The translations under genes were made by a program, and so were the position numbers. The notes below the pieces were generated by a model. The model had not been told where the DNA came from. It searched no databases and saw nothing but the letters and a program-made list of their open reading frames with translations. This document shows, one piece after another, positions 1 through 64,000 of a stretch of DNA of 64,000 bases. The stretch's first letter is position 1. Each line of letters starts with the position of its first letter. This DNA is from Mesorhizobium shangrilense (lineage in GTDB: Bacteria > Pseudomonadota > Alphaproteobacteria > Rhizobiales > Rhizobiaceae): positions 682,001 through 746,000 of the forward strand of contig NZ_JAQGPN010000001.1 of assembly GCF_028826155.1 (NCBI RefSeq), given 5' to 3'.

Positions 1-165
1 GCCGCCGCCAAAGGCGCCGTCGATCAGGATCACAGCAGCCCGGAAGGGGTTTTCGCCGACCAGCAGAACCACCAGCCCGGCCACGATGAAGGCGACGAGC
101 AGGTTGATCAGCGGGATCAAACCGTAATCGGCCCAGCGCGGGAGTTTCGCGTAGGGAACGCTCAT
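1..165 (-). CDS. ABC transporter permease, BMP/nucleoside type (partial, N-terminal part)
   Basis: Only the first 55 codons lie in the window; the gene runs off the left edge. The start is ATG at 165, overlapping the stop of the upstream ATP-binding gene in an ATGA arrangement, so the two are translationally coupled. The visible part has a short basic/aromatic N-terminus followed by a hydrophobic segment (about residues 17-37) typical of a first membrane helix. The assignment to the BMP-linked inner-membrane permease family is inferred from the double-domain ATPase next door and the BMP binding protein at 6989-7978. The substrate is unknown; purine nucleosides are the usual one for this family. 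Confidence 0.75.
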   Translation of the reverse strand, partial: MSVPYAKLPRWADYGLIPLINLLVAFIVAGLVVLLVGENPFRAAVILIDGAFGGG

Positions 166-1694
166 TCCGCGGCCTCCATGCGCTCGACGCCGGCCATCAG
201 CAATCCGAGTTCGCCTTCCGTCGCTTCTGGGCCGCGCTCGCCCACGACGCGCCCGTCGAACATGACCAGGATGCGGTCGGACAGCGAGCGGATCTCGTCG
301 AGCTCGACCGAGACCAGCAGAACCGCCTTGCCGGCATCGCGCATCGCGATGAGGCGCTTGTGGATGAACTCGATGGCGCCGACGTCAACGCCGCGCGTCG
401 GCTGGCCGACGATCAGCACGCCGGGGTCACGCTCCATCTCGCGTGCAAGCACGATCTTCTGCTGGTTTCCGCCGGAGAAGTTCGCTGTCTTCAGCCGGGC
501 GTTTGCCGGGCGAATGTCGTATTTCTCGATCTTCTCCTCGGCGTCCGCCTGGATCGCCGCCATGTCGAGGAACGGCCCCTTCAGGTAGCGCTGGTCGGTG
601 TGGTAGCCGAGGATCGAGTTCTCGTTCTCCTCGAACTGCAGGACCAGGCCGACATGGTGCCGATCCTCCGGCACATGCGCCAGCCCGCGGCTGCGCAGTT
701 CTGCAGGATCGGCGTGGCCGGTCACGTCGATCGGTTCGCCGTCGAGGAGCACCGTGCCCGACACCGCCTTGCGTATGCCGGCGATCGCCTCGATCAGCTC
801 AGACTGGCCGTTGCCGGCGACGCCGGCGATGCCGACGATCTCTCCCGCCTGCACCGCGAAAGACACGTCCTTGACCATGGTGACGCCACGGCTGTCCTCA
901 ACGGTCAGGTTGTGCACCTCGAGCTTGATGGTGCCCGCATGCGATTCGCCCTTGTCGACACGCAGCAGCACCCGCCGGCCGACCATCAGCTCGGCCAGTT
1001 CCTCCACCGTCGTCTGCCTGGTCTCCCGCGTCGCCACCATCGTGCCCTGACGCATGACGGAGACGGTGTCGGTGATCGCCATGATCTCACGCAGCTTGTG
1101 CGTGATGAGGACGACCGTCTTTCCCTGCTCCTTCAGTTGCTTGAGGATGCGGAAGAGATGGTCCGCCTCGGCCGGGGTAAGCACGCCTGTGGGCTCGTCG
1201 AGAATCAGGATCTCGGCCCCGCGGTAGAGCGCCTTGAGAATTTCCACGCGCTGCTGGATGCCGACCGGCAGTTCCTCGATCAGCGCGTCCGGGTCGACCT
1301 CGAGGCCATATTCCCTTTCGAGCCGCACCAGCTCGGACCGCGCCTTCGCGATCGAATTCCCCAGCAGCGCCTCGCCTTCCGCCCCAAGGATGATGTTCTC
1401 CAGTACGGTAAAATTCTCGACCAGCATGAAGTGCTGGTGGACCATGCCGATGCCTTGCGCGATGGCGTCGTTGGGCGTCTTGATGGAAACGGGTTTGCCG
1501 GCGACGCGGATCTCGCCTTCGTCGGCTTGGTAGAAGCCGTACAGGATCGACATCAGCGTCGACTTGCCGGCGCCGTTCTCGCCGATGATTCCGTGGATCG
1601 TGCCGCGCCGCACTTCCAGATGGATGTCACGGTTCGCCCTGACCGGACCGAAACTCTTGCTGATACCGATCAGCTCAATCGCAGCGTCCGCCAT
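162..1694 (-). CDS. ABC transporter ATP-binding protein, two fused ATPase domains (BMP/nucleoside type)
   Basis: A 510-residue protein with two tandem ABC domains, as in RbsA/YufO-type importers. The first has Walker A GENGAGKS (about 38-45), a degenerate signature VGIQQR and Walker B ILILDEPT. The second has a degenerate P-loop (GVAGNGQSE, about 295), a canonical-looking FSGGNQQK signature and the altered Walker B LIVGQPTRGVD, where the usual D-E pair is V-G. Such asymmetry is normal in this family. It energises import through the permease that overlaps its 3' end. The ATG at 1694 is preceded by GGAG about 11 bases upstream. Its probable binding protein is 5 kb away at 6989-7978, rather than adjacent as usual. 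Confidence 0.9.
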   Translation of the reverse strand: MADAAIELIGISKSFGPVRANRDIHLEVRRGTIHGIIGENGAGKSTLMSILYGFYQADEGEIRVAGKPVSIKTPNDAIAQGIGMVHQHFMLVENFTVLENIILGAEGEALLGNSIAKARSELVRLEREYGLEVDPDALIEELPVGIQQRVEILKALYRGAEILILDEPTGVLTPAEADHLFRILKQLKEQGKTVVLITHKLREIMAITDTVSVMRQGTMVATRETRQTTVEELAELMVGRRVLLRVDKGESHAGTIKLEVHNLTVEDSRGVTMVKDVSFAVQAGEIVGIAGVAGNGQSELIEAIAGIRKAVSGTVLLDGEPIDVTGHADPAELRSRGLAHVPEDRHHVGLVLQFEENENSILGYHTDQRYLKGPFLDMAAIQADAEEKIEKYDIRPANARLKTANFSGGNQQKIVLAREMERDPGVLIVGQPTRGVDVGAIEFIHKRLIAMRDAGKAVLLVSVELDEIRSLSDRILVMFDGRVVGERGPEATEGELGLLMAGVERMEAAE

Positions 1695-1849
1695 TTGCGA
1701 GCCTGCTCCCCTTGTTTTTTTATGGTTGGGACAGACCTAGCATGGCCTCAAACGACTGCCAATCGGGAGGCGCATGCCGGGTTTTGGCCGCATTGTCGGT
1801 GGCATGGCGCGATGCTAGCCTCCACATGGGCAGGCTTGCGGAGGTGTCT

Positions 1850-3094
1850 ATGGCAGCACCGTTCGTTCCCAGCATGATCAATGCCCTCGATATCGAGAAG
1901 TCGGTGGGTGCGGATGCGGTGAACCAGCCCGAGGACATGCGCGCCGTCAAGATCATGCTCAACGGCGTCCTGCTCACCGACGGCGGGACCGAGGGCGCGC
2001 TTGACGAAAACGACACGGCGACGAGCGGCCCCGAGTTCGAGCGGCTGGAGTTCGCCATCGTCCGCTTCCAGAACATCCACTTCCATGGCGAGTTCGCGCC
2101 GGACGGGCGCATCGAGCCGGGGCGCAAGACGATCCGGAGGCTGAGGGTGCTCTTTGCCCAGCAGCGGGTACCGCTGCCGCAGGTAATCGGCATAACGCCG
2201 CTCATTGCGCCGACCGGCGACACCGACACGCTGGGTTTCAGCGCCGCGCGCCTGACGCGCTCGAAGCCGAGAGCCGACTGGCTGGCGCGGGACCCCACTT
2301 TGCCGGTCGCGCAGATGGTGCCGGTGTTCGGCGCGCGAACGCTCGTGCTGCTGCTGGCGACCACGCGGATGCCGACGTTCCGGATCGAGGACGAGCGCTT
2401 CGCGATCGTCAAGAGCACGGTCTTCAACATGGTCACGATCGAGGGCAGGATGCAGGGCGAGACGCTGCTCAACTGCTACATCGGCGCCTTCCTTGCCGCG
2501 ACGGTGAGGCTCATCGTCCGCAACCCGGCCTTCAAGTTCATCGACGTCGTTCACCTCGGCGCGCCGCAGAACGCGAACGAGCCTCGGACGTTCCTGACGA
2601 CGATGCTGCCCGAGATCAACAGTATCTTCGAGCCGCAGGCCAACGTCACCTTCCTTCCCGGCGATACGCGTTCGGTGACGGCCGCGACCTTCAATGGAAC
2701 GCCGTTCGCGATCCAGCCGGTCGAGTATTTCATACTCGACGACAGGGAAACGGCCCCGCCCGGCGCACAGGCATCGCGGTTCAGCGACCTACAGTTCCTG
2801 GTGCGGGACAACAATGCGGTCACCATGTTCATCAGCCCTCACCTACGAAACCTGCTCCCGACCGTGGGCGGAGCCGCTGAAAGTGCGCCGAGCAACAAAT
2901 GCTGGATCAGGCTTGGCGGCGGCATCCAAGTGAACCCCTTCATCACGCCGGCCCATGAGCTCGGCCACGCGATCGGACTGAGCCATATCCTGACCGGCGC
3001 CGATCTCGACTACCTGATGCGAGACGGGCAAAAAGTGTTTTCGCGCGTGGAGAAGATCCCTGCCGAAACGCTGGTAGACCTTGCGGTCAACTGA
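1850..3094 (+). CDS. putative metzincin-like zinc metalloprotease with possible peptidoglycan-binding-like N-terminus
   Basis: A 414-residue protein. The start is ATG 1850, with GGAGG at 1840-1844 and 5-base spacing; an open frame reaches further upstream, but without such a site. Near the C-terminus (about 369-379) is HELGHAIGLSH, an exact HExxHxxGxxH zinc site, followed 11 residues later by a Met (DYLMRDG) that could form the metzincin Met-turn. Residues about 18-85 (AVNQPEDMRAVK, FQNIHFHGEFAPDGRI, then a KT) resemble the repeat pattern of peptidoglycan-binding-like domains; this is inference. No signal peptide is visible, so it is either cytoplasmic or exported by a non-Sec route. I do not recognise the family as a whole. 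slyX follows after 12 bases. Confidence 0.65.
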   Translation: MAAPFVPSMINALDIEKSVGADAVNQPEDMRAVKIMLNGVLLTDGGTEGALDENDTATSGPEFERLEFAIVRFQNIHFHGEFAPDGRIEPGRKTIRRLRVLFAQQRVPLPQVIGITPLIAPTGDTDTLGFSAARLTRSKPRADWLARDPTLPVAQMVPVFGARTLVLLLATTRMPTFRIEDERFAIVKSTVFNMVTIEGRMQGETLLNCYIGAFLAATVRLIVRNPAFKFIDVVHLGAPQNANEPRTFLTTMLPEINSIFEPQANVTFLPGDTRSVTAATFNGTPFAIQPVEYFILDDRETAPPGAQASRFSDLQFLVRDNNAVTMFISPHLRNLLPTVGGAAESAPSNKCWIRLGGGIQVNPFITPAHELGHAIGLSHILTGADLDYLMRDGQKVFSRVEKIPAETLVDLAVN

Positions 3095-3106
3095 TAGGAG
3101 CGCGGC

Positions 3107-3316
3107 ATGACCACGCCGTCCGACCGACTGACCGACCTGGAGATCCGCAACGCGGAGCAGGAGCACACCATCGAGGAGCTGTCAGGCCAGGTCGCCGAAC
3201 AGTGGAAGGTGATCGAGCGCCTCCAGAAGAAGGTCGACGCGCTTGCCGAACGCTTCCTCGAACTCGAGGATCAGGCGGCGCCGGACATCCCGGTCACCAG
3301 ACCGCCCCATTGGTGA
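3107..3316 (+). CDS. slyX: SlyX family protein
   Basis: A 69-residue protein that is almost entirely predicted coiled coil (heptads from about residue 7 to 55, e.g. LTDLEIRNAEQEHTIEEL) and ends in a proline-rich tail with the characteristic terminal PPHW (PPHY/W in SlyX). Length and tail fit the SlyX family, whose function is poorly known. AGGAG sits about 8 bases before the ATG. It lies 12 bases downstream of the metalloprotease-like gene and is probably co-transcribed with it. Confidence 0.85.
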   Translation: MTTPSDRLTDLEIRNAEQEHTIEELSGQVAEQWKVIERLQKKVDALAERFLELEDQAAPDIPVTRPPHW

Positions 3317-3423
3317 GGACGGTTCCCGAAACTGTCACATGCCGTTCAAGCTCCTGTCGGCGAGGTGTCACACAGCCCCAATACACCGCCGGGCCATGGC
3401 ATCCGTGAGCACAGGAGACGGAC

Positions 3424-4707
3424 ATGATCGCGCGGCGCAGGTTTCTCATTGGCAGCATGATAGCAGCCGCGGCAGGAGGCTCGATTGCAAAGGCCACGGC
3501 GGAAACCGCCCCGCTGCCCACGCTCGACGCAGCCGCCGCCGCGACCGATGCGAGCTATTGGGCGTCGATCGCCGACCTCTATGAGGTCGATCGCGCCGTC
3601 GCCAATCTCGAGAACGGCTATTGGGGCATCATGGCGCGTCCGGTTCTCGAGAACTACATCGAGAACACGCAGCGTGTGAACCGCCAGAACACGGTCTATG
3701 CGCGCGGCACGTTCGGGGCCGATCTTGAGAACACCCGCAACAGGATCGCGGCCGCCGCCGGCGTTCAGCCGGAGGAAGTGGCGATCACGCGCGGCGCCAC
3801 CGAGGCGCTGCAGGTGCTGATCGCCGGCTACAACAAGCTGCAACCCGGCGACACCGTGCTGTTTGCGGATCTCGACTACGATTCCATGCAGTATGCGATG
3901 AACGCGCTGAAGGATCGGCGCGGCGTCGAGGTGAAGACCTTCGACATCCCCGAGCCGGCCACGCGGGAGGCTGTGCTCGAGACGTACCGCCTCACGCTCG
4001 AGCAGACGCCTAAGGCAAAGCTCCTCCTCCTCACCCACCTCTCGCACCGCACCGGACTGGTCATGCCGGTTCGCGAGATCGCCGAGATGGCGCGCGCCAG
4101 AGGTGTCGACGTCATCGTCGACGCAGCCCATTCATGGGGCCAGATCCCGTTCGACATCGCCGATCTCGGCGCCGATTTCGTCGGCCTCAACCTCCACAAG
4201 TGGATCGGCGCGCCGGTCGGCATGGGTTTCCTCTACATCAGGAAGCAGCGCCTTGCCGACATCGACGTTCATTTCGGCGATGAGGACTGGCCGGCCGACG
4301 ACATCCGCTCGCGCATCCACACCGGCACGCTGAACTTCGCCGCAGCACTCTCCGTACCGGCCGCAATAGACCTTCACGAGCAGATCGGCGCCCCGGCGAA
4401 GCATGCGAGGCTTACGCATCTGCGCAACTATTGGGTTGCCAAGGTGCGGTCTATCGAGACGCTCGAAGTGCTGACCCCGGACGAGAGCGGCATGCATGCC
4501 GGCATCACCTCGTTCCGCATCAAGGGCAAGCCGAGCAAGGACGACAACACCGCGATCGTGAACAGGCTGCGCGACGAGTTCAAGGTGCTGACGGTGCGCC
4601 GCGGCGGCGTCGCGGCCGGCAATTGCATCCGCGTCTCGCCGGCGCTCTACACCACCGAAGCGGAACTCGACCGGTTGGTCGCAGCGCTGACAGCAGTCAG
4701 CAGCTGA
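3424..4707 (+). CDS. Tat-exported class V aminotransferase-fold PLP enzyme (isopenicillin-N-epimerase/PvdN-like)
   Basis: A 427-residue fold-type I PLP enzyme of the class V (NifS/epimerase-like) group. The N-terminus carries a twin-arginine signal (RRRFLIG then an Ala/Gly-rich stretch ending near AKATA), so the enzyme should fold with its cofactor and go to the periplasm. The PLP-ring aspartate is D233 in DAAHSWGQIP and the Schiff-base lysine is K259 in LNLHKWIG. The ITRGATEALQVL stretch forms the phosphate-binding region. The start ATG has AGGAG about 7 bases upstream. The best known Tat-exported relative is PvdN of pseudomonads (pyoverdine maturation), but no siderophore genes are nearby, so the substrate is unknown. 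Confidence 0.8.
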   Translation: MIARRRFLIGSMIAAAAGGSIAKATAETAPLPTLDAAAAATDASYWASIADLYEVDRAVANLENGYWGIMARPVLENYIENTQRVNRQNTVYARGTFGADLENTRNRIAAAAGVQPEEVAITRGATEALQVLIAGYNKLQPGDTVLFADLDYDSMQYAMNALKDRRGVEVKTFDIPEPATREAVLETYRLTLEQTPKAKLLLLTHLSHRTGLVMPVREIAEMARARGVDVIVDAAHSWGQIPFDIADLGADFVGLNLHKWIGAPVGMGFLYIRKQRLADIDVHFGDEDWPADDIRSRIHTGTLNFAAALSVPAAIDLHEQIGAPAKHARLTHLRNYWVAKVRSIETLEVLTPDESGMHAGITSFRIKGKPSKDDNTAIVNRLRDEFKVLTVRRGGVAAGNCIRVSPALYTTEAELDRLVAALTAVSS

Positions 4708-4796
4708 CCGGCCTCGCGGGCATCGGCGTCGCCGGCCTACCCGGCCTAGGCGATGTCCGCTGCCTGACGAGAGAGGAATGACGCAAGTCTGGATCG

Positions 4797-5282
4797 CTAC
4801 GGGCGGTCTCCCAGCCGCCGCGACATCAGCACGGACGATATGCCGTCCACCTGGAATCGTTCGCGGACGCTCCAGCCGAGCCGGGCATAGAACGGCTCGG
4901 CCTCGTCCGTGTAGAGGTGGAGCTCGTCGCATCCCCGCGTCACCGCATGCGCCTCGACCGCCCGTACCAATTCTGCGCCGATGCCCCGCCGGCGGATTGC
5001 CGGGGCCACAACCAGCCCCGCCAACCACGGCGTGAGATCGTGGGCCGGCTCCAGCTCATGCCGGATGAACAGGCATGAGCCCGCCACCGAACCGTCGACT
5101 TCGGCCACGAACGCCGCTTCGAAACCATCCCCCGTAATGAGTTTCCTGAGGTCGTCCGCATCCTCATCTACCGTCCTCGCGGTTCCGGCGAAGAACGCGG
5201 CGTGGCGCAGTCGAGCGACCGCCGCCACGTGCGCAAGCTCCATCGGCACGATCCTCGTGCCCTTGCGACCGGCTTCGAACAT
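4797..5282 (-). CDS. GNAT family N-acetyltransferase
   Basis: A 161-residue single-domain GNAT. The acetyl-CoA-binding motif A is visible as LVVAPAIRRRGIGAELV (about 98-114, with RRRGIG as the pyrophosphate loop), followed by the C-terminal FYARLGW motif. It starts at ATG 5282 in a TGATG overlap with the stop of the MFS gene, which decides the start and shows coupling. It is the last gene of a VOC-MFS-GNAT operon. The combination of a drug-type exporter, a glyoxalase/bleomycin-resistance fold protein and an acetyltransferase suggests detoxification of a small molecule. The substrate cannot be told. Confidence 0.85.
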   Translation of the reverse strand: MFEAGRKGTRIVPMELAHVAAVARLRHAAFFAGTARTVDEDADDLRKLITGDGFEAAFVAEVDGSVAGSCLFIRHELEPAHDLTPWLAGLVVAPAIRRRGIGAELVRAVEAHAVTRGCDELHLYTDEAEPFYARLGWSVRERFQVDGISSVLMSRRLGDRP

Positions 5283-6457
5283 CAGGCTGCGCGGCTTTCC
5301 TGCAGTTGCTGAGTCCGCGCGTTGGGCAGGATCACCAGGATCGCCACCACGCCCGCGGCAGAGAGGAGGATGCCTAGCCCGGCCCAGCTCCAGTTTTCGA
5401 TGACCCAGCCGGCCAGCGGCGGACCGAACAGCGTCCCCAGCCCGCCCGCCTGCGCGACGAGGCCGATCGCCACCGACACAGAGCCCCCCTTGGGCACCAG
5501 TGCCGGGATCGCGGCGTAGAGCGCCGAGCCGACCACGCCGCTGGAGATCACGAACGCCACCGCCGAGGCGGTTGCAAGCGCCGGGCTTGCGCCCGAGAAA
5601 GCCGGATAGCCCGTCAACACCGCAATAGCGAAGCAGGCAGCCGAAAGCAGCGCCGTCTTTCGGGGGCTGGCGCCGCGCACGAGTATGGTGGCCAGCACAT
5701 TCCCGATCGGCACGAGGAGGGCGATCACGCCGGCGGAGAGCAGCATGTCCCCACCGTCCTCGATAAAGGCAGGCATGAAGGCGAAGAAGGCCAGCGTCTG
5801 GACGACGAAAAGGCCGAAACTCACCGCAACCAGCACCACCGGCCGCCCGAGCGACGACTTGAGCATGCCGCCAGGCGCCGCCCGCGGACCGTCCTGCGTC
5901 GTCGCATCCTTGACGCCGCTCAGCAGGAGGAGCCCCAGCGTGGCGGAAACGGCATAGCCCGCCGCCATGACGAACAGGTAGGCTTCGGGCGAGGAACCGG
6001 GAAGCATCGCCTGCGCGGTCAGGTCGGAGATCGCGAAGCCCACCGGCACGAAGCAGCTCCAGATCGCCAGCACCGGCCCGCGCCACTCCGGCAGCGAAAT
6101 CGAGGTGAGGACCGCCGGCAGCGCGATCACCAGGATGACGTAGCCCACACCCTCGACCAGCCGCGCGGCGAGGATCGCCTCGGGCGATTGCAGCAGAGGC
6201 AGCGCCAGCGCTCCTGCGGCGAGGAAAAGCGATCCGACGAGCGCGCTGCGCCGCGCGCCGAACAGCTCGATGCCCCAGCCGGCCGGCAGCGCCACCAAGG
6301 CGACGAAGACGCCGATCATCGAGGTGAGCCAGCCGATGAGGACGAGCGAAAAGCCGACCTCGGTCTGGTACCACCCGACCAGCGGCGCGATCTTGCCGAG
6401 CTGCGCTCCCGCGAAAATGCCGGCGATCAGCAGGACGGCGATGGATGTAAGGCGCAT
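5282..6457 (-). CDS. MFS transporter (CynX/NimT-like)
   Basis: A 391-residue membrane protein with about 12 hydrophobic segments in two halves separated by a short loop near residues 185-200 (LLSGVKDATTQDGP). The conserved loop 2-3 motif appears as GIELFGARRSALVGS (about 62-76), typical of major facilitator proteins. Overall length and pattern resemble the CynX/NimT branch, but substrate and direction cannot be read from the sequence. It begins one base after the stop of the VOC gene and overlaps the downstream GNAT gene, so the three form one operon. Confidence 0.85.
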   Translation of the reverse strand: MRLTSIAVLLIAGIFAGAQLGKIAPLVGWYQTEVGFSLVLIGWLTSMIGVFVALVALPAGWGIELFGARRSALVGSLFLAAGALALPLLQSPEAILAARLVEGVGYVILVIALPAVLTSISLPEWRGPVLAIWSCFVPVGFAISDLTAQAMLPGSSPEAYLFVMAAGYAVSATLGLLLLSGVKDATTQDGPRAAPGGMLKSSLGRPVVLVAVSFGLFVVQTLAFFAFMPAFIEDGGDMLLSAGVIALLVPIGNVLATILVRGASPRKTALLSAACFAIAVLTGYPAFSGASPALATASAVAFVISSGVVGSALYAAIPALVPKGGSVSVAIGLVAQAGGLGTLFGPPLAGWVIENWSWAGLGILLSAAGVVAILVILPNARTQQLQESRAA

Positions 6458-6458
6458 G

Positions 6459-6812
6459 TCAGGCCGGCTGCCAGAGTTCGAGGGGATTGCCCTCGGGATC
6501 GTGGATCCGGCAGAAACGCCCGACCTCGGAATCCCATTCGGCCCGGGTTTCGACCGCGATGCCGGCCGCCTTGAGCTTCTCCATCATGCCGTCGAGGTCG
6601 TCGACTCGGAAGTTCACCAGGAAGGGCTGCTCGGGCCGTCCGAAATAGGTCGTGTCCTCTGCGAACGCCGAGAACACGGTGGGGCCGGCCTCCTGGGACC
6701 AGACCGTCTTGGCGATGTCGTCGATGCCCAGATGGGTTTCATACCAGGCGGCCAGACCCTGCGGATCACGCGCGCGGAAAAAGAAGCCGCCGATTCCGGT
6801 GACCCTGGCCAT
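6459..6812 (-). CDS. VOC family (glyoxalase/bleomycin-resistance fold) protein
   Basis: A 117-residue protein with the two beta-alpha-beta-beta-beta modules of the vicinal oxygen chelate fold: GGFFFRARDPQGLAAWY at the N-terminus and FCRIHDPEGNPLELWQP at the C-terminus, the latter carrying the usual metal-ligand glutamate. The true start is taken as ATG 6812, because GGGAGGAG lies 11 bases upstream; a TTG seven codons earlier would place that ribosome site inside the gene. It may be an enzyme or a ligand sequestration protein. It is the first gene of the VOC-MFS-GNAT operon. Confidence 0.82.
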   Translation of the reverse strand: MARVTGIGGFFFRARDPQGLAAWYETHLGIDDIAKTVWSQEAGPTVFSAFAEDTTYFGRPEQPFLVNFRVDDLDGMMEKLKAAGIAVETRAEWDSEVGRFCRIHDPEGNPLELWQPA

Positions 6813-6988
6813 GGCCGTCCGAACTCCTCCCAATCAACGCAAGGCGCGCCAGCCGGCGCTCAGGAAGCTTCCGAGATCTGCCTGAAAGACGGCGGGCCCG
6901 ACAAGGCCCGACGTCTCATGCCCGCGTGGAGCCGCAGTATTGGCTGCGGCCCCGTGCGAGCGACGGTTCAACGCGTCGGACACGCCAA

Positions 6989-7978
6989 TCAGTACGGGCA
7001 GGCGTTGTCCGACATGTAGTCGTGCACCTGGATGGAGCCGGCGATGATGTCGGCCTTGGCCTTCTCGGCCGCCGCCTTCATGTCGGCCGTGACGAGGTCC
7101 TTGTTGTTGTCGTCCATGGCGTAGTCGACGCCGCCTTCCTTGAGGCCGAGATTGTTGATGCCGGCGGTGAACTTGTCGTCCTTGGCGTCCATGAAGGCGT
7201 TGTAGACGGCGACGTCCACGCGCTTGACCATGGAGGTCAGCACCTTGCCGGGCTGCAGCCCGTTCTGGTTGGAATCGACGCCGATGCCGAGCTTGCCGGC
7301 ATCCGCCGCCGCCTGCAGCACACCGACGCCGGTGCCGCCAGCCGCCGCGTAGATGACGTCCGCGCCCTGGTCCATCTGCGACTTGGCGATCTCGCCGCCC
7401 TTGGTCGGATCGTTCCAAGCCGCCGGGGTGTCGCCCGTCATGTTGTAGATGACGTCGGTCGCGCCGGCCGCCTTGGCGCCGCCGACATAGCCGCAGCCGA
7501 ACTTGCGGATCAGCGGGATGTCCATGCCACCGATGAAGCCGACCTTCTTGTTCGCGGAGGCGAGTGCTGCGAGCACGCCGACGACGTAGGAGCCCTCATG
7601 CTCCTTGTAGACCACCGAGCGGACGTTGGGCTTCTCGACGACCATGTCGATGATGGCGAACTTGGTGTCCGGGAACTCGGCGGCCACCTTTTCGAGCGCA
7701 GCCGCCCAGGAGAAGCCGGCCATGACGATCGGGTTGCGGCCGTCCTCGGCGAAGCGGCGAAGCGCCTGCTCGCGCTGGGCGTCGTTGGAGATCTCGAACT
7801 CGACATACTCGATGCCGGTCTCGGTCTTGAACTTCTCGGCGCCGTTGAAGGACGCTTCGTTGAAGGACTTGTCGAACTTGCCGCCGAGATCGAAGAGGAG
7901 GCCCGGCTTGATGTCCGCGGCGAACGCCGAGGCGGACATCGCAGTTGCGGCCAGCAGGCCGAGGAGAATACGCTTCAT
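6989..7978 (-). CDS. BMP family ABC transporter substrate-binding protein
   Basis: A 329-residue exported protein of the Bmp/Med basic membrane protein family (PnrA-like). The signal peptide MKRILLGLLAATAMSASAFA is followed by mature protein starting ADIKPGLLFD. Family hallmarks include KSFNEASFNGAEKF, a VGFIGGMDIPLIRKF ligand-loop region, and GADVIYAAAGGTGVGV. There is no lipobox Cys, so it is periplasmic rather than a lipoprotein. The ATG at 7978 is the only start giving a proper signal peptide. It is the likely partner of the ATPase and permease at the left edge, separated from them by about 5.3 kb of other genes on both strands. Nucleosides are the usual ligands of the family. Confidence 0.9.
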   Translation of the reverse strand: MKRILLGLLAATAMSASAFAADIKPGLLFDLGGKFDKSFNEASFNGAEKFKTETGIEYVEFEISNDAQREQALRRFAEDGRNPIVMAGFSWAAALEKVAAEFPDTKFAIIDMVVEKPNVRSVVYKEHEGSYVVGVLAALASANKKVGFIGGMDIPLIRKFGCGYVGGAKAAGATDVIYNMTGDTPAAWNDPTKGGEIAKSQMDQGADVIYAAAGGTGVGVLQAAADAGKLGIGVDSNQNGLQPGKVLTSMVKRVDVAVYNAFMDAKDDKFTAGINNLGLKEGGVDYAMDDNNKDLVTADMKAAAEKAKADIIAGSIQVHDYMSDNACPY

Positions 7979-8158
7979 GTGATCCACACCCTGTCGGTTG
8001 TTATATTTCCCTTTTGGCCGACCACCCCGGAAGCCCGCGATGTGGCGGCCTATCGCAGGAGTTCCTGTCCCGCTTGGCGGCAATCTTGCACGCCCAAGGG
8101 GAAAATTCCACGCGGAATTTTGACCTTTTGGAAAACCGACAGGGCCGGTCGACGGACG

Positions 8159-8824
8159 TCAGACGACGGCCGGGGCAGGCACCGCACAGGCGACGCCGGT
8201 GCCCTTCAATCCGCAGTATCCAAAGGGATTCTTCGCCAGATACTGCTGGTGATCCTCCTCGGCGAAGTAGAATTCGGGCGCAGGCGCGATCTCGGTTGTG
8301 ATCTTGCCGCGGCCGGCCTCCTTCAGTGCCGCCTCATAGGCGTCGCGCGAGGCAAGGGCGGCCTCCTGCTGGGCGTCGCCGAAGGTGTAGATCGCGGAGC
8401 GGTACGTGGTCCCGACGTCGTTGCCCTGTCGCATGCCCTGGGTCGGGTCGTGCGCCTCCCAGAAGATCTTGAGCAGGTCGGCGTAGGACACGACCTTGGG
8501 GTGGAACACGACAAGGACGACCTCGGCGTGGCCGGTCAGACCGGTGCAGGTCTCCTGATAGGTCGGATTGGGCGTGTAGCCCCCGGCATAGCCGACCGCC
8601 GTGACCCACACCCCTTCGGTCTCCCAGAACAGGCGCTCGGCGCCCCAGAAGCAACCGAGCCCGAACATCGCGGTCTCCAGTCCCTCGGGATAGGGGCCTT
8701 TCAGGGGGCGCTTCGAGACGTAGTGCTTCGAAGCGGTCGGCATCGGCCGGTCGCGCCCGGGCAGCGCCTCTTCCGGCTTCGGCATGTTGTACTTCTTGTT
8801 CAGCATGTCACTGAGGAAGAACAT
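8159..8824 (-). CDS. msrA: peptide-methionine (S)-S-oxide reductase MsrA
   Basis: A 221-residue enzyme that repairs methionine-S-sulfoxide in proteins. The active-site motif GCFWG places the catalytic Cys at residue 58, followed by the family sequences GYAGG, GHAEVV and WEAHDPTQ. A second Cys in FGYCGLKG near the C-terminus (about 207) is the usual resolving position. The N-terminal extension of about 50 residues ([20 protein letters not shown] and onward) is typical of the long alphaproteobacterial MsrA. The ATG at 8824 has AAGGAG about 10 bases upstream. The product should be cytoplasmic; the gene appears monocistronic. Confidence 0.95.
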
Positions 8825-8877
8825 TTTCCACGTCTCCTTGTGCGCTCATTGTGCGCTCAGGCCGGCTATCCGGCCGC

Positions 8878-9204
8878 TCACCCTTCCAGCGCGAAATCGC
8901 CCGACCGCCGCACCGGCCTGTGGCCGATCGCGAAGAGGCCGAGCGACAGCAGTGCGAACACCGCGAATCCGGGCAGGGCAAGCAGCGACGTCGCGACCGG
9001 ATCCCAGACCAGCGGATGCAGCCTGCTGCTGACGAAGGCCTGCGCGGCCTCCAGCGAGTCCGGCGACATCGCAGTCCAGCTGTCGACGAGCGGCGTCATG
9101 ACCAGCTCCGACGCCGCAACTGTGCGGGTTGCGTCCAGCACGGCCATGATGACCGCGATCGCCAGCGCGATGGCGGCCAGGAAGCGGAAAAGGAATCGGA
9201 TCAT
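8878..9204 (-). CDS. small membrane protein of unknown function
   Basis: A 108-residue protein with two hydrophobic segments (about 4-26 and 76-98) flanking a polar loop rich in Ser/Ala ([20 protein letters not shown]). It starts [18 protein letters not shown] and ends with a short basic/acidic tail. Similar two-helix proteins are common and unnamed in rhizobia; the family is not recognised with certainty. The open frame extends upstream to the tRNA, but ATG 9204 directly before the hydrophobic segment is the sensible start. It lies 54 bases downstream of msrA's start on the same strand, so it may be transcribed into msrA. Confidence 0.6.
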
Positions 9205-9472
9205 CCGTCGGCTTGCTTTCCGGTTGATGACCAAGAGATAGGACGGGCGGCGAAGCCGCGCAATGGAAGCGGTGCGCCGGACACACGAACGTCGCCGGGG
9301 AAGCCTCCGCGTCGCCGCGCCGGGCGACGCATCGCCCGCGGCGGCGGTCCGGCGCACGCTTCGCCGGGTTGCGACACCAGTTCTCATGAAACATTCGCCG
9401 AACGGCTTGGCAGCGGCCTCCGGATGGACTAGATGAGCCCCGCGTCGCTTTGTCAGCAAAGCTGACGCATGC

Positions 9473-9562
9473 GGAGAGGTGGCCGAGTGGTTGAAGGCGC
9501 ACGCCTGGAACGCGTGTATACGGGAAACCGTATCAAGGGTTCGAATCCCTTTCTCTCCGCCA
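9473..9562 (+). tRNA. tRNA-Ser (anticodon GGA)
   Basis: A 90-base class II tRNA. The acceptor stem GGAGAGG (9473-9479) pairs with 9552-9558 (one G-U), discriminator G at 9559, encoded CCA at 9560-9562. The D-arm reads GCCGAGTGGTTGAAGGC, the anticodon loop CTGGAAC gives GGA, the long variable arm is TATACGGGAAACCGTAT, and the T-arm is GGGTTCGAATCCC. It decodes UCC/UCU serine codons. tRNA-Ser genes are frequent integration sites, but no integrase or repeated 3' end is seen nearby. Confidence 0.97.
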
Positions 9563-9969
9563 GCGCTTGATCGCCTCGAAAATACAACGACATCCATCGC
9601 TTACCCATCACGCCCCTGAAGGCGGCCCGCCGCGGCCCCTAATCAGGCTTCGCGTCCCGCGTCCGGATCGGGAACCCTTGGCCACCGACGACATCAGTCG
9701 GTCTCTAATGTTCCTGATCGAGAGCCCTTCAATCCGCGTCGGTAAGGCTTGCTTGCAGCAGATGCCGAATGGCGCTGAAATCGCAGGTGCTTCGATTGCC
9801 CGCGGCGTCGCTAAGATGTGAAAAGACCTTCGGTTTCAGCTTCACATTGAGGTCTTGGGCTTCGAGAAGAACCCGGTCAGAGCCAGAATGATCGAAGATG
9901 GCGTCAGCTTGACAGTATGCAATGCTCAGGTTAACAGCGCCGCCTTCTTGATGGGCTTGCAGTCCGGCC
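9563..9969. other. 407-base stretch downstream of tRNA-Ser with no convincing gene
   Basis: The stretch between the tRNA and the AraC-type gene is less GC-rich than its surroundings. A minus-strand open frame of 85 codons (9729-9986, GTG start) runs through it and into the start of the AraC gene. It has no ribosome site I can see and no recognisable domain, and may be the decayed end of a lost gene. No terminator with a T tract, no direct repeat of the tRNA 3' end and no integrase fragment were found. Confidence 0.5.
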
Positions 9970-10914
9970 GTGTATTCTCTTTCCACTCAGGACATTCCGC
10001 CCCACCGGCGGCTCGCTTTTCTTCACGAGTTTGTCGACTCGCAGATCGGCGCCCTTCGATTCTTACCCCACGACAAGGTGGACTTCGATTTCCATGTCCG
10101 GTCTCAATCGCTTGGGAACGGAATGATCCTGGGCCAAACCTACTATAGCCCTGCTGCCGTGACCCGCGACCGCCGTGCGCTCATGGATGGTCGCTGCAAT
10201 TACATTCTCTCCATCCACGACGCTGACTACGAGGTCGAGATGGACGGGAAAACGCATACGATCCCGTCAGGTCAAATCGTGATCCTGGACGAAAGCAATC
10301 CCTTTGCCTTCCGGCTTCCCGGCACATGGGGAACGGTGCTCTCGCTGGAGCGTCGCCAGATGGAGAGGCTGGCGCCGACCATAGCGGGGCGGTCGCTGCA
10401 CATCATCCCCGCAGCCTCCTCCGACGCGGCGCTGCTGGCGGGCTACCTGGCGCTGCTCAACCGCCATCCGCCCACGACCAACGTCGATCCTATCGCCGAT
10501 CACGTCCACCACCTCGTCGCGCGGCTTCTCACGATCGGGCAAATGCGGGAGCCTACGGGCCGGGCCGCAATCGGCGCAGCACGGCTGCGGCTGGTGAAGG
10601 CGGACATCGCGCGGCACCTTTTCGACCCCGGCCTGGATATCGGCGACGTGGCGCGGCGCCAGCAGGTCTCGCCCCGTTACATCCAGCAGCTTTTTGCCCG
10701 GGAAGGCACGACATTCTCCGACCACGTGCGCGGGGCGCGACTGGATGCGGCCCTGAAACGGCTCGCCGATCCGCGCCAGGTCGGGCAGCCGATCTCGCAT
10801 ATCGCCTTCGAGGCCGGCTTCGGCGACCTGTCGACCTTCAACCGCGCCTTCCGGAAGCGGTTCGGGCGCACCCCCCGGGATGTCCGGGCGGAGGTTCTTG
10901 CCATCGGTCGGTAG
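9970..10914 (+). CDS. AraC family transcriptional regulator
   Basis: A 314-residue regulator. The N-terminal half (about 20-180) looks like the AraC-binding-like cupin domain found in AraC/FeaR-type proteins. The C-terminal 100 residues hold two helix-turn-helix motifs: DIGDVARRQQVSPRYIQQLF (first) and ISHIAFEAGFGDLSTFNRAF, followed by the conserved FRKRFGRTPRD. The frame opens at a GTG (9970) with no strong ribosome site, so the start is uncertain. The target is unknown; the two small exported-protein genes downstream are possible targets, separated by about 150 bases. Confidence 0.85.
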   Translation: MYSLSTQDIPPHRRLAFLHEFVDSQIGALRFLPHDKVDFDFHVRSQSLGNGMILGQTYYSPAAVTRDRRALMDGRCNYILSIHDADYEVEMDGKTHTIPSGQIVILDESNPFAFRLPGTWGTVLSLERRQMERLAPTIAGRSLHIIPAASSDAALLAGYLALLNRHPPTTNVDPIADHVHHLVARLLTIGQMREPTGRAAIGAARLRLVKADIARHLFDPGLDIGDVARRQQVSPRYIQQLFAREGTTFSDHVRGARLDAALKRLADPRQVGQPISHIAFEAGFGDLSTFNRAFRKRFGRTPRDVRAEVLAIGR

Positions 10915-11067
10915 ACCTCCGGGTTTCGCTTGGCTTTCGCCGGGCCGCGTTCCGCCGATGTCCGTTCGTTCCACGCACAGGATGTACGCGCCGCGCCGAG
11001 ACTGGCGCCTTTCGTTGCAATACGGGCTGTCGCTCCTGCGGACGGTCCGCGGCGAAAGGAAGGCAGC

Positions 11068-11415
11068 ATGAAAGAGACAGCAGCAATCGTGGTGCTCCTC
11101 GGCGCTCTCGCCGCGGGGTGCAGCCAATCGACATCACAGACAGCACAGACGCAGGCCGCCATGGCGCCGCCGGCAAAAGCACAGCCGCGTGCAGGGACGC
11201 AGGCCCAGCGCTGCGAGGAGGCCGCGCGCAAGGCCGCGCAGGCTGGGCAGAATGCGGCAATGGCCGGTACGCTTCTCTCCGCCGTGGGGAGCTTCGGCGG
11301 ACTGGCGGGACGTGGCGGCGCAATAGCCGGTCACGCTGCGTCCGTAGGCGGCTCCATGATGCAGCAGCAGGCGCAGAACAATGCCCAGAATGCCATGATG
11401 GAAGAGTGCGGCTGA
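11068..11415 (+). CDS. small Ala/Gln-rich lipoprotein of unknown function
   Basis: A 115-residue predicted lipoprotein. The signal sequence ends in the lipobox LAAGC (Cys18), followed by a Ser/Thr/Gln-rich linker, then a small hydrophobic glycine-rich segment (GTLLSAVGSFGGLAGRGG) and a Gln/Asn/Met-rich C-terminus ending EECG. The start ATG 11068 follows AAGGAAGG. The stop overlaps the ATG of the next gene (TGATG), so the pair is coupled. Family not recognised. The glycine-zipper-like segment could insert in or pack against the membrane. Confidence 0.65.
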   Translation: MKETAAIVVLLGALAAGCSQSTSQTAQTQAAMAPPAKAQPRAGTQAQRCEEAARKAAQAGQNAAMAGTLLSAVGSFGGLAGRGGAIAGHAASVGGSMMQQQAQNNAQNAMMEECG

Positions 11416-11906
11416 TGCATTTCGCAGGGAAGGTCGTGAAGACCATTGCGACCGTGGTCGCCTTTCTCATATTCGGCAGTTCCGCGCATTCGCTTGAAGT
11501 CCACGAGGTGGAGCGGGTGGTCGGGGTCCTGGAACAGCTGGCGGAGGATCTCGGCGGGCTGAGCTATGACGGCGAGGCAACAGCCGATTGGTTCGAGAAC
11601 GACGCGCTGGGAGAAAGACGCATCGAAGCCGCAGGCTTTGACCTGGCAGGTTGGAGGGAAGCGGCCGATTCAACCATGAGGGCATTCTATGCCACCTTGA
11701 GCGAAACGGAGATTGAGGAGGCATTTGCGGCGATACCCGATTTCGAGGATCGCCAGGACTTGACCGACAGTCAGAAGCAGGCGCTTGCGGAATCGGTCGC
11801 GGAGCAACGGGCAACCATCGAGGCCTGGCGCGCCGAGGGCGCCGCGAATGCGGCGCTGGTCCAACCCTTCAGCAAACGTGTTCGGGCAGCACTCGACATG
11901 GAGTAG
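11415..11906 (+). CDS. exported protein of unknown function
   Basis: A 163-residue protein with a signal peptide (about 1-26, ending GSSAHS), followed by a largely helical, acidic mature domain (e.g. VERVVGVLEQLAEDLGGL, FYATLSETEIEEAFAAIPDF). It starts at ATG 11415, overlapping the stop of the upstream lipoprotein gene by one base, so the two are made together and probably act together at the cell envelope. No family is recognised; the C-terminal half looks like a helical bundle. Confidence 0.6.
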   Translation: MHFAGKVVKTIATVVAFLIFGSSAHSLEVHEVERVVGVLEQLAEDLGGLSYDGEATADWFENDALGERRIEAAGFDLAGWREAADSTMRAFYATLSETEIEEAFAAIPDFEDRQDLTDSQKQALAESVAEQRATIEAWRAEGAANAALVQPFSKRVRAALDME

Positions 11907-12012
11907 GGATGGTCCCGCCCTCGCATCGCCTGTTCGGGGTCGGGTCGGTCGCGTCCCACCAGATGGTGTCGCCGCGGCCCACGCAAGCCACGTCTTCCGC
12001 CCGGGCCCTAGC

Positions 12013-12444
12013 CTAGTCGATGCCGTTCGCCCGCTGAAGCTCGCGCACATAGGCGACGATGGTCGCCACGTCGGCCTTTGTCAGCCCCGGCTGCGGCGGC
12101 ATGTTGCCGAACTTCCAGTGATGCGCGCGCACGCCATTGGCGACGGCGAGTTCGAACGCCTGGTCTCCGTGGTGGGACGGTTCGTAGATCCGGTGGACGA
12201 GCGGCGGACCGACCTCGGTTCCGGCCGCATTTTCGCCGTGGCAGGCCGCACACACCGCGTCAAAAGCCTTCTCTCCCATCTTTGCCGTGTCGGAGAATAC
12301 CGAGGGGATGGCGACCTGCGGCGGCGCATTCTTTCCGGACGCCGCAGGCTGGGGCTGGGGCGCATCCGGTCCGGCGAAGATCCAGAGAGCGGCCGTCGCG
12401 ATGCCTGCGACCGCAACTGCGGCGATGATCATTCCTTTGTTCAT
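12013..12444 (-). CDS. membrane-anchored or exported mono-haem cytochrome c
   Basis: A 143-residue class I cytochrome c. An uncleaved or late-cleaved N-terminal hydrophobic segment (MNKGMIIAAVAVAGIATAAL) is followed by a Pro/Gln linker, the haem site CAACH (about 64-68) and a probable axial Met in GNMPPQPGLT. Start ATG 12444 is chosen because it begins the hydrophobic leader. It is the last of four same-strand genes with another cytochrome c, a multicopper oxidase and a Cys/His-rich exported protein. An electron-transfer role serving the oxidase is inferred. Confidence 0.82.
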   Translation of the reverse strand: MNKGMIIAAVAVAGIATAALWIFAGPDAPQPQPAASGKNAPPQVAIPSVFSDTAKMGEKAFDAVCAACHGENAAGTEVGPPLVHRIYEPSHHGDQAFELAVANGVRAHHWKFGNMPPQPGLTKADVATIVAYVRELQRANGID

Positions 12445-12594
12445 TTGAGAGTCCTGCGTCTCGGGAAACGATGCCTGCCGCCGCAGTCCTCGCCCCTTCA
12501 GTCGAAACTGCAAGGGCGTCGGGATGCAGGGCTTGGGCCGGGATCAGTTGCAGTGTCGGGGGCCACGGAAAAGCCCGTGGCCCCCGTTGTTGTG

Positions 12595-13032
12595 TCACCC
12601 GCTCGAGATCTTTCGCTGGTGCTCGGCCTCACGTTCCGGCCAGGCGGCCTTGATGAAGTCGAGCACTGCCCGGATCTCGCCGTCGCTCAGGCGATCGCCG
12701 AAGCCCGGCATGTCGCTTTCATAGCCATTGCCGACGATTGCAGCCGTCCCGAACTTGGTGATCGCGAAAAGCTGGTCGTCCGAATGATGCCAGGTATGAC
12801 CGCTTGCATCATGCGGCGGCGCCGGCAGGCGGCCGTTCGGCCCCGGCCTCTTCCAGTCGGGCTGGCCCTCCAGATTGGCGCCATGGCAGCTTGCGCAGTT
12901 CTCGGCATAGAGCTGCCGGCCAAGCGCGGTCCGTTCTGCCCGCGCCCACGGCATATCGATGCCGCCGCTGCGCCAGACCCAGACCGCTGCTGCCGCCAGC
13001 ACGACCAGCACCAGCAGGACCAGCTTTCTCAT
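12595..13032 (-). CDS. mono-haem cytochrome c
   Basis: A 145-residue protein with an N-terminal hydrophobic anchor or signal (MRKLVLLVLVVLAAAAVWVW), the haem-binding CASCH (about 47-51), and a candidate axial methionine in ESDMPGFGDRL near the C-terminal helix. It overlaps the stop of the multicopper oxidase gene by ATGA (13029-13032), so the two are translationally coupled. It is likely to receive or deliver electrons in the periplasm together with the neighbouring oxidase; this is inference from coupling. Confidence 0.85.
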   Translation of the reverse strand: MRKLVLLVLVVLAAAAVWVWRSGGIDMPWARAERTALGRQLYAENCASCHGANLEGQPDWKRPGPNGRLPAPPHDASGHTWHHSDDQLFAITKFGTAAIVGNGYESDMPGFGDRLSDGEIRAVLDFIKAAWPEREAEHQRKISSG

Positions 13033-14537
13033 GCCGTGACCTGGAACTCGGTCATCATGCCGGTTTCGAGATGCGGCATGTGGTGGCAGTGCAGCATCCA
13101 GCGGGCGGCCTCGCCCGCATCGAGGGCGACCGTCACCATCGACATCGGCGGCACATAGACCGTGTCGCGCCGTGCGCCGTTCACCTTGCGCCCGTTGACG
13201 TCGACCACCTGAAAGACATGGCCGTGCAGATGCATCGGATGGCCCATCATCGACATGTTGTGGAAGCCGAGCAGAACCCGCTCGCCCGTCTTGGCCATGA
13301 TCGGACTGTGCTTGCCCCAGACCGCCCCGTTGATGGTCCAGGCGTAGGGCTGCATCGTACCGCCCAGCATCACCATGTGGCTGCGCTCGACGGCACGTTC
13401 GGGCAGGTTGTCCAGCGCCTCGAAAGTCAGTTCCTGCGACAGGTCCGTATCGAAGGCCGGGGCATCCCGGTCGGCCAGTTCCGGGATCTTCGCAACCGGA
13501 GCGCCGGCGGTGGCGAGGATGATGCCGGTCCGCTCGCGCGCGCCCTCCCGCAGGGCGAGGATCGGCCAGGCGCCGGCTTCATCGGGCAGGTCTATCTCCA
13601 GGTCCAGCCGCTGGCCCATGGCGAGGCCGAAGCGGTTGCCGGAAAGCGGCTTCACGCCATGCCCGTCGACCGCAACCAGCCGGGCCGAGGCTGCGCCGGT
13701 GTCGATCCAGAACACGGTCGCGGCCGCCCCGTTGATGACGCGCAGCCGGATGCGGCCGCCGCGCTCGACCCGGATCACCTCGGGGTCGGCCAGCGTGCGG
13801 TCATTGGCCAGGTAGGCGTCCCAGTCATAGTCGTTGAGGTCCATTTCCATCCCGGCCATGTTGCCCATCATGCCGGACATCCTTCCCGCCATGCCGCCCT
13901 GGCTGCCGCCGCCATGGCCCATGGCTGCGTGGTCCATCCCGCCACCATTCATGGCAGGCATCGAGTCGCCGTTCCCGTGGCCTCCGCCGTGCCCTCCCCC
14001 ATGGCCCTGGGCGATTTCGGTCATGACCTCTTCGGGGGTCTTGAAGGCGAAGTCGTGCAGGAACAGCGTGACCTCCTGCCGGTCGGCCGCGACGTCTTCC
14101 GCACTGCGGACGATCAGCGGAGCCGCCAGCAGGCGCATTTCCTGCATCGGCACGTGGCTATGCATCCAGTACGTGCCCGCAAGCGGCGCGAAATCGTAGG
14201 ATCTGGTCTCGCCGGGCTTCAGCATCGGCATCGGCATGTCCGGAACCCCATCCTGCTCGTTCGGCGGGATCTGCCCATGCCAGTGGATGATCGTGGAAAC
14301 CGGAAGGTCGTTGGTCAGGTCGACCCGGAAGCGCTGGCCGGGGTCGAGGATCAGGCCCTGGCCGCCGGGTCCGGCGAGGCCGAAGACGGTCGCGGCCCGG
14401 CCGTTGACGTCAATCGTGCGTTGGGTGGCGGCCAGTGCGATTGGCGGTGTCGCCGCCCGCGCGATGCGCGGCATATGCATGCTCGCCAGCGTGGCGGCGC
14501 CTGCGGCGAGAAAGCCGCGTCGTGAAATCATGTTCAT
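13029..14537 (-). CDS. Tat-exported multicopper oxidase (CopA/CueO-like)
   Basis: A 502-residue periplasmic multicopper oxidase. The Tat signal is SRRGFLAAGAATLA. All four copper-ligand motifs are visible: HWHGQIPP (about 85), MHSHVPMQE (about 127), HPMHLHGHVF (about 415) and HCHHMPHLETGM (about 483-494), giving T1 and the T2/T3 cluster. Between them (about 170-225) is a long Gly/His/Met-rich insert (e.g. GHGGGHGGGHGNG, MSGMMGNMAGMEM), of the kind that binds extra Cu(I) in CueO/CopA. Start ATG 14537 follows GAGGAG at 7 bases. A role in copper oxidation or tolerance is inferred. Confidence 0.92.
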   Translation of the reverse strand: MNMISRRGFLAAGAATLASMHMPRIARAATPPIALAATQRTIDVNGRAATVFGLAGPGGQGLILDPGQRFRVDLTNDLPVSTIIHWHGQIPPNEQDGVPDMPMPMLKPGETRSYDFAPLAGTYWMHSHVPMQEMRLLAAPLIVRSAEDVAADRQEVTLFLHDFAFKTPEEVMTEIAQGHGGGHGGGHGNGDSMPAMNGGGMDHAAMGHGGGSQGGMAGRMSGMMGNMAGMEMDLNDYDWDAYLANDRTLADPEVIRVERGGRIRLRVINGAAATVFWIDTGAASARLVAVDGHGVKPLSGNRFGLAMGQRLDLEIDLPDEAGAWPILALREGARERTGIILATAGAPVAKIPELADRDAPAFDTDLSQELTFEALDNLPERAVERSHMVMLGGTMQPYAWTINGAVWGKHSPIMAKTGERVLLGFHNMSMMGHPMHLHGHVFQVVDVNGRKVNGARRDTVYVPPMSMVTVALDAGEAARWMLHCHHMPHLETGMMTEFQVTA

Positions 14538-14608
14538 GGTCGATCTCCTCGGAACGTCGCGTTCCGATCCATACGTCTGGGTGGTGCGGGTCGATGACCC
14601 GGGCGCAG

Positions 14609-14962
14609 TCAGAGGAGATGCGATATGGGGGGGCGCTCGTTACGGCCGGGATCGTGGCCACGCACCGTTGTTGCGGCGGGAAGGCTGTGGTCAGCCGTCT
14701 GGCCGATGAGATTGGAAGCGTCCTGCGCCGGGAACACGAACAGCAGGCCGGCACACATGAACGCGCACAAATCGGCGCTCGCCAGATCACAGGATTGACG
14801 GTCGCTGCAGGCCATATGGCCGTCTGCCTTGGCGGCCGTTACATGAGACGCGTGATTGGTCTGGCTCGTGTCCCAGTCCATGCGCATGGCATGCCCGGCG
14901 GTCACCGATGCAGCCACGGAGATCGCAACGGCAATAAAAAGGGCTATGGCCTGCCGGATCAT
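14609..14962 (-). CDS. small exported Cys/His/Met-containing protein, first gene of the copper-oxidase operon
   Basis: A 117-residue protein with an N-terminal signal (MIRQAIALFIAVAISVAASV) and a hydrophobic second segment (ADLCAFMCAGLLFVFPAQ). Four cysteines (ACSDRQSCD and LCAFMC) plus several His and Met residues could bind copper. The pattern resembles DUF2946-like proteins found beside copper genes, but I am not certain. It lies 71 bases upstream of the multicopper oxidase on the same strand. A metallochaperone-like role is inference. Confidence 0.6.
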   Translation of the reverse strand: MIRQAIALFIAVAISVAASVTAGHAMRMDWDTSQTNHASHVTAAKADGHMACSDRQSCDLASADLCAFMCAGLLFVFPAQDASNLIGQTADHSLPAATTVRGHDPGRNERPPISHLL

Positions 14963-15089
14963 GGACCAGCAATTAGTGGCCCGCGGCGGAAATGTCCAGT
15001 TTGGGCCGGCCGCATCGGCAGGCTCGCGCCGGTAACAGTTCCGTGTCTGCGATCCGCAGCGCCGCGCAATCGCGCTTCAGTCATCCAAC

Positions 15090-15118
15090 GGCCGGGATAG
15101 GCGATGCTCATCCCGGCC
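15090..15118 (-). terminator. hairpin downstream of the Liv-type binding protein gene
   Basis: A 9-base perfect stem, GGCCGGGAT (15090-15098) with ATCCCGGCC (15110-15118), and an 11-base loop lie 25-53 bases past the stop of the minus-strand gene at 15143. No T tract follows on the minus strand, while the plus strand shows CTTTTT shortly after. It is a plausible but non-classical terminator. Confidence 0.45.
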
Positions 15119-15142
15119 ATTGGCTTTTTGAAGGGCTGTGGT

Positions 15143-16249
15143 CTATTCAGCCGCGACGATATTGCCGCCTTCCCACTTGAACAGCGAGAAGCTCGGCGAG
15201 GTCAGGTCGCCGCTCTCGCCATAGGTCAGGTTGCCGATGGCGGTGGCGATCGGCTCGCCCGACTTGAGCGCAGCGGTCACAGCGGCCGGGTCATCGTACT
15301 TGCCGGCCTTCTCGATGCCCGCCTTGAGCACCTCGACCGCCGCATAGGCGTTGAGCGTGAAGGCTTCCGGCGGGATGCCCTTGTCCTTCAGGATCTTGAC
15401 CGCGTCGGCCGAGGCCGGGTTCTTCAAGGCATCCGAAGCGTTGGTGAACAGCGTGCCGGCCGCGGCCTCGTTGCCGATGGCCCAGTACTCGGTGTTCGAC
15501 AGACCCTCGCCGCCGATGATCACGGCGTTGACGCCGCTGTCACGCAGCTGGCGGGCCAGCAGGCCGCCCTCCGGATGATAACCGCCGAAGTAGATGACCT
15601 CGACATTGTCGGCCTTGAGACGCGTGACCAGCGCCGAAAGGTCCTTCTCGCCGGGATTGAGCGCGTTGTACTGCACTTCCGTCAGCCCGCCGGCGTTGAT
15701 CGCCGCCTTGAAGGCGTCGGCCAGGCCCATGCCGTAGGTGCCCTTGTCATGGACCACGGCGACGCGCTTGTCCTTCATGTTCTTGAGCACATAGGCGGCG
15801 GCGACCTCGGCCTGCTGGTCGTCGCGACCGCAGGTGCGCAGCACGTTGGTCAGGCCGCGGGAGGTGAGATCCGGGGCCGTGGCCGTCGGCGTGACCATCA
15901 GGATGCCGTTCTCGGCAAACACGTCGGAAGCGGGGATCGCGACACCCGACGTGACCGGGCCGACGACATACTGCACGCCTTCGCCGACCAGCAGGTTGGC
16001 GGACGACACGCCCTGCTTGGGATCACCCGCGTCGTCGGCGAGCTTGAGGACGACCTTCTCGCCGAGGATGCCGCCCTTCTCGTTGATGGCGTCGACGGCC
16101 GCCTGGGCGCCGTTCTTGACCTGGTCGCCATAGGCTGCCACCGGACCCGTGAGCGGAGCGACCAGGCCGATGGTGATATCGGCATGCGCAGCCGAGCCGA
16201 AGGCAAGCAGCGCGGCAACTGAGACGCCGGCGAGTGTTTTCATGTTCAT
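15143..16249 (-). CDS. branched-chain amino acid ABC transporter substrate-binding protein (LivJ-type)
   Basis: A 368-residue periplasmic binding protein. Signal peptide [23 protein letters not shown] is followed by the family opening [20 protein letters not shown] and the receptor-family features [25 protein letters not shown] and [13 protein letters not shown]. The start ATG 16249 has GGAG 7 bases upstream; a second ATG at 16243 is less well spaced. No permease or ATPase gene for it is adjacent, so it is an orphan binding protein that probably serves a Liv-type transporter elsewhere. Likely ligands are branched-chain or other hydrophobic amino acids. Confidence 0.9.
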
Positions 16250-16481
16250 GACTTTTCTCCTGTAGTCTGCCGAACCCCGAAAGGGCGCAGCCAAAGCTCG
16301 AGCAGAAGGCCGCGACGGCCTGTTCCCGCCCCAATGCATGCCCGGCCCTCGATCATCGGGCCGTCTCAATTGTTGGAAGGAAATACGCTTCCCGCAACCC
16401 ATCTGCAATTGGTCCAGCAGCGCACACGCCGGTACAGCCATATCATTTGCCGAACCCCTCAGGGGCTCGCGCGGCGGCGTC

Positions 16482-17279
16482 TCAGATTCCCTGCGAAGAG
16501 CCGGGACGTCGCAGGTCCCGCAGATAGGTGTTCTCGCGCTTGGACCGGGCGAAGGCTTCCGGGTCGAAGTCGATCACCAGCAGCGCTTCGTCGGTCGGGT
16601 TGGCCGCGGCAAGCATGCTGCCGTCGGGGGCAGCGATGCAGCTCAGTCCGGCGAAGGAGAACAGTTCGTCGGCGCCGCAATGGTTGACGTATGCGACGGC
16701 GACCTGGTTCTCGAAGGCCCGCGTGCGGATCATGTGCTCGGCGATGAAGCGCCCCGACGGCCCAACAGGCAACGCGGTGGGCACCAGCACCGCCTCCGCG
16801 CCGGCTTCCGCAAGCCTCCGCACGTTTTCGGGAAACTCGACGTCGTAGCAAATCAGCATGCCGCAGCGCATGCCGCGATGGTGGAACACGACCGCGCTGG
16901 GTTCGGCAGGGCGGAACAGGCCGCGCTCATAGTCGGCGAACAGATGCGACTTTCGGTAGATCACGGGCCGTTCGCCGCCGTCGACGTAGGCTGCGCTGTT
17001 GTAGACGCCGCCGTCGGCCCGTTCGGCAAAGCCGGCAATGATCGCCACCCCGCTGGAAGCCGCAATCGCGGAAAGGCGACGCAGCGCCGGTCCGTCCGCC
17101 GGCTCGGCCAGGGTGCGGATGCGCTCGCCCGCGCCATAGCCGGTCAGCGCCAGTTCCGGGGTCACCAGGATGGTTGCGCCGGCTTCGGCGGCTTCCGCGG
17201 CAGCGCGCTCGATGCGGGCGATGTTGGCTGCGACATCACCGCACGCGACCCGCATCTGCAACGCCGCCAGCCTCATCAT
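16482..17279 (-). CDS. carbon-nitrogen hydrolase (nitrilase superfamily amidase)
   Basis: A 265-residue enzyme with the complete nitrilase-superfamily catalytic triad: Glu42 (TPELALTG), Lys110 (IYRKSHLF) and Cys144 ([11 protein letters not shown]). It starts at ATG 17279 or 17276, overlapping the stop of the permease gene, so it is the last cistron of the ureohydrolase/PotABCD-like operon. In that setting an amidase acting on a guanidino amide (4-guanidinobutanamide) or on N-carbamoylputrescine is the best inference. The sequence alone does not decide between them. Confidence 0.85.
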
Positions 17280-18076
17280 TTGCGCTCCGACGACATGGCG
17301 CCGAGCAGCTTCGGCAGGTCGCCGAAGCGGGCCACCAGGCTGAAGATGATCGCGGCCGTCGCCACGAACAGTATCGTCACCGAAGCCATGGTCGGCGTGT
17401 AGCCGTAGCGCAAGGCATTGAAGATCTTGATGGGCAGGGTCTCCAGGGTGAAGCCGACCGTCATGTAGGCGACGATATACTCGTTGAGCGACAGCACGAA
17501 GGCGAAGGCGTAGCCCGACACGACATAGGGCAGGATCAGCGGCCACACCACGGTCCTGAACACCGTGCGGTCGTCCGCGCCCATGGTCGCCGCCGCCTCG
17601 ACCAGCGAACGGTCGATGGCGGTGAAGCCGAGCGAGAGCGTCACCAGCGGCAGGGTGACGAAGAAGATGGCGTGGCTGATGACGGCGGTCCACGGGGCTC
17701 CGTAGAACCCGACGGTCGCCCAGAAGGTCAGGAGGCCAAGCGCGGTGATGACCGGGGGCAGCGTGAAGGGGGCGATGCCGAGCAACTGGAAGATGTTGGC
17801 CCAGGGCGCATCGCGACGCCACAGGAACCAGGCGAGCGGCAGCGCGATCGCGACCGCCAGAGCCGCCGAAGTGAACGCCAGCGTGACGGAGGCAAGCAAG
17901 GCGTTGCGCCACTCCGGATTGGCGAAGATCTCGCCGTACCAGCCAAGCGAGAACCCCTGCGGCGGGAAGGCGAGCGTCTGCTTCTCGTTGACCGAGACGC
18001 CGGCGACGACGATCAGCGGCAGCGCGAGGAAGAGCGCGATGAGCGCGAAGAAGACGTTGCGGAGCGCAGTGTTCAT
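17276..18076 (-). CDS. ABC transporter permease, PotC/YdcV type
   Basis: A 266-residue inner-membrane protein with about six helices. The binding-protein-dependent transport (EAA) motif lies in EAAATMGADDRTVFRTVVWP (about 159-178). It pairs with the PotB-type permease gene directly upstream, which it overlaps by ATGA (18073-18076), and its own stop overlaps the nitrilase start. Likely substrates are polyamine- or guanidino-type cations, judged from subunit type and operon partners. Confidence 0.88.
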   Translation of the reverse strand: MNTALRNVFFALIALFLALPLIVVAGVSVNEKQTLAFPPQGFSLGWYGEIFANPEWRNALLASVTLAFTSAALAVAIALPLAWFLWRRDAPWANIFQLLGIAPFTLPPVITALGLLTFWATVGFYGAPWTAVISHAIFFVTLPLVTLSLGFTAIDRSLVEAAATMGADDRTVFRTVVWPLILPYVVSGYAFAFVLSLNEYIVAYMTVGFTLETLPIKIFNALRYGYTPTMASVTILFVATAAIIFSLVARFGDLPKLLGAMSSERK

Positions 18077-18927
18077 GCGGCTTCTCCCCTACGCCCCACC
18101 AACACCGTGAGGGCGACCAGCCCGAGGGTGACGAGGACGAGAAAGACCGCCATCGCCGCCGCGAACGGCATGTTGGACTGGTAGATCGCCTGGTCGGTGA
18201 TCAGCACCGAGAGCGTCCAGTGCTGCGGGCGGCCGAGCAGTTGCGGCAGAAGGTAGGAGCCGAGAGCGAAGATGAACACCATGACCAGCGTCGCCACGAT
18301 GGTGTTGCGCAACGCCGGCACGACGACGGTGAAGAACGCTTTCAGCGGCGACGCGCCCAGGGTTCGGGCTGCCTCGGTCAGCGTCGGGTCGAGGCGCACG
18401 AGCGCCGGATAGAGCACCAGCACGGTGTACGGAAATGCCTGGTAGACCATCCCGGTCAGCACCGCCCCAAAGCTCGGCGTCAGCGCCTCGGCCTGCTCCA
18501 TGAGCCCCAGCGCGACGAGAACGTTGGTGATGCCCGCCGTGCGCGAGAAGAGCGTCGACCAGGCGAAGCCGATGATGACTTCCGACAGCGACAGGATGGA
18601 CAAGAGCGCCACCAGCCAGACCACCTGCGCGCTGCGCGCCATGCGCGTCAGCAGATAGGTGAAGGGCAGGGCCAGCACCACGCAGCAGATCGACACCATG
18701 ATCGCCAGCATGAGCGAGAAGCCGAGCACGCCGCCGAAGAAGGCGGACAGGAAGCGGCCGTAATTGTCGAAGACGAAATCCGGCGTGTAGAAACCGCCCT
18801 GCTGGCGCTTGAAGAAGCTCACCGCGATCATCGTGCCGAACGGCAGCACGAAGAAGACGATCAGCATGGTTGCCGGAAACAGCAGCGGCGCATGGTCGGC
18901 GAGCGACTTCGGGGGTTCGCGTCTCAT
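18073..18927 (-). CDS. ABC transporter permease, PotB type
   Basis: A 284-residue membrane protein with about six hydrophobic segments. Its EAA loop reads EAARTLGASPLKAFFTVVVP (about 190-209), the contact surface for the ATPase. It overlaps the ATPase gene upstream (18924-18927) and the PotC-type gene downstream, each by ATGA, so all three are translated in a coupled series. It forms the other half of the heterodimeric channel of a spermidine/putrescine-type importer. Confidence 0.88.
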   Translation of the reverse strand: MRREPPKSLADHAPLLFPATMLIVFFVLPFGTMIAVSFFKRQQGGFYTPDFVFDNYGRFLSAFFGGVLGFSLMLAIMVSICCVVLALPFTYLLTRMARSAQVVWLVALLSILSLSEVIIGFAWSTLFSRTAGITNVLVALGLMEQAEALTPSFGAVLTGMVYQAFPYTVLVLYPALVRLDPTLTEAARTLGASPLKAFFTVVVPALRNTIVATLVMVFIFALGSYLLPQLLGRPQHWTLSVLITDQAIYQSNMPFAAAMAVFLVLVTLGLVALTVLVGRRGEAA

Positions 18928-19958
18928 CCCGGCAGCACCACGCAGTCCTTGTCGGTGAGCGCGATGCCGACCTGCTGGCCGACCGCAACATCGGGCCGCT
19001 CGCGCGGCGTGCTGACGGCGACGATCTGGCGGCCGGCGACGTCGACGAAGGTCTCGATGGTGCCGCCGAGATCGCGCACGAAGGTGACCGTGCCGCTGAG
19101 CGCGCCGTCTCGCGGCGCCGTCAGGTGCACGTCCTCGGGGCGGATCGACAGGGTGGCGCGTGAAATGCCGGCCGGCAGCGCCAGGCCGGCGACGGGCTGG
19201 CCGAGCACGCTGACTGCGCCGCCGTTCGCCTCCGCCTCTATCAGGTTGGTCTGGCCGATGAAGTCGGCAACGAAACTGTCCGCCGGCCGGCGGTAGATCT
19301 CGACCGGCGACGCGGCCTGGCGGATTTCGCCGCTGTTCATCACCACGACCGTATCGGCCATGGTCATGGCCTCGCGCTGGTCATGGGTGACGACGATGGT
19401 GGTGATGCCGAGCCTCTGCTGCAGCTGCCGCAGCTCCACCTGCATCGCCTCGCGTAGTTTTGCGTCGAGCGCCGAGAGCGGCTCGTCGAGCAGGAAAAGC
19501 TTTGGCGAGATCGACAGGGCGCGGGCGATGGCGACGCGCTGGCGCTGGCCCCCGGACAGTTTTGACACCGGCCGGTCCGCATATCCCGGCAGGTGCACCA
19601 TCGCCAGGAGTTCGTCGACGCGCTTCTTCTGCTCCTCCTTCGACCGCCGGCGGATGCGAAGCGGATAGGCGATGTTCTCGCCCACCGTGAGGTGCGGGAA
19701 CAGGGCAAGCGACTGGAACACCATGCCGAGATCGCGCTGGTGGGTGGGAACGTTGGTGATGTCCTTGCCGTCGAGTTCGATGGCGCCGGCAGTGGGAAGC
19801 TCGAGGCCGGCGATCATCCGCAGCAGCGTGGTCTTGCCGCAGCCCGATGGCCCCAGCAGGCAGACGAAGGTGCCATGCGGCACGGAGAGGTCGACATCGT
19901 CGACGGCGCGAAAGGTGCCGAATTCCTTGACGACATTCCGAAGCGCAAGTCCCGACAT
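18924..19958 (-). CDS. ABC transporter ATP-binding protein, PotA type
   Basis: A 344-residue ATPase: Walker A GPSGCGKT (about 37-44), Q-loop, signature [15 protein letters not shown] (about 134-148), Walker [13 protein letters not shown] and the switch histidine in [13 protein letters not shown]-terminal TOBE-type beta domain (about 240-344, e.g. [10 protein letters not shown]) is typical of PotA/MalK-class ATPases. It is the third gene of the operon that starts with the ureohydrolase, 69 bases after the binding-protein gene. Confidence 0.92.
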
Positions 19959-20027
19959 CTGTCCCCTCCGCTGCCCGGCGAGCCAGGCGGCCCGCCCGGG
20001 CGGGCCGCCTTTGGATCGCCGCGCCGA

Positions 20028-21107
20028 TCAGCCGGCGATCATCTCCGTCCACTTCTGGTTCAGCCAGTCCGACTTCGTCTGGTAGAGGTCGTAGCGGGGG
20101 ATGATCGGCTCGATGTCGGACGACACGGCTGCAAATTCCTCGTCGGTCAGGTCCATCGCTTCGCGCTTGACCGTCGGCGCCGTGCCGACCTTGCGCGACA
20201 GCGTCGCCTGGATGGCGGGCTGGCACATGTAATCGATGAAGATGTGCGCCTCCTCGGCCTTCTGCGAGGCGCGCGACAGCGCCCAGCAGCCCGAATCCTG
20301 GATGCCGCCCTCCTTCGGGAAGGTCGAGCGCACCGGCTGGCCGTCGGCCGCCGCCAGACCCGTGACGTCGTGGTAGTACTGGCCCATCGGGATCTCGCCC
20401 GACTTCAGCGCCTGCTCGAACTGCGCCTCGTCGCGGTACCAGAGGCGGACATTGGGCTTGACCTCCGCCAGCTTCTCGAAGGCTTTCAGGATGCCCTCCT
20501 CGGTATCGAGCGCATTGGTGCCGCCGAAATGGGTCTTTGCCGTCACTTCCAGCAGGAACGAGTTGGACACCAGCGCCAGGAGGCCGAGCTTGTCGGCATT
20601 CGCGGGATCCCAAAGCGCCGTCCACGAAGTGGGCGGCTCCTTGTAGACGTTGGTGTTGGTGACCAGCGTGATGTACCAGGACACGGCGCCCACCCCTGCC
20701 ACGCGCCCGTCGGGGTATTTGTTGACGAAGCGGTCGAGCAGGATGCCGGCATTCTTGATCTTGGCCATGTCGATCGGCGTCCACAGCTCGGTCGCCTGGC
20801 CTTTCAGCATCGCCACCTGGGACATCATCGACAGATCTGCCGGAGCCTGGTTCGCGCGTGCGGCCTGCTCGAGCTGGACCAGCCACGCCTCGCCGGTCGG
20901 CTCGGCGATCGATTCGATGGCGATGCCGGTCGCCTTGGTGAACTCGGGGAAAATGTTCTTGTCGAAGGAATCCTTGAAGTAGCCGCCGTAGACGCCGACC
21001 TTCAGCGACTTGTCCTGCGCCCGCAGCACCGCGGGCATGGCCAGCAGGGACATGCCGGCAACGCCCGCGCCAAGCATGGCGCGGCGATTCATCCTCATCG
21101 TGTTCAT
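20028..21107 (-). CDS. extracellular solute-binding protein, PotD/polyamine type
   Basis: A 359-residue periplasmic binding protein with a Tat-like leader ([20 protein letters not shown]) cleaved near VLRAQ. The mature start [20 protein letters not shown] and the pattern [14 protein letters not shown], with [20 protein letters not shown], fit the spermidine/putrescine (family 1/PotD) receptors. Start ATG 21107 follows GGGAG. It lies between the ureohydrolase and the transporter ATPase on the same strand, giving a complete binding-protein/ATPase/two-permease set. Confidence 0.88.
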
Positions 21108-21238
21108 CTCGATCTCCCTTTTCGTGCAGCCAAAGCCGCGTTCCCTTTTGTTATGCGATCTGCTCACCGGCCTGCCTCTCATCCATTCTGCGTCAATGCG
21201 CAGAGAAAATCATGAGGAAACAGCGCCATGCGAAGGAC

Positions 21239-22306
21239 CTAACCTGCCCGCCGCCCGCTCCCCAGGCCAGGGCTGAACACCATCAGGCTCAGGATCTCGA
21301 ACAGCATCTGGGCGCCCGCATGCGCGGTGTTGGTGGTCGCATCGTATTGCGGGGCGACCTCCACCACGTCGCCGCCGACGATGTCGACGCCCTTGAAGCC
21401 GCGGACGAGTTCCAGCGCCTCGCGCGTCGTCAGGCCGCCGACCTCCGGGGTTCCGGTGCCCGGCGCAAAGCTGGGGTCCAGGCTGTCGATGTCGAAAGAC
21501 AGATAGGTCGGGCCGTCGCCGACTATTCCCCTGGCCTTCTCGATGATGGCCGGAATGCCCATGCCGGTGATGTCCTCGGCGTGGATGACGGTCATGCCGG
21601 ATTCGTAGGAGAACTCCCAGAGGTACTCGGCCGAGCCGCGGATGCCGATCTGCACCACGCGCGTCGGATCGAGCACGCCGTCCAGCACGGCGTTGCGGAA
21701 TGGCCCGCCGTGGTGGAATTTCGTGTGGTCGAAGGCTCCGCCGGTGTCGCAATGGGCGTCGATGTGGATCATGCCGACCGGGCGCTGGCGGCCGACCGCC
21801 TTCAGGATCGGGTGGGTCATCGAATGGTCGCCGCCGACCGACAGCGGCAGCACCCCGGCCCGGACGATCTGGTCGATACGCTTCCCGATGTCCTCGTGGC
21901 ACATTTCCAGGCGGTAGCGGCTGCGGAAGGCGACGTCGCCGATGTCGGCGACGCGCAGGTCGTGCACCGGCGCGCAGCGGAGAAAATGATTGTAGGGGCC
22001 GATGCGCTCGATGGCGCGGAGCGCGCGGGGCCCGAAGCGCGAGCCGGGCCGGTTGGTCACCCCGAGATCCATCGGCATGCCGACGATCGCGACCTGCAGG
22101 TTGCCGAAATCCGGATCGTCATTGTCGACCGGCATGAACGGCGCGGTCAGGAAGGTCGGCACGCCGGAATAGGGCGCGAGCCGCGTGCCGCTCTCGGAGA
22201 AGATGTTGTCTGCGACCCGGCGGAAATCGGGGTCGAACAGTTGACCGCCATGGCTGTCGCCATACTTGGCTCTCAATTCCGCGAGCTTCTTGTCATCCCA
22301 GGCCAT
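21239..22306 (-). CDS. ureohydrolase family enzyme (agmatinase/guanidinobutyrase-like)
   Basis: A 355-residue manganese ureohydrolase. Metal ligands are visible: His161 in SVGGDHSMT, Asp183, His185 and Asp187 in HIDAHCDTG, and the aspartates of SFDIDSLDPSFAPGTGTPE. The N-terminal extension of about 70 residues is longer than in E. coli SpeB. The family releases urea from agmatine, guanidinobutyrate or related guanidino acids; the exact substrate cannot be read here. It is the first gene of an operon with a polyamine-type transporter and an amidase, which points to catabolic use of an imported guanidino compound. The start ATG 22306 begins the conserved reading (MAWDDKKLAELR). Confidence 0.88.
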   Translation of the reverse strand: MAWDDKKLAELRAKYGDSHGGQLFDPDFRRVADNIFSESGTRLAPYSGVPTFLTAPFMPVDNDDPDFGNLQVAIVGMPMDLGVTNRPGSRFGPRALRAIERIGPYNHFLRCAPVHDLRVADIGDVAFRSRYRLEMCHEDIGKRIDQIVRAGVLPLSVGGDHSMTHPILKAVGRQRPVGMIHIDAHCDTGGAFDHTKFHHGGPFRNAVLDGVLDPTRVVQIGIRGSAEYLWEFSYESGMTVIHAEDITGMGIPAIIEKARGIVGDGPTYLSFDIDSLDPSFAPGTGTPEVGGLTTREALELVRGFKGVDIVGGDVVEVAPQYDATTNTAHAGAQMLFEILSLMVFSPGLGSGRRAG

Positions 22307-22454
22307 TTGCTGTCCTCGACGCTCGATCTTGCGATGGGCGGATGGTGCGACCGGACGGCCGTGGTTGCAAGTAGCGCGTTGGGCGCATAGAAAGCGGCCG
22401 AAGAATATCCCTTGGCGAGCGGGCTGCCCGCACGGCCAACCCGGGCTTGTGCGC

Positions 22455-23195
22455 ATGATTTCAGTTGTTGTACCGGTGCTGAACGAGGCCGACAATGTTC
22501 AGGCCCTGATCCGCGAGATCGTCGCGGCGGCCCAGCATTGCCCGATCCGCGAGATCGTCTATGTCGACGACGGAAGCACGGACGCTACGCTGAAACTGCT
22601 GACGGAAGAGATGCTGACGGTGCCGATGCTGCGCGTCATCCACCACGAGCGCGCGCTCGGCCAGTCCGCTGCGTTCCTGTCCGGGGCCCGCGCGGCCACG
22701 CAGGAGCTTCTGGCCTTCATGGACGGCGACCTCCAGAACGATCCGGCCGACGTGCGCCTGCTGTTCGAACGCTTCGAGGCCGACAAGGCGGCCGAGCCCC
22801 GGATCGCCGTGCTGGGCCAGAGGGCGGTCCGCAACGACAACACGCTGCGCAAGATCTCGTCCAGGCTGGCGAACCGCCTGCGCGCCGCCGTGCTCAACGA
22901 CGGCACGCGCGACACGGGTTGCAGCCTGAAGCTGATCCGCCGTGAGGACTTTCTGGGACTGCCCTATTTCGACCACATCCATCGGTTTCTCCCGGCCATG
23001 CTGCTGCGCAACGGGGTCAAGCTGCGCCACGTGCAGGTTTCGCACCGGGCGCGGGTCCACGGAACGTCGAAATACGGCTTCTGGAACCGGGCTCTCGTCG
23101 GCGCAGCCGACCTGCTCGGCGCCGCATGGCTGGCGCGCCGCAAGCTGCCTCTAGACTACAAGCCAACCGAAATCCTCGAGGCGAAAGCCAAATGA
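22455..23195 (+). CDS. family 2 glycosyltransferase (dolichyl-phosphate-mannose synthase/ArnC-like)
   Basis: A 246-residue GT-A glycosyltransferase without the C-terminal membrane helices of ArnC. It opens ISVVVPVLNEADNV, with nucleotide-binding DDG in IVYVDDGSTDAT and the metal-binding FMDGDLQNDP, followed by the polyprenyl-phosphate type ending YGFWNRALVGAADLL. It probably loads a sugar on undecaprenyl phosphate. It starts at ATG 22455 (or GTG 22449) and overlaps the next gene by ATGA. With the ArnT-like transferase it forms a lipid-linked sugar modification operon. Confidence 0.88.
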   Translation: MISVVVPVLNEADNVQALIREIVAAAQHCPIREIVYVDDGSTDATLKLLTEEMLTVPMLRVIHHERALGQSAAFLSGARAATQELLAFMDGDLQNDPADVRLLFERFEADKAAEPRIAVLGQRAVRNDNTLRKISSRLANRLRAAVLNDGTRDTGCSLKLIRREDFLGLPYFDHIHRFLPAMLLRNGVKLRHVQVSHRARVHGTSKYGFWNRALVGAADLLGAAWLARRKLPLDYKPTEILEAKAK

Positions 23196-23476
23196 CCAAA
23201 GAAATGATCTGGCTCGGCATCGGCTTTCTCGGCCAGGCCATGTTCTCCATGCGCTTCCTCGTGCAGTGGATCGCCTCGGAGCGCATCAAGCGGAGCGTCA
23301 TTCCGCACGCCTTCTGGTATTTCAGCCTATTCGGCGGCCTGACGCTGCTCAGCTACGCCATCTACCGGCTCGATCCGGTGTTCATCATCGGCCAGGCGAC
23401 CGGCCTGTTCATCTACATCCGCAACCTGATGCTGCTGCGCAATCAGACCCATTCCGGAGCTGAGCAGGCATCATGA
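23192..23476 (+). CDS. lipid A biosynthesis N-terminal domain (LABNT) membrane protein
   Basis: A 94-residue protein with three membrane segments and the characteristic FSMRFLVQWIASERIKRSVI stretch followed by PHAFWYFSLFGG, as in the LABNT family found beside ArnC/ArnT-like genes. The role is unproven; it may act as a small flippase or a partner for lipid-linked sugar. Both ends overlap neighbours (23192-23195 and 23473-23476), showing tight coupling with the two glycosyltransferases. Confidence 0.88.
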   Translation: MTKEMIWLGIGFLGQAMFSMRFLVQWIASERIKRSVIPHAFWYFSLFGGLTLLSYAIYRLDPVFIIGQATGLFIYIRNLMLLRNQTHSGAEQAS

Positions 23477-24939
23477 GCCGCCGGGGCGTCGCCAGCATCT
23501 GGTCGTCGCCCTACCTGCTCCTTGCCCTGTTCTTCGCTGCGTCGGCGGCGGTGCGGCCGTTGCTGCCGACGGCGGAAACCCGCTACCTCTCCGTCGCCTG
23601 GGAAATGTTCCTGACACGGGACTTCCTGGTCCCCACGCTCAATTTCGCTCCCTACTACCACAAGCCTCCCCTGCTCTTCTGGCTGTTCGATGCGGCCTGG
23701 GCCGTTTTCGGGGTCCATCGCGTGGTCGCCGTCGGGGTGATGTTCCTCATCGCCTCGGCCTGCGTCTGGCTGACGACCCGTCTCGCGCGGATGATGTTTC
23801 CCGACACCGAAGGAATCGCTGAGCGCGTGCCGTGGCTGATGGTCGGCAGCGTCGTCTTCGCCATCTACGCCAGCCTGATCTATATCGACCTGCTGCAGAC
23901 TGTGTTCGTGCTGACGTTCATGATCGCGCTGCTGGCCTTCGCCAACGGCGGCGCCCGCCGCCACGCGCTGCTTGCCGGTCTTTCCATCGGCCTCGGCATA
24001 CTGGCCAAGGGCCCGGTCATGCTGATCCACGTCATCTGGCCCATCCTGCTCTACCCATGGTGGCGAAATCCGCAGTGCACCCTGCCCGTCCGAGCATTCT
24101 ACCGGGGGTGCGTTCCGCTCGCCCTGGCTGCCTTGGTTCCCGTGCTGGCCTGGCTGGGTCCTGTGATGCTGCTTGCCGACCAGGACTTTCTCTACAACCT
24201 CGTCTGGAAGCAGGCGGCAGAACGCATCTCCGGCGCGATGGAGGGCGCGCACCCGCGCCCGTTCTACTTCTACCTGATCTACCTGCCGCTGCTTTTCGTG
24301 CCGTGGATCTTCTCCCCACATCTCTACCGCCAGAAGGGGTGGGAACTCATATGGTCGCGCGAGCGAGCCGAGGATGCCGACTTCAGGATGCTGCGCCTGC
24401 TTGCGCTGTGGTTTCTCGGCGCGCTCGTGAGCTTCAGCCTGATTTCAGGAAAGCAGCCGCACTATCTCGTGCCGGAACTGCCGCTGGTCGTGATCGCATT
24501 CGGGTACTTCATGTCGACCGTCAGCCTGCGCCCCATCCGCAACGCGGCGATCGCAATGCTCGCCCTCTTCGTGGTGGGCCAGGAGATCGCCGCGGCCGCC
24601 ATCCATGGCCGCTTCGACATGATGCCCCTGGTTCAGTTCGTGAGGTCGCACAGGCAAGCGGAATGGGTGTTCGCGGGTCAGTATCAGGGCCAGATCAATT
24701 TTCTCGCGCGCTTGGACAAGCCGCTGGAGATCATTCCGGTGGAGAAGGCGGAGGAATGGCTTCGCGCTCATCCCAATGGCTATCTGCTCGAAGAAACGAA
24801 GCAGCCGGTCGAGGCTATTCCCGCAGTCCTGTTCAGCCATGCCGGCGAGAAAGGCGCCTATGTGGTGCGCGGCGGCGCGACTGCCGAGCAGACGCACCGG
24901 CACGCTGTCTTGTTCCCGTCACATTGGCGACCTATATGA
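23473..24939 (+). CDS. family 39-like membrane glycosyltransferase (ArnT/PMT type)
   Basis: A 488-residue integral membrane protein with about ten to twelve hydrophobic segments. The first periplasmic loop holds ETRYLSVAWEMFLTRDFLVP and NFAPYYHKPPLLFW, the acidic and His/Lys/Pro signature of ArnT-type transferases that move a sugar from a polyprenyl carrier to lipid A or another acceptor. A soluble C-terminal domain follows (about 380-488). It is the last gene of the three-gene operon; a strong terminator lies 142 bases beyond its stop. Confidence 0.85.
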   Translation: MSRRGVASIWSSPYLLLALFFAASAAVRPLLPTAETRYLSVAWEMFLTRDFLVPTLNFAPYYHKPPLLFWLFDAAWAVFGVHRVVAVGVMFLIASACVWLTTRLARMMFPDTEGIAERVPWLMVGSVVFAIYASLIYIDLLQTVFVLTFMIALLAFANGGARRHALLAGLSIGLGILAKGPVMLIHVIWPILLYPWWRNPQCTLPVRAFYRGCVPLALAALVPVLAWLGPVMLLADQDFLYNLVWKQAAERISGAMEGAHPRPFYFYLIYLPLLFVPWIFSPHLYRQKGWELIWSRERAEDADFRMLRLLALWFLGALVSFSLISGKQPHYLVPELPLVVIAFGYFMSTVSLRPIRNAAIAMLALFVVGQEIAAAAIHGRFDMMPLVQFVRSHRQAEWVFAGQYQGQINFLARLDKPLEIIPVEKAEEWLRAHPNGYLLEETKQPVEAIPAVLFSHAGEKGAYVVRGGATAEQTHRHAVLFPSHWRPI

Positions 24940-25280
24940 GCGTCATCGGTTGCTGCCGGGACGAGACGTCCTTTCAGATTGTTGGTGAGGTTTCGCCGGG
25001 CAGACAGTCGTATTCGACCCGATCGATCGTGCGATAGACCGCGGATGTAACGGCGCGCACTTGATCTTGGGACGCAAGGGAAGCCGGCCATTGAGCCGGC
25101 TTTTTTGTTGCCCAGACACGGCGCGGCGGAGGCGTGGGCGTAGCCGTATCCATCGCAGACTGGACAGCGCCTTCCCTGCCCGCGCGATACTACCTTGCCG
25201 TGTAACGTCACGACTCTTTCGCGCAACGGATTGCAATCTGAACCGTTGGTCTGATCCTTACCGAAGCAGTCGAGGACAAA
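24940..25280. other. 341-base intergenic stretch with a strong terminator in the middle
   Basis: No protein gene is supported here. The section before the terminator at 25081-25106 is about 140 bases, long for a simple 3' end, and could carry a small RNA, but no promoter is clearly visible. The section after the terminator is the promoter region of the BA14K gene. I could identify no operator. Confidence 0.5.
25081..25106 (+). terminator. Rho-independent terminator of the glycosyltransferase operon
   Basis: A perfect 8-base stem AAGCCGGC (25081-25088) with GCCGGCTT (25095-25102), a 6-base loop CATTGA and a run of six T (25101-25106). It is a classical intrinsic terminator on the plus strand, 142 bases after the ArnT-like gene. 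Confidence 0.92.
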
Positions 25281-25757
25281 ATGACCAAATTGAAATCCGC
25301 ACTTTGCGCAATTTTAGCCCTTTCCTTCGCCGGAAGCACGGCCGTTCCGCTTTCGGCGGCGCCGCTGTCCGCCGTCGGAGCCGTCCGGGACGCCGTCAAC
25401 ACTGGTTCCGACGTCACGCAGATTCAGCATCGAGAAAGACGCGATTATCGCGAGCGCCGTCATTACCAAGAGCGGCGGCAGTACCGGGAGCGGCACGGGT
25501 GGCACAATGGGCATCGCGGCTACCGCCACAAGCGCCCCGGCTATCGATACTACAACGGCTACTGGTTTCCTGGCGCAGCCTTCATCGCAGGGGCCATCGT
25601 CGGCGGCGCGCTGAACAACGACCGCCCTGGGGTGGTGCGGGGCGGAAGCGCTCATGTGCGCTGGTGCTATGACCGCTGGCGGTCCTACCGTGCGTCCGAC
25701 AACACGTATCAGCCCTACAACGGCCCCCGGCGGCAGTGCCTCTCGCCGTACAACTGA
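25281..25757 (+). CDS. BA14K family protein
   Basis: A 158-residue exported protein. The signal peptide runs to about residue 27 (PLSAAP). A very Arg/Tyr/His-rich central part follows (RERRHYQERRQYRERHG), then a short hydrophobic glycine stretch (AAFIAGAIVGGALNN) and the BA14K domain HVRWCYDRWRSYRASDNTYQ ending RRQCLSPYN with its paired cysteines. The family is named after a Brucella antigen with lectin-like activity and is found almost only in Hyphomicrobiales. GAGG precedes the ATG by 5 bases. It is flanked by terminators on both sides, so it is monocistronic. Confidence 0.92.
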   Translation: MTKLKSALCAILALSFAGSTAVPLSAAPLSAVGAVRDAVNTGSDVTQIQHRERRDYRERRHYQERRQYRERHGWHNGHRGYRHKRPGYRYYNGYWFPGAAFIAGAIVGGALNNDRPGVVRGGSAHVRWCYDRWRSYRASDNTYQPYNGPRRQCLSPYN

Positions 25758-25785
25758 CGCCACGGCTGCGACGATCGAACTCCAG

Positions 25786-25819
25786 GGGCCCGCGGCAAAC
25801 GCGCTGCGGGCCCTTTTTT
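25786..25819 (+). terminator. Rho-independent terminator of the BA14K gene
   Basis: An 8-base stem GGGCCCGC (25786-25793) with GCGGGCCC (25806-25813) and a 12-base loop, followed by six T (25814-25819), 28 bases past the BA14K stop. A classical intrinsic terminator. Confidence 0.92.
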
Positions 25820-26241
25820 CCTGGAATCGCGACGGGTGCGACAATTGATACGCATCCGCGACCGGGTCTTCTCAGAGCGCGGAAATTGCTCGATAAAACA
25901 TGAGTTAGACAGTTTAGAATAATTCTAAGCTATTGATTTCAAGGCGTTTTCGCGACGTTTCCCGTTGACATCACCCAATGAGCGGCTTTTATGCCTTCTG
26001 CGCGATGCGCCGCCTTTGACGTTGGGGCCTTGAACCCCATCCGCTGGAGGGAACCGATGTCGATCCTTTGCGCCGCGCTCACGCCGGCGGCCAACACTGC
26101 CGCTTCTTCCGGAAGACCAGCGCTTCCGCACGCCGCCCTCTCCTGCGGTGCGGCAATTTCGACAGCGTCTGCCAGCCGACCGAAAAAACGCCACAGACGA
26201 CGTGCTGGCACGGGCGCACCTGCATCCAATGGGAGAAGAGC
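25820..26241. other. 422-base regulatory leader of the iron operon
   Basis: The stretch holds the Irr-type palindrome (25914-25928), and about 37 bases further on a candidate promoter: TTGACA (25965-25970), 16-base spacer, TTTTAT (25987-25992). A small open frame (26057-26263) with its own good ribosome site lies just before the imelysin gene. The long leader leaves room for additional control. Confidence 0.55.
25914..25928. promoter_or_regulatory. Irr box / iron control element (ICE-like palindrome)
   Basis: A perfect palindrome TTAGAAT-A-ATTCTAA in an AT-rich island, preceded by AGT and followed by GC. It matches the pattern I know for the iron control element bound by Irr, the haem/iron-status regulator of rhizobia and Brucella (TTAGAA and TTCTAA half-sites). 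It stands upstream of imelysin, bfd, bfr and COG3488-COG3489-COG3490 genes, all of iron handling, which strongly supports the reading. Direction of control is not visible. Confidence 0.8.

Positions 26242-26263
<22 letters not shown>
26057..26263 (+). CDS. possible small leader ORF upstream of the imelysin gene
   Basis: A 68-codon open frame starting MSILCAALTPAANTAASSG, with GGAGGG placed about 5 bases before its ATG, better than most sites here. It ends in a basic Arg/Ala-rich tail and overlaps the imelysin start by 22 bases in another frame. No family is recognised and the composition is unremarkable for high-GC noise. It could be a leader peptide coupling translation to the iron operon, or chance. 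Confidence 0.25.
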
Positions 26264-27546
<1,283 letters not shown>

Positions 27547-27606
27547 GCGCTTCCGACGCCAGCACAGCCAAGCGGCCCGCCGTCGCCAGCCAATCCCGAG
27601 TACCGA

Positions 27607-27918
27607 ATGCTGATCTGTCACTGCAACATCATAACCGAGAAGGAGATCGAACAGGCGATCATCGACCTTCTGGACATCGACCCCTGGCAGCTTATCGTGC
27701 CGGCCAAGGTGTACCACTCGCTCAAAAAGCGGGGCCGCTGTTGCGGCTGCTTCCCAAATGTGGTCGAAACGATCATCCGGGTAACCGAAAAGTACCACGC
27801 CCGTTCGGAGGTGGACGGCGCGGATGTCGTTTCACACCTAGACCGCGTCCGAGGACTGCGTGTCGAATACGGGAGCAAATTCCATGAAGGGCGAAAAGCA
27901 AGTCATCGAGCGGCTTAA
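27607..27918 (+). CDS. bfd: bacterioferritin-associated ferredoxin
   Basis: A 103-residue (2Fe-2S) protein: ligands Cys4 and Cys6 in LICHCNII, and Cys45 and Cys48 in GRCCGC, the C-x-C...C-x-x-C arrangement of Bfd. It reduces stored ferric iron in bacterioferritin so that it can be released. It is longer than the usual 64-90 residues because its C-terminus (about the last 11 codons) runs over the start of bfr in a different frame, a 35-base overlap. This probably couples production of the two partner proteins. Confidence 0.88.
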
Positions 27919-28369
27919 CGAGGCGCTGTTCCTGGAACTCGGCGCGGTCAACCAGTACTGGGTCCACTACCGCCTGCTCGAGGACTGGGGCTACACGAAG
28001 CTCGCCAAGAAGGAACGCGCGGAATCGATCGAGGAGATGCACCATGCCGACCGGCTGGTGGCCCGCATCATCTTCCTCGAGGGACATCCGAACCTCCAGT
28101 CGGTGGCTCCGCTGCGCATCGGACAGAACGTCAAGGAAGTGCTGGAATCCGATCTTGCCGGCGAATACGACGCCCGCACCTCGTACAAGCGGTCCCGCGA
28201 GATCTGCCAGGAGCTCGGCGACTACGTGACCATGCACCTGTTCGAAGACCTGCTGAAGGACGAGGAAGGCCACATCGACTTCCTCGAGACCCAGCTCGAC
28301 CTGCTCGCCTCCATCGGCGAGGAAAAGTACGGCCTGCTGAACGCGGATTCGGCGAACGAGGCGGAATAG
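27884..28369 (+). CDS. bfr: bacterioferritin
   Basis: A 161-residue haem-containing iron-storage ferritin. All ferroxidase ligands sit at canonical positions: Glu18, Glu51, His54, Glu94, Glu127 and His130; the haem-ligand methionine is Met52 (EEMHHAD). The start ATG 27884 follows GGGAG by 8 bases inside the end of bfd. It forms a 24-mer shell in the cytoplasm that oxidises and stores iron. Placement behind an Irr-type box agrees with iron-dependent control. Confidence 0.96.
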
Positions 28370-28381
28370 GACCATGAGGAC

Positions 28382-29968
28382 ATGCGGCACGATTTGATCG
28401 ACACGTCGTGCCGCGTGCGGAACCTGGTTCCCTCTCTCCGCGAGGGGAGAGGATGGGCGCTCGTCCTTGCCGGCATGCTCTTCATCGCCGGCGCATCGGT
28501 CGCCGCAGCCGGTTCTCTCGATCTCCCCACCACCCGCAACGACCTTCCGCCGGATGACCTGGGCCGCGTGACGGCCATCACCCGGCCTACGGCGGATTTC
28601 TCCAGGGCCGAGGATTTCGAGAAGATGCAGGGCGGCGCCGGCACGTCGCGCAAGCGGCCGAACCAGGACGCCTTCTCCCATTCCTCCGCCAACATCACCT
28701 TCGAGGAAGAGGCGACGTTCAAGCTAGGCAACGGGCTGTTCCGGAAGAACTGGGTGTCCTCGCCCTCTTCCACCCAGGCGTCCGACGGGCTCGGCCCGCT
28801 GTTCAATGCGCGCGCCTGCCAGAGCTGCCATCTGAAGGACGGCCGCGGCCATCCCCCCGAAGGCGCGGCCGACGCGACCTCGATGTTCCTGCGGCTGGCC
28901 CGCGCAGCCGAAACCGCCGAGGAGCAGCAACTCGTCGCGACGCGCGGCGTGCTCAATCTCCCGGACCCCGTCTACGGCACGCAGCTGCAGGACCGCGCCG
29001 TGCCCGGCATCCCGGGCGAAGGGCGCATGAAGATCGACTACACCGAGGTGCCGGTGACGCTGGGCGACGGGACGCAGGTTTCGCTGCGCAAGCCCGCCTA
29101 TTCCGTCACCGACCTTGGCTACGGCGCGCTCGACCCGCGCACCACGCTTTCGCCGCGCGTCTCGCCGCAGATGATCGGCCTCGGCCTGGTCGAGCAGATC
29201 CACCCCGCCGACATCGCCTCCCGCGCCGACCCGGAGGACCATGACGAGGACGGCATATCGGGCCGGGTCTCGATCGTGCGCGACGAACTGACCGGCGAGC
29301 TTGCGCTCGGCCGCTTCGGATGGAAGGCCACGACGGCCTCGATCCGCCAGCAATCCGCCGACGCCTTCGCCGGCGACATGGGTATCTCCTCGCCCGAGGC
29401 GCCAAGGCATTGGGGCGACTGCACGCAGGCGCAGCCCGCGTGCCTGGAGCAGCCCAACGGCGCGCAGGAGCGGCTCGGCGGTTTTGAGGCGCCGCCGCCG
29501 GTGATGGACCTGGTCACCTTCTATGCGCAGAACCTGGCGGTGCCGGCTCGCCGCGACGTCGACAAGCCCGAAGTGCTCGCCGGCAAGAAGGTCTTCTACG
29601 ACCTCGGCTGCACCGGCTGCCACACGCCGAAATTCGTGACCCGGCGCGACGCGCCCAACAAGGCGCAGTCCTTCCAGCTGATCTGGCCCTATTCCGACTT
29701 CCTCTTGCACGACATGGGCGAAGGACTGGCGGACGGCCAGCAGGCGGGCGACGCCGGCGGCACGGAATGGCGAACGCCGCCGCTGTGGGGGATCGGCCTC
29801 ACCCAGCGGGTCAACGACCACACCTTCTTCCTCCACGACGGGCGCGCCCGAAGCCTCACCGAAGCGATCCTCTGGCACGGCGGCGAGGCTGGGCGCGCGC
29901 GCGACGGATTTGCCGCGCTGGACAAGCCGGAGCGGGACGCGTTGATCAGGTTCTTGGAGTCGCTCTGA
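28382..29968 (+). CDS. di-haem oxidoreductase family protein (COG3488, DUF1111)
   Basis: A 528-residue exported protein with two c-type haem sites: CQSCH (146-150) and CTGCH (about 408). It resembles MauG/cytochrome c peroxidase-like thiol oxidoreductases. It belongs to the conserved imelysin-COG3488-imelysin-DUF1513 set, thought to oxidise iron or pass electrons during periplasmic iron uptake. The N-terminus is odd: the first about 23 codons are encoded by two back-to-back hairpins (28384-28452) before the hydrophobic leader WALVLAGMLFIAGASVAAAG. A GTG at 28415 is an alternative start. The stop overlaps the next ATG (TGATG). Confidence 0.85.
   Translation: MRHDLIDTSCRVRNLVPSLREGRGWALVLAGMLFIAGASVAAAGSLDLPTTRNDLPPDDLGRVTAITRPTADFSRAEDFEKMQGGAGTSRKRPNQDAFSHSSANITFEEEATFKLGNGLFRKNWVSSPSSTQASDGLGPLFNARACQSCHLKDGRGHPPEGAADATSMFLRLARAAETAEEQQLVATRGVLNLPDPVYGTQLQDRAVPGIPGEGRMKIDYTEVPVTLGDGTQVSLRKPAYSVTDLGYGALDPRTTLSPRVSPQMIGLGLVEQIHPADIASRADPEDHDEDGISGRVSIVRDELTGELALGRFGWKATTASIRQQSADAFAGDMGISSPEAPRHWGDCTQAQPACLEQPNGAQERLGGFEAPPPVMDLVTFYAQNLAVPARRDVDKPEVLAGKKVFYDLGCTGCHTPKFVTRRDAPNKAQSFQLIWPYSDFLLHDMGEGLADGQQAGDAGGTEWRTPPLWGIGLTQRVNDHTFFLHDGRARSLTEAILWHGGEAGRARDGFAALDKPERDALIRFLESL
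28384..28452. repeat. palindromic element inside the 5' end of the COG3488 gene
   Basis: Two adjacent inverted repeats: GCGGCACGA (28384-28392) with TCGTGCCGC (28406-28414), and CCTCTC (28431-28436) with GAGAGG (28447-28452). Similar C/G-rich hairpins are common rhizobial intergenic palindromes. Here they are read through in frame as the N-terminal leader. Confidence 0.65.
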
Positions 29969-31203
29969 TGAAACGGCTCGGGCTGCTGACAGTGAACTTT
30001 AGCTCGTTCGTCCTGAGGCCATTCGATCTGTTACCCTCTTCCCTTTCGCCTCCCCACAAGCGGGAGGGACGCTTGGCGCGCGGCAACTCCCCCTCCCCCT
30101 TGTGGGGAGGGGTAAGGGGTGGGGGTGTCCGACGCGCGCGTCTTGCGGCCGTGTTTCTCGCCACCTGCCTGTTCCTCGCGCCAACCCTCTCCGCTCACGC
30201 CGAAAACGCACTGATCGCCCGCACGATCGAAGGCTTTGTCCGGCCGGCCTATGCCGCCTTTCACGAGACGACCGGCAGGCTGGACGCCGCGGCCGAAAAG
30301 CTGTGCGCCGAGCCATCCGAAAACAGCCTTGCAGCCGCGCGCGACTCCTACCGCGCCTCGGTCACTGCCTGGTCGCGCATCGAAGCCGTCCGCTTCGGGC
30401 CGGTGACGGAGCAAAACCGCCTGGAGCGAATCCTGTTCTGGCCCGACCGCAAGAGCATCGGGTTGAAGCAGGTGCAGGCGGCGATCGCCGAGCAGGATCC
30501 GTCGGCGACGGACGTCACCGCCCTGGGCGGCAAGAGCGTCGCCATGCAGGGGCTGGGCGCGCTGGAATTCGTGCTGTTCGGCACAGGCGCAGACGACCTC
30601 GCTTCGGCGGCGGGCGCTTACCGCTGCAGCTATGGGCTCGCCATCGCCGGAAACCTGGACAGCATCGCCGCCGAAGTCGACGCCGCCTGGACCGCTCCCG
30701 ACGGGATCGCCCGGCAATGGACGAATCCTGGCCCGGAAAACCCGCTCTACCGCAGCGACGCCGAGGCGATGACCGAGCTGTTCAACGTGTTCGTCCACGG
30801 CCTCGAAATGGTCCGCGACGTGCGCATCAACGGTTTCCTCGGCAAGACCCCGGACAGCGACAAGCCGAAGCAGGCTGTCTACTGGCGCAGCGCCGCGACC
30901 GTTCCCTCCTTGCGCGCTGATCTCCAGGGCCTGTCGGATCTCTTCAAGGTCGCCGACTTCTCCGGCCAGCTCGGGCCGGACGAAGGCTGGATCGCCCAGT
31001 CGATCGCCTTCGAGTTCGCCAATGCGGATGCCGCGCTGAAGGCGGCGGAAGCGCCCCCTGCCGAGATCCTTGAAGACGGCGCACGGCGCGCAAAACTCGA
31101 CTATGCGCGTCTCGTGACCTCCAGCCTGTCGGAACTGTTCGGCGTGCGGCTGGCGGCTGCGCTCGGTCTCAGCGCCGGCTTCTCCTCGCTGGACGGAGAC
31201 TGA
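29968..31203 (+). CDS. second imelysin family protein (COG3489)
   Basis: A 411-residue periplasmic protein of the imelysin fold: MQGLGALEFVLFGTG (about 195) is the GxxAxEF-type motif, and later helices (EAMTELFNVFVHGLEMVRDV, GFSSLDGD end) follow the family. It starts at ATG 29968, overlapping the COG3488 stop by one base. Its signal peptide hydrophobic core (RRARLAAVFLATCLFLAP, cleaved near AHA) is displaced to about residues 55-76, because a rhizobial palindromic repeat (about 30034-30125) is inserted in frame after the first codons. It acts with the first imelysin, COG3488 and DUF1513 in iron uptake. Confidence 0.85.
   Translation: MKRLGLLTVNFSSFVLRPFDLLPSSLSPPHKREGRLARGNSPSPLWGGVRGGGVRRARLAAVFLATCLFLAPTLSAHAENALIARTIEGFVRPAYAAFHETTGRLDAAAEKLCAEPSENSLAAARDSYRASVTAWSRIEAVRFGPVTEQNRLERILFWPDRKSIGLKQVQAAIAEQDPSATDVTALGGKSVAMQGLGALEFVLFGTGADDLASAAGAYRCSYGLAIAGNLDSIAAEVDAAWTAPDGIARQWTNPGPENPLYRSDAEAMTELFNVFVHGLEMVRDVRINGFLGKTPDSDKPKQAVYWRSAATVPSLRADLQGLSDLFKVADFSGQLGPDEGWIAQSIAFEFANADAALKAAEAPPAEILEDGARRAKLDYARLVTSSLSELFGVRLAAALGLSAGFSSLDGD
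30034..30125. repeat. rhizobial palindromic repeat inserted in frame in an imelysin gene
   Basis: Perfect 12-base arms CCTCCCCACAAG (30049-30060) and CTTGTGGGGAGG (30099-30110), bordered by CCCTCTTCCC and GGGGTAAGGGGTGGGGG. It is translated as a Pro/Gly-rich run (SPSPLWGGVRGGG) before the signal peptide. It is similar in make-up to the copy in the iolE-iolD gap. Confidence 0.85.
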
Positions 31204-31206
31204 CCC

Positions 31207-32304
31207 ATGCGCACGCCGCTGATCGACCGCCGCGCCTTCATGAAGGCCGCCGGGGCGGGTTTTGCGCTCTCGCTATCGCCGCGCGCCCTGGCCGCGACGC
31301 TTTCCGTGGATGCGGTCTATGCCACGGCCTACCAGAGGCGGGACGGCGCTTACGGCGCGGCGATCCTGTCCGAGGACGGCCGCATCCTGCACACGGTCGA
31401 GCTGCCTGACCGGGGGCACGACGTCACCTTCGATCCCGTCTCGCGGCGCTCGGTCGTCTTCGCCCGCCAGCCGGGAACTTTTGCCACCGTCTTCGACCAC
31501 AAGGGGGAGGCAGCGCCGGTGACAATCGCCAGCGTCGGGGGCCGCCACTTCTACGGCCACGGGGCCTTCTCGCCTGACGGCAGGCTGCTCTATGCGACCG
31601 AGAACGATTTTGACAACGCCGCCGGCATGATCGGCGTCTACGATGCGACCGACGGTTTTCGGCGGATCGGCGAATTCCCGACGTGGGGCGTCGGTCCGCA
31701 CGAGGTGCTGCTGCTTGGCGACGGGCGGACGCTGGCCATCGCCAATGGCGGTATCGAGACCCATCCGGATTTCGGCCGGGCCAAGCTGAACATCCCTACG
31801 ATGAAGCCGTCGCTCGTCTTCGTCGACCGCGTCACCGGTGACCGGCTGGAGCATCACGAGCTGCCGCCGGAACTGCACCAGCTCTCGATCCGCCACATGG
31901 ACACCGACGCCGCCGGTGCGGTGTGGTTCGGCTGCCAGCATGAAGGCCCCGCGACCGAGCGGCCGCTTCTGGTCGGTTCGGCGCGGCGGGGCGAAAAACT
32001 GGAGCTGGTCGAGATGGCGGACGGCGTGCTGGGCGGCTTCCGCAACTATATCGGCTCCGTCGCCGCCAACCGGGACGCCGGCACCATCGCCGTGTCCTCG
32101 CCGCAGGGCAACACCATGGCCGTCATCGATGCGGCCAGCCGGAAGATCGTCGAGACGAGGTCATTGGTCGAGGTCTGCGGCCTCGCGCCCGACCTCGACG
32201 GATTCCGCGCGACGACGGGCACCGGCGAGACGCTCGGGCCGGACGGGGCCGAATGGTCCCATCCCGACTATGTCTGGGACAACCACCTCGCGCGCATCGG
32301 CTGA
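31207..32304 (+). CDS. DUF1513 domain protein (COG3490), Tat-exported beta-propeller-like
   Basis: A 365-residue protein with a twin-arginine leader (DRRAFMKAAGAGFALSLSP) and repeated blades such as GRILHTVELPDRGHDVTFDP, YGHGAFSPDGRLLYATENDF and PHEVLLLGDGRTLAIANGG, consistent with a seven-blade propeller. It is the last member of the imelysin-COG3488-imelysin-DUF1513 iron-uptake set, starting 3 bases after the preceding stop. Its molecular role is unknown. Confidence 0.88.
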   Translation: MRTPLIDRRAFMKAAGAGFALSLSPRALAATLSVDAVYATAYQRRDGAYGAAILSEDGRILHTVELPDRGHDVTFDPVSRRSVVFARQPGTFATVFDHKGEAAPVTIASVGGRHFYGHGAFSPDGRLLYATENDFDNAAGMIGVYDATDGFRRIGEFPTWGVGPHEVLLLGDGRTLAIANGGIETHPDFGRAKLNIPTMKPSLVFVDRVTGDRLEHHELPPELHQLSIRHMDTDAAGAVWFGCQHEGPATERPLLVGSARRGEKLELVEMADGVLGGFRNYIGSVAANRDAGTIAVSSPQGNTMAVIDAASRKIVETRSLVEVCGLAPDLDGFRATTGTGETLGPDGAEWSHPDYVWDNHLARIG

Positions 32305-32310
32305 CGAGGC

Positions 32311-33108
32311 TTACGCCTTCAGCAGCCACTCATGCTCCTGCGCGTTATGGAATTTCCAGGTCCGCTTCGGGCCGGCCATGACGTTGAGATAGTAGAGGTC
32401 GTAGCCGTGGCAGGCGGCGCAGGGGTGGTATCCCTTCGGCACCAGCACGACGTCGCCATCCTCGACCGCCATCGCCTCGTCCAGCGAACGATCGTCGGTG
32501 TACACGCGCTGGAAGGCAAAACCCTGCGGCGGGTTGAGGCGGTGGTAGTACGTTTCCTCCAGATAGGACTCCGCCGGCAAATTGTCCTGGTCGTGCTTGT
32601 GCGGCGGATAGCTGGAGGTGTGGCCGCCCGGCGTGATGACCTCCACGACCAGCAAAGAATCCGCCGGCGCGGTCTCGGGCAGGATGTTGGTGACGTGCCG
32701 GGTGTTGGTCCCCTTGCCGCGCACTTCGCGGCCGACATCCTCCGGCCCGATGACGCGGATCGGCAGGCCGCCGCCGAGGCCCGGCGCGGAACACACCGCA
32801 AGTTCGAGCTCCGTTTCCGCCGTCACCGACCAGTCCGAGCCTTGCGGCAGGTAGACCGACCACGGCTTGCCCTCGAACGGCGACATGCGCTCGCCAAGAA
32901 GTCCCAGGTCATTGCCGCCGGCGGTGACCCTTCCCTTGCCGGTCACGAAGACGAGGCAGACCTCGCGCGCGCCGGTTTCGCCTGACGCGACGTCCTCCGG
33001 CGCGAGCCGGTGCAGGTCGAAGCCGACATAGGTCCAGCCGGCATTCTCGGGCGTGACGTGCGACACGCGTCCCCGTTTTCCCTGCGGCTTGACCAGCAGA
33101 CGCGACAT
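32311..33108 (-). CDS. iolB: 5-deoxy-glucuronate isomerase
   Basis: A 265-residue bicupin that converts 5-deoxy-D-glucuronate to 5-dehydro-2-deoxy-D-gluconate in myo-inositol breakdown. The metal site is visible as SSYPPHKHDQ followed by a downstream Glu (ESYLEETYYHRLNPPQGFAF) and the C-terminal VLVPKGYHPCAACHGYDLYYLN, all hallmarks of IolB. Start ATG 33108 has GGAG at 7 bases. It is the last gene of the minus-strand inositol operon. Confidence 0.95.
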   Translation of the reverse strand: MSRLLVKPQGKRGRVSHVTPENAGWTYVGFDLHRLAPEDVASGETGAREVCLVFVTGKGRVTAGGNDLGLLGERMSPFEGKPWSVYLPQGSDWSVTAETELELAVCSAPGLGGGLPIRVIGPEDVGREVRGKGTNTRHVTNILPETAPADSLLVVEVITPGGHTSSYPPHKHDQDNLPAESYLEETYYHRLNPPQGFAFQRVYTDDRSLDEAMAVEDGDVVLVPKGYHPCAACHGYDLYYLNVMAGPKRTWKFHNAQEHEWLLKA

Positions 33109-33112
33109 CGGC

Positions 33113-33313
33113 TCACTCCTTGGCGTCTTCCACGGGCGGCGGGTTGTAGGCGATGAAGAAGGCCCAGACCGCATAGGCGGCGAAGGCCAGCGCGATCATG
33201 CCCCAGAGCTGCGCGCCGTTGACGAACTCGAAGATCGCCCAGCCGATGCAGACCACAACGAGGAGAACGCGCCGCCACAGCGGCCGGAAGAAGGGATGCT
33301 CGGTGTCACGCAT
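33113..33313 (-). CDS. small DUF3329-like membrane protein in the inositol operon
   Basis: A 66-residue protein with two membrane helices (VLLVVVCIGWAIFEFV and MIALAFAAYAVWAFFIAY) and the aromatic N-terminus HPFFRPLWRR. Small proteins of this type sit next to iol genes in many rhizobia. The function is unknown; a link to inositol uptake is possible. It lies between iolE and iolB with short gaps (35 and 4 bases). Confidence 0.75.
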   Translation of the reverse strand: MRDTEHPFFRPLWRRVLLVVVCIGWAIFEFVNGAQLWGMIALAFAAYAVWAFFIAYNPPPVEDAKE

Positions 33314-33348
33314 CGTAACGGTCCTGGACAGGTTGGAACTCGAAATGC

Positions 33349-34266
33349 TCAGGCATTGGGAAAGCCCTGCGTCTCGACGGTATAGCCGGCATTCGTCATC
33401 ACGCGCATCAGTTCCTTGTGGCCGATCTGCGCCATCTTCAGCGGCGGGCTTTTCTTCGGGTCCTGTTCGGCTTCGACCACGAACCAGCCCTGGTAGCCAT
33501 GGTCGGCGAGCCTCTGCACGATGGCCCCGAAATCCAGCGACCCGTCGCCGGGCACGGTGAAGGCGCCGAGCGCGACCGCATCGAGGAAGGATTGGCGGCT
33601 GCGGTCGAGCTTATCGATCACCTCCATGCGCACGTCCTTCACATGCACATGGTTGATGCGGGCGTGATGCTTGTCGATGGCGCGCAGCGGGTCGCCGCCG
33701 GCAAAGGCGAGGTGGCCCGCGTCGAGCAGCAGCGGGATGCCGGGGCCCGAATTGCGCATGAATGCGTCGAGCTCTGGCTCCGTCTCGACCACCGCCGCCA
33801 TGTGGTGGTGATAGGCGAGCGGCATGCCCCGGTCGGCGCACCATTCGCCGAATTCGGTCAGCTTCCTTCCATAGGCGCGCATCTCGTCGTCCATGAGCCG
33901 CGGCTTGGTGGCGAGCGGCTTCGAGCGATCGCCCTGGATCGAGCGGCCGACCTCGCCATAGACGATGCAGGGCGCACTCACCGCCTTGAACAGCTCGATC
34001 ATGGGCCGGATGCGATCCATGTTCTCTTCCAGATCCTCGTTCACCAGCGTACCCGAGAACCAGCCGCCGCAGAGCGTCACGTCGGCCTCCTTCAGGATCG
34101 GCAGCATCACCTTCGGATCGTTAGGGAAGCGGCGGCCCATCTCCATGCCGGTGAAACCGGCCGAGCGCGACTGGCGCAGGCATTCCTCCAGCGACACGTC
34201 ATCGCTGAGCTCCAGCAGGTCGTCGTTCCACCACGCGATGGGGGACATGCCCAGTTTGGCTTTCAC
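33349..34266 (-). CDS. iolE: myo-inosose-2 dehydratase
   Basis: A 305-residue TIM-barrel enzyme of the xylose isomerase-like fold that dehydrates scyllo-inosose. Family landmarks are KLGMSPIAWWNDDLLEL at the N-terminus, TGMEMGRRFPNDP, LAYHHHMAAVVE, LLLDAGHLAFAGGDPL and INHVHVKDVR, holding the acidic/His metal ligands. It is the third gene of the iolC-iolD-iolE-DUF3329-iolB series. A palindromic repeat fills most of the gap to iolD. Confidence 0.95.
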   Translation of the reverse strand: MKAKLGMSPIAWWNDDLLELSDDVSLEECLRQSRSAGFTGMEMGRRFPNDPKVMLPILKEADVTLCGGWFSGTLVNEDLEENMDRIRPMIELFKAVSAPCIVYGEVGRSIQGDRSKPLATKPRLMDDEMRAYGRKLTEFGEWCADRGMPLAYHHHMAAVVETEPELDAFMRNSGPGIPLLLDAGHLAFAGGDPLRAIDKHHARINHVHVKDVRMEVIDKLDRSRQSFLDAVALGAFTVPGDGSLDFGAIVQRLADHGYQGWFVVEAEQDPKKSPPLKMAQIGHKELMRVMTNAGYTVETQGFPNA

Positions 34267-34298
34267 GTCGTTGCTCCGATTGGCCGTCTTTGCATTTC

Positions 34299-34411
34299 CA
34301 CCCCCTCAGGCCCTTCGGACCACCTCCCCTTTCGAGGGAGGAAGGCCACGGAGCTTGGCGCCACTCCCTCCCACGATGGGGAGGGTGCGGAGCGCAGCGA
34401 GGCGGGTGGGG
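34299..34411. repeat. rhizobial palindromic repeat in the iolD-iolE gap
   Basis: Outer arms CACCCC (34300-34305) and GGGGTG (near 34408-34413) enclose two inner hairpins: CCTCCC (34323-34328) with GGGAGG (34336-34341), and CCCTCCCA (34366-34373) with TGGGGAGGG (34377-34385, one bulge). It carries the same C/G palindrome style as 30034-30125. Transcribed within the iol operon, it may affect mRNA stability between iolD and iolE. Confidence 0.7.
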
Positions 34412-34431
34412 TGATCCAGTCTTCTCAGTCG

Positions 34432-36279
34432 CTAGTTCCCCACCCGCAGCCTGACCGCGTCCTCGTATTTCTTGCGCGCCGCATTCACCTGCGTCCGCGC
34501 CGAAACCTCCGGCACCGCGACGTCCCACCAGTGGCCGCCGGCATCCGTCGAGACGAGCGGATCGGTGTCGATCACGATCACCGTCGTGCGATCGTTCCCC
34601 TTCGCCCTGCCAAGCGCCGCCTCCAGGTCGGCTATCGAATGCGCCTTCTCGGCGATCGCCCCCATGCTCGCAGCGTGCGCGACGAAGTCGATCTCGGGCA
34701 ACGTCTCGTGACGCGCATCCTTCAGCAGGTTGTTAAAATTCTCGCCGCCGGTCGCCATCTGCAGCCGGTTGATGCAGCCGAAGCCGCGATTGTCGAGCAG
34801 GACCACCGTGAGCTTCTGGCCGAGCATGACCGAGGTGGCGATCTCGGAATTGAGCATCAGGTACGAGCCGTCGCCGACCATCACCACGACCTCGCTGTCG
34901 GGCCTGGCCATCTTCACGCCAAGCCCGCCCGCGATCTCGTAGCCCATGGTCGAGAAGCCGTATTCGGCGTGGTAGGAGCCCGGCGACCCCGCCTGCCAGA
35001 GCTTGTGCAGTTCCCCCGGCAGCCCGCCCGCGGCGTGCAGCAGGGTGATCTCGGAGCCCATGGCGCGCTGCACGGCGCCGATCACCTGCGCGTCGGAGGG
35101 AAGTGCAGCATTGGTCGCGGCCGTCGCCGTGTCCGCCGCCTTGCGCCACTCCGCCTTGCCGCCCCTGGCGTTCTCGGTCCAGGCAGCGGGCGCCTTCCAG
35201 CCGTCGAGCGCCCTCTCCAGCTCCTTCAGTCCCTCGCGCGCATCGGCGACCAGCGACAACGCCCGGTGCTTGCCCGCATCGAAGGCCTGCACGTTGAGCC
35301 CGATCAGCGTCTTCCCCGCGTTCTTGAACAGCGCCCACGACCCCGTGGTAAAATCCTGCAGCCGGGTGCCGACCGCCAGCACCACGTCCGCTTCCTCGGC
35401 CAGCCGGTTCGCAGCCGACGTCCCGGTGACGCCGACAGCCGCCATGTTGAGCGCATGGTCGTCCGGCAGCGACGATTTTCCGCCCTGCGTCTCGCAGACC
35501 GGAATGCCCGTGGCCTCGACGAACTTCGCCAGCGCCGGCGAGGCTTGCGAATAGAGGACGCCCCCGCCGGCAATGATCAGCGGCTTCTTCGCCGACTTCA
35601 GCGCCTCGGCGGCAAGCTTCAATTCGTGCAGATCTGGACGCGGCCGACGCGGCGTCCACACGCGCTCCTCGAAGAAATCCCCCGGATAGTCATATGCCTC
35701 GGCCTGCACGTCCTGGCACAGCGACAGCGTCACCGGACCGCATTCGGCGGGATCGGTCAGCACCTGCATCGCCCTCGCCAGAGCCGGGACGATCTGCTCC
35801 GGCCGGGTGATCCGGTCGAAGTACCTCGAAACCGGCCGGAAGCAGTCGTTGGCCGAAACCGTGCCGTCGCCGAAACTCTCGACCTGCTGGAGCACCGGAT
35901 CGGGAATGCGGTTGGCGAAGACGTCGCCCGGCAGCAGCAGGACCGGCAGCCGGTTGACATGGGCCAGCGCGGCGGCCGTCACCATGTTCAGCGCGCCCGG
36001 CCCGATGGAACTCGTCGCCGCCATCATGCGGCGGCGGAAATGCGCCTTGGCATAGGCGATGGCGGCATGCGCCATGGCCTGCTCGTTATGAGCGCGGAAA
36101 GTCGGCAGCTCGTCGCGCACCTGGTAGAGCGCCTCGCCCACGCCGGCGACGTTGCCGTGCCCGAAGATCGCCCAGACGCCGCCGAACAGCGGGACCTTTT
36201 CGCCTTCGATCTCGGTCATCTGGCGGGCAAGAAAGCGCGTCAGCGCCTGCGCCATGGTCAGGCGGATGGTCTTTGCCAT
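34432..36279 (-). CDS. iolD: 3D-(3,5/4)-trihydroxycyclohexane-1,2-dione hydrolase
   Basis: A 615-residue thiamine-diphosphate enzyme that opens the ring of the diketone made by IolE. Three TPP-enzyme domains are visible: the PYR domain with the catalytic-type FGHGNVAGVGEAL (about 55), the middle domain (LIIAGGGVLYSQ), and the PP domain with the TPP motif VVMVGDGSYLM...NSEIATS (GDG...N). The start ATG 36279 follows GGAGGAG by 7 bases, better than upstream in-frame codons. Confidence 0.95.
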   Translation of the reverse strand: MAKTIRLTMAQALTRFLARQMTEIEGEKVPLFGGVWAIFGHGNVAGVGEALYQVRDELPTFRAHNEQAMAHAAIAYAKAHFRRRMMAATSSIGPGALNMVTAAALAHVNRLPVLLLPGDVFANRIPDPVLQQVESFGDGTVSANDCFRPVSRYFDRITRPEQIVPALARAMQVLTDPAECGPVTLSLCQDVQAEAYDYPGDFFEERVWTPRRPRPDLHELKLAAEALKSAKKPLIIAGGGVLYSQASPALAKFVEATGIPVCETQGGKSSLPDDHALNMAAVGVTGTSAANRLAEEADVVLAVGTRLQDFTTGSWALFKNAGKTLIGLNVQAFDAGKHRALSLVADAREGLKELERALDGWKAPAAWTENARGGKAEWRKAADTATAATNAALPSDAQVIGAVQRAMGSEITLLHAAGGLPGELHKLWQAGSPGSYHAEYGFSTMGYEIAGGLGVKMARPDSEVVVMVGDGSYLMLNSEIATSVMLGQKLTVVLLDNRGFGCINRLQMATGGENFNNLLKDARHETLPEIDFVAHAASMGAIAEKAHSIADLEAALGRAKGNDRTTVIVIDTDPLVSTDAGGHWWDVAVPEVSARTQVNAARKKYEDAVRLRVGN

Positions 36280-36301
36280 TCCAGAACTCCTCCCATCCCG
36301 A

Positions 36302-38221
36302 CTATGCCGCCGCACGCCCCCGTGCGGCAAGCCACGCTGCGGTCAATTTCTCGAAACGACCGGCCATGTCGGCGATCGCCTCCTCGTCGCCGATACGGCC
36401 CGACAGCCACGCGTCGGCAGCCTCCGCGAAGATGGTACGGCCGACCGCGAATCCCTTGACGATCGAGGTCCCCGCCGTCGCGGCGAACGCCCGTTCGAGC
36501 GCCTCCTGAGGCGCCTCCAGGCCGAGCAGCACGACGCCGCGGCACCAGGCGTCATTCCGCGCGATGGTCGCCTCGATGCCCGCCCAGGCGGCTGCCGAAG
36601 CCTGCGGCTCCAGCTTCCACCAGTCCGGCTTGATGCCGAGATCGTAGAGGTCCTGCAGCGCCCGCGAAATCGTGTCCTCCTTCAGCGCGCCATGCTTGCC
36701 GGCGATGATCTCGACCAGCAATTCGCGGCCGACTTTTCGCGCGGCCTCGAACAGGGTTTTGAGCTTCTCCCCCTGCTCCCGCTTTAGTTCGGCGGAATCG
36801 TCCGGATGATAGAAGCACAGGCATTTGATGCAGTGGTCGACCGGCCATTCGACGAGCTGCGAGCCGATGTCCTGGCTGAACTCGAAACGCAGCGGACGCG
36901 ATCCCGGAAGCTCGACCGGTCTGCCCAGCCACGCGAACGGATGCCGCGCGAACTCGAACATGGCGTCGCGGCCATGCTTCTCGTCGATCAGCATGCCGTA
37001 GCCCGGGCGGCCGTTCGCGACCCTGGCCGCCGCCTTCACCGCCAGCACCTTGAAGGCGCCGATCCGGCTCTCGTCGGCTCCGGCCTTCCTTGCCGCCTCT
37101 TCCAGTTGCAGCCGGTGATCGACCGCCAGCGCCATCAGGGACGGGATATCGCGGCGGCGTGTCGTCGCCCAGTGCACGTGGTTGATCGCCTCGTCCTTGC
37201 GCAGGGCGCGGTGCTTGCTGCCTTGCTTCAGGAAGAACTGCAGTTCCTCGAAGGTCGGGTATTCGGGAGAGCAGAGCAGCCGCGATACCGCGAAGGCCCC
37301 GCCGGCATTCGCCCAGGTCGCCGCCGTCTTCAGGCTTTCGCCGCCCAGCCAGCCCCGCAGGAAGCCTGACATGAAGGCGTCCCCGGCGCCGAGCACATTA
37401 AAGACCTCGATCGGAAATCCGTCGCCGACGATGCCGTCCTCCAGATCGTCGCTGATCGGCCCGTCATAGACGATGCATCCCATCGCGCCGCGCTTCAGCA
37501 CGATCGTGGCGTCCGTCTGCGCGCGTATCGCTTTCAGCGCACCCAGCACGTCGTCCGCACCGGAGGCGATGCGGATTTCCTCCTCGGTGCCGACGATGAG
37601 GTCGCAGTACGGCAGGACGGCGCGCATCTTGGCTGACACCGTCTCCGACTTGACATAGCGCTCGAACCCCGCCGCGTGCCCGGCCAGGCCCCACAGATTG
37701 GGTCGGTAGTCGATATCGAACACGACCTTTCCGCCCGACGCCTTGGCGATCCTGATCGCCTTCATCTGCGCCGCCTCGGTGTTCGGGCGCGAGAAGTGCG
37801 TACCCGTCACCACGACCGCCCGCGCCGAGGCGACGAAAGCTTCGTCGACGTCGTCCGGCGACAGCGCCATGTCGGCGCAGTCGGTGCGCACGAAGATCAT
37901 CGGCGAGACGCCCTCCTCCTCCACCGCGAGCAGGACCAGCGCGGTCAGACGCTCCCGGTCGACGACGATGGCATCCGTCGAGACGCCTTCCCGCTGCATC
38001 TGCTCGCGGATGAAGCGCCCCATCTGCTCGTCGCCGACGCGCGTCATCAAGGCCGAGCGCAGGCCGAGCCGCGCCGTGCCGATCGCGATGTTGGCCGGGC
38101 AGCCGCCGACGGACTTGGCGAAGGAGGCGATGTCCTCGAGACGCGAGCCGATCTGCTGGCCGTAGAGGTCGACGGAGGCGCGCCCGATGGTGATGACGTC
38201 GAGCTTTTTCGTGGTGGCCAA
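36302..38221 (-). CDS. iolC: 5-dehydro-2-deoxygluconokinase fused to DUF2090 aldolase-like domain
   Basis: A 639-residue fusion. Residues about 1-325 are a PfkB kinase (TIGRASVDLYGQQIG; GGCPANIA; active-site NVLGAGDAFMSGFLRGWLGG) that phosphorylates 5-dehydro-2-deoxygluconate. Residues about 330-639 are DUF2090 (HVHWATTRRRDIPSLMAL, CIKCLCFYHPDD), a TIM-barrel aldolase-like domain taken to cleave the product in place of IolJ. The start is TTG 38221, preceded by GAGGAGAA at 5 bases; no ATG fits. It is the first gene of the operon, divergent from iolG. Confidence 0.9.
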   Translation of the reverse strand: MATTKKLDVITIGRASVDLYGQQIGSRLEDIASFAKSVGGCPANIAIGTARLGLRSALMTRVGDEQMGRFIREQMQREGVSTDAIVVDRERLTALVLLAVEEEGVSPMIFVRTDCADMALSPDDVDEAFVASARAVVVTGTHFSRPNTEAAQMKAIRIAKASGGKVVFDIDYRPNLWGLAGHAAGFERYVKSETVSAKMRAVLPYCDLIVGTEEEIRIASGADDVLGALKAIRAQTDATIVLKRGAMGCIVYDGPISDDLEDGIVGDGFPIEVFNVLGAGDAFMSGFLRGWLGGESLKTAATWANAGGAFAVSRLLCSPEYPTFEELQFFLKQGSKHRALRKDEAINHVHWATTRRRDIPSLMALAVDHRLQLEEAARKAGADESRIGAFKVLAVKAAARVANGRPGYGMLIDEKHGRDAMFEFARHPFAWLGRPVELPGSRPLRFEFSQDIGSQLVEWPVDHCIKCLCFYHPDDSAELKREQGEKLKTLFEAARKVGRELLVEIIAGKHGALKEDTISRALQDLYDLGIKPDWWKLEPQASAAAWAGIEATIARNDAWCRGVVLLGLEAPQEALERAFAATAGTSIVKGFAVGRTIFAEAADAWLSGRIGDEEAIADMAGRFEKLTAAWLAARGRAAA

Positions 38222-38310
38222 GCGGCTTCTCCTCGCTGAAACCGGCAAGCTCCGCGGGCGCTGGAGCCGCGCCGCGCAGAATGGAACAAGTGACACGTAA
38301 TGAAACAGAA

Positions 38311-38337
38311 ATTCCATTGACAAAGTCAATATGGAAT
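38311..38337. promoter_or_regulatory. palindrome in the iolC-iolG divergent promoter region
   Basis: Interrupted inverted repeat: ATTCCA-TTGAC (38311-38321), AAA, GTCAA-TA-TGGAAT (38325-38337), lying in an AT-rich pocket between the two operons. TTGAC is present on both strands, so the palindrome could overlap the -35 elements of both divergent promoters and act as the operator for an inositol regulator (IolR-type in rhizobia). The regulator gene is not in the window. Confidence 0.5.
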
Positions 38338-38376
38338 ATCCATTCTGCCACGCGATTGCCTTCCAGGGAGGAACAG

Positions 38377-39366
38377 ATGGTATCGATTGCGCTCTTCGGC
38401 GCCGGTCGCATCGGGCAGATTCACGGCCGCAACATCGCAGCATCCAGACGCGCAAAACTGGCGGGCATAGCCGATCCGATGCCGGACGGCGCAAACGCGC
38501 TCGCCGCCGCGACCGGTGCGCCCGTCCGCTCGATCGACGACCTGCTCGGCGACAAGAGCATCGACGCCGTGCTGATCGGAACCCCGACCGACACGCATGC
38601 CGACTTCATCGATCGCGCCGCAGCAGCCGGCAAGGCCGTGTTCTGCGAGAAGCCCGTCGACCTCTCCTCCGGGCGCATCGTCAAGACGCTGGAGCGCGTG
38701 AAGGCGGCAGGCGTTCCGCTGATGATCGGCTTCAACCGGCGCTTCGACCCCAACTTCGCCGCCCTGCAGAGACGCGTCGCGGACGGGGTGGCCGGCGAGG
38801 TGGAGATGGTCTCGATCCTGTCACGCGATCCCGGGCCGCCGCCGGTCTCCTATATCGAACGTTCGGGCGGCCTGTTCCGGGACATGATGATCCACGACTT
38901 CGACATGGCCCGCTTCCTGCTCGGCGAGGATCCGATCGAGGTATTCTCCCTCGGTTCGGCGCTTGTCGATCCTGCGATCGGCAAGGCCGGCGACGTCGAC
39001 ACAGCGGCGGTGCTGCTGAAGACCCGCAGCGGCAAGATCTGCCAGATCTCGAACTCGCGCCGCGCCACCTACGGCTACGACCAGCGCATCGAGGTGCACG
39101 GCTCGAAGGGACTGCTCAGCGCCGGCAACGTGCACGAGACGACGGTGATGTTTGCGGGCGAGCGCGGCCTGACCGCGGATCCCGTGCAGAACTTCTTCCT
39201 GGAGCGCTACGCAGCCGCCTACCGCAACGAGATCGAGGCCTTCATCGACGCGATGGAGAGGGGCAGGAAACCGTCCCCGGACGGCGCGGACGGGCTGAAG
39301 GCGCAGCAACTGGCCGACGCCGCCCAGAAATCCCTGGAGACCGGCAAGCCGGTGGAGGTGGTCTGA
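38377..39366 (+). CDS. iolG: inositol 2-dehydrogenase
   Basis: A 329-residue Gfo/Idh/MocA-family oxidoreductase: Rossmann motif ALFGAGRIGQIHGRN (about 5-19), catalytic EKP in FCEKPVDLS (about 90-97) and the substrate-site region GGLFRDMMIHDFDMARFLLG with D and H of the family. It oxidises myo-inositol (or a stereoisomer) with NAD to the inosose used by IolE. Start ATG 38377 has GGGAGGAA at 5 bases. It is divergent from iolC and followed by an SDR gene after 1 base. Confidence 0.9.
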   Translation: MVSIALFGAGRIGQIHGRNIAASRRAKLAGIADPMPDGANALAAATGAPVRSIDDLLGDKSIDAVLIGTPTDTHADFIDRAAAAGKAVFCEKPVDLSSGRIVKTLERVKAAGVPLMIGFNRRFDPNFAALQRRVADGVAGEVEMVSILSRDPGPPPVSYIERSGGLFRDMMIHDFDMARFLLGEDPIEVFSLGSALVDPAIGKAGDVDTAAVLLKTRSGKICQISNSRRATYGYDQRIEVHGSKGLLSAGNVHETTVMFAGERGLTADPVQNFFLERYAAAYRNEIEAFIDAMERGRKPSPDGADGLKAQQLADAAQKSLETGKPVEVV

Positions 39367-39367
39367 T

Positions 39368-40198
39368 ATGATCGACCCGAACTCGTTCGAAAAGCTTTCC
39401 CTGGAGGGCAAGGTGGCCGTCATTACCGGGGCCACCCAAGGCCTCGGCGAGGGCATCGCCCACCTCTTCGCCGACCGCGGCATCGCCGGGCTGGTGATCA
39501 CGGGACGCAACGAGGAACGCGGCAACAGGGTCCGGGCCGTCCTGGAGAACAAGGGGGTCCGCACCGTCTTCGTCGCCGGCGATCTCGCCAGCCAGGAAGA
39601 CGTCGCGAAGATCGTGCCCGCCGCCGACAAGGCGTTCGGGCGCGTCGACATCCTGGTCAATGCGGCCGGCATCACCGACCGCGGCACGATCTGGGACACC
39701 AGTCCGGAACTGTTCGACGCCATGTTCGCAGTCAATGTGCGGGCGCCGTTCTTCCTGATGCAGGATGCGCTCCACGTCATGAAGCGCGAGAAGATTGAGG
39801 GCTCGATCGTCAACATCATCTCGATGTCCGGCCACGGCGGGCAGAGCTTCATCACCGCCTACTGCGCCTCCAAGGGGGCGCTGATCACGCTGACGCGCAA
39901 CGTCGCCTACAGCGTCATGAACCACCGGATCCGCGTGAATGGACTCACCATCGGCTGGATGGACACGCCCGGCGAAGACCGCATCATGAAGACCTACCAC
40001 GACGCCCAGCCCGGCTGGCTCGAAGCCGCGGAAAAGGGTCGCCCCTTCGGCCGACTGCTGAAGACGGACGAGGTGGCCCGCGCGGTCGCCTACCTGGCGA
40101 GCGCGGAGAGCGGCATGATGACCGGCTCGATCATCGACTTCGACCAGCAGGTGCGCGGCGCAGGCGATTCGACTGTCCCGCCGCCGCCGGTGGGATGA
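39368..40198 (+). CDS. SDR family oxidoreductase linked to inositol genes
   Basis: A 276-residue classical short-chain dehydrogenase: coenzyme motif TGATQGLGEG (about 20-29), NAAG (NVLVNAAGITDRG region, about 97), catalytic Ser in IISMSGHGG and Tyr/Lys in YCASK (about 172-176). It starts 1 base after the iolG stop and is surely co-transcribed. It may oxidise another inositol isomer or an inosose/sugar acid; no substrate can be assigned from sequence. Confidence 0.87.
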   Translation: MIDPNSFEKLSLEGKVAVITGATQGLGEGIAHLFADRGIAGLVITGRNEERGNRVRAVLENKGVRTVFVAGDLASQEDVAKIVPAADKAFGRVDILVNAAGITDRGTIWDTSPELFDAMFAVNVRAPFFLMQDALHVMKREKIEGSIVNIISMSGHGGQSFITAYCASKGALITLTRNVAYSVMNHRIRVNGLTIGWMDTPGEDRIMKTYHDAQPGWLEAAEKGRPFGRLLKTDEVARAVAYLASAESGMMTGSIIDFDQQVRGAGDSTVPPPPVG

Positions 40199-40567
40199 CG
40201 GCCAGTTCTGGTGAGTGTGGCGCGTCCCTGGCCGCGGTGGCTCGCGTGACGCGGCGTCACGCATCGGTTTTCTGCACCCATGGTGTGCGCCTCCCAAGTC
40301 ACCGCATGGGTCCCAGGGTCGCGCTCCGCTTCGCTGCGCTTGCCCTGGGATGACGAAGTTGGGGGTGTCAGCGGCCAATCATCAACGTCGGCGCTGGCGA
40401 TTGGCGAACTCACCTCCCAACGCTTCGTCATCCTAGGCCGAAGCAGAAGCGAAGCGAACTGCAGAGAGCCTAGGACCCATGCCCTGACCTTTCGGGCATG
40501 CGATCAACGGTGCAAGTTGCCAAGCCTTGACCTATCCGCGGCCTTCCATCAGTCCCAGGCAAGCGCC
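40199..40567. other. 369-base repeat-bearing intergenic stretch
   Basis: Contains the first MITE-like element (40304-40482). Outside it I see no gene, promoter or terminator. Minus-strand open frames crossing it are translations of the repeat. Confidence 0.6.
40304..40482. repeat. MITE-like element, copy 1 (inverted terminal repeats)
   Basis: The left arm is 40304-40358, beginning GCATGGGTCCCAGGG and ending CCCTGGGATGACGAAG. The right arm is 40423-40482, beginning CTTCGTCATCCTAGG and ending CCTAGGACCCATGCC, which is a diverged inverted copy of the left arm. A 64-base centre includes TGGCGATTGGCG. Each arm is also internally palindromic. No coding capacity. Confidence 0.75.
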
Positions 40568-40855
40568 TCACCACCCGGTGCCGCGGCACAACTCATGCCA
40601 CTCCGGATTGGTCTTCTCGATCAGCGCGATCTTCCACTGGCGCAGCCAGCGTTTCAGCGACTTCTCGCGCTGGATGGCGTCGCGGATGTCGAAGTGCTCC
40701 TCGTACCAGACCAGCCTGACCACGCCGTAGCGGGCAGTGAACTTCGAGCCCCGGCCCTCCTTGTGCTCCGGTATGCGACGGCCCAGGTCGTTGGTCACCC
40801 CGATGTAGATCGTCCCGCGCTTCTGGCTGGCGAGCATGTAGACATAGCCGGTCAT
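40568..40855 (-). CDS. GIY-YIG nuclease superfamily protein
   Basis: A 95-residue single-domain protein. The GIY-YIG core is visible as GYVYMLASQKRGTIYIGVT (about 3-21), followed by the catalytic arginine in NDLGRRIPEHK and a C-terminal glutamate in AIQREKSLKRWLRQWK that could be the metal ligand. This is the short UPF0213/YhbQ-like branch, common and often multi-copy in rhizobia. Its function is not established. It lies between two MITE-like elements with no other neighbour close by. Confidence 0.88.
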   Translation of the reverse strand: MTGYVYMLASQKRGTIYIGVTNDLGRRIPEHKEGRGSKFTARYGVVRLVWYEEHFDIRDAIQREKSLKRWLRQWKIALIEKTNPEWHELCRGTGW

Positions 40856-41114
40856 GGGTCGAGACTAGGCCGTCGCCCGTCGTCGCCGAATGGCGCGATC
40901 GCGCCAGGGCGGAGGCGCGTCGCGTCCGCACATCGCCGTGGCCGGCGGCCGCTGCACGATGCACCGGCTTCACCTTGGACGCGCCGCCGCGGGTTGCCTC
41001 GCTGGACATCGCCCCATTGGCGCACGCCCCCCTGTTCCGGCATGGGTCCCAGGGTCGCGCTCCGCTTCGCTGCGCTTGCCCTGGGATGACGAAGGTTGAG
41101 ATGCCGGCCGCTAA

Positions 41115-41196
41115 TCGCCAACGTTGGCGACGGATGCCGCATGAACGCAATCGCCAATGTTGGCGTGTTGCCTATGCTCGGTCGCCAATGTTGGCG
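41115..41196. repeat. three near-identical short palindromes
   Basis: A perfect 16-base palindrome TCGCCAACGTTGGCGA (41115-41130) is followed by two TCGCCAATGTTGGCG copies (41151-41165 and 41182-41196). Start-to-start spacing is 36 and 31 bases, about three helical turns. A further partial copy (TTTGGCGATTGGCG) lies just downstream. Confidence 0.85.
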
Positions 41197-41230
41197 TTCG
41201 GTGTCGCCTGTGCTCAGTCAACAAGTTTGG

Positions 41231-41270
41231 CGATTGGCGTGGCGCCCCCCCGATTGGCGTGGCGCCCCCT
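41231..41270. repeat. 20-base tandem duplication
   Basis: Two head-to-tail copies of a 20-base unit beginning CGATTGGCGTGGCGCCCC (41231-41250 and 41251-41270), differing only at the last base. It lies within the centre of the second MITE-like element. Confidence 0.9.
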
Positions 41271-41890
41271 CCCCTTCGTCATCCTAGGCCGAAGCAGGAG
41301 CGAAGCGAACTGCGGAGAGCCTAGGACCCATGCCGTACCGTCCCGGCAGCACGCCGACGGCGCAATGCAACACCCCGTCGCCAAAATGGGAGTTCGGCGG
41401 GGATAAAACACCCCATTTCGCGCTCTCCGACAGCGCCAACAACCTCCTAACACATTGTTATAACTGCGCCTTTCCAGTCACCCTCACCTCCCGCCCGAGA
41501 AAAAATTCTCCCCACCCTCCGCACCGCCCCCATAATCCGTCTCGCCCCTGCACGGGAAACGGATGGCCACCGACCCTCCGGGCAGGGGACGGTGCCGGAT
41601 CGGCAGCGCTACGGTGGCGCTGCTGGGTGATGAGCCCCCAGGTCCGGGCCCCGACCGCCGACCGCGACCCGATGGGCCGGGCGGGACAGGTGGGGCAAGA
41701 CCACCGGACGGGCGGCCGCGAGGCCGCACATTCTATGTTACGAGCGACCGAACGGCCGCCCGTCTTCCCGGTCGGGACTTCCTGACCCCCGGTCGGGAAC
41801 GTTCTTTGACAATGGCCAGACGCGAAAGCGGGCGTGGCGATGCGAGGGTGTACGCCGGGTGTCGGGGACGTTCCGACCGTCCCGGCGCTT

Positions 41891-42571
41891 CTACCCCAGG
41901 AACGCCTTTTCAAAGGCCATCTTGCCCTTGGGCGAGAACGTCACCGTGCGCCCGCCCGGCTCCCGGCGCGCCCATTTTTCCGCAACGATCTTGTCGAAGA
42001 TCGCAGCGCCCAGCGCGCCGGCGAGGTGCGTGCGCCGCACGCTCCAGTCGAGGCAGGCGCGGCACACCGGACGCCGCTGGCCGGCCAGGGAATTCGCGTC
42101 GATGCCGACCGCCTGAAAGAACGACGGTCCGTTCGGACCGAGGGCGATATCGTCGCCGTCGCGCATGAGCACCTTCCGATCCACGAAGCGGTCGAACATG
42201 GCGACGGCGCGCTCGCCGGCAAGGTGGTCGTAGCAGACGCGTGCTTCGCGCATGTTCGCGTCGCGCGGTCCGGGACGCGCCCGTTTGGGCCCCGCGGCTT
42301 CGGCAACGCCCATGATCGCTTCCAGCATGGCAGCGATGGGGGCGCCGGCCAGTCCGTAATAGCGGTGGCGCCCCTGGCTGGCGACCGTGAGCAGGCCGCC
42401 TTCCGTGAGCTTGGCGAGGTGCGAACTTGCCGTCGGCAGGCTCACGCCGGCCTCCAGCGCCAGTTCGCTCGCCGTCAGGGCTCCGCCATCCATGAGCGCC
42501 GTCAGCATGTTGGCGCGGGCGGGGTCGCCCACCAGTGTGGCGATGCGGGCTATGTCGGGTCCATCACGCAT
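41891..42571 (-). CDS. ArsR-type winged-helix transcriptional regulator
   Basis: A 226-residue regulator. The N-terminal winged helix is of the ArsR type (about 8-80: LVGDPARANMLTALMDGGAL, then TASELALEAGVSLPTASSHL as recognition helix and a wing GRHRYYGLAG). The C-terminal extension has cysteines in ARVCYDH and PVCRACLDWS, which could sense a thiol-reactive compound or metal; this is inference. The gene is divergent from a DUF1127 gene, with about 70 bases between. Target unknown. Confidence 0.85.
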   Translation of the reverse strand: MRDGPDIARIATLVGDPARANMLTALMDGGALTASELALEAGVSLPTASSHLAKLTEGGLLTVASQGRHRYYGLAGAPIAAMLEAIMGVAEAAGPKRARPGPRDANMREARVCYDHLAGERAVAMFDRFVDRKVLMRDGDDIALGPNGPSFFQAVGIDANSLAGQRRPVCRACLDWSVRRTHLAGALGAAIFDKIVAEKWARREPGGRTVTFSPKGKMAFEKAFLG

Positions 42572-42643
42572 AGTTCGATCCTAATCGAAGCATTCTCGTC
42601 AGGCAAGTTCTATGGTCGGAGCCTCAGTAAAGGAGATATGACC

Positions 42644-42841
42644 ATGAACTCCCCCCGCCCGCGCTTCCGGTTCGCACCCAGGCCCGCCGCTCGCCTTCGC
42701 GGCATCCTCGCCCGGCTCGACCGCTGGTTCGAACTCCGGTGCTCGGAGGAGGTGCTGGCGGAACTGGACGACGATCGCCTCAAGGACATCGGACTGGCTC
42801 CCGACGACGTGCGCCGGATCCGCGCGCGCCACTTCCGCTAG
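42644..42841 (+). CDS. DUF1127 domain small protein
   Basis: A 65-residue Arg-rich protein. The C-terminal part (LDRWFELRCSEEVLAELDDD to DDVRRIRARHFR) is the DUF1127 pattern (YjiS-like), with the conserved L-x-D-I-G-L near the end. ATG 42644 is favoured over ATG 42638 because AGGAG at 42631-42635 is then 8 bases away instead of 2. Small DUF1127 proteins in alphaproteobacteria influence phosphate/carbon physiology and RNA turnover; the role here is unknown. Confidence 0.75.
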   Translation: MNSPRPRFRFAPRPAARLRGILARLDRWFELRCSEEVLAELDDDRLKDIGLAPDDVRRIRARHFR

Positions 42842-42921
42842 GCCCGCAGGCCTACCATACCATTCAGCAAGACGTTTTTATGCGGGTCGAAGCGTGCCCG
42901 CGCCATGATGAGGACTACGAC

Positions 42922-43254
42922 GTGACCATCACCTGCTTCATCCGCTACGAGATCGATCCCTACCAGAGGGACGCCTTCGTCGAGTATTCCCGCAACTGGC
43001 GCCAGGCGATCCCGCGCTGCGGGGCGGAGCTGATCGGCTATTTCGCGCCGTACGAAGGCTCAGCCACCACGGCCTACGGCGTCTACAACATCGAGAGCCT
43101 CGCCGCCTACGAGGCCTATCGGGCCCGCCTTGCCGCCGACCCGCTCGGCAAGGCAAACTACGAGTTCGCCAGGACGCGGCAGTTCATCCGCCGCGAGGAT
43201 CGCATGTTCCTGAAGCTGGCATCCGCGCCCCACAGCGAAAGGATCGTCCCATGA
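42922..43254 (+). CDS. NIPSNAP family protein
   Basis: A 110-residue dimeric alpha/beta-barrel-type protein: TCFIRYEIDPYQRDAFVEYS and WRQAIPRCGAELIGYFAPYE match NIPSNAP proteins of rhizobia. The chosen start is GTG 42922, preceded by GAGG at 8 bases and placing the conserved sequence at the N-terminus; ATG 42880 would add 14 unconserved residues. It overlaps the next gene by ATGA (43251-43254), so they are coupled. Function unknown. Confidence 0.78.
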   Translation: MTITCFIRYEIDPYQRDAFVEYSRNWRQAIPRCGAELIGYFAPYEGSATTAYGVYNIESLAAYEAYRARLAADPLGKANYEFARTRQFIRREDRMFLKLASAPHSERIVP

Positions 43255-43643
43255 TCGCCGTCATCTTCGAGGTCGAGCCGGCCGAAGGCCGGAAGGACGC
43301 GTATCTCGGCATCGCGGGCGCGCTGAAGCCGCTGCTCGACGGGATCGACGGCTTCATCTCCGTCGAACGCTTCCAGAGCCTCACCAATCCCGGCAAGCTG
43401 CTGTCACTGTCGTTCTGGCGCGACGAGGAGGCCGTCAGGGCCTGGCGCAACACGGAAGAACACCGGCAAGCGCAGACGGCCGGGCGCAGCGGCGTCTTTG
43501 CCGGCTATCGTCTGCGCATCGCCCATGTCGTGCGAGACTACGGCCTTTCCGAGCGCGACCAGGCGCCGGAGGACAGCCGCGCGGTTCATGCGCCAAGCCA
43601 GCTACGACCTGAAGATGCAGCGAACGTCAGTAACGGAATCTAG
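43251..43643 (+). CDS. antibiotic biosynthesis monooxygenase (ABM) family protein
   Basis: A 130-residue ferredoxin-like alpha/beta-barrel protein: AVIFEVEPAEGRKDAYLGIA, DGIDGFISVERFQSL and LLSLSFWRDEEAVRAWRNTEEH are typical of the ABM superfamily (haem-degrading or cofactor-free monooxygenases). The C-terminal 30 residues after RDYGL are poorly structured. It is coupled to the NIPSNAP gene, another dimeric alpha/beta barrel, suggesting a joint role. Confidence 0.82.
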   Translation: MIAVIFEVEPAEGRKDAYLGIAGALKPLLDGIDGFISVERFQSLTNPGKLLSLSFWRDEEAVRAWRNTEEHRQAQTAGRSGVFAGYRLRIAHVVRDYGLSERDQAPEDSRAVHAPSQLRPEDAANVSNGI

Positions 43644-43668
43644 ACACTCGTCGGCTACGCCATACTGG

Positions 43669-44808
43669 ATGTCCACGATCCGCGCCATCCGCTCGCCAAA
43701 GCCAGCTTATGCGCCAGAGTTCGCGCGCCGGCTTCTCGGTCGCATCCGCGACGATGCCCCCCTCTATCTTGCCATTGCGGCGTACACGCTGGCCGGACTC
43801 GTATTCCTGACCGCGACCGGGCGCAGCGACCTCGCGACCTACTCGACCTATCTTACCAAATGGTGCGTGCTGTTCCTGTTCCTGTTCCCCATCATCGCCT
43901 TCGCCCTGCACTGGGCCAAGCTGATCCATAGGTTCAACAACCGCCGCTGGCTCGCCGCCACGCGCGTCTTCGCCCCGGACAAGGTCGCCTACTTCGTCTC
44001 CGGCATCTGCCTCGTGATGGCGCTGATGTTCTTCCAGGGCACGTTCACATCGGTGAAGAACGGGCTGTCGGCATGGCAGGGCGGCTTCCCCTACGACCGG
44101 TTGCTCGCTGACCTGGACGCCGCCCTCTATCTTGGCAACGACCCCTGGCGTCTTCTCTATTCCGTCGCAAAAACCGACTGGTTCCTGTCAATCGTCCAGC
44201 TGAACTACAGCAACCTCTGGTTCATCATCTGCTTCGGCGCCCTGTTCTACGTCGCCACCTCGCCCAAGGCGGCGGCAATTCGGACCCGCTATATCCTGTC
44301 CTTCATGCTGGTCTGGATCGTGGTCGGCAATCTGGTGGCTGGCACGCTGCTTTCGGCCGGGCCGGTCTACTACGGCTTCGTGACCGGAGACAGCGCCCGC
44401 TTCGGCGAACAGGTGGCGTTTCTCGGCAGCGCATCCGGTTCGGCCGCCTCCGCCGCCTTCTACCAGGATTACCTCTGGGACCTCCACCAGAAGGGGATCA
44501 CCGGCTTCGGATCAGGCATCTCGGCGTTCCCCAGCGTGCATGTCGGCCTGATCACGCTCAACGCGCTGTTCGTCTGGGATCGCAGTCGTGTGCTCGGGGC
44601 GCTTGCCTTCGTCTATGTCGCCTTCGTGCTGATGAGCTCGGTCTATCTCGCCTGGCACTACTCGATCGACGGATACGCGGCCATCGCGCTCACCGTCGGC
44701 ATTCATTATGCGCTCCGGAAGTGGCTGCCGGACGCTGGCCGTCGCGGTCGAGCCAGCCGCGTTCCCGTCGCCGCAGGCGGTGAGGTGGCGGATGCCTCCC
44801 CCGCATAG
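43669..44808 (+). CDS. PAP2 superfamily membrane protein (Aur1/inositolphosphotransferase-like)
   Basis: A 379-residue integral membrane protein with about seven hydrophobic segments. The C-terminal part contains the phosphatase/transferase motifs FPSVHVGL (about 286, equivalent to PSGH) and SSVYLAWHYSIDGYAA (about 325-340, SR/x5/H/x3/D-like with WHYSID), the arrangement of PAP2_3 (Aur1-type) enzymes. It probably transfers or removes a phospho head group at the membrane. The start is uncertain: no ribosome site is clear and ATG 43615 is an alternative. A short basic C-terminal tail follows. Confidence 0.75.
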   Translation: MSTIRAIRSPKPAYAPEFARRLLGRIRDDAPLYLAIAAYTLAGLVFLTATGRSDLATYSTYLTKWCVLFLFLFPIIAFALHWAKLIHRFNNRRWLAATRVFAPDKVAYFVSGICLVMALMFFQGTFTSVKNGLSAWQGGFPYDRLLADLDAALYLGNDPWRLLYSVAKTDWFLSIVQLNYSNLWFIICFGALFYVATSPKAAAIRTRYILSFMLVWIVVGNLVAGTLLSAGPVYYGFVTGDSARFGEQVAFLGSASGSAASAAFYQDYLWDLHQKGITGFGSGISAFPSVHVGLITLNALFVWDRSRVLGALAFVYVAFVLMSSVYLAWHYSIDGYAAIALTVGIHYALRKWLPDAGRRGRASRVPVAAGGEVADASPA

Positions 44809-44832
44809 CGGAGGAATGCCTCTAAATCGGCG

Positions 44833-45795
44833 TCAGAGCTTCCGCAGCGCCACTTTCTCGATCAGGTGGTCGGCGCCTTTGCGCAGGATGAGGTCCGCGC
44901 GCGGCCGCGTCGGCAGGATGTTCTCGCGCAGGTTCTTCAGGTTGATGTTCGCCCAGAGCCCCTCCGCAATCGCCCGTGCGGCGTCGTCAGAGAGCTGCGA
45001 ATAGCGATGGAAGAATGACTGGGGATTGCGGAAGGCAGTCTCGCGCAGGCGCATGAACCTCGCAATGTACCAGCTATGGATCAGGTCCTCGTCCGCGTCG
45101 ATATAGATTGCGAAGTCGAAGAAATCGGACAGGAACGGGATGAATTTGCCGTCCCTTGGCAGATCTCCCGGCTGCAGCACGTTCAGTCCTTCGAAGATCA
45201 GGATGTCGGGCCGGTCGATGGTGACGAACTCGCCCGGCAGCACGTCGTAGGTGAGATGTGAATAGACCGGCGCTAGGACGTTCGCCTGTCCGGACTTGAT
45301 GCTCGACAGGAAACGCAGAAGTGCGCCGACGTCGTAGCTATCCGGGAAGCCCTTGCGCTCCATCAGGTTGCGCTGCCTGAGAGTGTCGTTCGGATAGAGA
45401 AAGCCGTCGGTGGTCACGAGATCGACCTTGGGGCTCGACGGCCAACGGCGCAGCAGTTCCTTCAGGATACGCGCGGTGGTCGACTTGCCGACGGAGACCG
45501 AGCCGGCAATGCCGATGATGAATGGCGTCTTCGTCGCGCTGTCGGCAGCGTTGAAAAAGCGCTTGCGGAGCGCATAAAGCGCCTGGGTGGTCTCGACATG
45601 CGCGGACAGGAGCCGCGACATGGACAGATAGATGCGCCGCACTTCGCCGAGATCGATAGGGTCGTTCAGCGAGCCGAGGCGCTGGACTTCTTCCTCGGTC
45701 AGCGTCAGCGGCGTGTCGGCACGGAACCCCGCCCACTCGTCGGCGGAGAAGAAGCGGTATGGGGAGTACTTTTCGGTCGGAACCAGCTGATCCAT
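44833..45795 (-). CDS. coaA: pantothenate kinase (type I)
   Basis: A 320-residue kinase for the first step of coenzyme A synthesis. Walker [11 protein letters not shown] (about 99-108), then [23 protein letters not shown] and [10 protein letters not shown] follow the CoaA pattern; the N-terminal [16 protein letters not shown] is also typical. It lies 8 bases downstream of hisE, in the same direction, the usual rhizobial arrangement. Confidence 0.97.
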
Positions 45796-45803
45796 GCGCT
45801 ACC

Positions 45804-46130
45804 TCAGCCGCCGCCTTGCCGCGATGCTTTTTCCGCAGTCCCCGATTGCGCGGTGCGGCGGCCGAGCTCCGCGAGGACTTCTGACATGGGAACGCCGGCG
45901 ATGTGCAGCACGACGAGCCAATGATAGAGCAGGTCAGCGCTTTCCGAAACAAGCCCCGGCCTGTCCTTGCCGACAGCAGCGATGACCGTCTCGACGGCTT
46001 CCTCGCCGAGTTTCTGCGCGGCCTTCGGCATGCCCTTGCCGATCAGCTTCGCGGTCCACGAATCCGGATCACCCGAGGCGGCGCGCGCCGCGATGATCCG
46101 TTCCAGGTCTGACAGGGAAAAATCGCTCAT
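45804..46130 (-). CDS. hisE: phosphoribosyl-ATP pyrophosphatase
   Basis: A 108-residue all-helical MazG-like enzyme that hydrolyses phosphoribosyl-ATP in histidine synthesis. Motifs: [20 protein letters not shown] then EAVETVIAA and [13 protein letters not shown], carrying the metal-binding acidic residues. Start ATG 46130 gives the usual length. It is 19 bases after hisF and leads into coaA. Confidence 0.95.
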
Positions 46131-46149
46131 CCGCCCCTCGGCAGGCTGT

Positions 46150-46935
46150 TCAGGTCGTGCGGTCGAGCCGCACCGGCACGCCGGCTCTTGCCATGTGCGC
46201 CTTGGCCTCCGCAATGGTGTAAGTGCCGAAATGGAAAATCGATGCGGCAAGAACTGCCGCCGCATGCCCCTCGCGAATGCCGTCGACCAGGTGATCCAGG
46301 TTGCCGACGCCGCCTGACGCGATGACCGGCGCCCGGACCGCGTCGGCCACGGCGCGGGTCAACGCCAGGTCATAGCCGCCCTTGGTGCCGTCGCGGTCCA
46401 TCGACGTCAGCAGGATCTCTCCGGCGCCGAGGTCGACCATCTTCACCGCAAATTCGACCGCATCGATGCCGGTCGCCCGCCTGCCGCCGTGGGTAAAAAT
46501 CTCCCATCGGCCGGCTTCGCCCTCGCCCGAAACACGTTTCGCGTCGATCGCCACGACAATGCACTGGTTGCCGAACTTGTCGGCGGCTTCTGCGACGAAA
46601 TCAGGATCCTTCACCGCTGCCGTGTTGATCGACACCTTGTCGGCGCCGGCTAGGAGCAGCTTGCGGATGTCGGCCACCTGGCGGACGCCGCCACCGACGG
46701 TCAACGGCATGAAGCATTGCTCGGCCGTGCGGGCGACCACGTCGAAGATCGTCTCGCGGTTGTCGGAGGAGGCGGTGATGTCGAGGAAGCAGAGTTCGTC
46801 GGCCCCGGCGGCGTCATAGGCTTTCGCCGCCTCGACAGGATCGCCAGCGTCTATCAGATCGACGAAGTTGACGCCCTTGACGACGCGGCCGTCCTTCACG
46901 TCCAGACAGGGAATGATGCGGGCTTTGAGGGTCAT
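46150..46935 (-). CDS. hisF: imidazole glycerol phosphate synthase, cyclase subunit
   Basis: A 261-residue TIM barrel. [20 protein letters not shown] at the N-terminus carries the catalytic Asp, and the second catalytic Asp lies in [18 protein letters not shown]; phosphate sites are in [15 protein letters not shown] and [13 protein letters not shown]. With HisH it forms imidazole glycerol phosphate and AICAR. Its ATG overlaps the stop of the inserted Uma2 gene (46932-46935) rather than that of hisA. Confidence 0.97.
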
Positions 46936-47510
46936 TGAACCGACCCACGGTCGATCCCTGAATACACCTCCGCGAGCGCGATGGTTGCACCAAGCCGCTT
47001 CAAGTCGACAATCTCCTCGCGTCCGACAATTTCGTCCGGCCCGAGCCAGGCATCGGCGCCGTCGCGCGACCACAGCCAGATGCGCGGCTCCTCATGTGAC
47101 AAGATGAGATAATGCTGGAGCGACGGAATGGCACTGTAGTCGGCAACCTTCTCGATAAAATCCCTGCTCATCGACGATGGAGAGAGAACCTCCGCGAGAA
47201 GCACGGGCTCCGAGGCGACGAGATCCGAATCGTTGCTTGACGGAGTACCGCGATCGACGAAAACATCGGGATAGCGAATACCATCGCCGGTGCGGACCGC
47301 GACGTCTGCCGATCCAACGGAATATGCAGGATACGAAAACTGGCGAAGCAGGATCGCCCCCACCCGCAAGGCGAGGATTGCGTGTCGTTTTGTCGTGTTG
47401 ATCATCATCTCGACCACTTTTCCCCGGACGAACTCCCGCTTCCCCTCGCGCCCCTCGTTCCAGCGGAGGAATTCGTCGGCTGTGGTCGGATGTTTCGACT
47501 GGATGTTCAT
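46932..47510 (-). CDS. Uma2 family endonuclease (DUF820) inserted in the his operon
   Basis: A 192-residue protein of the Uma2/DUF820 restriction-endonuclease-like fold: [20 protein letters not shown] with the leading Glu, [12 protein letters not shown] (catalytic Asp), and [20 protein letters not shown] (catalytic Glu and Ser/Lys-side). Function is not established. It lies between hisA (5-base gap) and hisF (ATGA overlap), so it is translated within the histidine operon. GC and codon use look a little more relaxed than in its his neighbours. Confidence 0.9.
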
Positions 47511-47515
47511 GTCCG

Positions 47516-48271
47516 TCAGTCTAGCACGGCGGTCTTGCGCGGAAAATCGCGGCGCAGGATCGCCAGGGCCTCGGCCGGATCGACGCGGCCGTCATAGAGC
47601 GCGCGGCCGGAGATCGCGCCTTCGAGCTTGTTCGCATCCGGCATGGTCATGCGCACGACGTCGGCGATCGAAGCCAGGCCGCCCGAGGCGATCACCGGGA
47701 TCGAAACGGCATCAGCCAGCCTTATCGTCGACTCCCAGTTGATGCCTGCCAGGATGCCGTCACGATCGATATCGGTGTAGATGATGGCGGCGACACCGGC
47801 GCCTTCGAACTGCCTGGCGAGTTCGACGACCTCCAGCGAGGAGGCCTCCGCCCAGCCTTCCACCGCGACCTTGCCGCCCTTCGCGTCGATCCCCACGGCA
47901 ATCCTGCCCGGGAAGAGCCTGCACGCCTCCTTCACCAGATCCGGATCGCGGACGGCCACCGTGCCGAGGATGACGCGGGCGAGCCCCTTGTCCAACCAGG
48001 ACTCGATATGCGCGAGCGTGCGGATTCCGCCGCCGAGCTGCACCGGATTGCTGGTCGCCTTGAGGATCGCCTCGACCGCCTCGCCATTGACGGATTTGCC
48101 CGCGAAGGCCCCGTTGAGGTCGACCACGTGAAGCCACTCGAATCCCTGGTCCTCGAACGCCTTGGCCTGGGCGGCCGGATCGGCGTTGTAGACGGTCGCC
48201 TGGTCCATGTCGCCGAGCTTCAGGCGAACGCAGACGCCGTCCTTGAGGTCGATGGCAGGGAAAAGGATCAC
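47516..48271 (-). CDS. hisA: ProFAR isomerase (phosphoribosylformimino-AICAR isomerase)
   Basis: A 251-residue TIM barrel homologous to His[17 protein letters not shown] with the catalytic Asp, [24 protein letters not shown], and the second Asp in [16 protein letters not shown]. It catalyses the Amadori rearrangement step of histidine synthesis. It begins 3 bases after the DUF1330 gene in the his operon. Confidence 0.97.
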
Positions 48272-48274
48272 GGA

Positions 48275-48580
48275 TCAGACGCCTTCGACTACGGCCATGT
48301 GTGCGACCGAACAGGCCTGCCGCAGCTTGAGCGCGGCCTGGTACTCCGGCGAATGGAAACAGTCGAGCGCGGTCTGGTAGCTGTCGAACTCGATGACCAC
48401 CATGCGCGAGGCTGCAGGCCCATCGAAAACCTCCGAGCGGCCGCCGCGCACAATGAAACGTGCTCCGTACTTGTCGAAGGCCGCTTTATTGGCCGCAATG
48501 TATTTCGGATAGCCGTCGGGATCGGTGACGTCCACCATCGCCATCCAGTAACCCTTCTTGCCGGCAGTTTGCTCGCTCAT
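48275..48580 (-). CDS. DUF1330 family protein in the his operon
   Basis: A 101-residue ferredoxin-like alpha/beta-barrel protein: [20 protein letters not shown], then [33 protein letters not shown] and [10 protein letters not shown] match DUF1330. Start ATG 48580 overlaps the hisH stop (ATGA 48577-48580). Its place between hisH and hisA is common in rhizobia. The role is unknown; it does not look like a known histidine enzyme. Confidence 0.88.
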
Positions 48581-49227
48581 GGCTTCCACCTCAGAAAGTT
48601 GGCTATGAGGGCCAGACCCAGCGCCTGGCTCTTCTCGGGATGAAACTGCGTTCCCGCCAGATTGTCACGCGCGACCATGGCCGTGATCTGCCCGCCATAG
48701 TCCGTCACCGCCACGAGCTGGCCGGGATCTCGCGCCTCGAGATGGTAGGAATGGACGAAATAGGCATGGAGCCCCTCCGCGCCGGTGGGGATGCCCGCCA
48801 GCAGGAAATGGTCCCGTTTCACGTGAATCGTGTTCCAGCCGATCTGCGGGATCTTGAGATCCGGATCCGACGGGACGATTTCCTTCACGTCGCCGGCAAT
48901 CCAGCCGAAGCCTTCGGTCGTCGTCTTCTCGAGTCCACGCTCGGCCATCAGCTGCATGCCGACGCAGATGCCGAGGAACGGCCGCCCGTGGGTGATCGCA
49001 ACCTCGCGGATGGCTTCATCCATGCCCCGCACCGCGGCCAGTCCAGCCCGGCAATCCGCATAGGCGCCGACGCCCGGCAGCACGATCCGGTCGGCGGAGG
49101 CGACGCGCTCGGGATCGGACGTGAGTTCCACCTCGGTCGCGATGGCGTTGTCGCGCGCTGCCCGCTGGAAGGCTTTCGTGGCCGACCGCAGATTGCCCGA
49201 CCCGTAATCGATGATGGCGACCCGCAT
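48577..49227 (-). CDS. hisH: imidazole glycerol phosphate synthase, glutamine amidotransferase subunit
   Basis: A 216-residue class I glutamine amidotransferase: nucleophile Cys in [15 protein letters not shown] (about 84), His in [13 protein letters not shown] and the following Glu (about 193-195), plus oxyanion-hole PGVGA. It supplies ammonia to HisF. Its start abuts the stop of the DUF2628 gene, with a one-base overlap at 49227. Confidence 0.97.
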
Positions 49228-49709
49228 CAGAGCTTTCCTGGATAAGAAACAAGACCAATCGTTGGACCGACCGCCGGCCTCACCAGAGGGACGCTCGCGG
49301 GCGGCGGAGGGGATGCCAGGCGATCCTCGGGCCCGTCATGCTCTACACGCTCGTATTCATACCGCGCCTCGGCTTCGTCGACGCTCCCGGCGTGCACCAC
49401 GCCCCACTCCCGCCAGCCGCGCCGGCGCAACGCCGCGACGCGCAGGGCGGCGCCCTCCAGGCCGAAATAGACCGAGACCGGCAGGACAACCAGCGGACCC
49501 AAGGCGGCAATGCCGGCGATCTCGACAACCGCGGACAGTGCGGCGACGGCCGCGAAGGCAAGCACGGCCTCGATCCAGAGGCGATGCCAGAGCAGCCAGA
49601 ACACGGGAAGCAGGAACGCAAGCCAATGGAAGCCGTCGCGGACGAATGCCGTGCCCGCGGTAGCTTCGCCGGGCATCGCCTTCGTTTCCATGACGACATA
49701 TGTGGCCAT
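49227..49709 (-). CDS. DUF2628 domain membrane protein
   Basis: A 160-residue protein: a short N-terminal beta segment ([14 protein letters not shown]), then [20 protein letters not shown] and two or three further hydrophobic helices, and a polar tail rich in Pro. The FVRDGFxWLAFLLPxxWLL stretch is the DUF2628 hallmark. It is conserved between hisB and hisH in Hyphomicrobiales, function unknown. It begins 3 bases after the hisB stop. Confidence 0.88.
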
Positions 49710-49712
49710 CGA

Positions 49713-50312
49713 TCAGCCCTTCAGGCTTCCCTTGGTGGACGGCACCGCGTTCGGCTGGCGCGGATCGGGCTCGAGCGCAGCGCGCAGGACGCGCGCCACC
49801 GCCTTGAAGCAGGTCTCCGCGATGTGATGGTTGTTCGCCCCGTAGAGGTTGGTCACGTGAAGCGTGATGCCCGCATTCTGGGCAAGGGCCTGGAAAAACT
49901 CGCGCACCAGCTCGGTATCGAACGTGCCGATCTTGGGCGACGAGAAGCTGACATCCCACACCAGGAAAGGCCGCCCCGAGACGTCGACCGCCGCGCGGGT
50001 CAGCGTTTCGTCCATGGCGAGGTCGAGCGAGGCGTAACGCATGATGCCGCGGCGTTCGCCGAGCGCATCCGCAATGGCGCGGCCGATCGCGATGCCGGTG
50101 TCCTCGACGGTGTGGTGGTCGTCGATATGCAGGTCGCCCTTGGCGGTGACCGTCATGTCGATGAGGGAATGACGCGAAAGCTGGTCGAGCATGTGATCGA
50201 AGAAGCCGACCCCGGTCGCCATCTCGGACCGCCCCGTCCCGTCGAGATCGACAGAAACGGAGATCTCGGTCTCGTTCGTCTTGCGTTTGACGGAGGCCTT
50301 GCGCGCGGTCAT
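49713..50312 (-). CDS. hisB: imidazoleglycerol-phosphate dehydratase
   Basis: A 199-residue monofunctional dehydratase. The two repeated metal motifs are [14 protein letters not shown] (about 72-85) and [15 protein letters not shown] (about 165-178), with [14 protein letters not shown]. It is the first gene of the his operon in the window. The start ATG 50312 is divergent from hslV, leaving about 170 bases for both promoters. Confidence 0.97.
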
Positions 50313-50482
50313 TCGTTCTCCCCGGATCTCGAGCCGCGCGCGTTCTAACAGCGCGTCCGGCCGATTACCAGTTGCCTTCGCACTTGCACATTTGCAAAGC
50401 CAACGCTCCGCCATACATAGAGCGCGAAGAACTCGTACCGCGCGAATTGCCTCATGGGGATTGCGCGCCATCGGAGCAACAC

Positions 50483-51037
50483 ATGTCGAATGAGATCATC
50501 ATGCACGGGACGACGATCGTCACCGTGCGCAAGGGCGGCAAGGTCGTCATCGCCGGCGACGGCCAGGTCAGCCTCGGGCAGACCGTCATGAAGGGCAACG
50601 CCAAGAAGGTGCGCCGCATCGGAAAAGGCAACGTCATCGCCGGGTTCGCTGGCGCGACGGCAGACGCCTTCACGCTGCTGGAGCGGCTCGAGGCGAAGCT
50701 GGAGCAGTATCCGGACCAGCTGACGCGCGCCTGCGTAGAACTCGCCAAGGACTGGCGGACCGACCGCTACTTGCGCCGCCTGGAGGCGATGATGCTGGTG
50801 GCCGACAAGAACGTGTCGCTGGCGCTCACCGGCACCGGCGACGTGCTTGAGCCCGAGCACGGCGTCATGGCCATCGGCTCTGGCGGTAACTACGCGCTCG
50901 CCGCCGCCCGCGCCCTGATGGACACCGAAGCCGATGCCGAGACGATCGCCCGCAAGGCGATGGATATCGCCGCGGACATCTGCGTCTACACCAATCACAG
51001 CGTCATCGTCGAAACCATCGATGGCGCCGAGGCTTAG
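50483..51037 (+). CDS. hslV: ATP-dependent protease subunit HslV
   Basis: A 184-residue threonine protease, the proteolytic core of the HslUV complex. The short propeptide ends at HG, and the mature N-terminal Thr is residue 10 ([12 protein letters not shown]). [13 protein letters not shown] and the [17 protein letters not shown] stretch follow. GGAG lies 6 bases before ATG 50483. The stop overlaps the GNAT gene by 17 bases. Confidence 0.97.
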
Positions 51038-51539
51038 TCCGCGCTACGGCTTCCGGGCAGTAATGGAAGCCGACCTTCCCATGATCGGCGCGTGGCTGGC
51101 GGAGCCACATGTGGCCGAGTGGTGGGGAGACAAGGAAAGCGAGCTGGAGGGCATCGCCGACCATATCGACAGCATCTCGGTAGAGCCGTTCGTCATCGAA
51201 CTCGAGGGGCGACCGATCGGCTATATCCAGAGCTACGACCCCTATCTGGAAGAAGGCGAAAACCCCTTCTCGGATCAACCTTTCGGGACGCTCGGGATCG
51301 ACCAGTTCATCGGCGAAAGGGAATTGATCAACGAGGGCCACGGTACGGCCCTGATAGTCCAGTTCGTGGCGATGCTGTTCGAGGAAGGCGCGCCGCGCGT
51401 GATCGTCGACCCCGACCCGAAGAACACGCGCGCCATCCGCGCCTATGAAAAGGCCGGCTTTCGCCGCATAGATGAACGCGCGTCGATCTATGGCCACGTA
51501 CTTCTGATGGCCCGCGACGCGGAGGACGAGGGGGCATGA
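51021..51539 (+). CDS. GNAT acetyltransferase, AAC(6')-like
   Basis: A 172-residue protein of the aminoglycoside 6'-N-acetyltransferase-like GNAT branch: [47 protein letters not shown] (acetyl-CoA site) and [17 protein letters not shown] are its hallmarks. Chromosomal relatives in rhizobia are not necessarily resistance enzymes. It sits between hslV and the UPF0314 gene, overlapping both (17 and 4 bases), so it is made as part of the hsl operon. Confidence 0.88.
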
Positions 51540-52138
51540 GCAGCGCAAGCGCCACGACATCACCGGCAAGCAAGGCATGGTCCGGCTGGACCTGGGGCAT
51601 TCCCCTCGCGATCGCGCTCGTGGCGCTGCAAGCGGTCATCCTTTACGCCATGGGCCGCATACCGATCTGCGAATGCGGCTACGTCAAGCTCTGGCACGGG
51701 GTGGTGATGAGCTCGGAGAACTCACAGCATCTCTCCGACTGGTACACGCCCTCCCACATCATCCACGGCTTCCTGTTCTACGGGCTGGCGTGGCTCCTGT
51801 TTCCGCGGCGCTCGCTGTGGTTCCGCCTCGCCTTCGCGATCCTGCTCGAAGGGGCGTGGGAGATCGTCGAGAACAGCGATTTCATCATCAACCGGTATCG
51901 CGAAGCGACCATCTCGCTGGATTACTTCGGCGACTCCATCATCAACTCGGTCGCCGACACAGTCTGGATGGTCGTGGGCTTTATTGCCGCGGGACGGCTA
52001 CCTATATGGGCAACTGTTGTGCTTGCGCTGCTCTTCGAGATCGGCGTCGGCGCAGTCATCCGGGATAATCTGACGCTCAACGTGATCATGCTGCTGCATC
52101 CGTTCGAGTTCATCCGGCAGTGGCAGAGTGGTGCGTAG
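51536..52138 (+). CDS. UPF0314 (DUF2585) membrane protein
   Basis: A 200-residue protein with four hydrophobic segments and the family sequence [40 protein letters not shown] and [20 protein letters not shown], very conserved in Hyphomicrobiales. Function unknown. Overlaps the GNAT gene by ATGA and ends 3 bases before hslU. Confidence 0.9.
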
Positions 52139-52141
52139 CAA

Positions 52142-53455
52142 ATGACGACGTTTTCCCCCCGCGAGATTGTTTCCGAGCTCGACCGTTTCATCATCGGCCA
52201 GAAGGACGCCAAGCGCGCCGTGGCGATCGCGCTGCGCAACCGCTGGCGCCGCCAGCAGCTGGAAGGCCAGATGCGCGAGGAGGTGATGCCCAAAAACATC
52301 CTGATGATCGGGCCGACCGGCGTCGGCAAGACCGAGATTTCCCGCCGCCTGGCAAAGCTCGCCGGCGCGCCCTTCATCAAGGTCGAGGCCACCAAGTTCA
52401 CCGAGGTCGGCTATGTCGGCCGCGACGTCGAGCAGATCGTGCGCGACCTCGTCGAGGTGGCAATCGGGCTCACGCGCGAGAAGATGCGCGAGGACGTCAA
52501 GGCGCGCGCCCACATCAACGCCGAGGAGCGCGTGCTCGAGGCCCTCGTCGGCAAGACAGCGAGCCCCGCGACGCGCGACAGCTTCCGCAAGAAGCTGCGC
52601 GACGGCGAACTCGACGACAAGGAGATCGAGATCGAAGTCGCCGACACGGGGACCGGCGGCATGCCGGGCTTCGAGATCCCGGGCATGCCGGGCGCCAATA
52701 TCGGCGTGCTGAACATCAACGACATGCTGTCCAAGGCCATGGGCGGCCGGCGCACCAAGACGCGCAAGACCACGGTCAAGGAATCCTACGACCTCCTGAT
52801 CAGCGACGAGTCCGACAAGCTGCTCGACCAGGACGAGGTCGTGCGGCAGGCCGTCGAGGCGACGGAGAATGACGGCATCGTCTTCCTGGACGAGATCGAC
52901 AAGATCGCGGCCCGCGAGGGCGGCATGGGCGCCGGCGTCTCCCGCGAGGGCGTGCAGCGCGACCTGCTGCCGCTGGTCGAGGGAACGACGGTTGCGACGA
53001 AGTACGGACCGGTGAAGACGGACCACATCCTCTTCATCGCGTCCGGCGCCTTCCATGTTTCGAAGCCGTCCGACCTGCTGCCCGAGCTGCAGGGACGGCT
53101 GCCCATCCGTGTCGAACTCCGGGCACTGGAGAAGCAGGACTTCATCCGCATCCTCACCGAGACCGAGGCCAGCCTGATCAAGCAGTATGTCGCACTGATG
53201 CAGACGGAGGGCGTCACGCTGTCCTTCACCGAGGACGCCATCGACGCGCTTGCCGGCATCGCCGTGGACCTCAACGCGAGTGTCGAGAACATCGGTGCGC
53301 GGCGGCTGCAGACGGTCATGGAACGCGTGCTCGACGACATCTCGTTCCATGCGCCGGACAAGTCCGGCTCGGAGGTGACGATCGACGCGGATTTCGTGAA
53401 GAAGAACGTCGGCGACCTGGCCAAGAACACAGATTTGTCGCGTTTCATCCTTTAA
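52142..53455 (+). CDS. hslU: ATP-dependent protease ATPase subunit HslU
   Basis: A 437-residue AAA+ unfoldase that feeds HslV. Walker [10 protein letters not shown] (about 59-67), pore-type GYVGRD (about 91), an intermediate I domain (about 110-240), Walker [12 protein letters not shown] and sensor residues in the [11 protein letters not shown] region; the C-terminus ends DLSRFIL, the conserved docking tail for HslV. It follows UPF0314 after 3 bases. Confidence 0.97.
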
Positions 53456-53527
53456 GAGACGCGTCGTCGCGACAAGATCATTTCTGCATCGTGCCTGGCT
53501 TGGGTCCCGACGCAGAGATTCTGCAAC

Positions 53528-53552
53528 AGGCCCTCGACTCGCTCGGGGGCCT
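53528..53552 (+). terminator. possible terminator after hslU
   Basis: An inverted repeat AGGCCC (53528-53533) with GGGCCT (53547-53552), extendable through imperfect pairs, is followed by TCCCTT rather than a T run. It is 73 bases past hslU. Weak, but placed as expected. Confidence 0.4.
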
Positions 53553-53596
53553 TCCCTTAGGGTCGCGGCGCGGTTTCCGGCAACAATGCGGCGGCA

Positions 53597-54556
53597 ATGA
53601 AACTCCTTGTCATCCTGACCAGCGGCTTATTCCTCGCCCTCGCGCCCCAGGCGGCTGAGGCCGCCAGGTTGGTGCCTCCCGGCAACCGCAACGTAGAACA
53701 ACCGGAAGTCCCGGGCGCTTCGGCAAGGCGGACACAGGCGCTGAAGACCACCTACGAGGCGAAGTACCGAAAAGTCTACCACCTGCTGAAGAGCGACGCG
53801 AAGCTGCGCAAGAAGATCGTCGAGGTCTCCGCGCAGTACGGCATCGACCCGATGCACATGGTCGGCGCCATCGTCGGCGAGCATACCTACAACGTCGACG
53901 CCTACGACCGCCTCCAGACCTACTACGTCAAGGCTGTCTCCTACCTGACCAAGCAGCTTTCCTTCGGTTATGGCGGCGAGGACATCTCGCAGTTCGTCAC
54001 GCGCGCCGAGTTCACGCCCTGCAAGGCAGAACAGGGAAGCTATGACGTCTGGACCTGCCGCGAGCGGGTGTGGGACCACGCCTTCCGCGGCAAACAGGTC
54101 GGCGGCGTTTCCTTTCCCAACAAGCGCTTCTCGGCGACCTTCTTCCAGCCCCTCTACGCCGGCCAGACCTTCGGCATCGGCCAGCTCAATCCGCTGACGG
54201 CGCTGCAGATGAGCGACATCGTCACCCAGGTTTCCGGCCTGCCGCCGCTCGACGCCTCGCAGCCCAACAAGGTCTACGAGACGATCATGGACCCGGACCT
54301 CACGCTGCCCTATGTGGCGGCGACGCTGAAGAAGTCGATCGATTCCTACAGCTCGATCGCGGATTTCGACATTTCCAAGAACCCGGGCGTGACCTCCACG
54401 CTCTACAATGTGGGCAACCCCGAGGAGCGCGCCGCCGTTCTCCGCGCAGACAACGACAGGCGGGCAGCCGAAGGGCTGGAGCCCCGGCTGCCCGAAGAAA
54501 ACTACTACGGCTGGCTGGTGAACGAGAAGCTGCCGGAGCTCGAAGCGCTCTTCTGA
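53597..54556 (+). CDS. DUF1402 family exported protein
   Basis: A 319-residue protein with a signal peptide (MKLLVILTSGLFLALAPQAAEAA). The mature part has IVEVSAQYGIDPMHMVGAIVGEH, reminiscent of the lysozyme-like fold with a Glu, and GQTFGIGQLNPLTALQMSDI. DUF1402 proteins are typical of Hyphomicrobiales. A transglycosylase-type activity is possible but unproven. Its 3' end overlaps the convergent DoxX-like gene by 52 bases. Confidence 0.85.
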   Translation: MKLLVILTSGLFLALAPQAAEAARLVPPGNRNVEQPEVPGASARRTQALKTTYEAKYRKVYHLLKSDAKLRKKIVEVSAQYGIDPMHMVGAIVGEHTYNVDAYDRLQTYYVKAVSYLTKQLSFGYGGEDISQFVTRAEFTPCKAEQGSYDVWTCRERVWDHAFRGKQVGGVSFPNKRFSATFFQPLYAGQTFGIGQLNPLTALQMSDIVTQVSGLPPLDASQPNKVYETIMDPDLTLPYVAATLKKSIDSYSSIADFDISKNPGVTSTLYNVGNPEERAAVLRADNDRRAAEGLEPRLPEENYYGWLVNEKLPELEALF

Positions 54557-54945
54557 TCGAGCTGCCGCCAGGGGAAGATCGCCCGCAGCGCAGGGTCGCG
54601 CAGCCAGAGCCCTCCCCACATGAACAGGCCGAGATAGACGCTGAAGAGGACGTGGCTGAACAGCGGGCTGCCGGCTCGGATCTGGGTCGCCATGGCGCCG
54701 CCGAGCAATCCCATCGTCAGCACCGCGCCGAGCACGCTTGTCCTCGGATAGAGATAGAGCAGCACGCAGGCGAGCTCGATGATACCGATCATCAGGACGT
54801 AGCCGTCTGGCCAGCCCAGCTGCAGCATTGTTTCGGTCGCCACCGACGCACCGACGAGCTTGGGGGCAACCGAAGCAACCAGCATGAACAAGGCATAGAG
54901 GCCGGTGAGAACCCAGCCCAACTTCACATAGGTCTGTTCGCTCAT
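54505..54945 (-). CDS. DoxX-like family membrane protein
   Basis: A 146-residue protein with four hydrophobic segments and the DoxX-like landmarks LQLGWPDGYVLMIGIIELAC and YLYPRTSVLGAVLTMGLLGG. Start ATG 54945 has AGGA 9 bases upstream; ATG 54954 would be too close. The last 17 codons overlap the end of the DUF1402 gene on the other strand. Function unknown. Confidence 0.82.
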   Translation of the reverse strand: MSEQTYVKLGWVLTGLYALFMLVASVAPKLVGASVATETMLQLGWPDGYVLMIGIIELACVLLYLYPRTSVLGAVLTMGLLGGAMATQIRAGSPLFSHVLFSVYLGLFMWGGLWLRDPALRAIFPWRQLDQKSASSSGSFSFTSQP

Positions 54946-55009
54946 GACATGCATTCCTTGACGTTCCTCTCGCCAAGGACGGGTCAGCCGGCGCGCATCC
55001 GACAAGGCT

Positions 55010-55372
55010 TCAGCGCTTTTTCGCCGACTCCAGTGCTGCGATCAGGACCCGCAACGCCTCTTCGTCCAGTTCGCCTATGTCGCGCGCCAGGAGATTGGCG
55101 AGGCGCGTCGCCTGAGGCGACAGGCCGGACGTGTCCACGACCACCCGTGGATCGGACGCCCAGGCGAGGTTTTCGAGCTCGTCGGCATCGTCCCAGATGA
55201 TGTTGAAGTAGCCTATCACCTTCTGGACAAAGGGCCAGCTCGGCTGTCCGCGATGTCCATGCTCGAGCGCCGAGAGATAGGCTGCGCTGACCCCGAGCGC
55301 GGCCGCCATGTCCTTCTGGGCGATGCCGCGCTGGCGTCGGAGTTCACGCAGTTTCTGGCCGAAAGGCGTCAT
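55010..55372 (-). CDS. XRE-type helix-turn-helix protein
   Basis: A 120-residue protein. The N-terminal HTH is GIAQKDMAAALGVSAAYLSALEHG (two parts: GIAQKDMAAALGVSAAYLSA and LEHG, about 17-40), followed by a helical region ending RVLIAALESAKKR. It is a conserved companion of mltA-Smr in rhizobia. Its ATG overlaps the Smr gene stop (55369-55372). Target unknown. Confidence 0.88.
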   Translation of the reverse strand: MTPFGQKLRELRRQRGIAQKDMAAALGVSAAYLSALEHGHRGQPSWPFVQKVIGYFNIIWDDADELENLAWASDPRVVVDTSGLSPQATRLANLLARDIGELDEEALRVLIAALESAKKR

Positions 55373-55908
55373 CCGCCGGCCGCCGCATGCCGACGAAGCC
55401 GGACGTAGAGCGCGCCCCCGCCGCCGTGGTGGCGCGCGGCGCTGTCGTGACTGCTCACGACCGAGCGGAACGCCGGCGTCGCCAGCCATTCCGGCACGAC
55501 GCGCCGCAGCACGCCGTCGCCCTTGTTCGTCGATCCCTTTCCAGTGACGACAAGGACGTAACGGACGCCGGAGGCGTGGGCGCGGTGCAGGAAGGAGAGC
55601 AGCAGCCCGTGCGCCTCGCGCTGGGTCAGGCCGTGGAGGTCAACCTTGGCCTCGATCACCAGCCTGCCCTTGGCCAGCTTGTCGTGGGTCGGCCGGTCCA
55701 GATGGCGGCCGACCTTGTGGTCCTTGCTGGGTGGGGGCGGCGCAATGTCCGAGAAGACGGCGGCCGGAACGATCGGCTGCATGTCCGGGACCGTTTCCGG
55801 ATCGGCGCCGAGAGGAGCCGTGCCCTTCAGCGGCTTTGCCGAACGAGCTACCTTGTTCCAGAGGATGCGGTCGTCATCCGAGAGCGACCTGCCGCCACGC
55901 GCCGACAT
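55369..55908 (-). CDS. Smr/MutS2 C-terminal domain protein
   Basis: A 179-residue protein: an N-terminal linker rich in Pro (about 1-85) then the Smr domain, with VDLHGLTQREAHGLLLSFLH (LDxH-type motif) and VLVVTGKGSTNKGDGVLRRV (TGxG motif). Smr domains have nicking or RNA-cleaving activity. It starts in a TGATG overlap with the mltA stop and overlaps the XRE gene downstream. Confidence 0.92.
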   Translation of the reverse strand: MSARGGRSLSDDDRILWNKVARSAKPLKGTAPLGADPETVPDMQPIVPAAVFSDIAPPPPSKDHKVGRHLDRPTHDKLAKGRLVIEAKVDLHGLTQREAHGLLLSFLHRAHASGVRYVLVVTGKGSTNKGDGVLRRVVPEWLATPAFRSVVSSHDSAARHHGGGGALYVRLRRHAAAGG

Positions 55909-57008
55909 CAGAGGCGACCCTCGACCAGCGCACGCGGCAAGAGCGCATAGAAATCGGCGTCGTTGCGGACGACGCCGGCAATCTCCCCGGCAGCGTCGCC
56001 CGATCCGGCAAAGAGGTCGCCGCGGGCAGGACCGGTGATCGCCGAGCCGGTGTCCTGTGCGATCATGAGTCTGCGGAAGGGCTTTGCATCGAATGCGGTC
56101 AGCGTCGGCGCATCGATGAAGAACGGCGTGCCGAAGGTATGGAGCAGCCGGTCGACCGCGATCGAACGCCCGGGCGTGAGCGGAACCTTGGCGGCGGCGA
56201 CGGGACCGAGTGCAGCATCCTCGACCGGCGCCTCGCGAAAGAAGATGTAGGATCGGTTTCGCCAGAGGATCTCGTTGATCCGATCTGGATGCGCGCGGAA
56301 CCATGCGCGGATCGACTGCATGGTCACCTGCTCGAGCGGGATCTCGCCGAGTTCGGCCAGCACCTTTCCCGCCCCGGTGAAACGATGCCCGCTCTTGGCG
56401 GCATAGGTGACGCGCACGAGGCGGCCATCCGTCATGCGCAGTCGCGCAGCCCCCTGCACATGTATGAAGAAGGCATCCACGGGATCGGCGAGCCAGGCCA
56501 ATGCCAGACCGGCCGTGTCGATCGATCCGGTTTCGATCTGGCGGCGATCGCAATATTCGGAGACGCCGTCAGCGGTGCGGCGGCCGAAGGCCAAATAGGG
56601 ATCCATGCCGGCGGGCCGGTTGGCGTCATCGATGTCGACGAGGTCGGTCGGCCGGGCGAGGAGCGGCGCCTTGAAGCGCTCGGTCCGATGCGGCGACGCC
56701 TCGACCACCGGCTCATAGAAGCCCGTCACGAATCCCGAATTTCCGGCAGGTGTCACCAAGGCGGGAACAAAGTGGCGCTCGAAGAACGCGCGGGCCTCAT
56801 CGTCATCGATGCTTCCGATCGCACGGGCTTCGGCGTAGGCCGCAGAAAAGGCCTCGACCGCCACGCCCAGCGTGCCGGTCCGGTATGGTTTCACGTGAAT
56901 CCGAGCTGCGCAGCGGGAAAATGCGGCGAAGGCTTCGGCCTTGGGATCGGCTTTCCAGCCCGGAATCTGCCCGAACTCGACCGGTTTGAAGAGCGGCGAC
57001 AGCGCCAT
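55908..57008 (-). CDS. mltA: membrane-bound lytic transglycosylase A-like protein
   Basis: A 366-residue protein of the MltA family: GFVTGFYEPVVEASPHR near the active-site groove, FFIHVQGAARLRMTDGR and the C-terminal 3D domain with IAQDTGSAITGPARGDLFAG, including the catalytic Asp. MltA cleaves peptidoglycan glycan strands. The N-terminus (MALSPLFKPVEFGQIPGW) has neither signal peptide nor lipobox, and only 20 bases separate it from the Tim44 gene, so no longer form is possible without overlap. Confidence 0.9.
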   Translation of the reverse strand: MALSPLFKPVEFGQIPGWKADPKAEAFAAFSRCAARIHVKPYRTGTLGVAVEAFSAAYAEARAIGSIDDDEARAFFERHFVPALVTPAGNSGFVTGFYEPVVEASPHRTERFKAPLLARPTDLVDIDDANRPAGMDPYLAFGRRTADGVSEYCDRRQIETGSIDTAGLALAWLADPVDAFFIHVQGAARLRMTDGRLVRVTYAAKSGHRFTGAGKVLAELGEIPLEQVTMQSIRAWFRAHPDRINEILWRNRSYIFFREAPVEDAALGPVAAAKVPLTPGRSIAVDRLLHTFGTPFFIDAPTLTAFDAKPFRRLMIAQDTGSAITGPARGDLFAGSGDAAGEIAGVVRNDADFYALLPRALVEGRL

Positions 57009-57028
57009 CGCGCCACCCGCCCCTCGGT

Positions 57029-57736
57029 TCAGTCTTCCGCCTCGGTCGCGACGAGCTTCCAGTTTGGATCGCGCGACCGCGTGTCGCGCGAGAAGGTCCA
57101 GACGTCCTTGACTTCTGCGACCGTCTCCGGATCGCCGTCGATGACCTCGCCGGCCTTGTTGCGCGTCGCCGAGATCAGTTCGCTGACGATGCGCAGGGTC
57201 ACATGCGCCTCGGACCCCTTCATCTCGGCAGAAACGATGTCGGCCTTGTCGATGCCGACAAAGGAAGACTGGATCTTTTCCGACCGCTGCTCGCGCTCCC
57301 CGATGGCGCTGACAAAGCCGTCATAGACCTCGCGCGAAAGCAGGTTCTTGAGCGTTTTCCGGTCGCCGTCCGCATAGGCCATGACGATCATCTCATAGGC
57401 CATCTTGGCGCCTTCGACGAAGGACTTGGGCTCGAAGCTCGGATCTGCGTCCTTGATGGCGCGCAGGCCCTTGTTCAGCTCGGTGTCGGGCTTGGCGAAG
57501 GCGTCGATGGCCTTGTAGGCGTCCTCGGCGCCCTCGGCGCCCTTCTTGCGGCCCGGCAGGGAGACGACGTTGTCCGGACCGGCCGCGGCATCGTCAGGCT
57601 TGGTGCGGTTTGCAGTGTAGGGATCGAAGGGCGGACGCTCGTTGCCGGTGCGACGGCCGAGCACATTGCGCAACTGCACGAAGATCGCGATCGCGACCAC
57701 CAGAAAGAAGATCGTGCCGAAGTCGAGATATTCCAT
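57029..57736 (-). CDS. Tim44 domain-containing membrane protein
   Basis: A 235-residue protein with one N-terminal membrane helix (DFGTIFFLVVAIAIFVQL), a polar linker, and a C-terminal Tim44-like/NTF2-fold domain (about 95-235, e.g. GAKMAYEMIVMAYADGDRKT and DVWTFSRDTRSRDPNWKLVA). In Caulobacter such a protein (TimA) is linked to the inner membrane. It may aid membrane protein assembly. It is divergent from fxsA. Confidence 0.9.
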   Translation of the reverse strand: MEYLDFGTIFFLVVAIAIFVQLRNVLGRRTGNERPPFDPYTANRTKPDDAAAGPDNVVSLPGRKKGAEGAEDAYKAIDAFAKPDTELNKGLRAIKDADPSFEPKSFVEGAKMAYEMIVMAYADGDRKTLKNLLSREVYDGFVSAIGEREQRSEKIQSSFVGIDKADIVSAEMKGSEAHVTLRIVSELISATRNKAGEVIDGDPETVAEVKDVWTFSRDTRSRDPNWKLVATEAED

Positions 57737-57830
57737 GTCGTCCGCCAGCCTGTCCCCTACCCCGCTGTCCGAGGCAGGCGCTGCACGTGTGCATGCAGCG
57801 GTCAAACAACCCATATAGATCGCAACGCGC

Positions 57831-57857
57831 GATCATTCAAACATGTGATCATTCAAA
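57831..57857. repeat. 11-base direct repeat in the Tim44-fxsA promoter gap
   Basis: GATCATTCAAA occurs at 57831-57841 and 57847-57857 (16-base period) in the 206-base divergent gap. A partial palindrome CTGCACGTGTGCATGCAG lies 40 bases away (57781-57798). Such placement suits regulator binding, but no known regulator is recognised. Confidence 0.5.
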
Positions 57858-57942
57858 TGCGGGCTTCCCTTACCTATGTATGACCCGATGCGCCAGCCAG
57901 GGGGCGCGGCCCGTGCACTCTCCGACCGAGGATATTCCTCTT

Positions 57943-58443
57943 TTGATTCCGCTGATCCTTCTTCTCCTTCCGCTGCTTGAGATCGCCACTTTCGTGCTCG
58001 TCGGAAGCGAGATCGGCGTGCTCGCGACCATCGGGCTGGTGCTTCTCAGCGCTGTCCTCGGCATGTTCCTCCTGCGGACGCAGGGCGTAAGCGCCCTTGC
58101 CCGGGCCCAGCTCGACCTGCGCGCCGGCAGCGATCCCGGGCCGCAGCTTGTGAAGGCCGTCATGACCGTCGTCGCGGCGGTGCTGCTTCTGATCCCCGGT
58201 TTTCTGACCGATGCGGTCGCCATCCTGCTCTTGATCCCGGCGGTCCGTTCCGCCGTCTGGCGCCTCCTCAAGGGTCGGCTGGCGGCGTCCGGCCGCTTCG
58301 CTTCCTTCGAAGGCGGCTTCGGGTCGACCCGCTGGTCCGGAGGCCGGCCTGCCGGTCGCGGTAATGTGATCGACCTCGACGAGGACGACTATTCGCGGGA
58401 TGGAAACCCGGGCTCGCCGTGGCGGCTGAACAAGGACGAATGA
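57943..58443 (+). CDS. fxsA: FxsA family membrane protein
   Basis: A 166-residue cytoplasmic membrane protein: LILLLLPLLEIATFVLVGSE, then LLSAVLGMFLLRTQG and LLLIPGFLTDAVAILLLIPA are the FxsA pattern, followed by an acidic, glycine-rich tail. The start is uncertain: TTG 57943 (used here, with GAGG 11 bases upstream) puts the first helix at the N-terminus as in E. coli, while GTG 57913 or ATG 57880 would add residues. Named for phage F exclusion suppression in E. coli. Confidence 0.85.
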   Translation: MIPLILLLLPLLEIATFVLVGSEIGVLATIGLVLLSAVLGMFLLRTQGVSALARAQLDLRAGSDPGPQLVKAVMTVVAAVLLLIPGFLTDAVAILLLIPAVRSAVWRLLKGRLAASGRFASFEGGFGSTRWSGGRPAGRGNVIDLDEDDYSRDGNPGSPWRLNKDE

Positions 58444-58560
58444 TCGCCTTTCGAGGCGCGACGGGCGGCGAAGGCGCGCTTGTAAGGCGGAACGCAGCGT
58501 GCTAGCCAACCCGCCACTTCAAATCGGGCTTGCAGAGCCCCAGCAATGAGGATTCGGCCG

Positions 58561-59037
58561 ATGGCCAATGAGGAAAAGAAGGGCAACGGCACGCCGCCTT
58601 CGCTCAACGTGCTGGCTCAGTATGTGAAGGACCTCTCCTTCGAGAGCCCCGGCGCCCCCAATTCCCTGCGCGGCCGCGAGACCGCCCCGGGCATCGCCAT
58701 CAACGTCAATGTCGCCGCCAACCCGCTTTCCGACAAGGATTTCGACGTCAACCTGACGCTGAACGCCAAGGCGAGCCACGACAAGGACGTGCTCTTCAAC
58801 GTCGAACTCGTCTATGGCGGCGTCTTCCGCATCGACGGCTTTCCCCAGGAGCACATGCTGCCGCTTCTGTTCATCGAATGCCCGCGGCTGCTCTTCCCGT
58901 TCGCGCGCCAGATCATCGCCGACGCCACGCGCAATGGCGGCTTCCCGCCGCTGATGCTCGACCCGATCGATTTTGCGCAGATGTTCCAGCAGAAGATCGC
59001 CGAGGACCAGGCCAAGGCCAAGGTTCAGGTCAGCTGA
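58561..59037 (+). CDS. secB: protein-export chaperone SecB
   Basis: A 158-residue chaperone that holds preproteins for SecA. Typical features: [60 protein letters not shown] and [16 protein letters not shown]. Start ATG 58561 has GAGG 9 bases upstream; an in-frame ATG at 58546 is less well placed. A strong terminator follows 27 bases past the stop. Confidence 0.96.
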
Positions 59038-59064
59038 TCCGGTCCTCTCGGACAAGGTTTCAGG

Positions 59065-59095
59065 AAACCCGGCCTCGCGCCGGGTTTTCTTTTTT
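59065..59095 (+). terminator. Rho-independent terminator of secB
   Basis: A 9-base stem AAACCCGGC (59065-59073) with GCCGGGTTT (59079-59087), 5-base loop, then TTCTTTTTT. It separates secB from the convergent dnaQ gene, which ends 8 bases beyond. Confidence 0.93.
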
Positions 59096-59102
59096 CGGCA
59101 GG

Positions 59103-59822
59103 CTATTCGGCGGCGAGAACGGTCGGCTGGAGCTTCGCCCAGATGGCATTTTCACCAAGCCCGCCAACCAGCTTTGCGTGCGCCGCGCGCTCGGCTTCCG
59201 TCAGTCTCGGCGGCAGTGGCGCTGGCCGCACGTAGCTCACATCCGCCAACCCAGCGCTCAAAGCCTCACCCGCCGCAGCTGCCGCCGCGGTCTCCAGGAT
59301 GAGCGCGGCCTGCTTGCCGCCGATCAGCTCGATGTAGACTTCGGCCAGAAGCTCGGAGTCGAGGAGCGCGCCATGCTTGGTGCGCCGGCTGTTGTCGACG
59401 CCGTACCGCTTGCAAAGCGCATCCAGGGAATTCGGGCCCATCGGATGCTTGCGGCGGGCCAGCGCCAGCGTGTCGATCACCCTGCCGGTCTCGACGGGCG
59501 CATATCCCAGCCGCGCAAATTCGGCGTTGATGAAACCGATGTCGAAGTTCGCGTTGTGGGCGATCAGCTTCGCGCCGTCGATGAACGCGATGAACTCGTC
59601 GGCAACGCCGGAGAAGATCGGCTTTTCGGCAAGATCGGCCAGGCTGATGCCGTGAACTGCCTGAGCATCGGGATGGATCGCGCGACCTTCCGGATGGATA
59701 TAGTGATGGAAGGTCCGACCGGTGGGAAAGCGATTGACGAGCTCGACTGCGCCGATCTCGATGATCCGGTCGTCCTTGGCGTCGAGGCCGGTAGTCTCGG
59801 TATCGAATATGATCTCGCGCAT
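59103..59822 (-). CDS. dnaQ: DNA polymerase III epsilon subunit (proofreading exonuclease)
   Basis: A 239-residue DEDDh 3'-5' exonuclease: ExoI FDTETTG (Asp7, Glu9), ExoII HNANFDIGF, ExoIII HGALLDSELLAEV. The C-terminal tail (about 185-239) binds the polymerase subunit. Start ATG 59822 has GGAG 7 bases upstream. Belongs to the dnaQ-coaE-aroE-maf-ppsR cluster that flanks the alphaproteobacterial chromosome origin. Confidence 0.96.
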   Translation of the reverse strand: MREIIFDTETTGLDAKDDRIIEIGAVELVNRFPTGRTFHHYIHPEGRAIHPDAQAVHGISLADLAEKPIFSGVADEFIAFIDGAKLIAHNANFDIGFINAEFARLGYAPVETGRVIDTLALARRKHPMGPNSLDALCKRYGVDNSRRTKHGALLDSELLAEVYIELIGGKQAALILETAAAAAAGEALSAGLADVSYVRPAPLPPRLTEAERAAHAKLVGGLGENAIWAKLQPTVLAAE

Positions 59823-59878
59823 CGAATCACTCCTGCGCCAGTTGACGCTCACCCATGGCCGACTTCAAGCCGAACATG

Positions 59879-60475
59879 TCAGGAGCCTGTTTTGTCACCG
59901 CGCAAGCTGTGGACGATGGCGGCGACAGCCCGTCGCGCCGGTTCCATGCCTTGTGCCGTGTCGACGATGAAGTCGGCCCGACGCCGTTTTTCGGCATCCG
60001 GAACCTGCTTGGCGAGGATTGCCGCAAATTTCTCCTCGGTCATTCCCGGCCGGGCAAGCACGCGCTCGCGCTGGACTTCGGGCGGCGCCGTCACCACGAC
60101 GATCCTGTCGACGCGATGCTCGCCCCCGGTCTCGAAAAGCAGCGGGATATCCAGCACCGCCATCGGCGCGCCGGCTTCGCGATACCGGGCAAGGAAGGCA
60201 TCCGCGTCGGCGCGCACCAGCGGATGAATGATGGATTCAAGCCGGCGCAGCGCCTCGGGATTGCCGATGACCCTGGCGGTCAGTTTTGCGCGATCGACGA
60301 CACCGTCGACCACGGTTCCAGGAAACGCCGCTTCGATCGCGGCCGCAGCCGGTCCCGCATAGAGCCTGTGGACTGCCTCGTCGGAGTCGTGGACCGGCAC
60401 GCCGAGCTCGCGGAACATATTGGCGGTCGTCGACTTGCCCATGCCGATCGACCCGGTAAGCCCCAGCACGATCAT
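59879..60475 (-). CDS. coaE: dephospho-CoA kinase
   Basis: A 198-residue P-loop kinase for the last step of CoA synthesis: Walker [16 protein letters not shown] (about 5-19), [12 protein letters not shown], then [12 protein letters not shown] and [19 protein letters not shown] 60475 overlaps the aroE stop by ATGA. Part of the conserved origin-side cluster. Confidence 0.96.
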
Positions 60476-61311
60476 CGGCCTGCATCCAGATCGGCCACGA
60501 TCGTCGCGCGAAGCTCAGCGGTTACCTCCGGGCGCCTGCCGAACCAGCGCTCGAAGCCGGGGACGGCCTGGTGCAGAAGCATGCCAAGCCCGTCGACCGT
60601 CTTCAGCCCGCGCCGCTCGGCAGCCGCAAGGAACGGCGTCATCAGCGGCACATAGACGAGATCAGTGACGATCGCGGAGTCTCGCATCAGTTCGGGGTCG
60701 GCGGGGAGTTCGCCGACCCCCTTCATGCCGAGCGACGTGGTGTTCACGATGAGCCCGGCATCGCCGAGAAGCTCCGGTAGCGCCTTCGGTTCGTGGGCCG
60801 AAACGCCGCCGCCGAAGTGCCGCGCGAGTTCGGTTGCCCGTGAAAGCGTCCGATTGACGACCCTGACATCGCCGATCCCGCGCGACCTCAAGGCATGGAC
60901 GATCGCCCGCGACGAGCCGCCGGCGCCCAGCACGACCGCCGCCGACGCCGACGCCCATCCGGGGGCGCGGTCATCCAGATTGGCGGCAAATCCGTACGCA
61001 TCGGTATTGCTGGCGAACAGCCTTCCCTCCTCCAGCCACAGCGTGTTGACCGCGCCGATCTGCTCGGCCGCGTCATCGCGATGGTCGGCTGCGGCGAAAG
61101 CCGCTTCCTTGTGCGGGATCGTCACGTTTCCGCCGCGCAGTCCCTGCTTCCCGAGGCTTTTCAGGAAGTCTGGAAGATCGGCCGGGGAAACGTCGACCGC
61201 CTCATAGGATCCATCGATGCCGTACTGGCGCAGCCAGTGGCCGTGGATCTTCGGCGAACGCGAATGGGCGATGGGATGGCCGCAGACGAAGGCCTTCAGG
61301 GTTTCAGCCAT
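60472..61311 (-). CDS. aroE: shikimate dehydrogenase (NADP+)
   Basis: A 279-residue enzyme of aromatic amino acid synthesis: substrate-site [13 protein letters not shown], catalytic Lys in [13 protein letters not shown] (about 70), NTDAYGF, Rossmann [16 protein letters not shown] and NRTLSRA for NADP. Start ATG 61311 is chosen; the next gene upstream (maf) overlaps it by 8 bases. Confidence 0.96.
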
Positions 61312-61903
61312 CGATCGCTCCGAGTTCCCGAAGTTTGGAAAGCAGCGCCAGAAGCGGCAGGCCGACAATGGTGAAATGGTCCCCGACGACCTTCTCGAAG
61401 AGCTGTATGCCCTCGCCTTCGATCTGGTACGCGCCGACGCTGCCCAGCGCCTTCGCCCCGACGCTTGCCAGATGGCGGCCGATAAAGGCCGGCTCGAGCT
61501 TGCGCATCGTCATCTGAGCGACGTCCACGTGACGCCAAAGGGTCTCTCCGTCCTTGACGATCGCGACCGCGCTATTGAGCTGATGGGTGTTGCCGGAAAG
61601 CGCAAGCAGGTGCTCGCGCGCGCCTTCCATATCCTTCGGCTTGTGGAAGACGCGGTCGCCGAGCGACAGGGTCTGGTCCGATCCGATGACAAGCGCGCCG
61701 GGATGCCTTTCACTGACATCGAGCGCCTTGGCCTCCGCCAGCACCTGTGCGACGTCCTCAGGCGTCGCGCCTGACGCCTCCAGCGGCGCCTCGACGGCGC
61801 GCTCGTCGATCTCGGGGCGTACGACCGTAAACTTCAGGCCGGCATTCTCGAGCAGCTGTCGCCGGAAAGGACTGCCGGAAGCAAGTATGATCGCGCTGGG
61901 CAT
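61304..61903 (-). CDS. maf: Maf family nucleotide pyrophosphatase
   Basis: A 199-residue Maf/HAM1-like enzyme that hydrolyses non-canonical nucleoside triphosphates: N-terminal [33 protein letters not shown], and [16 protein letters not shown]. Start ATG 61903 begins this conserved sequence. Overlaps aroE by 8 bases and lies 29 bases after ppsR, same strand. Confidence 0.95.
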
Positions 61904-61932
61904 TTGATGCGGCCTCCTTGAAGGCGTTCGGC

Positions 61933-62754
61933 CTAGCGCGACTTGCCGCGCAGGGCAACGATGGCTGCCGCCGTTTCCTCGATGGATCGACGGGTCACGT
62001 CGATCATCGGCCAATTGTGGCGGGTGCAGATCTGGCGCGCATAGGTCAGTTCTTCGGTGATGGCCGCTCTGTCGACGTAGTCGGTCGCGTCATAACTCGA
62101 CGTCGTTCCCAGCATCCGGTTCTGGCGCACCTGGGAAATCCGCTCGGCGGTGGCCACCAGGCCGACGATGAGCGGCCGCCGCGCGTCGACCAGGCTTTGC
62201 GGCACCGGAACGCCCAGCACGATGGGAATGTTGGCGGTCTTGATGCCTCTGTTGGCGAGATAGATGCTGGTCGGCGTCTTCGACGTGCGCGAGATGCCGA
62301 TGAGGACGATGTCGGCCTCCTCGATATCCATCGGCAGCTGACCGTCGTCATGCTCCATGGTGAAGTTCAGGGCGTCGATGCGCCGGAAATACTGGGCGTC
62401 GAGCACATGCTGCGCCCCAACGCGCCGGCCTGCCGGCGCGCCGAGATAGGACTGGAACACGGCCAGCACCGGCTCCAGGACGGACACGCAGGGCAGTCCC
62501 ATCTGCTGGCAGCGTTCGTCTATGGACCGGGCCAGCGCCTGGTCGACGACCGTGTAGAGGACGATGCCCGGCTCGTTCTCGACCTCCTCGAACACCTTCT
62601 GCAGCTGCCGCTCGGTGCGGATCAGGGGATAGATGTGCTCGATCGCACGCGCGTCCTTGTACTGCGCGGACGCCGCGCGGCCGGCGGCCAGCAGGGTCTC
62701 GCCCGTGGCGTCCGAAATCAGGTGCAGATGAAAGAAGCTCTGGGGTTTGTTCAC
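61933..62754 (-). CDS. ppsR: pyruvate, phosphate dikinase regulatory protein (DUF299)
   Basis: A 273-residue bifunctional kinase/pyrophosphorylase family protein: opening [21 protein letters not shown]-loop [18 protein letters not shown] (about 150-167) and the C-terminal [19 protein letters not shown]. The start is GTG 62754, which begins the conserved sequence; in-frame codons upstream translate intergenic DNA. In Caulobacter and Rickettsia this gene (RP001) flanks the chromosome origin opposite hemE. Confidence 0.93.
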
Positions 62755-63154
62755 AGACGATGTGCCCGACCTGTTGAAGGCTGTGGATGGCTCGCCCGAG
62801 CTGGTCCCGGGCGGCGCGGCGGACTGTATCAGAACGCCGTTTGTCCACAATTCGAGGCGGCGTGAAGTTCGATGCCCCCATGTGGAGAAGATTGTGGGCT
62901 TTCGGAATTATCCACGGAGGCTGGATTCCGGCGACCAATCGCTGGTTGATCAAGTACCTGTCTCTGCTATGCTTTTCAAGCTTGTCCCCAGTGTTCACAC
63001 TGAGCGCCTGACAAGCGCTTTTCGCCGCGAAATCTCGGTTCTGGCGTCCGAGGCGTGACCTTTTGCCTACTCCCGATTCCAACAGACTCGTAGAATCAGA
63101 AGACTCTTTTCAAATAGGATTTTCTTTAAGGCTAGCCGGAAAGGACAACGCGAA
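62755..63154. other. candidate chromosome replication origin (oriC) between ppsR and hemE
   Basis: A 400-base gap without genes. Near-consensus DnaA boxes (TTATCCACA): TTATCCACG (62908-62916), TTGTCCACA (62841-62849) and, on the minus strand, TTCTCCACA (62881-62889) and CCATCCACA (62782-62790). An AT-richer stretch lies at about 63090-63130, next to hemE. Five GANTC sites, four of them within 63075-63106. The same gap between hemE and the DUF299 gene is the proven origin in Caulobacter; in Sinorhizobium the origin is also next to hemE. No CtrA site was recognised. Confidence 0.8.
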
Positions 63155-64000
63155 TTGGCCGGAAAACGGATCGTCGTAGACGTGCTGAACGGGGAAGCGA
63201 GCTTCCCTCCTCCGATCTGGATGATGCGCCAGGCCGGACGCTATCTGCCGGAGTACCGGGAGGCCAGACGCCAGGCCGGCGGTTTCCTCGACCTTTGCTA
63301 CAACCCTGATCTCGCCGTGGAAGTGACCCTGCAGCCGATCAGGCGGTTCGGGTTCGACGCATCGATCCTGTTCTCCGATATCCTGGTGGTCCCGCATGCG
63401 CTGGGACGCGACCTGCGCTTCGAGGAAGGCCGCGGACCGTTGATGACGCCGATCCGGGAAGGCGAGGTCGATGAACTCGACGGCGAGGCGTTTCACGTGA
63501 ATCTCGCTCCCGTCTACGAGACGGTAACCCGCCTGCGGAAGGAACTTCCGGACGAGACGACGCTGATCGGCTTCTGCGGGGCGCCGTGGACGGTGGCGAC
63601 CTACATGATCGCTGGGCACGGCACGCCCGACCAGGCGCCGGCGCGGCTCTTCGCCTACCGGGCGCCCGAGGCAATGCGACGGCTGCTGAACACGCTTGCG
63701 GAGCGGTCGGCGGAATATCTGAAGCGCCAGATCGCGGCCGGCGCAGACGTGGTCCAGATCTTCGATTCCTGGGCCGGCGTGCTCGACGAGGCCTCGTTCG
63801 AGGCGTTTTGCATCGAGCCGGTGCGCCTGATCGTCGAGAGCGTGCGCCGCGAGTATCCGGACGTGCCGATCATCGGCTTCCCGCGCGGCGCAGGGGCTCT
63901 CTACGACACCTACCGGGCGCGGACGGGCGTGACCGCGCTTGGGCTGGATTGGTCGGTGCCGTGGACGCAGGCGAGAAAGCTGCAGGCCGAAGGGGCGGTG
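63155..64000 (+). CDS. hemE: uroporphyrinogen decarboxylase (partial, C-terminus beyond window)
   Basis: 282 codons are visible, running off the right edge. The start is TTG 63155 with AAGGA 9 bases upstream; no ATG fits the family's N-terminus. Landmarks: [19 protein letters not shown] (active-site Arg), [17 protein letters not shown] (catalytic Asp), [21 protein letters not shown] and [12 protein letters not shown]. It makes coproporphyrinogen III in haem synthesis. It lies beside the origin, as in other alphaproteobacteria. Confidence 0.96.

Follow-up and report, generated by a model that had tools for sequence, protein, structure and literature searches.

Among the replication origins described in Alphaproteobacteria, that of Caulobacter crescentus (Cori) has been mapped experimentally to the interval between hemE and the COG1806/DUF299 gene, and the cited sections of that report describe DnaA boxes and an AT-rich region within it (PMC1914354). 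Several GANTC sites, which are targets of the methylase CcrM, are noted in Cori in passages of another study (PMC3973325). Secondary origins of the repABC type, for example ori2 of Agrobacterium tumefaciens, are likewise GANTC-rich and influenced by CcrM in the sections cited (PMC11514494, PMC6090056). In Escherichia coli oriC, an AT-rich zone lies beside the DnaA boxes, and a methylation site, in this case that of Dam, is repeated within the zone.

In this report, we analyze a 64,000-nucleotide stretch of DNA (the window), corresponding to C1:682001-746000, where C1 is a 4,816,668-bp contig of a 5.55-Mb assembly with five contigs. Judging from sequence and its comparison, the 400-bp gap between ppsR (DUF299) and hemE in this window is almost certainly where chromosome replication starts in a Mesorhizobium-like bacterium, an origin of the hemE/DUF299 type. 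It shares with Cori the flanking genes, the DnaA boxes and the AT-rich stretch, and is thus a known kind of origin, ordinary in kind. What is new is a conserved pattern of GANTC sites where the strands presumably open, which can be compared across species.

The gap also differs from these systems. We found no CtrA site of the form TTAA-N7-TTAA, full or relaxed, in 62701-63200 and no match to the IHF consensus (WATCARNNNNTTR) on either strand of 62600-63300, whereas such sites belong to the Caulobacter type and are also reported for Wolbachia in the part of the survey cited (PMC1914354). A dense, conserved GANTC array in the hemE-side zone is a further difference from Cori, which was compared by its published description. 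Unlike the RepC-driven repABC origins, the gap has the features of a DnaA-type main chromosome origin. The pertinent methylase is CcrM rather than the Dam of E. coli, and the distance from boxes to AT-rich zone is much larger than in oriC. An Rfam search of 61800-64000 gave no match.

Sequences compared

A match to ppsR was found in 117 of 151 genomes of the family (the window's own included), representing 85 genera. The family set took one locus per genus, or 80 loci, with five genera left out and one locus sharing the window's genus. Adding the window gave 81, and removal of two loci without a recognizable hemE (L188 and L254) left 79, that is, 78 relatives from 78 genera and the window. A close-relative set, chosen by PpsR match and sharing some genomes with the family set, consists of 80 Mesorhizobium-type loci (81 sequences with the window). 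A third set consists of 20 loci from other families of the order, one from each of 20 families among those with a match, and 19 of these loci have hemE.

The search for clusters of boxes and of GANTC sites covered the window together with 40 systematically placed samples of 20 kb, a total of 864,000 bases in which 20 kb is counted twice. GC skew of the genome was likewise computed from forty evenly spaced 20-kb samples. It is by computation that the location, the skew, the clustering and positional conservation of boxes, the parS-like sites, the duplex instability and the GANTC enrichment described below were established.

Gene context

Both flanking genes were identified by model matches: ppsR exceeds the cut-off of NCBIfam model NF003742 by 344 bits, and hemE exceeds that of TIGR01464 by 411 bits. 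The GTG start of ppsR was selected as the point at which the matches of relatives begin. With this choice, the gene-free gap of 400 bases proposed in an earlier note on this DNA is exactly 400 bp, between the GTG at 62754 (minus strand) and the TTG at 63155 (plus strand). The same note had named maf, aroE, coaE and dnaQ as a conserved flank, and these identities hold for the genes to the left of ppsR. To the right, the order is hemE, rho, mnmE, mnmG, rsmG, a gene for a ParA-type ATPase and parB; the ParA-type matches fall below curated cut-offs, and this label rests partly on the position ahead of parB. Judged by PpsR, the nearest named relatives are mostly Mesorhizobium, at 85-89% identity among the best 80 of 310 matches, from which near kin are perhaps missing. 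Features of the locus are listed in Table 1.

Table 1. Features of the ppsR-hemE locus in window coordinates. Matches to the DnaA box consensus are given as places out of nine; conservation is the number of the 79 family loci with a box at the given number of mismatches.
Feature	Coordinates	Strand	Description
ppsR / DUF299 (pyruvate,phosphate dikinase / PEP synthase regulator)	61933..62754	-	ORF, GTG start; left flank
DnaA-like box TTGTTCACA	62747..62755	+	7/9; overlaps ppsR start; ≤1 mismatch 13, ≤2 mismatches 51
Intergenic region, predicted origin (oriC)	62755..63154 = C1:744,755-745,154	.	400 bp, ppsR to hemE
DnaA-like box CCATCCACA, position A	62782..62790	-	7/9; ≤1 mismatch 47, ≤2 mismatches 73
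DnaA box TTGTCCACA, position B	62841..62849	+	8/9; best conserved; ≤1 mismatch 60, ≤2 mismatches 72
DnaA box TTCTCCACA, position C	62881..62889	-	8/9; ≤1 mismatch 39, ≤2 mismatches 62
DnaA box TTATCCACG	62908..62916	+	8/9; outside family-conserved positions
Isolated GANTC site (GATTC)	62924..62928	.	Fifth GANTC of gap
DnaA-like box TTGTCCCCA	62982..62990	+	7/9 match to consensus
GANTC (CcrM) array, four sites	63075..63106	.	Sites at 63075, 63085, 63093, 63102; spacing 10, 8, 9 bp
Conserved core element ACAGACTCGTAGAATCAGAAG	63082..63102	+	Family form ACMGASTC-WWAGAAWYARAAR
Predicted duplex-unwinding zone	63090..63129	.	Least stable 40 bp of gap by nearest-neighbour stability
hemE	63155..64000	+	ORF, TTG start; right flank; runs beyond window to C1:746189

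GC skew, parS-like sites and the position of dnaA

A GC-skew minimum at the locus had been suggested as a check on the origin, and such a minimum was found in the forty samples together with a contiguous stretch of 164 kb. In that stretch (C1:682-846 kb, 1-kb bins), cumulative skew is lowest at C1:744,000, less than 1.2 kb from the gap. In finer 20-kb steps, the sign changes from -0.023 at 722-742 kb to +0.020 at 746-806 kb; both signs occur between 826 and 946 kb. Among the forty samples, skew is positive in every one from 0.96 to 3.12 Mb and mostly negative from 3.24 Mb through zero to 0.86 Mb, with slightly positive values at 3.48 and 0.36 Mb. The cumulative curve of the samples has its minimum between 0.72 and 0.96 Mb, the 840-kb sample being lowest, and peaks between 3.12 and 3.24 Mb, a range that includes the point opposite the gap (its antipode, 3.153 Mb). 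The signal is weak, with skew of no more than about 0.05 per 20 kb, and the minimum seen in the samples (840-860 kb) misses the gap by about 100 kb; only the contiguous 164 kb gives a sharper position.

Palindromes resembling parS (at most two mismatches) occur at only three places in the genome, C1:749758, 749822 and 751783, each matching on both strands, compared with one forward and one reverse match in a backward control. They span C1:749758-751798 (L084:4758-6798), which is outside the window and 4.6-6.6 kb from the gap. Two lie at the mnmE-mnmG junction and one at the start of rsmG, with the ParA-type gene and parB just beyond.

The dnaA gene is at C1:409, 745 kb from the gap. Contig numbering thus begins at dnaA, which might be taken to mean that replication begins near that gene, or in any case somewhere other than the gap. 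However, skew does not change at C1:1, with negative values in all five samples from 4.56-4.70 Mb and 0-0.26 Mb, and the parS-like sites are far from dnaA. We therefore regard a start near dnaA or elsewhere as extremely improbable, and the zero of the contig was probably set at dnaA rather than at the origin. An origin in the gap, as the earlier note had proposed, agrees with the skew, with the parS-like sites and parB close by, and with the order of the genes and the conserved positions of DnaA boxes. Replication of this genome would then begin 745 kb away from the dnaA-based zero. A second, weak match to the Bac_DnaA domain (23 bits, at the cut-off) was observed on a different contig, at C2:206407-206706.

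DnaA boxes

The four DnaA-like boxes recognized previously (three with 8/9 matches and one with 7/9) are present and span 135 bp, from 62782 to 62916, and two more 7/9 boxes lie outside that span, at 62747-62755 and 62982-62990. The box that had seemed best, TTATCCACG at 62908, is indeed an 8/9 match, but it is poorly conserved among the 80 close relatives. The box that hardly varies among them is TTGTCCACA at 62841.

The number of boxes is weak evidence by itself, because six matches with at most one mismatch in the window, compared with 2.86 expected (standard deviation 1.54), are reached in 5 of 100 shuffles, and because the genome as a whole has no excess (274 matches versus 363 in the backward control). 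Their clustering is strong evidence. Three of the six fall inside 76 bp, and in the 864,000 bases sampled this triple is the tightest, at 67 bp from start to start; the runner-up measures 9,253 bp.

Box positions are also conserved across the family (Table 1), with the proviso that the ranges used for positions A to D were picked after the loci had been inspected. At up to one mismatch, permuted boxes gave means of 0.2-0.6 loci at these positions (0.4-0.6 at A to C), with single maxima of 6, 49, 14 and 3. At position D, a box is found in 25 of the 79 loci at one mismatch or fewer and in 37 at two or fewer; the window has none there at up to two mismatches.

Two other conserved patches were observed in the gap. 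The block at 62822-62832, around TGTATCAGA and immediately to the left of box B, is almost invariant in the 81 close sequences, though not family-wide, and is perhaps a binding site. The other lies between the boxes and the zone on the hemE side, and at its edge is a small imperfect palindrome, GACAAGCGC / GCGCTTTTC at 63010-63023.

A conserved GANTC array beside hemE

The point that the earlier note missed is the array of four GANTC sites in the AT-rich hemE-side zone. GANTC occurs 82 times in the window, a mean of one site per 780 bp, and nowhere else in the 864 kb examined do three sites fall inside 32 bp. The most conserved segments of the gap among the close sequences are the 20-bp stretches that begin at 63078-63084. 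Within the 80 Mesorhizobium-type loci, 71 have three sites at spacings of 8 and 9 bp, five have all four sites, and ACAGASTC is present in all 80.

Across the 79 family loci, a core element can be placed 54-108 bp ahead of hemE in every case (in locus G046, the first of two candidate anchors was used). GASTC is present in 76 loci. A GANTC is found 8 bp downstream in 38 loci and 17 bp downstream in 30, with 24 loci having both, and 25 loci have one 10 bp before. In what we read as Rhizobium-like loci, GASTC alone is left and is mostly followed by TAAGAAATAGAA.

Enrichment was assessed among the 256 patterns of the form XYNZW with an order-1 model. From 20 to 100 bp before hemE, GANTC ranks first, with 222 occurrences versus 45 expected and at least one site in 77 of the 79 loci, and its twelve one-letter neighbours occur at 0.2-1.96 times expectation. 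It is not over-represented from 100 to 400 bp before hemE (118 versus 106.7 expected, rank 72 of 256). When the core is excluded, GANTC still ranks first between core and hemE (86 versus 22.4 expected), and in the entire gap it ranks 14th. Because the family loci are related, these counts do not represent independent events.

At the third site of the array, the variable position is C, T, A and G in 23, 25, 32 and 1 of the 81 close sequences, whereas the fixed letters G, A, T and C are kept in 79, 80, 79 and 80. Since N varies while GA and TC are fixed, and since GANTC is first of 256 patterns, CcrM sites in the hemE-side zone of rhizobial origins are apparently kept under selection.

The pattern extends to other families, where 16 of the 19 loci have GANTC from 20 to 100 bp before hemE. 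The 32 occurrences compare with 5.7 expected from base composition, which places GANTC at the top of the 16 palindromes; the next is at 1.62 times expectation. In several of these loci, TAATCCAC, a DnaA-box-like 8-mer, comes first, and a short run of GC and an A-rich stretch separate it from GANTC.

Genome searches gave the following results. The core 27-mer with up to three mismatches is too strict a pattern, as it matched only 8 of 297 genomes of the order, all in the window's family, and 2 of 123 genera. GANTC-N3-GANTC-N4-GANTC occurs in 41 of 151 family genomes, at 43 places, versus 8 matches in 7 genomes for the backward control. For the 30 places with loci (L126-L155), hemE, ppsR or both are inside the 1.5-kb flanks in 24, and neither is in 6. 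These six triplets (spacing 8 and 9) away from hemE and ppsR are in L128, L138-L141 and L144.

The predicted unwinding zone

The hemE side is AT-richer, as previously suggested, with a GC content of 0.40 in 63105-63154 versus 0.65 for the window. In 63 of the 79 loci, the 40-bp segment of lowest duplex stability starts 4-17 bp past the core anchor (8 bp in the window); in 15 loci it is over 100 bp away on the left side, and in one it is 28 bp to the right. On this basis, the core would form the left edge of an unwinding zone, and the least stable DNA adjoining it is probably the unwinding element. The clustered candidate methylation sites in this predicted zone recall the Dam/SeqA arrangement: GATC occurs every 13-16 bp in E. 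coli oriC (L257, positions 145, 161, 176 and 189), compared with GANTC spacings of 10, 8 and 9 bp here, and in both origins the T-rich strand, as judged by eye, runs 5' to 3' towards the boxes. About 100 bp separate the zone from the closest 7/9 box, and about 170 bp from the closest 8/9 box; the 9-mer directly left of the core matches the DnaA box in only five of nine places by eye.

We propose that DnaA would bind boxes in the ppsR-side two thirds of the gap (62747-62990), and that a DnaA oligomer may then open the AT-rich hemE-side zone at about 63090-63129, with the conserved element ACMGASTC-WWAGAAWYARAAR marking the left edge of the opening. Forks would depart in both directions, and ParB presumably acts at the parS-like sites 5-7 kb to the right to segregate the new origins.

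The core might instead be an array of DnaA-trios that belongs to a basal unwinding system of the Bacillus subtilis type. Its As at positions 8, 11, 14 and 17 are kept in 79, 78, 76 and 78 of the 79 loci, and this nearly invariant period of three, with intervening positions that vary more on average, is what such an array would produce. However, the polarity of the A-rich strand is reversed with respect to boxes on its left, and in Helicobacter pylori reversal of trio polarity blocked opening, according to the cited part of that study (PMC8235120). The published search rule, as given in the section cited, calls for at least three NAN near a box (PMC8287927); applied in the window with a box of up to two mismatches within 16 bp, it fails at the core and has a single match, of three NAN, beside the box at 62841. 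With both polarity and rule failing, we rejected the core as a DnaA-trio array, an identity that we consider decidedly unlikely.

Another explanation is that the conserved element on the hemE side, GANTC sites included, serves as a promoter of hemE under cell-cycle control of the GcrA/CcrM type and only happens to lie inside the origin, and is not an unwinding element. Its constant placement 54-108 bp before hemE would suit a promoter, as would the presence of GcrA and CcrM in the genome. GANTC methylation is needed for GcrA binding in the passages cited (PMC3667746), and GANTC is favoured in intergenic DNA generally, by more than 1.5-fold on average in the cited portion of that work (PMC3973325). 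Nevertheless, no site of the sigma-70-like type, the one sought, occurs in 62700-63250 (0.2 in shuffles), the least stable DNA borders the element in 63 of 79 loci, and a similar layout adjoins a DnaA-box-like 8-mer in several other families. A promoter is therefore possible though somewhat doubtful, and we favour an unwinding element.

CcrM, GcrA and the question of methylation

The genome encodes GcrA (gcrA at C1:4418453) and has one N6/N4-methylase gene, a CcrM homologue that scores 648 bits with NF050803, below that Caulobacter-type model's cut-off of 830. CcrM matches were found in 18 of 18 genomes searched, two as fragments only. A link between loss of GASTC and loss of CcrM was rejected, since the three genomes without GASTC (G026, G065 and G039) all encode CcrM, at 68-73% identity; their retention of CcrM also speaks against a regulatory role.

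As a hypothesis, CcrM sites might be built into the strand-opening element in Rhizobiaceae and probably the whole order, much as Dam sites are part of the AT-rich repeats of E. coli. Methylation by CcrM late in the cycle, or the hemimethylated state that follows firing, would then tune melting or the capture of the opened strand by DnaA, thereby coupling re-initiation to the CcrM-GcrA clock in a manner convergent with Dam/SeqA. We judge this full proposal unlikely. If the sites did act in initiation, an unrelated methylase would be tied to origin opening in Alphaproteobacteria.

Published results argue against a strong effect of methylation on origin opening. In the portions of the Caulobacter study cited, the answer on a role in initiation is negative, with cells without ccrM having a DNA content like the wild type, and CcrM overexpression leads to extra chromosomes, which lends weak support to a regulatory role (PMC3973325). 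For A. tumefaciens, the sections cited report that CcrM overexpression did not significantly change ori1 numbers and that ori2 responds to CcrM, the latter again a weak support (PMC11514494).

The literature searched yielded no methylation tests on main origins besides those of Caulobacter and A. tumefaciens ori1. In its open-access part, conserved GANTC sites were not described for the main origins of rhizobia; Sibley 2006, on the S. meliloti origin, may mention CcrM sites, and Shaheen 2009 is said to be the source for GANTC in the Caulobacter origin.

We also observed that exact copies of TTATCCACA occur only three times in the genome, and two of them, at C1:4399188 and 4409469, are separated by 10 kb and lie at distances of 9-19 kb from gcrA.
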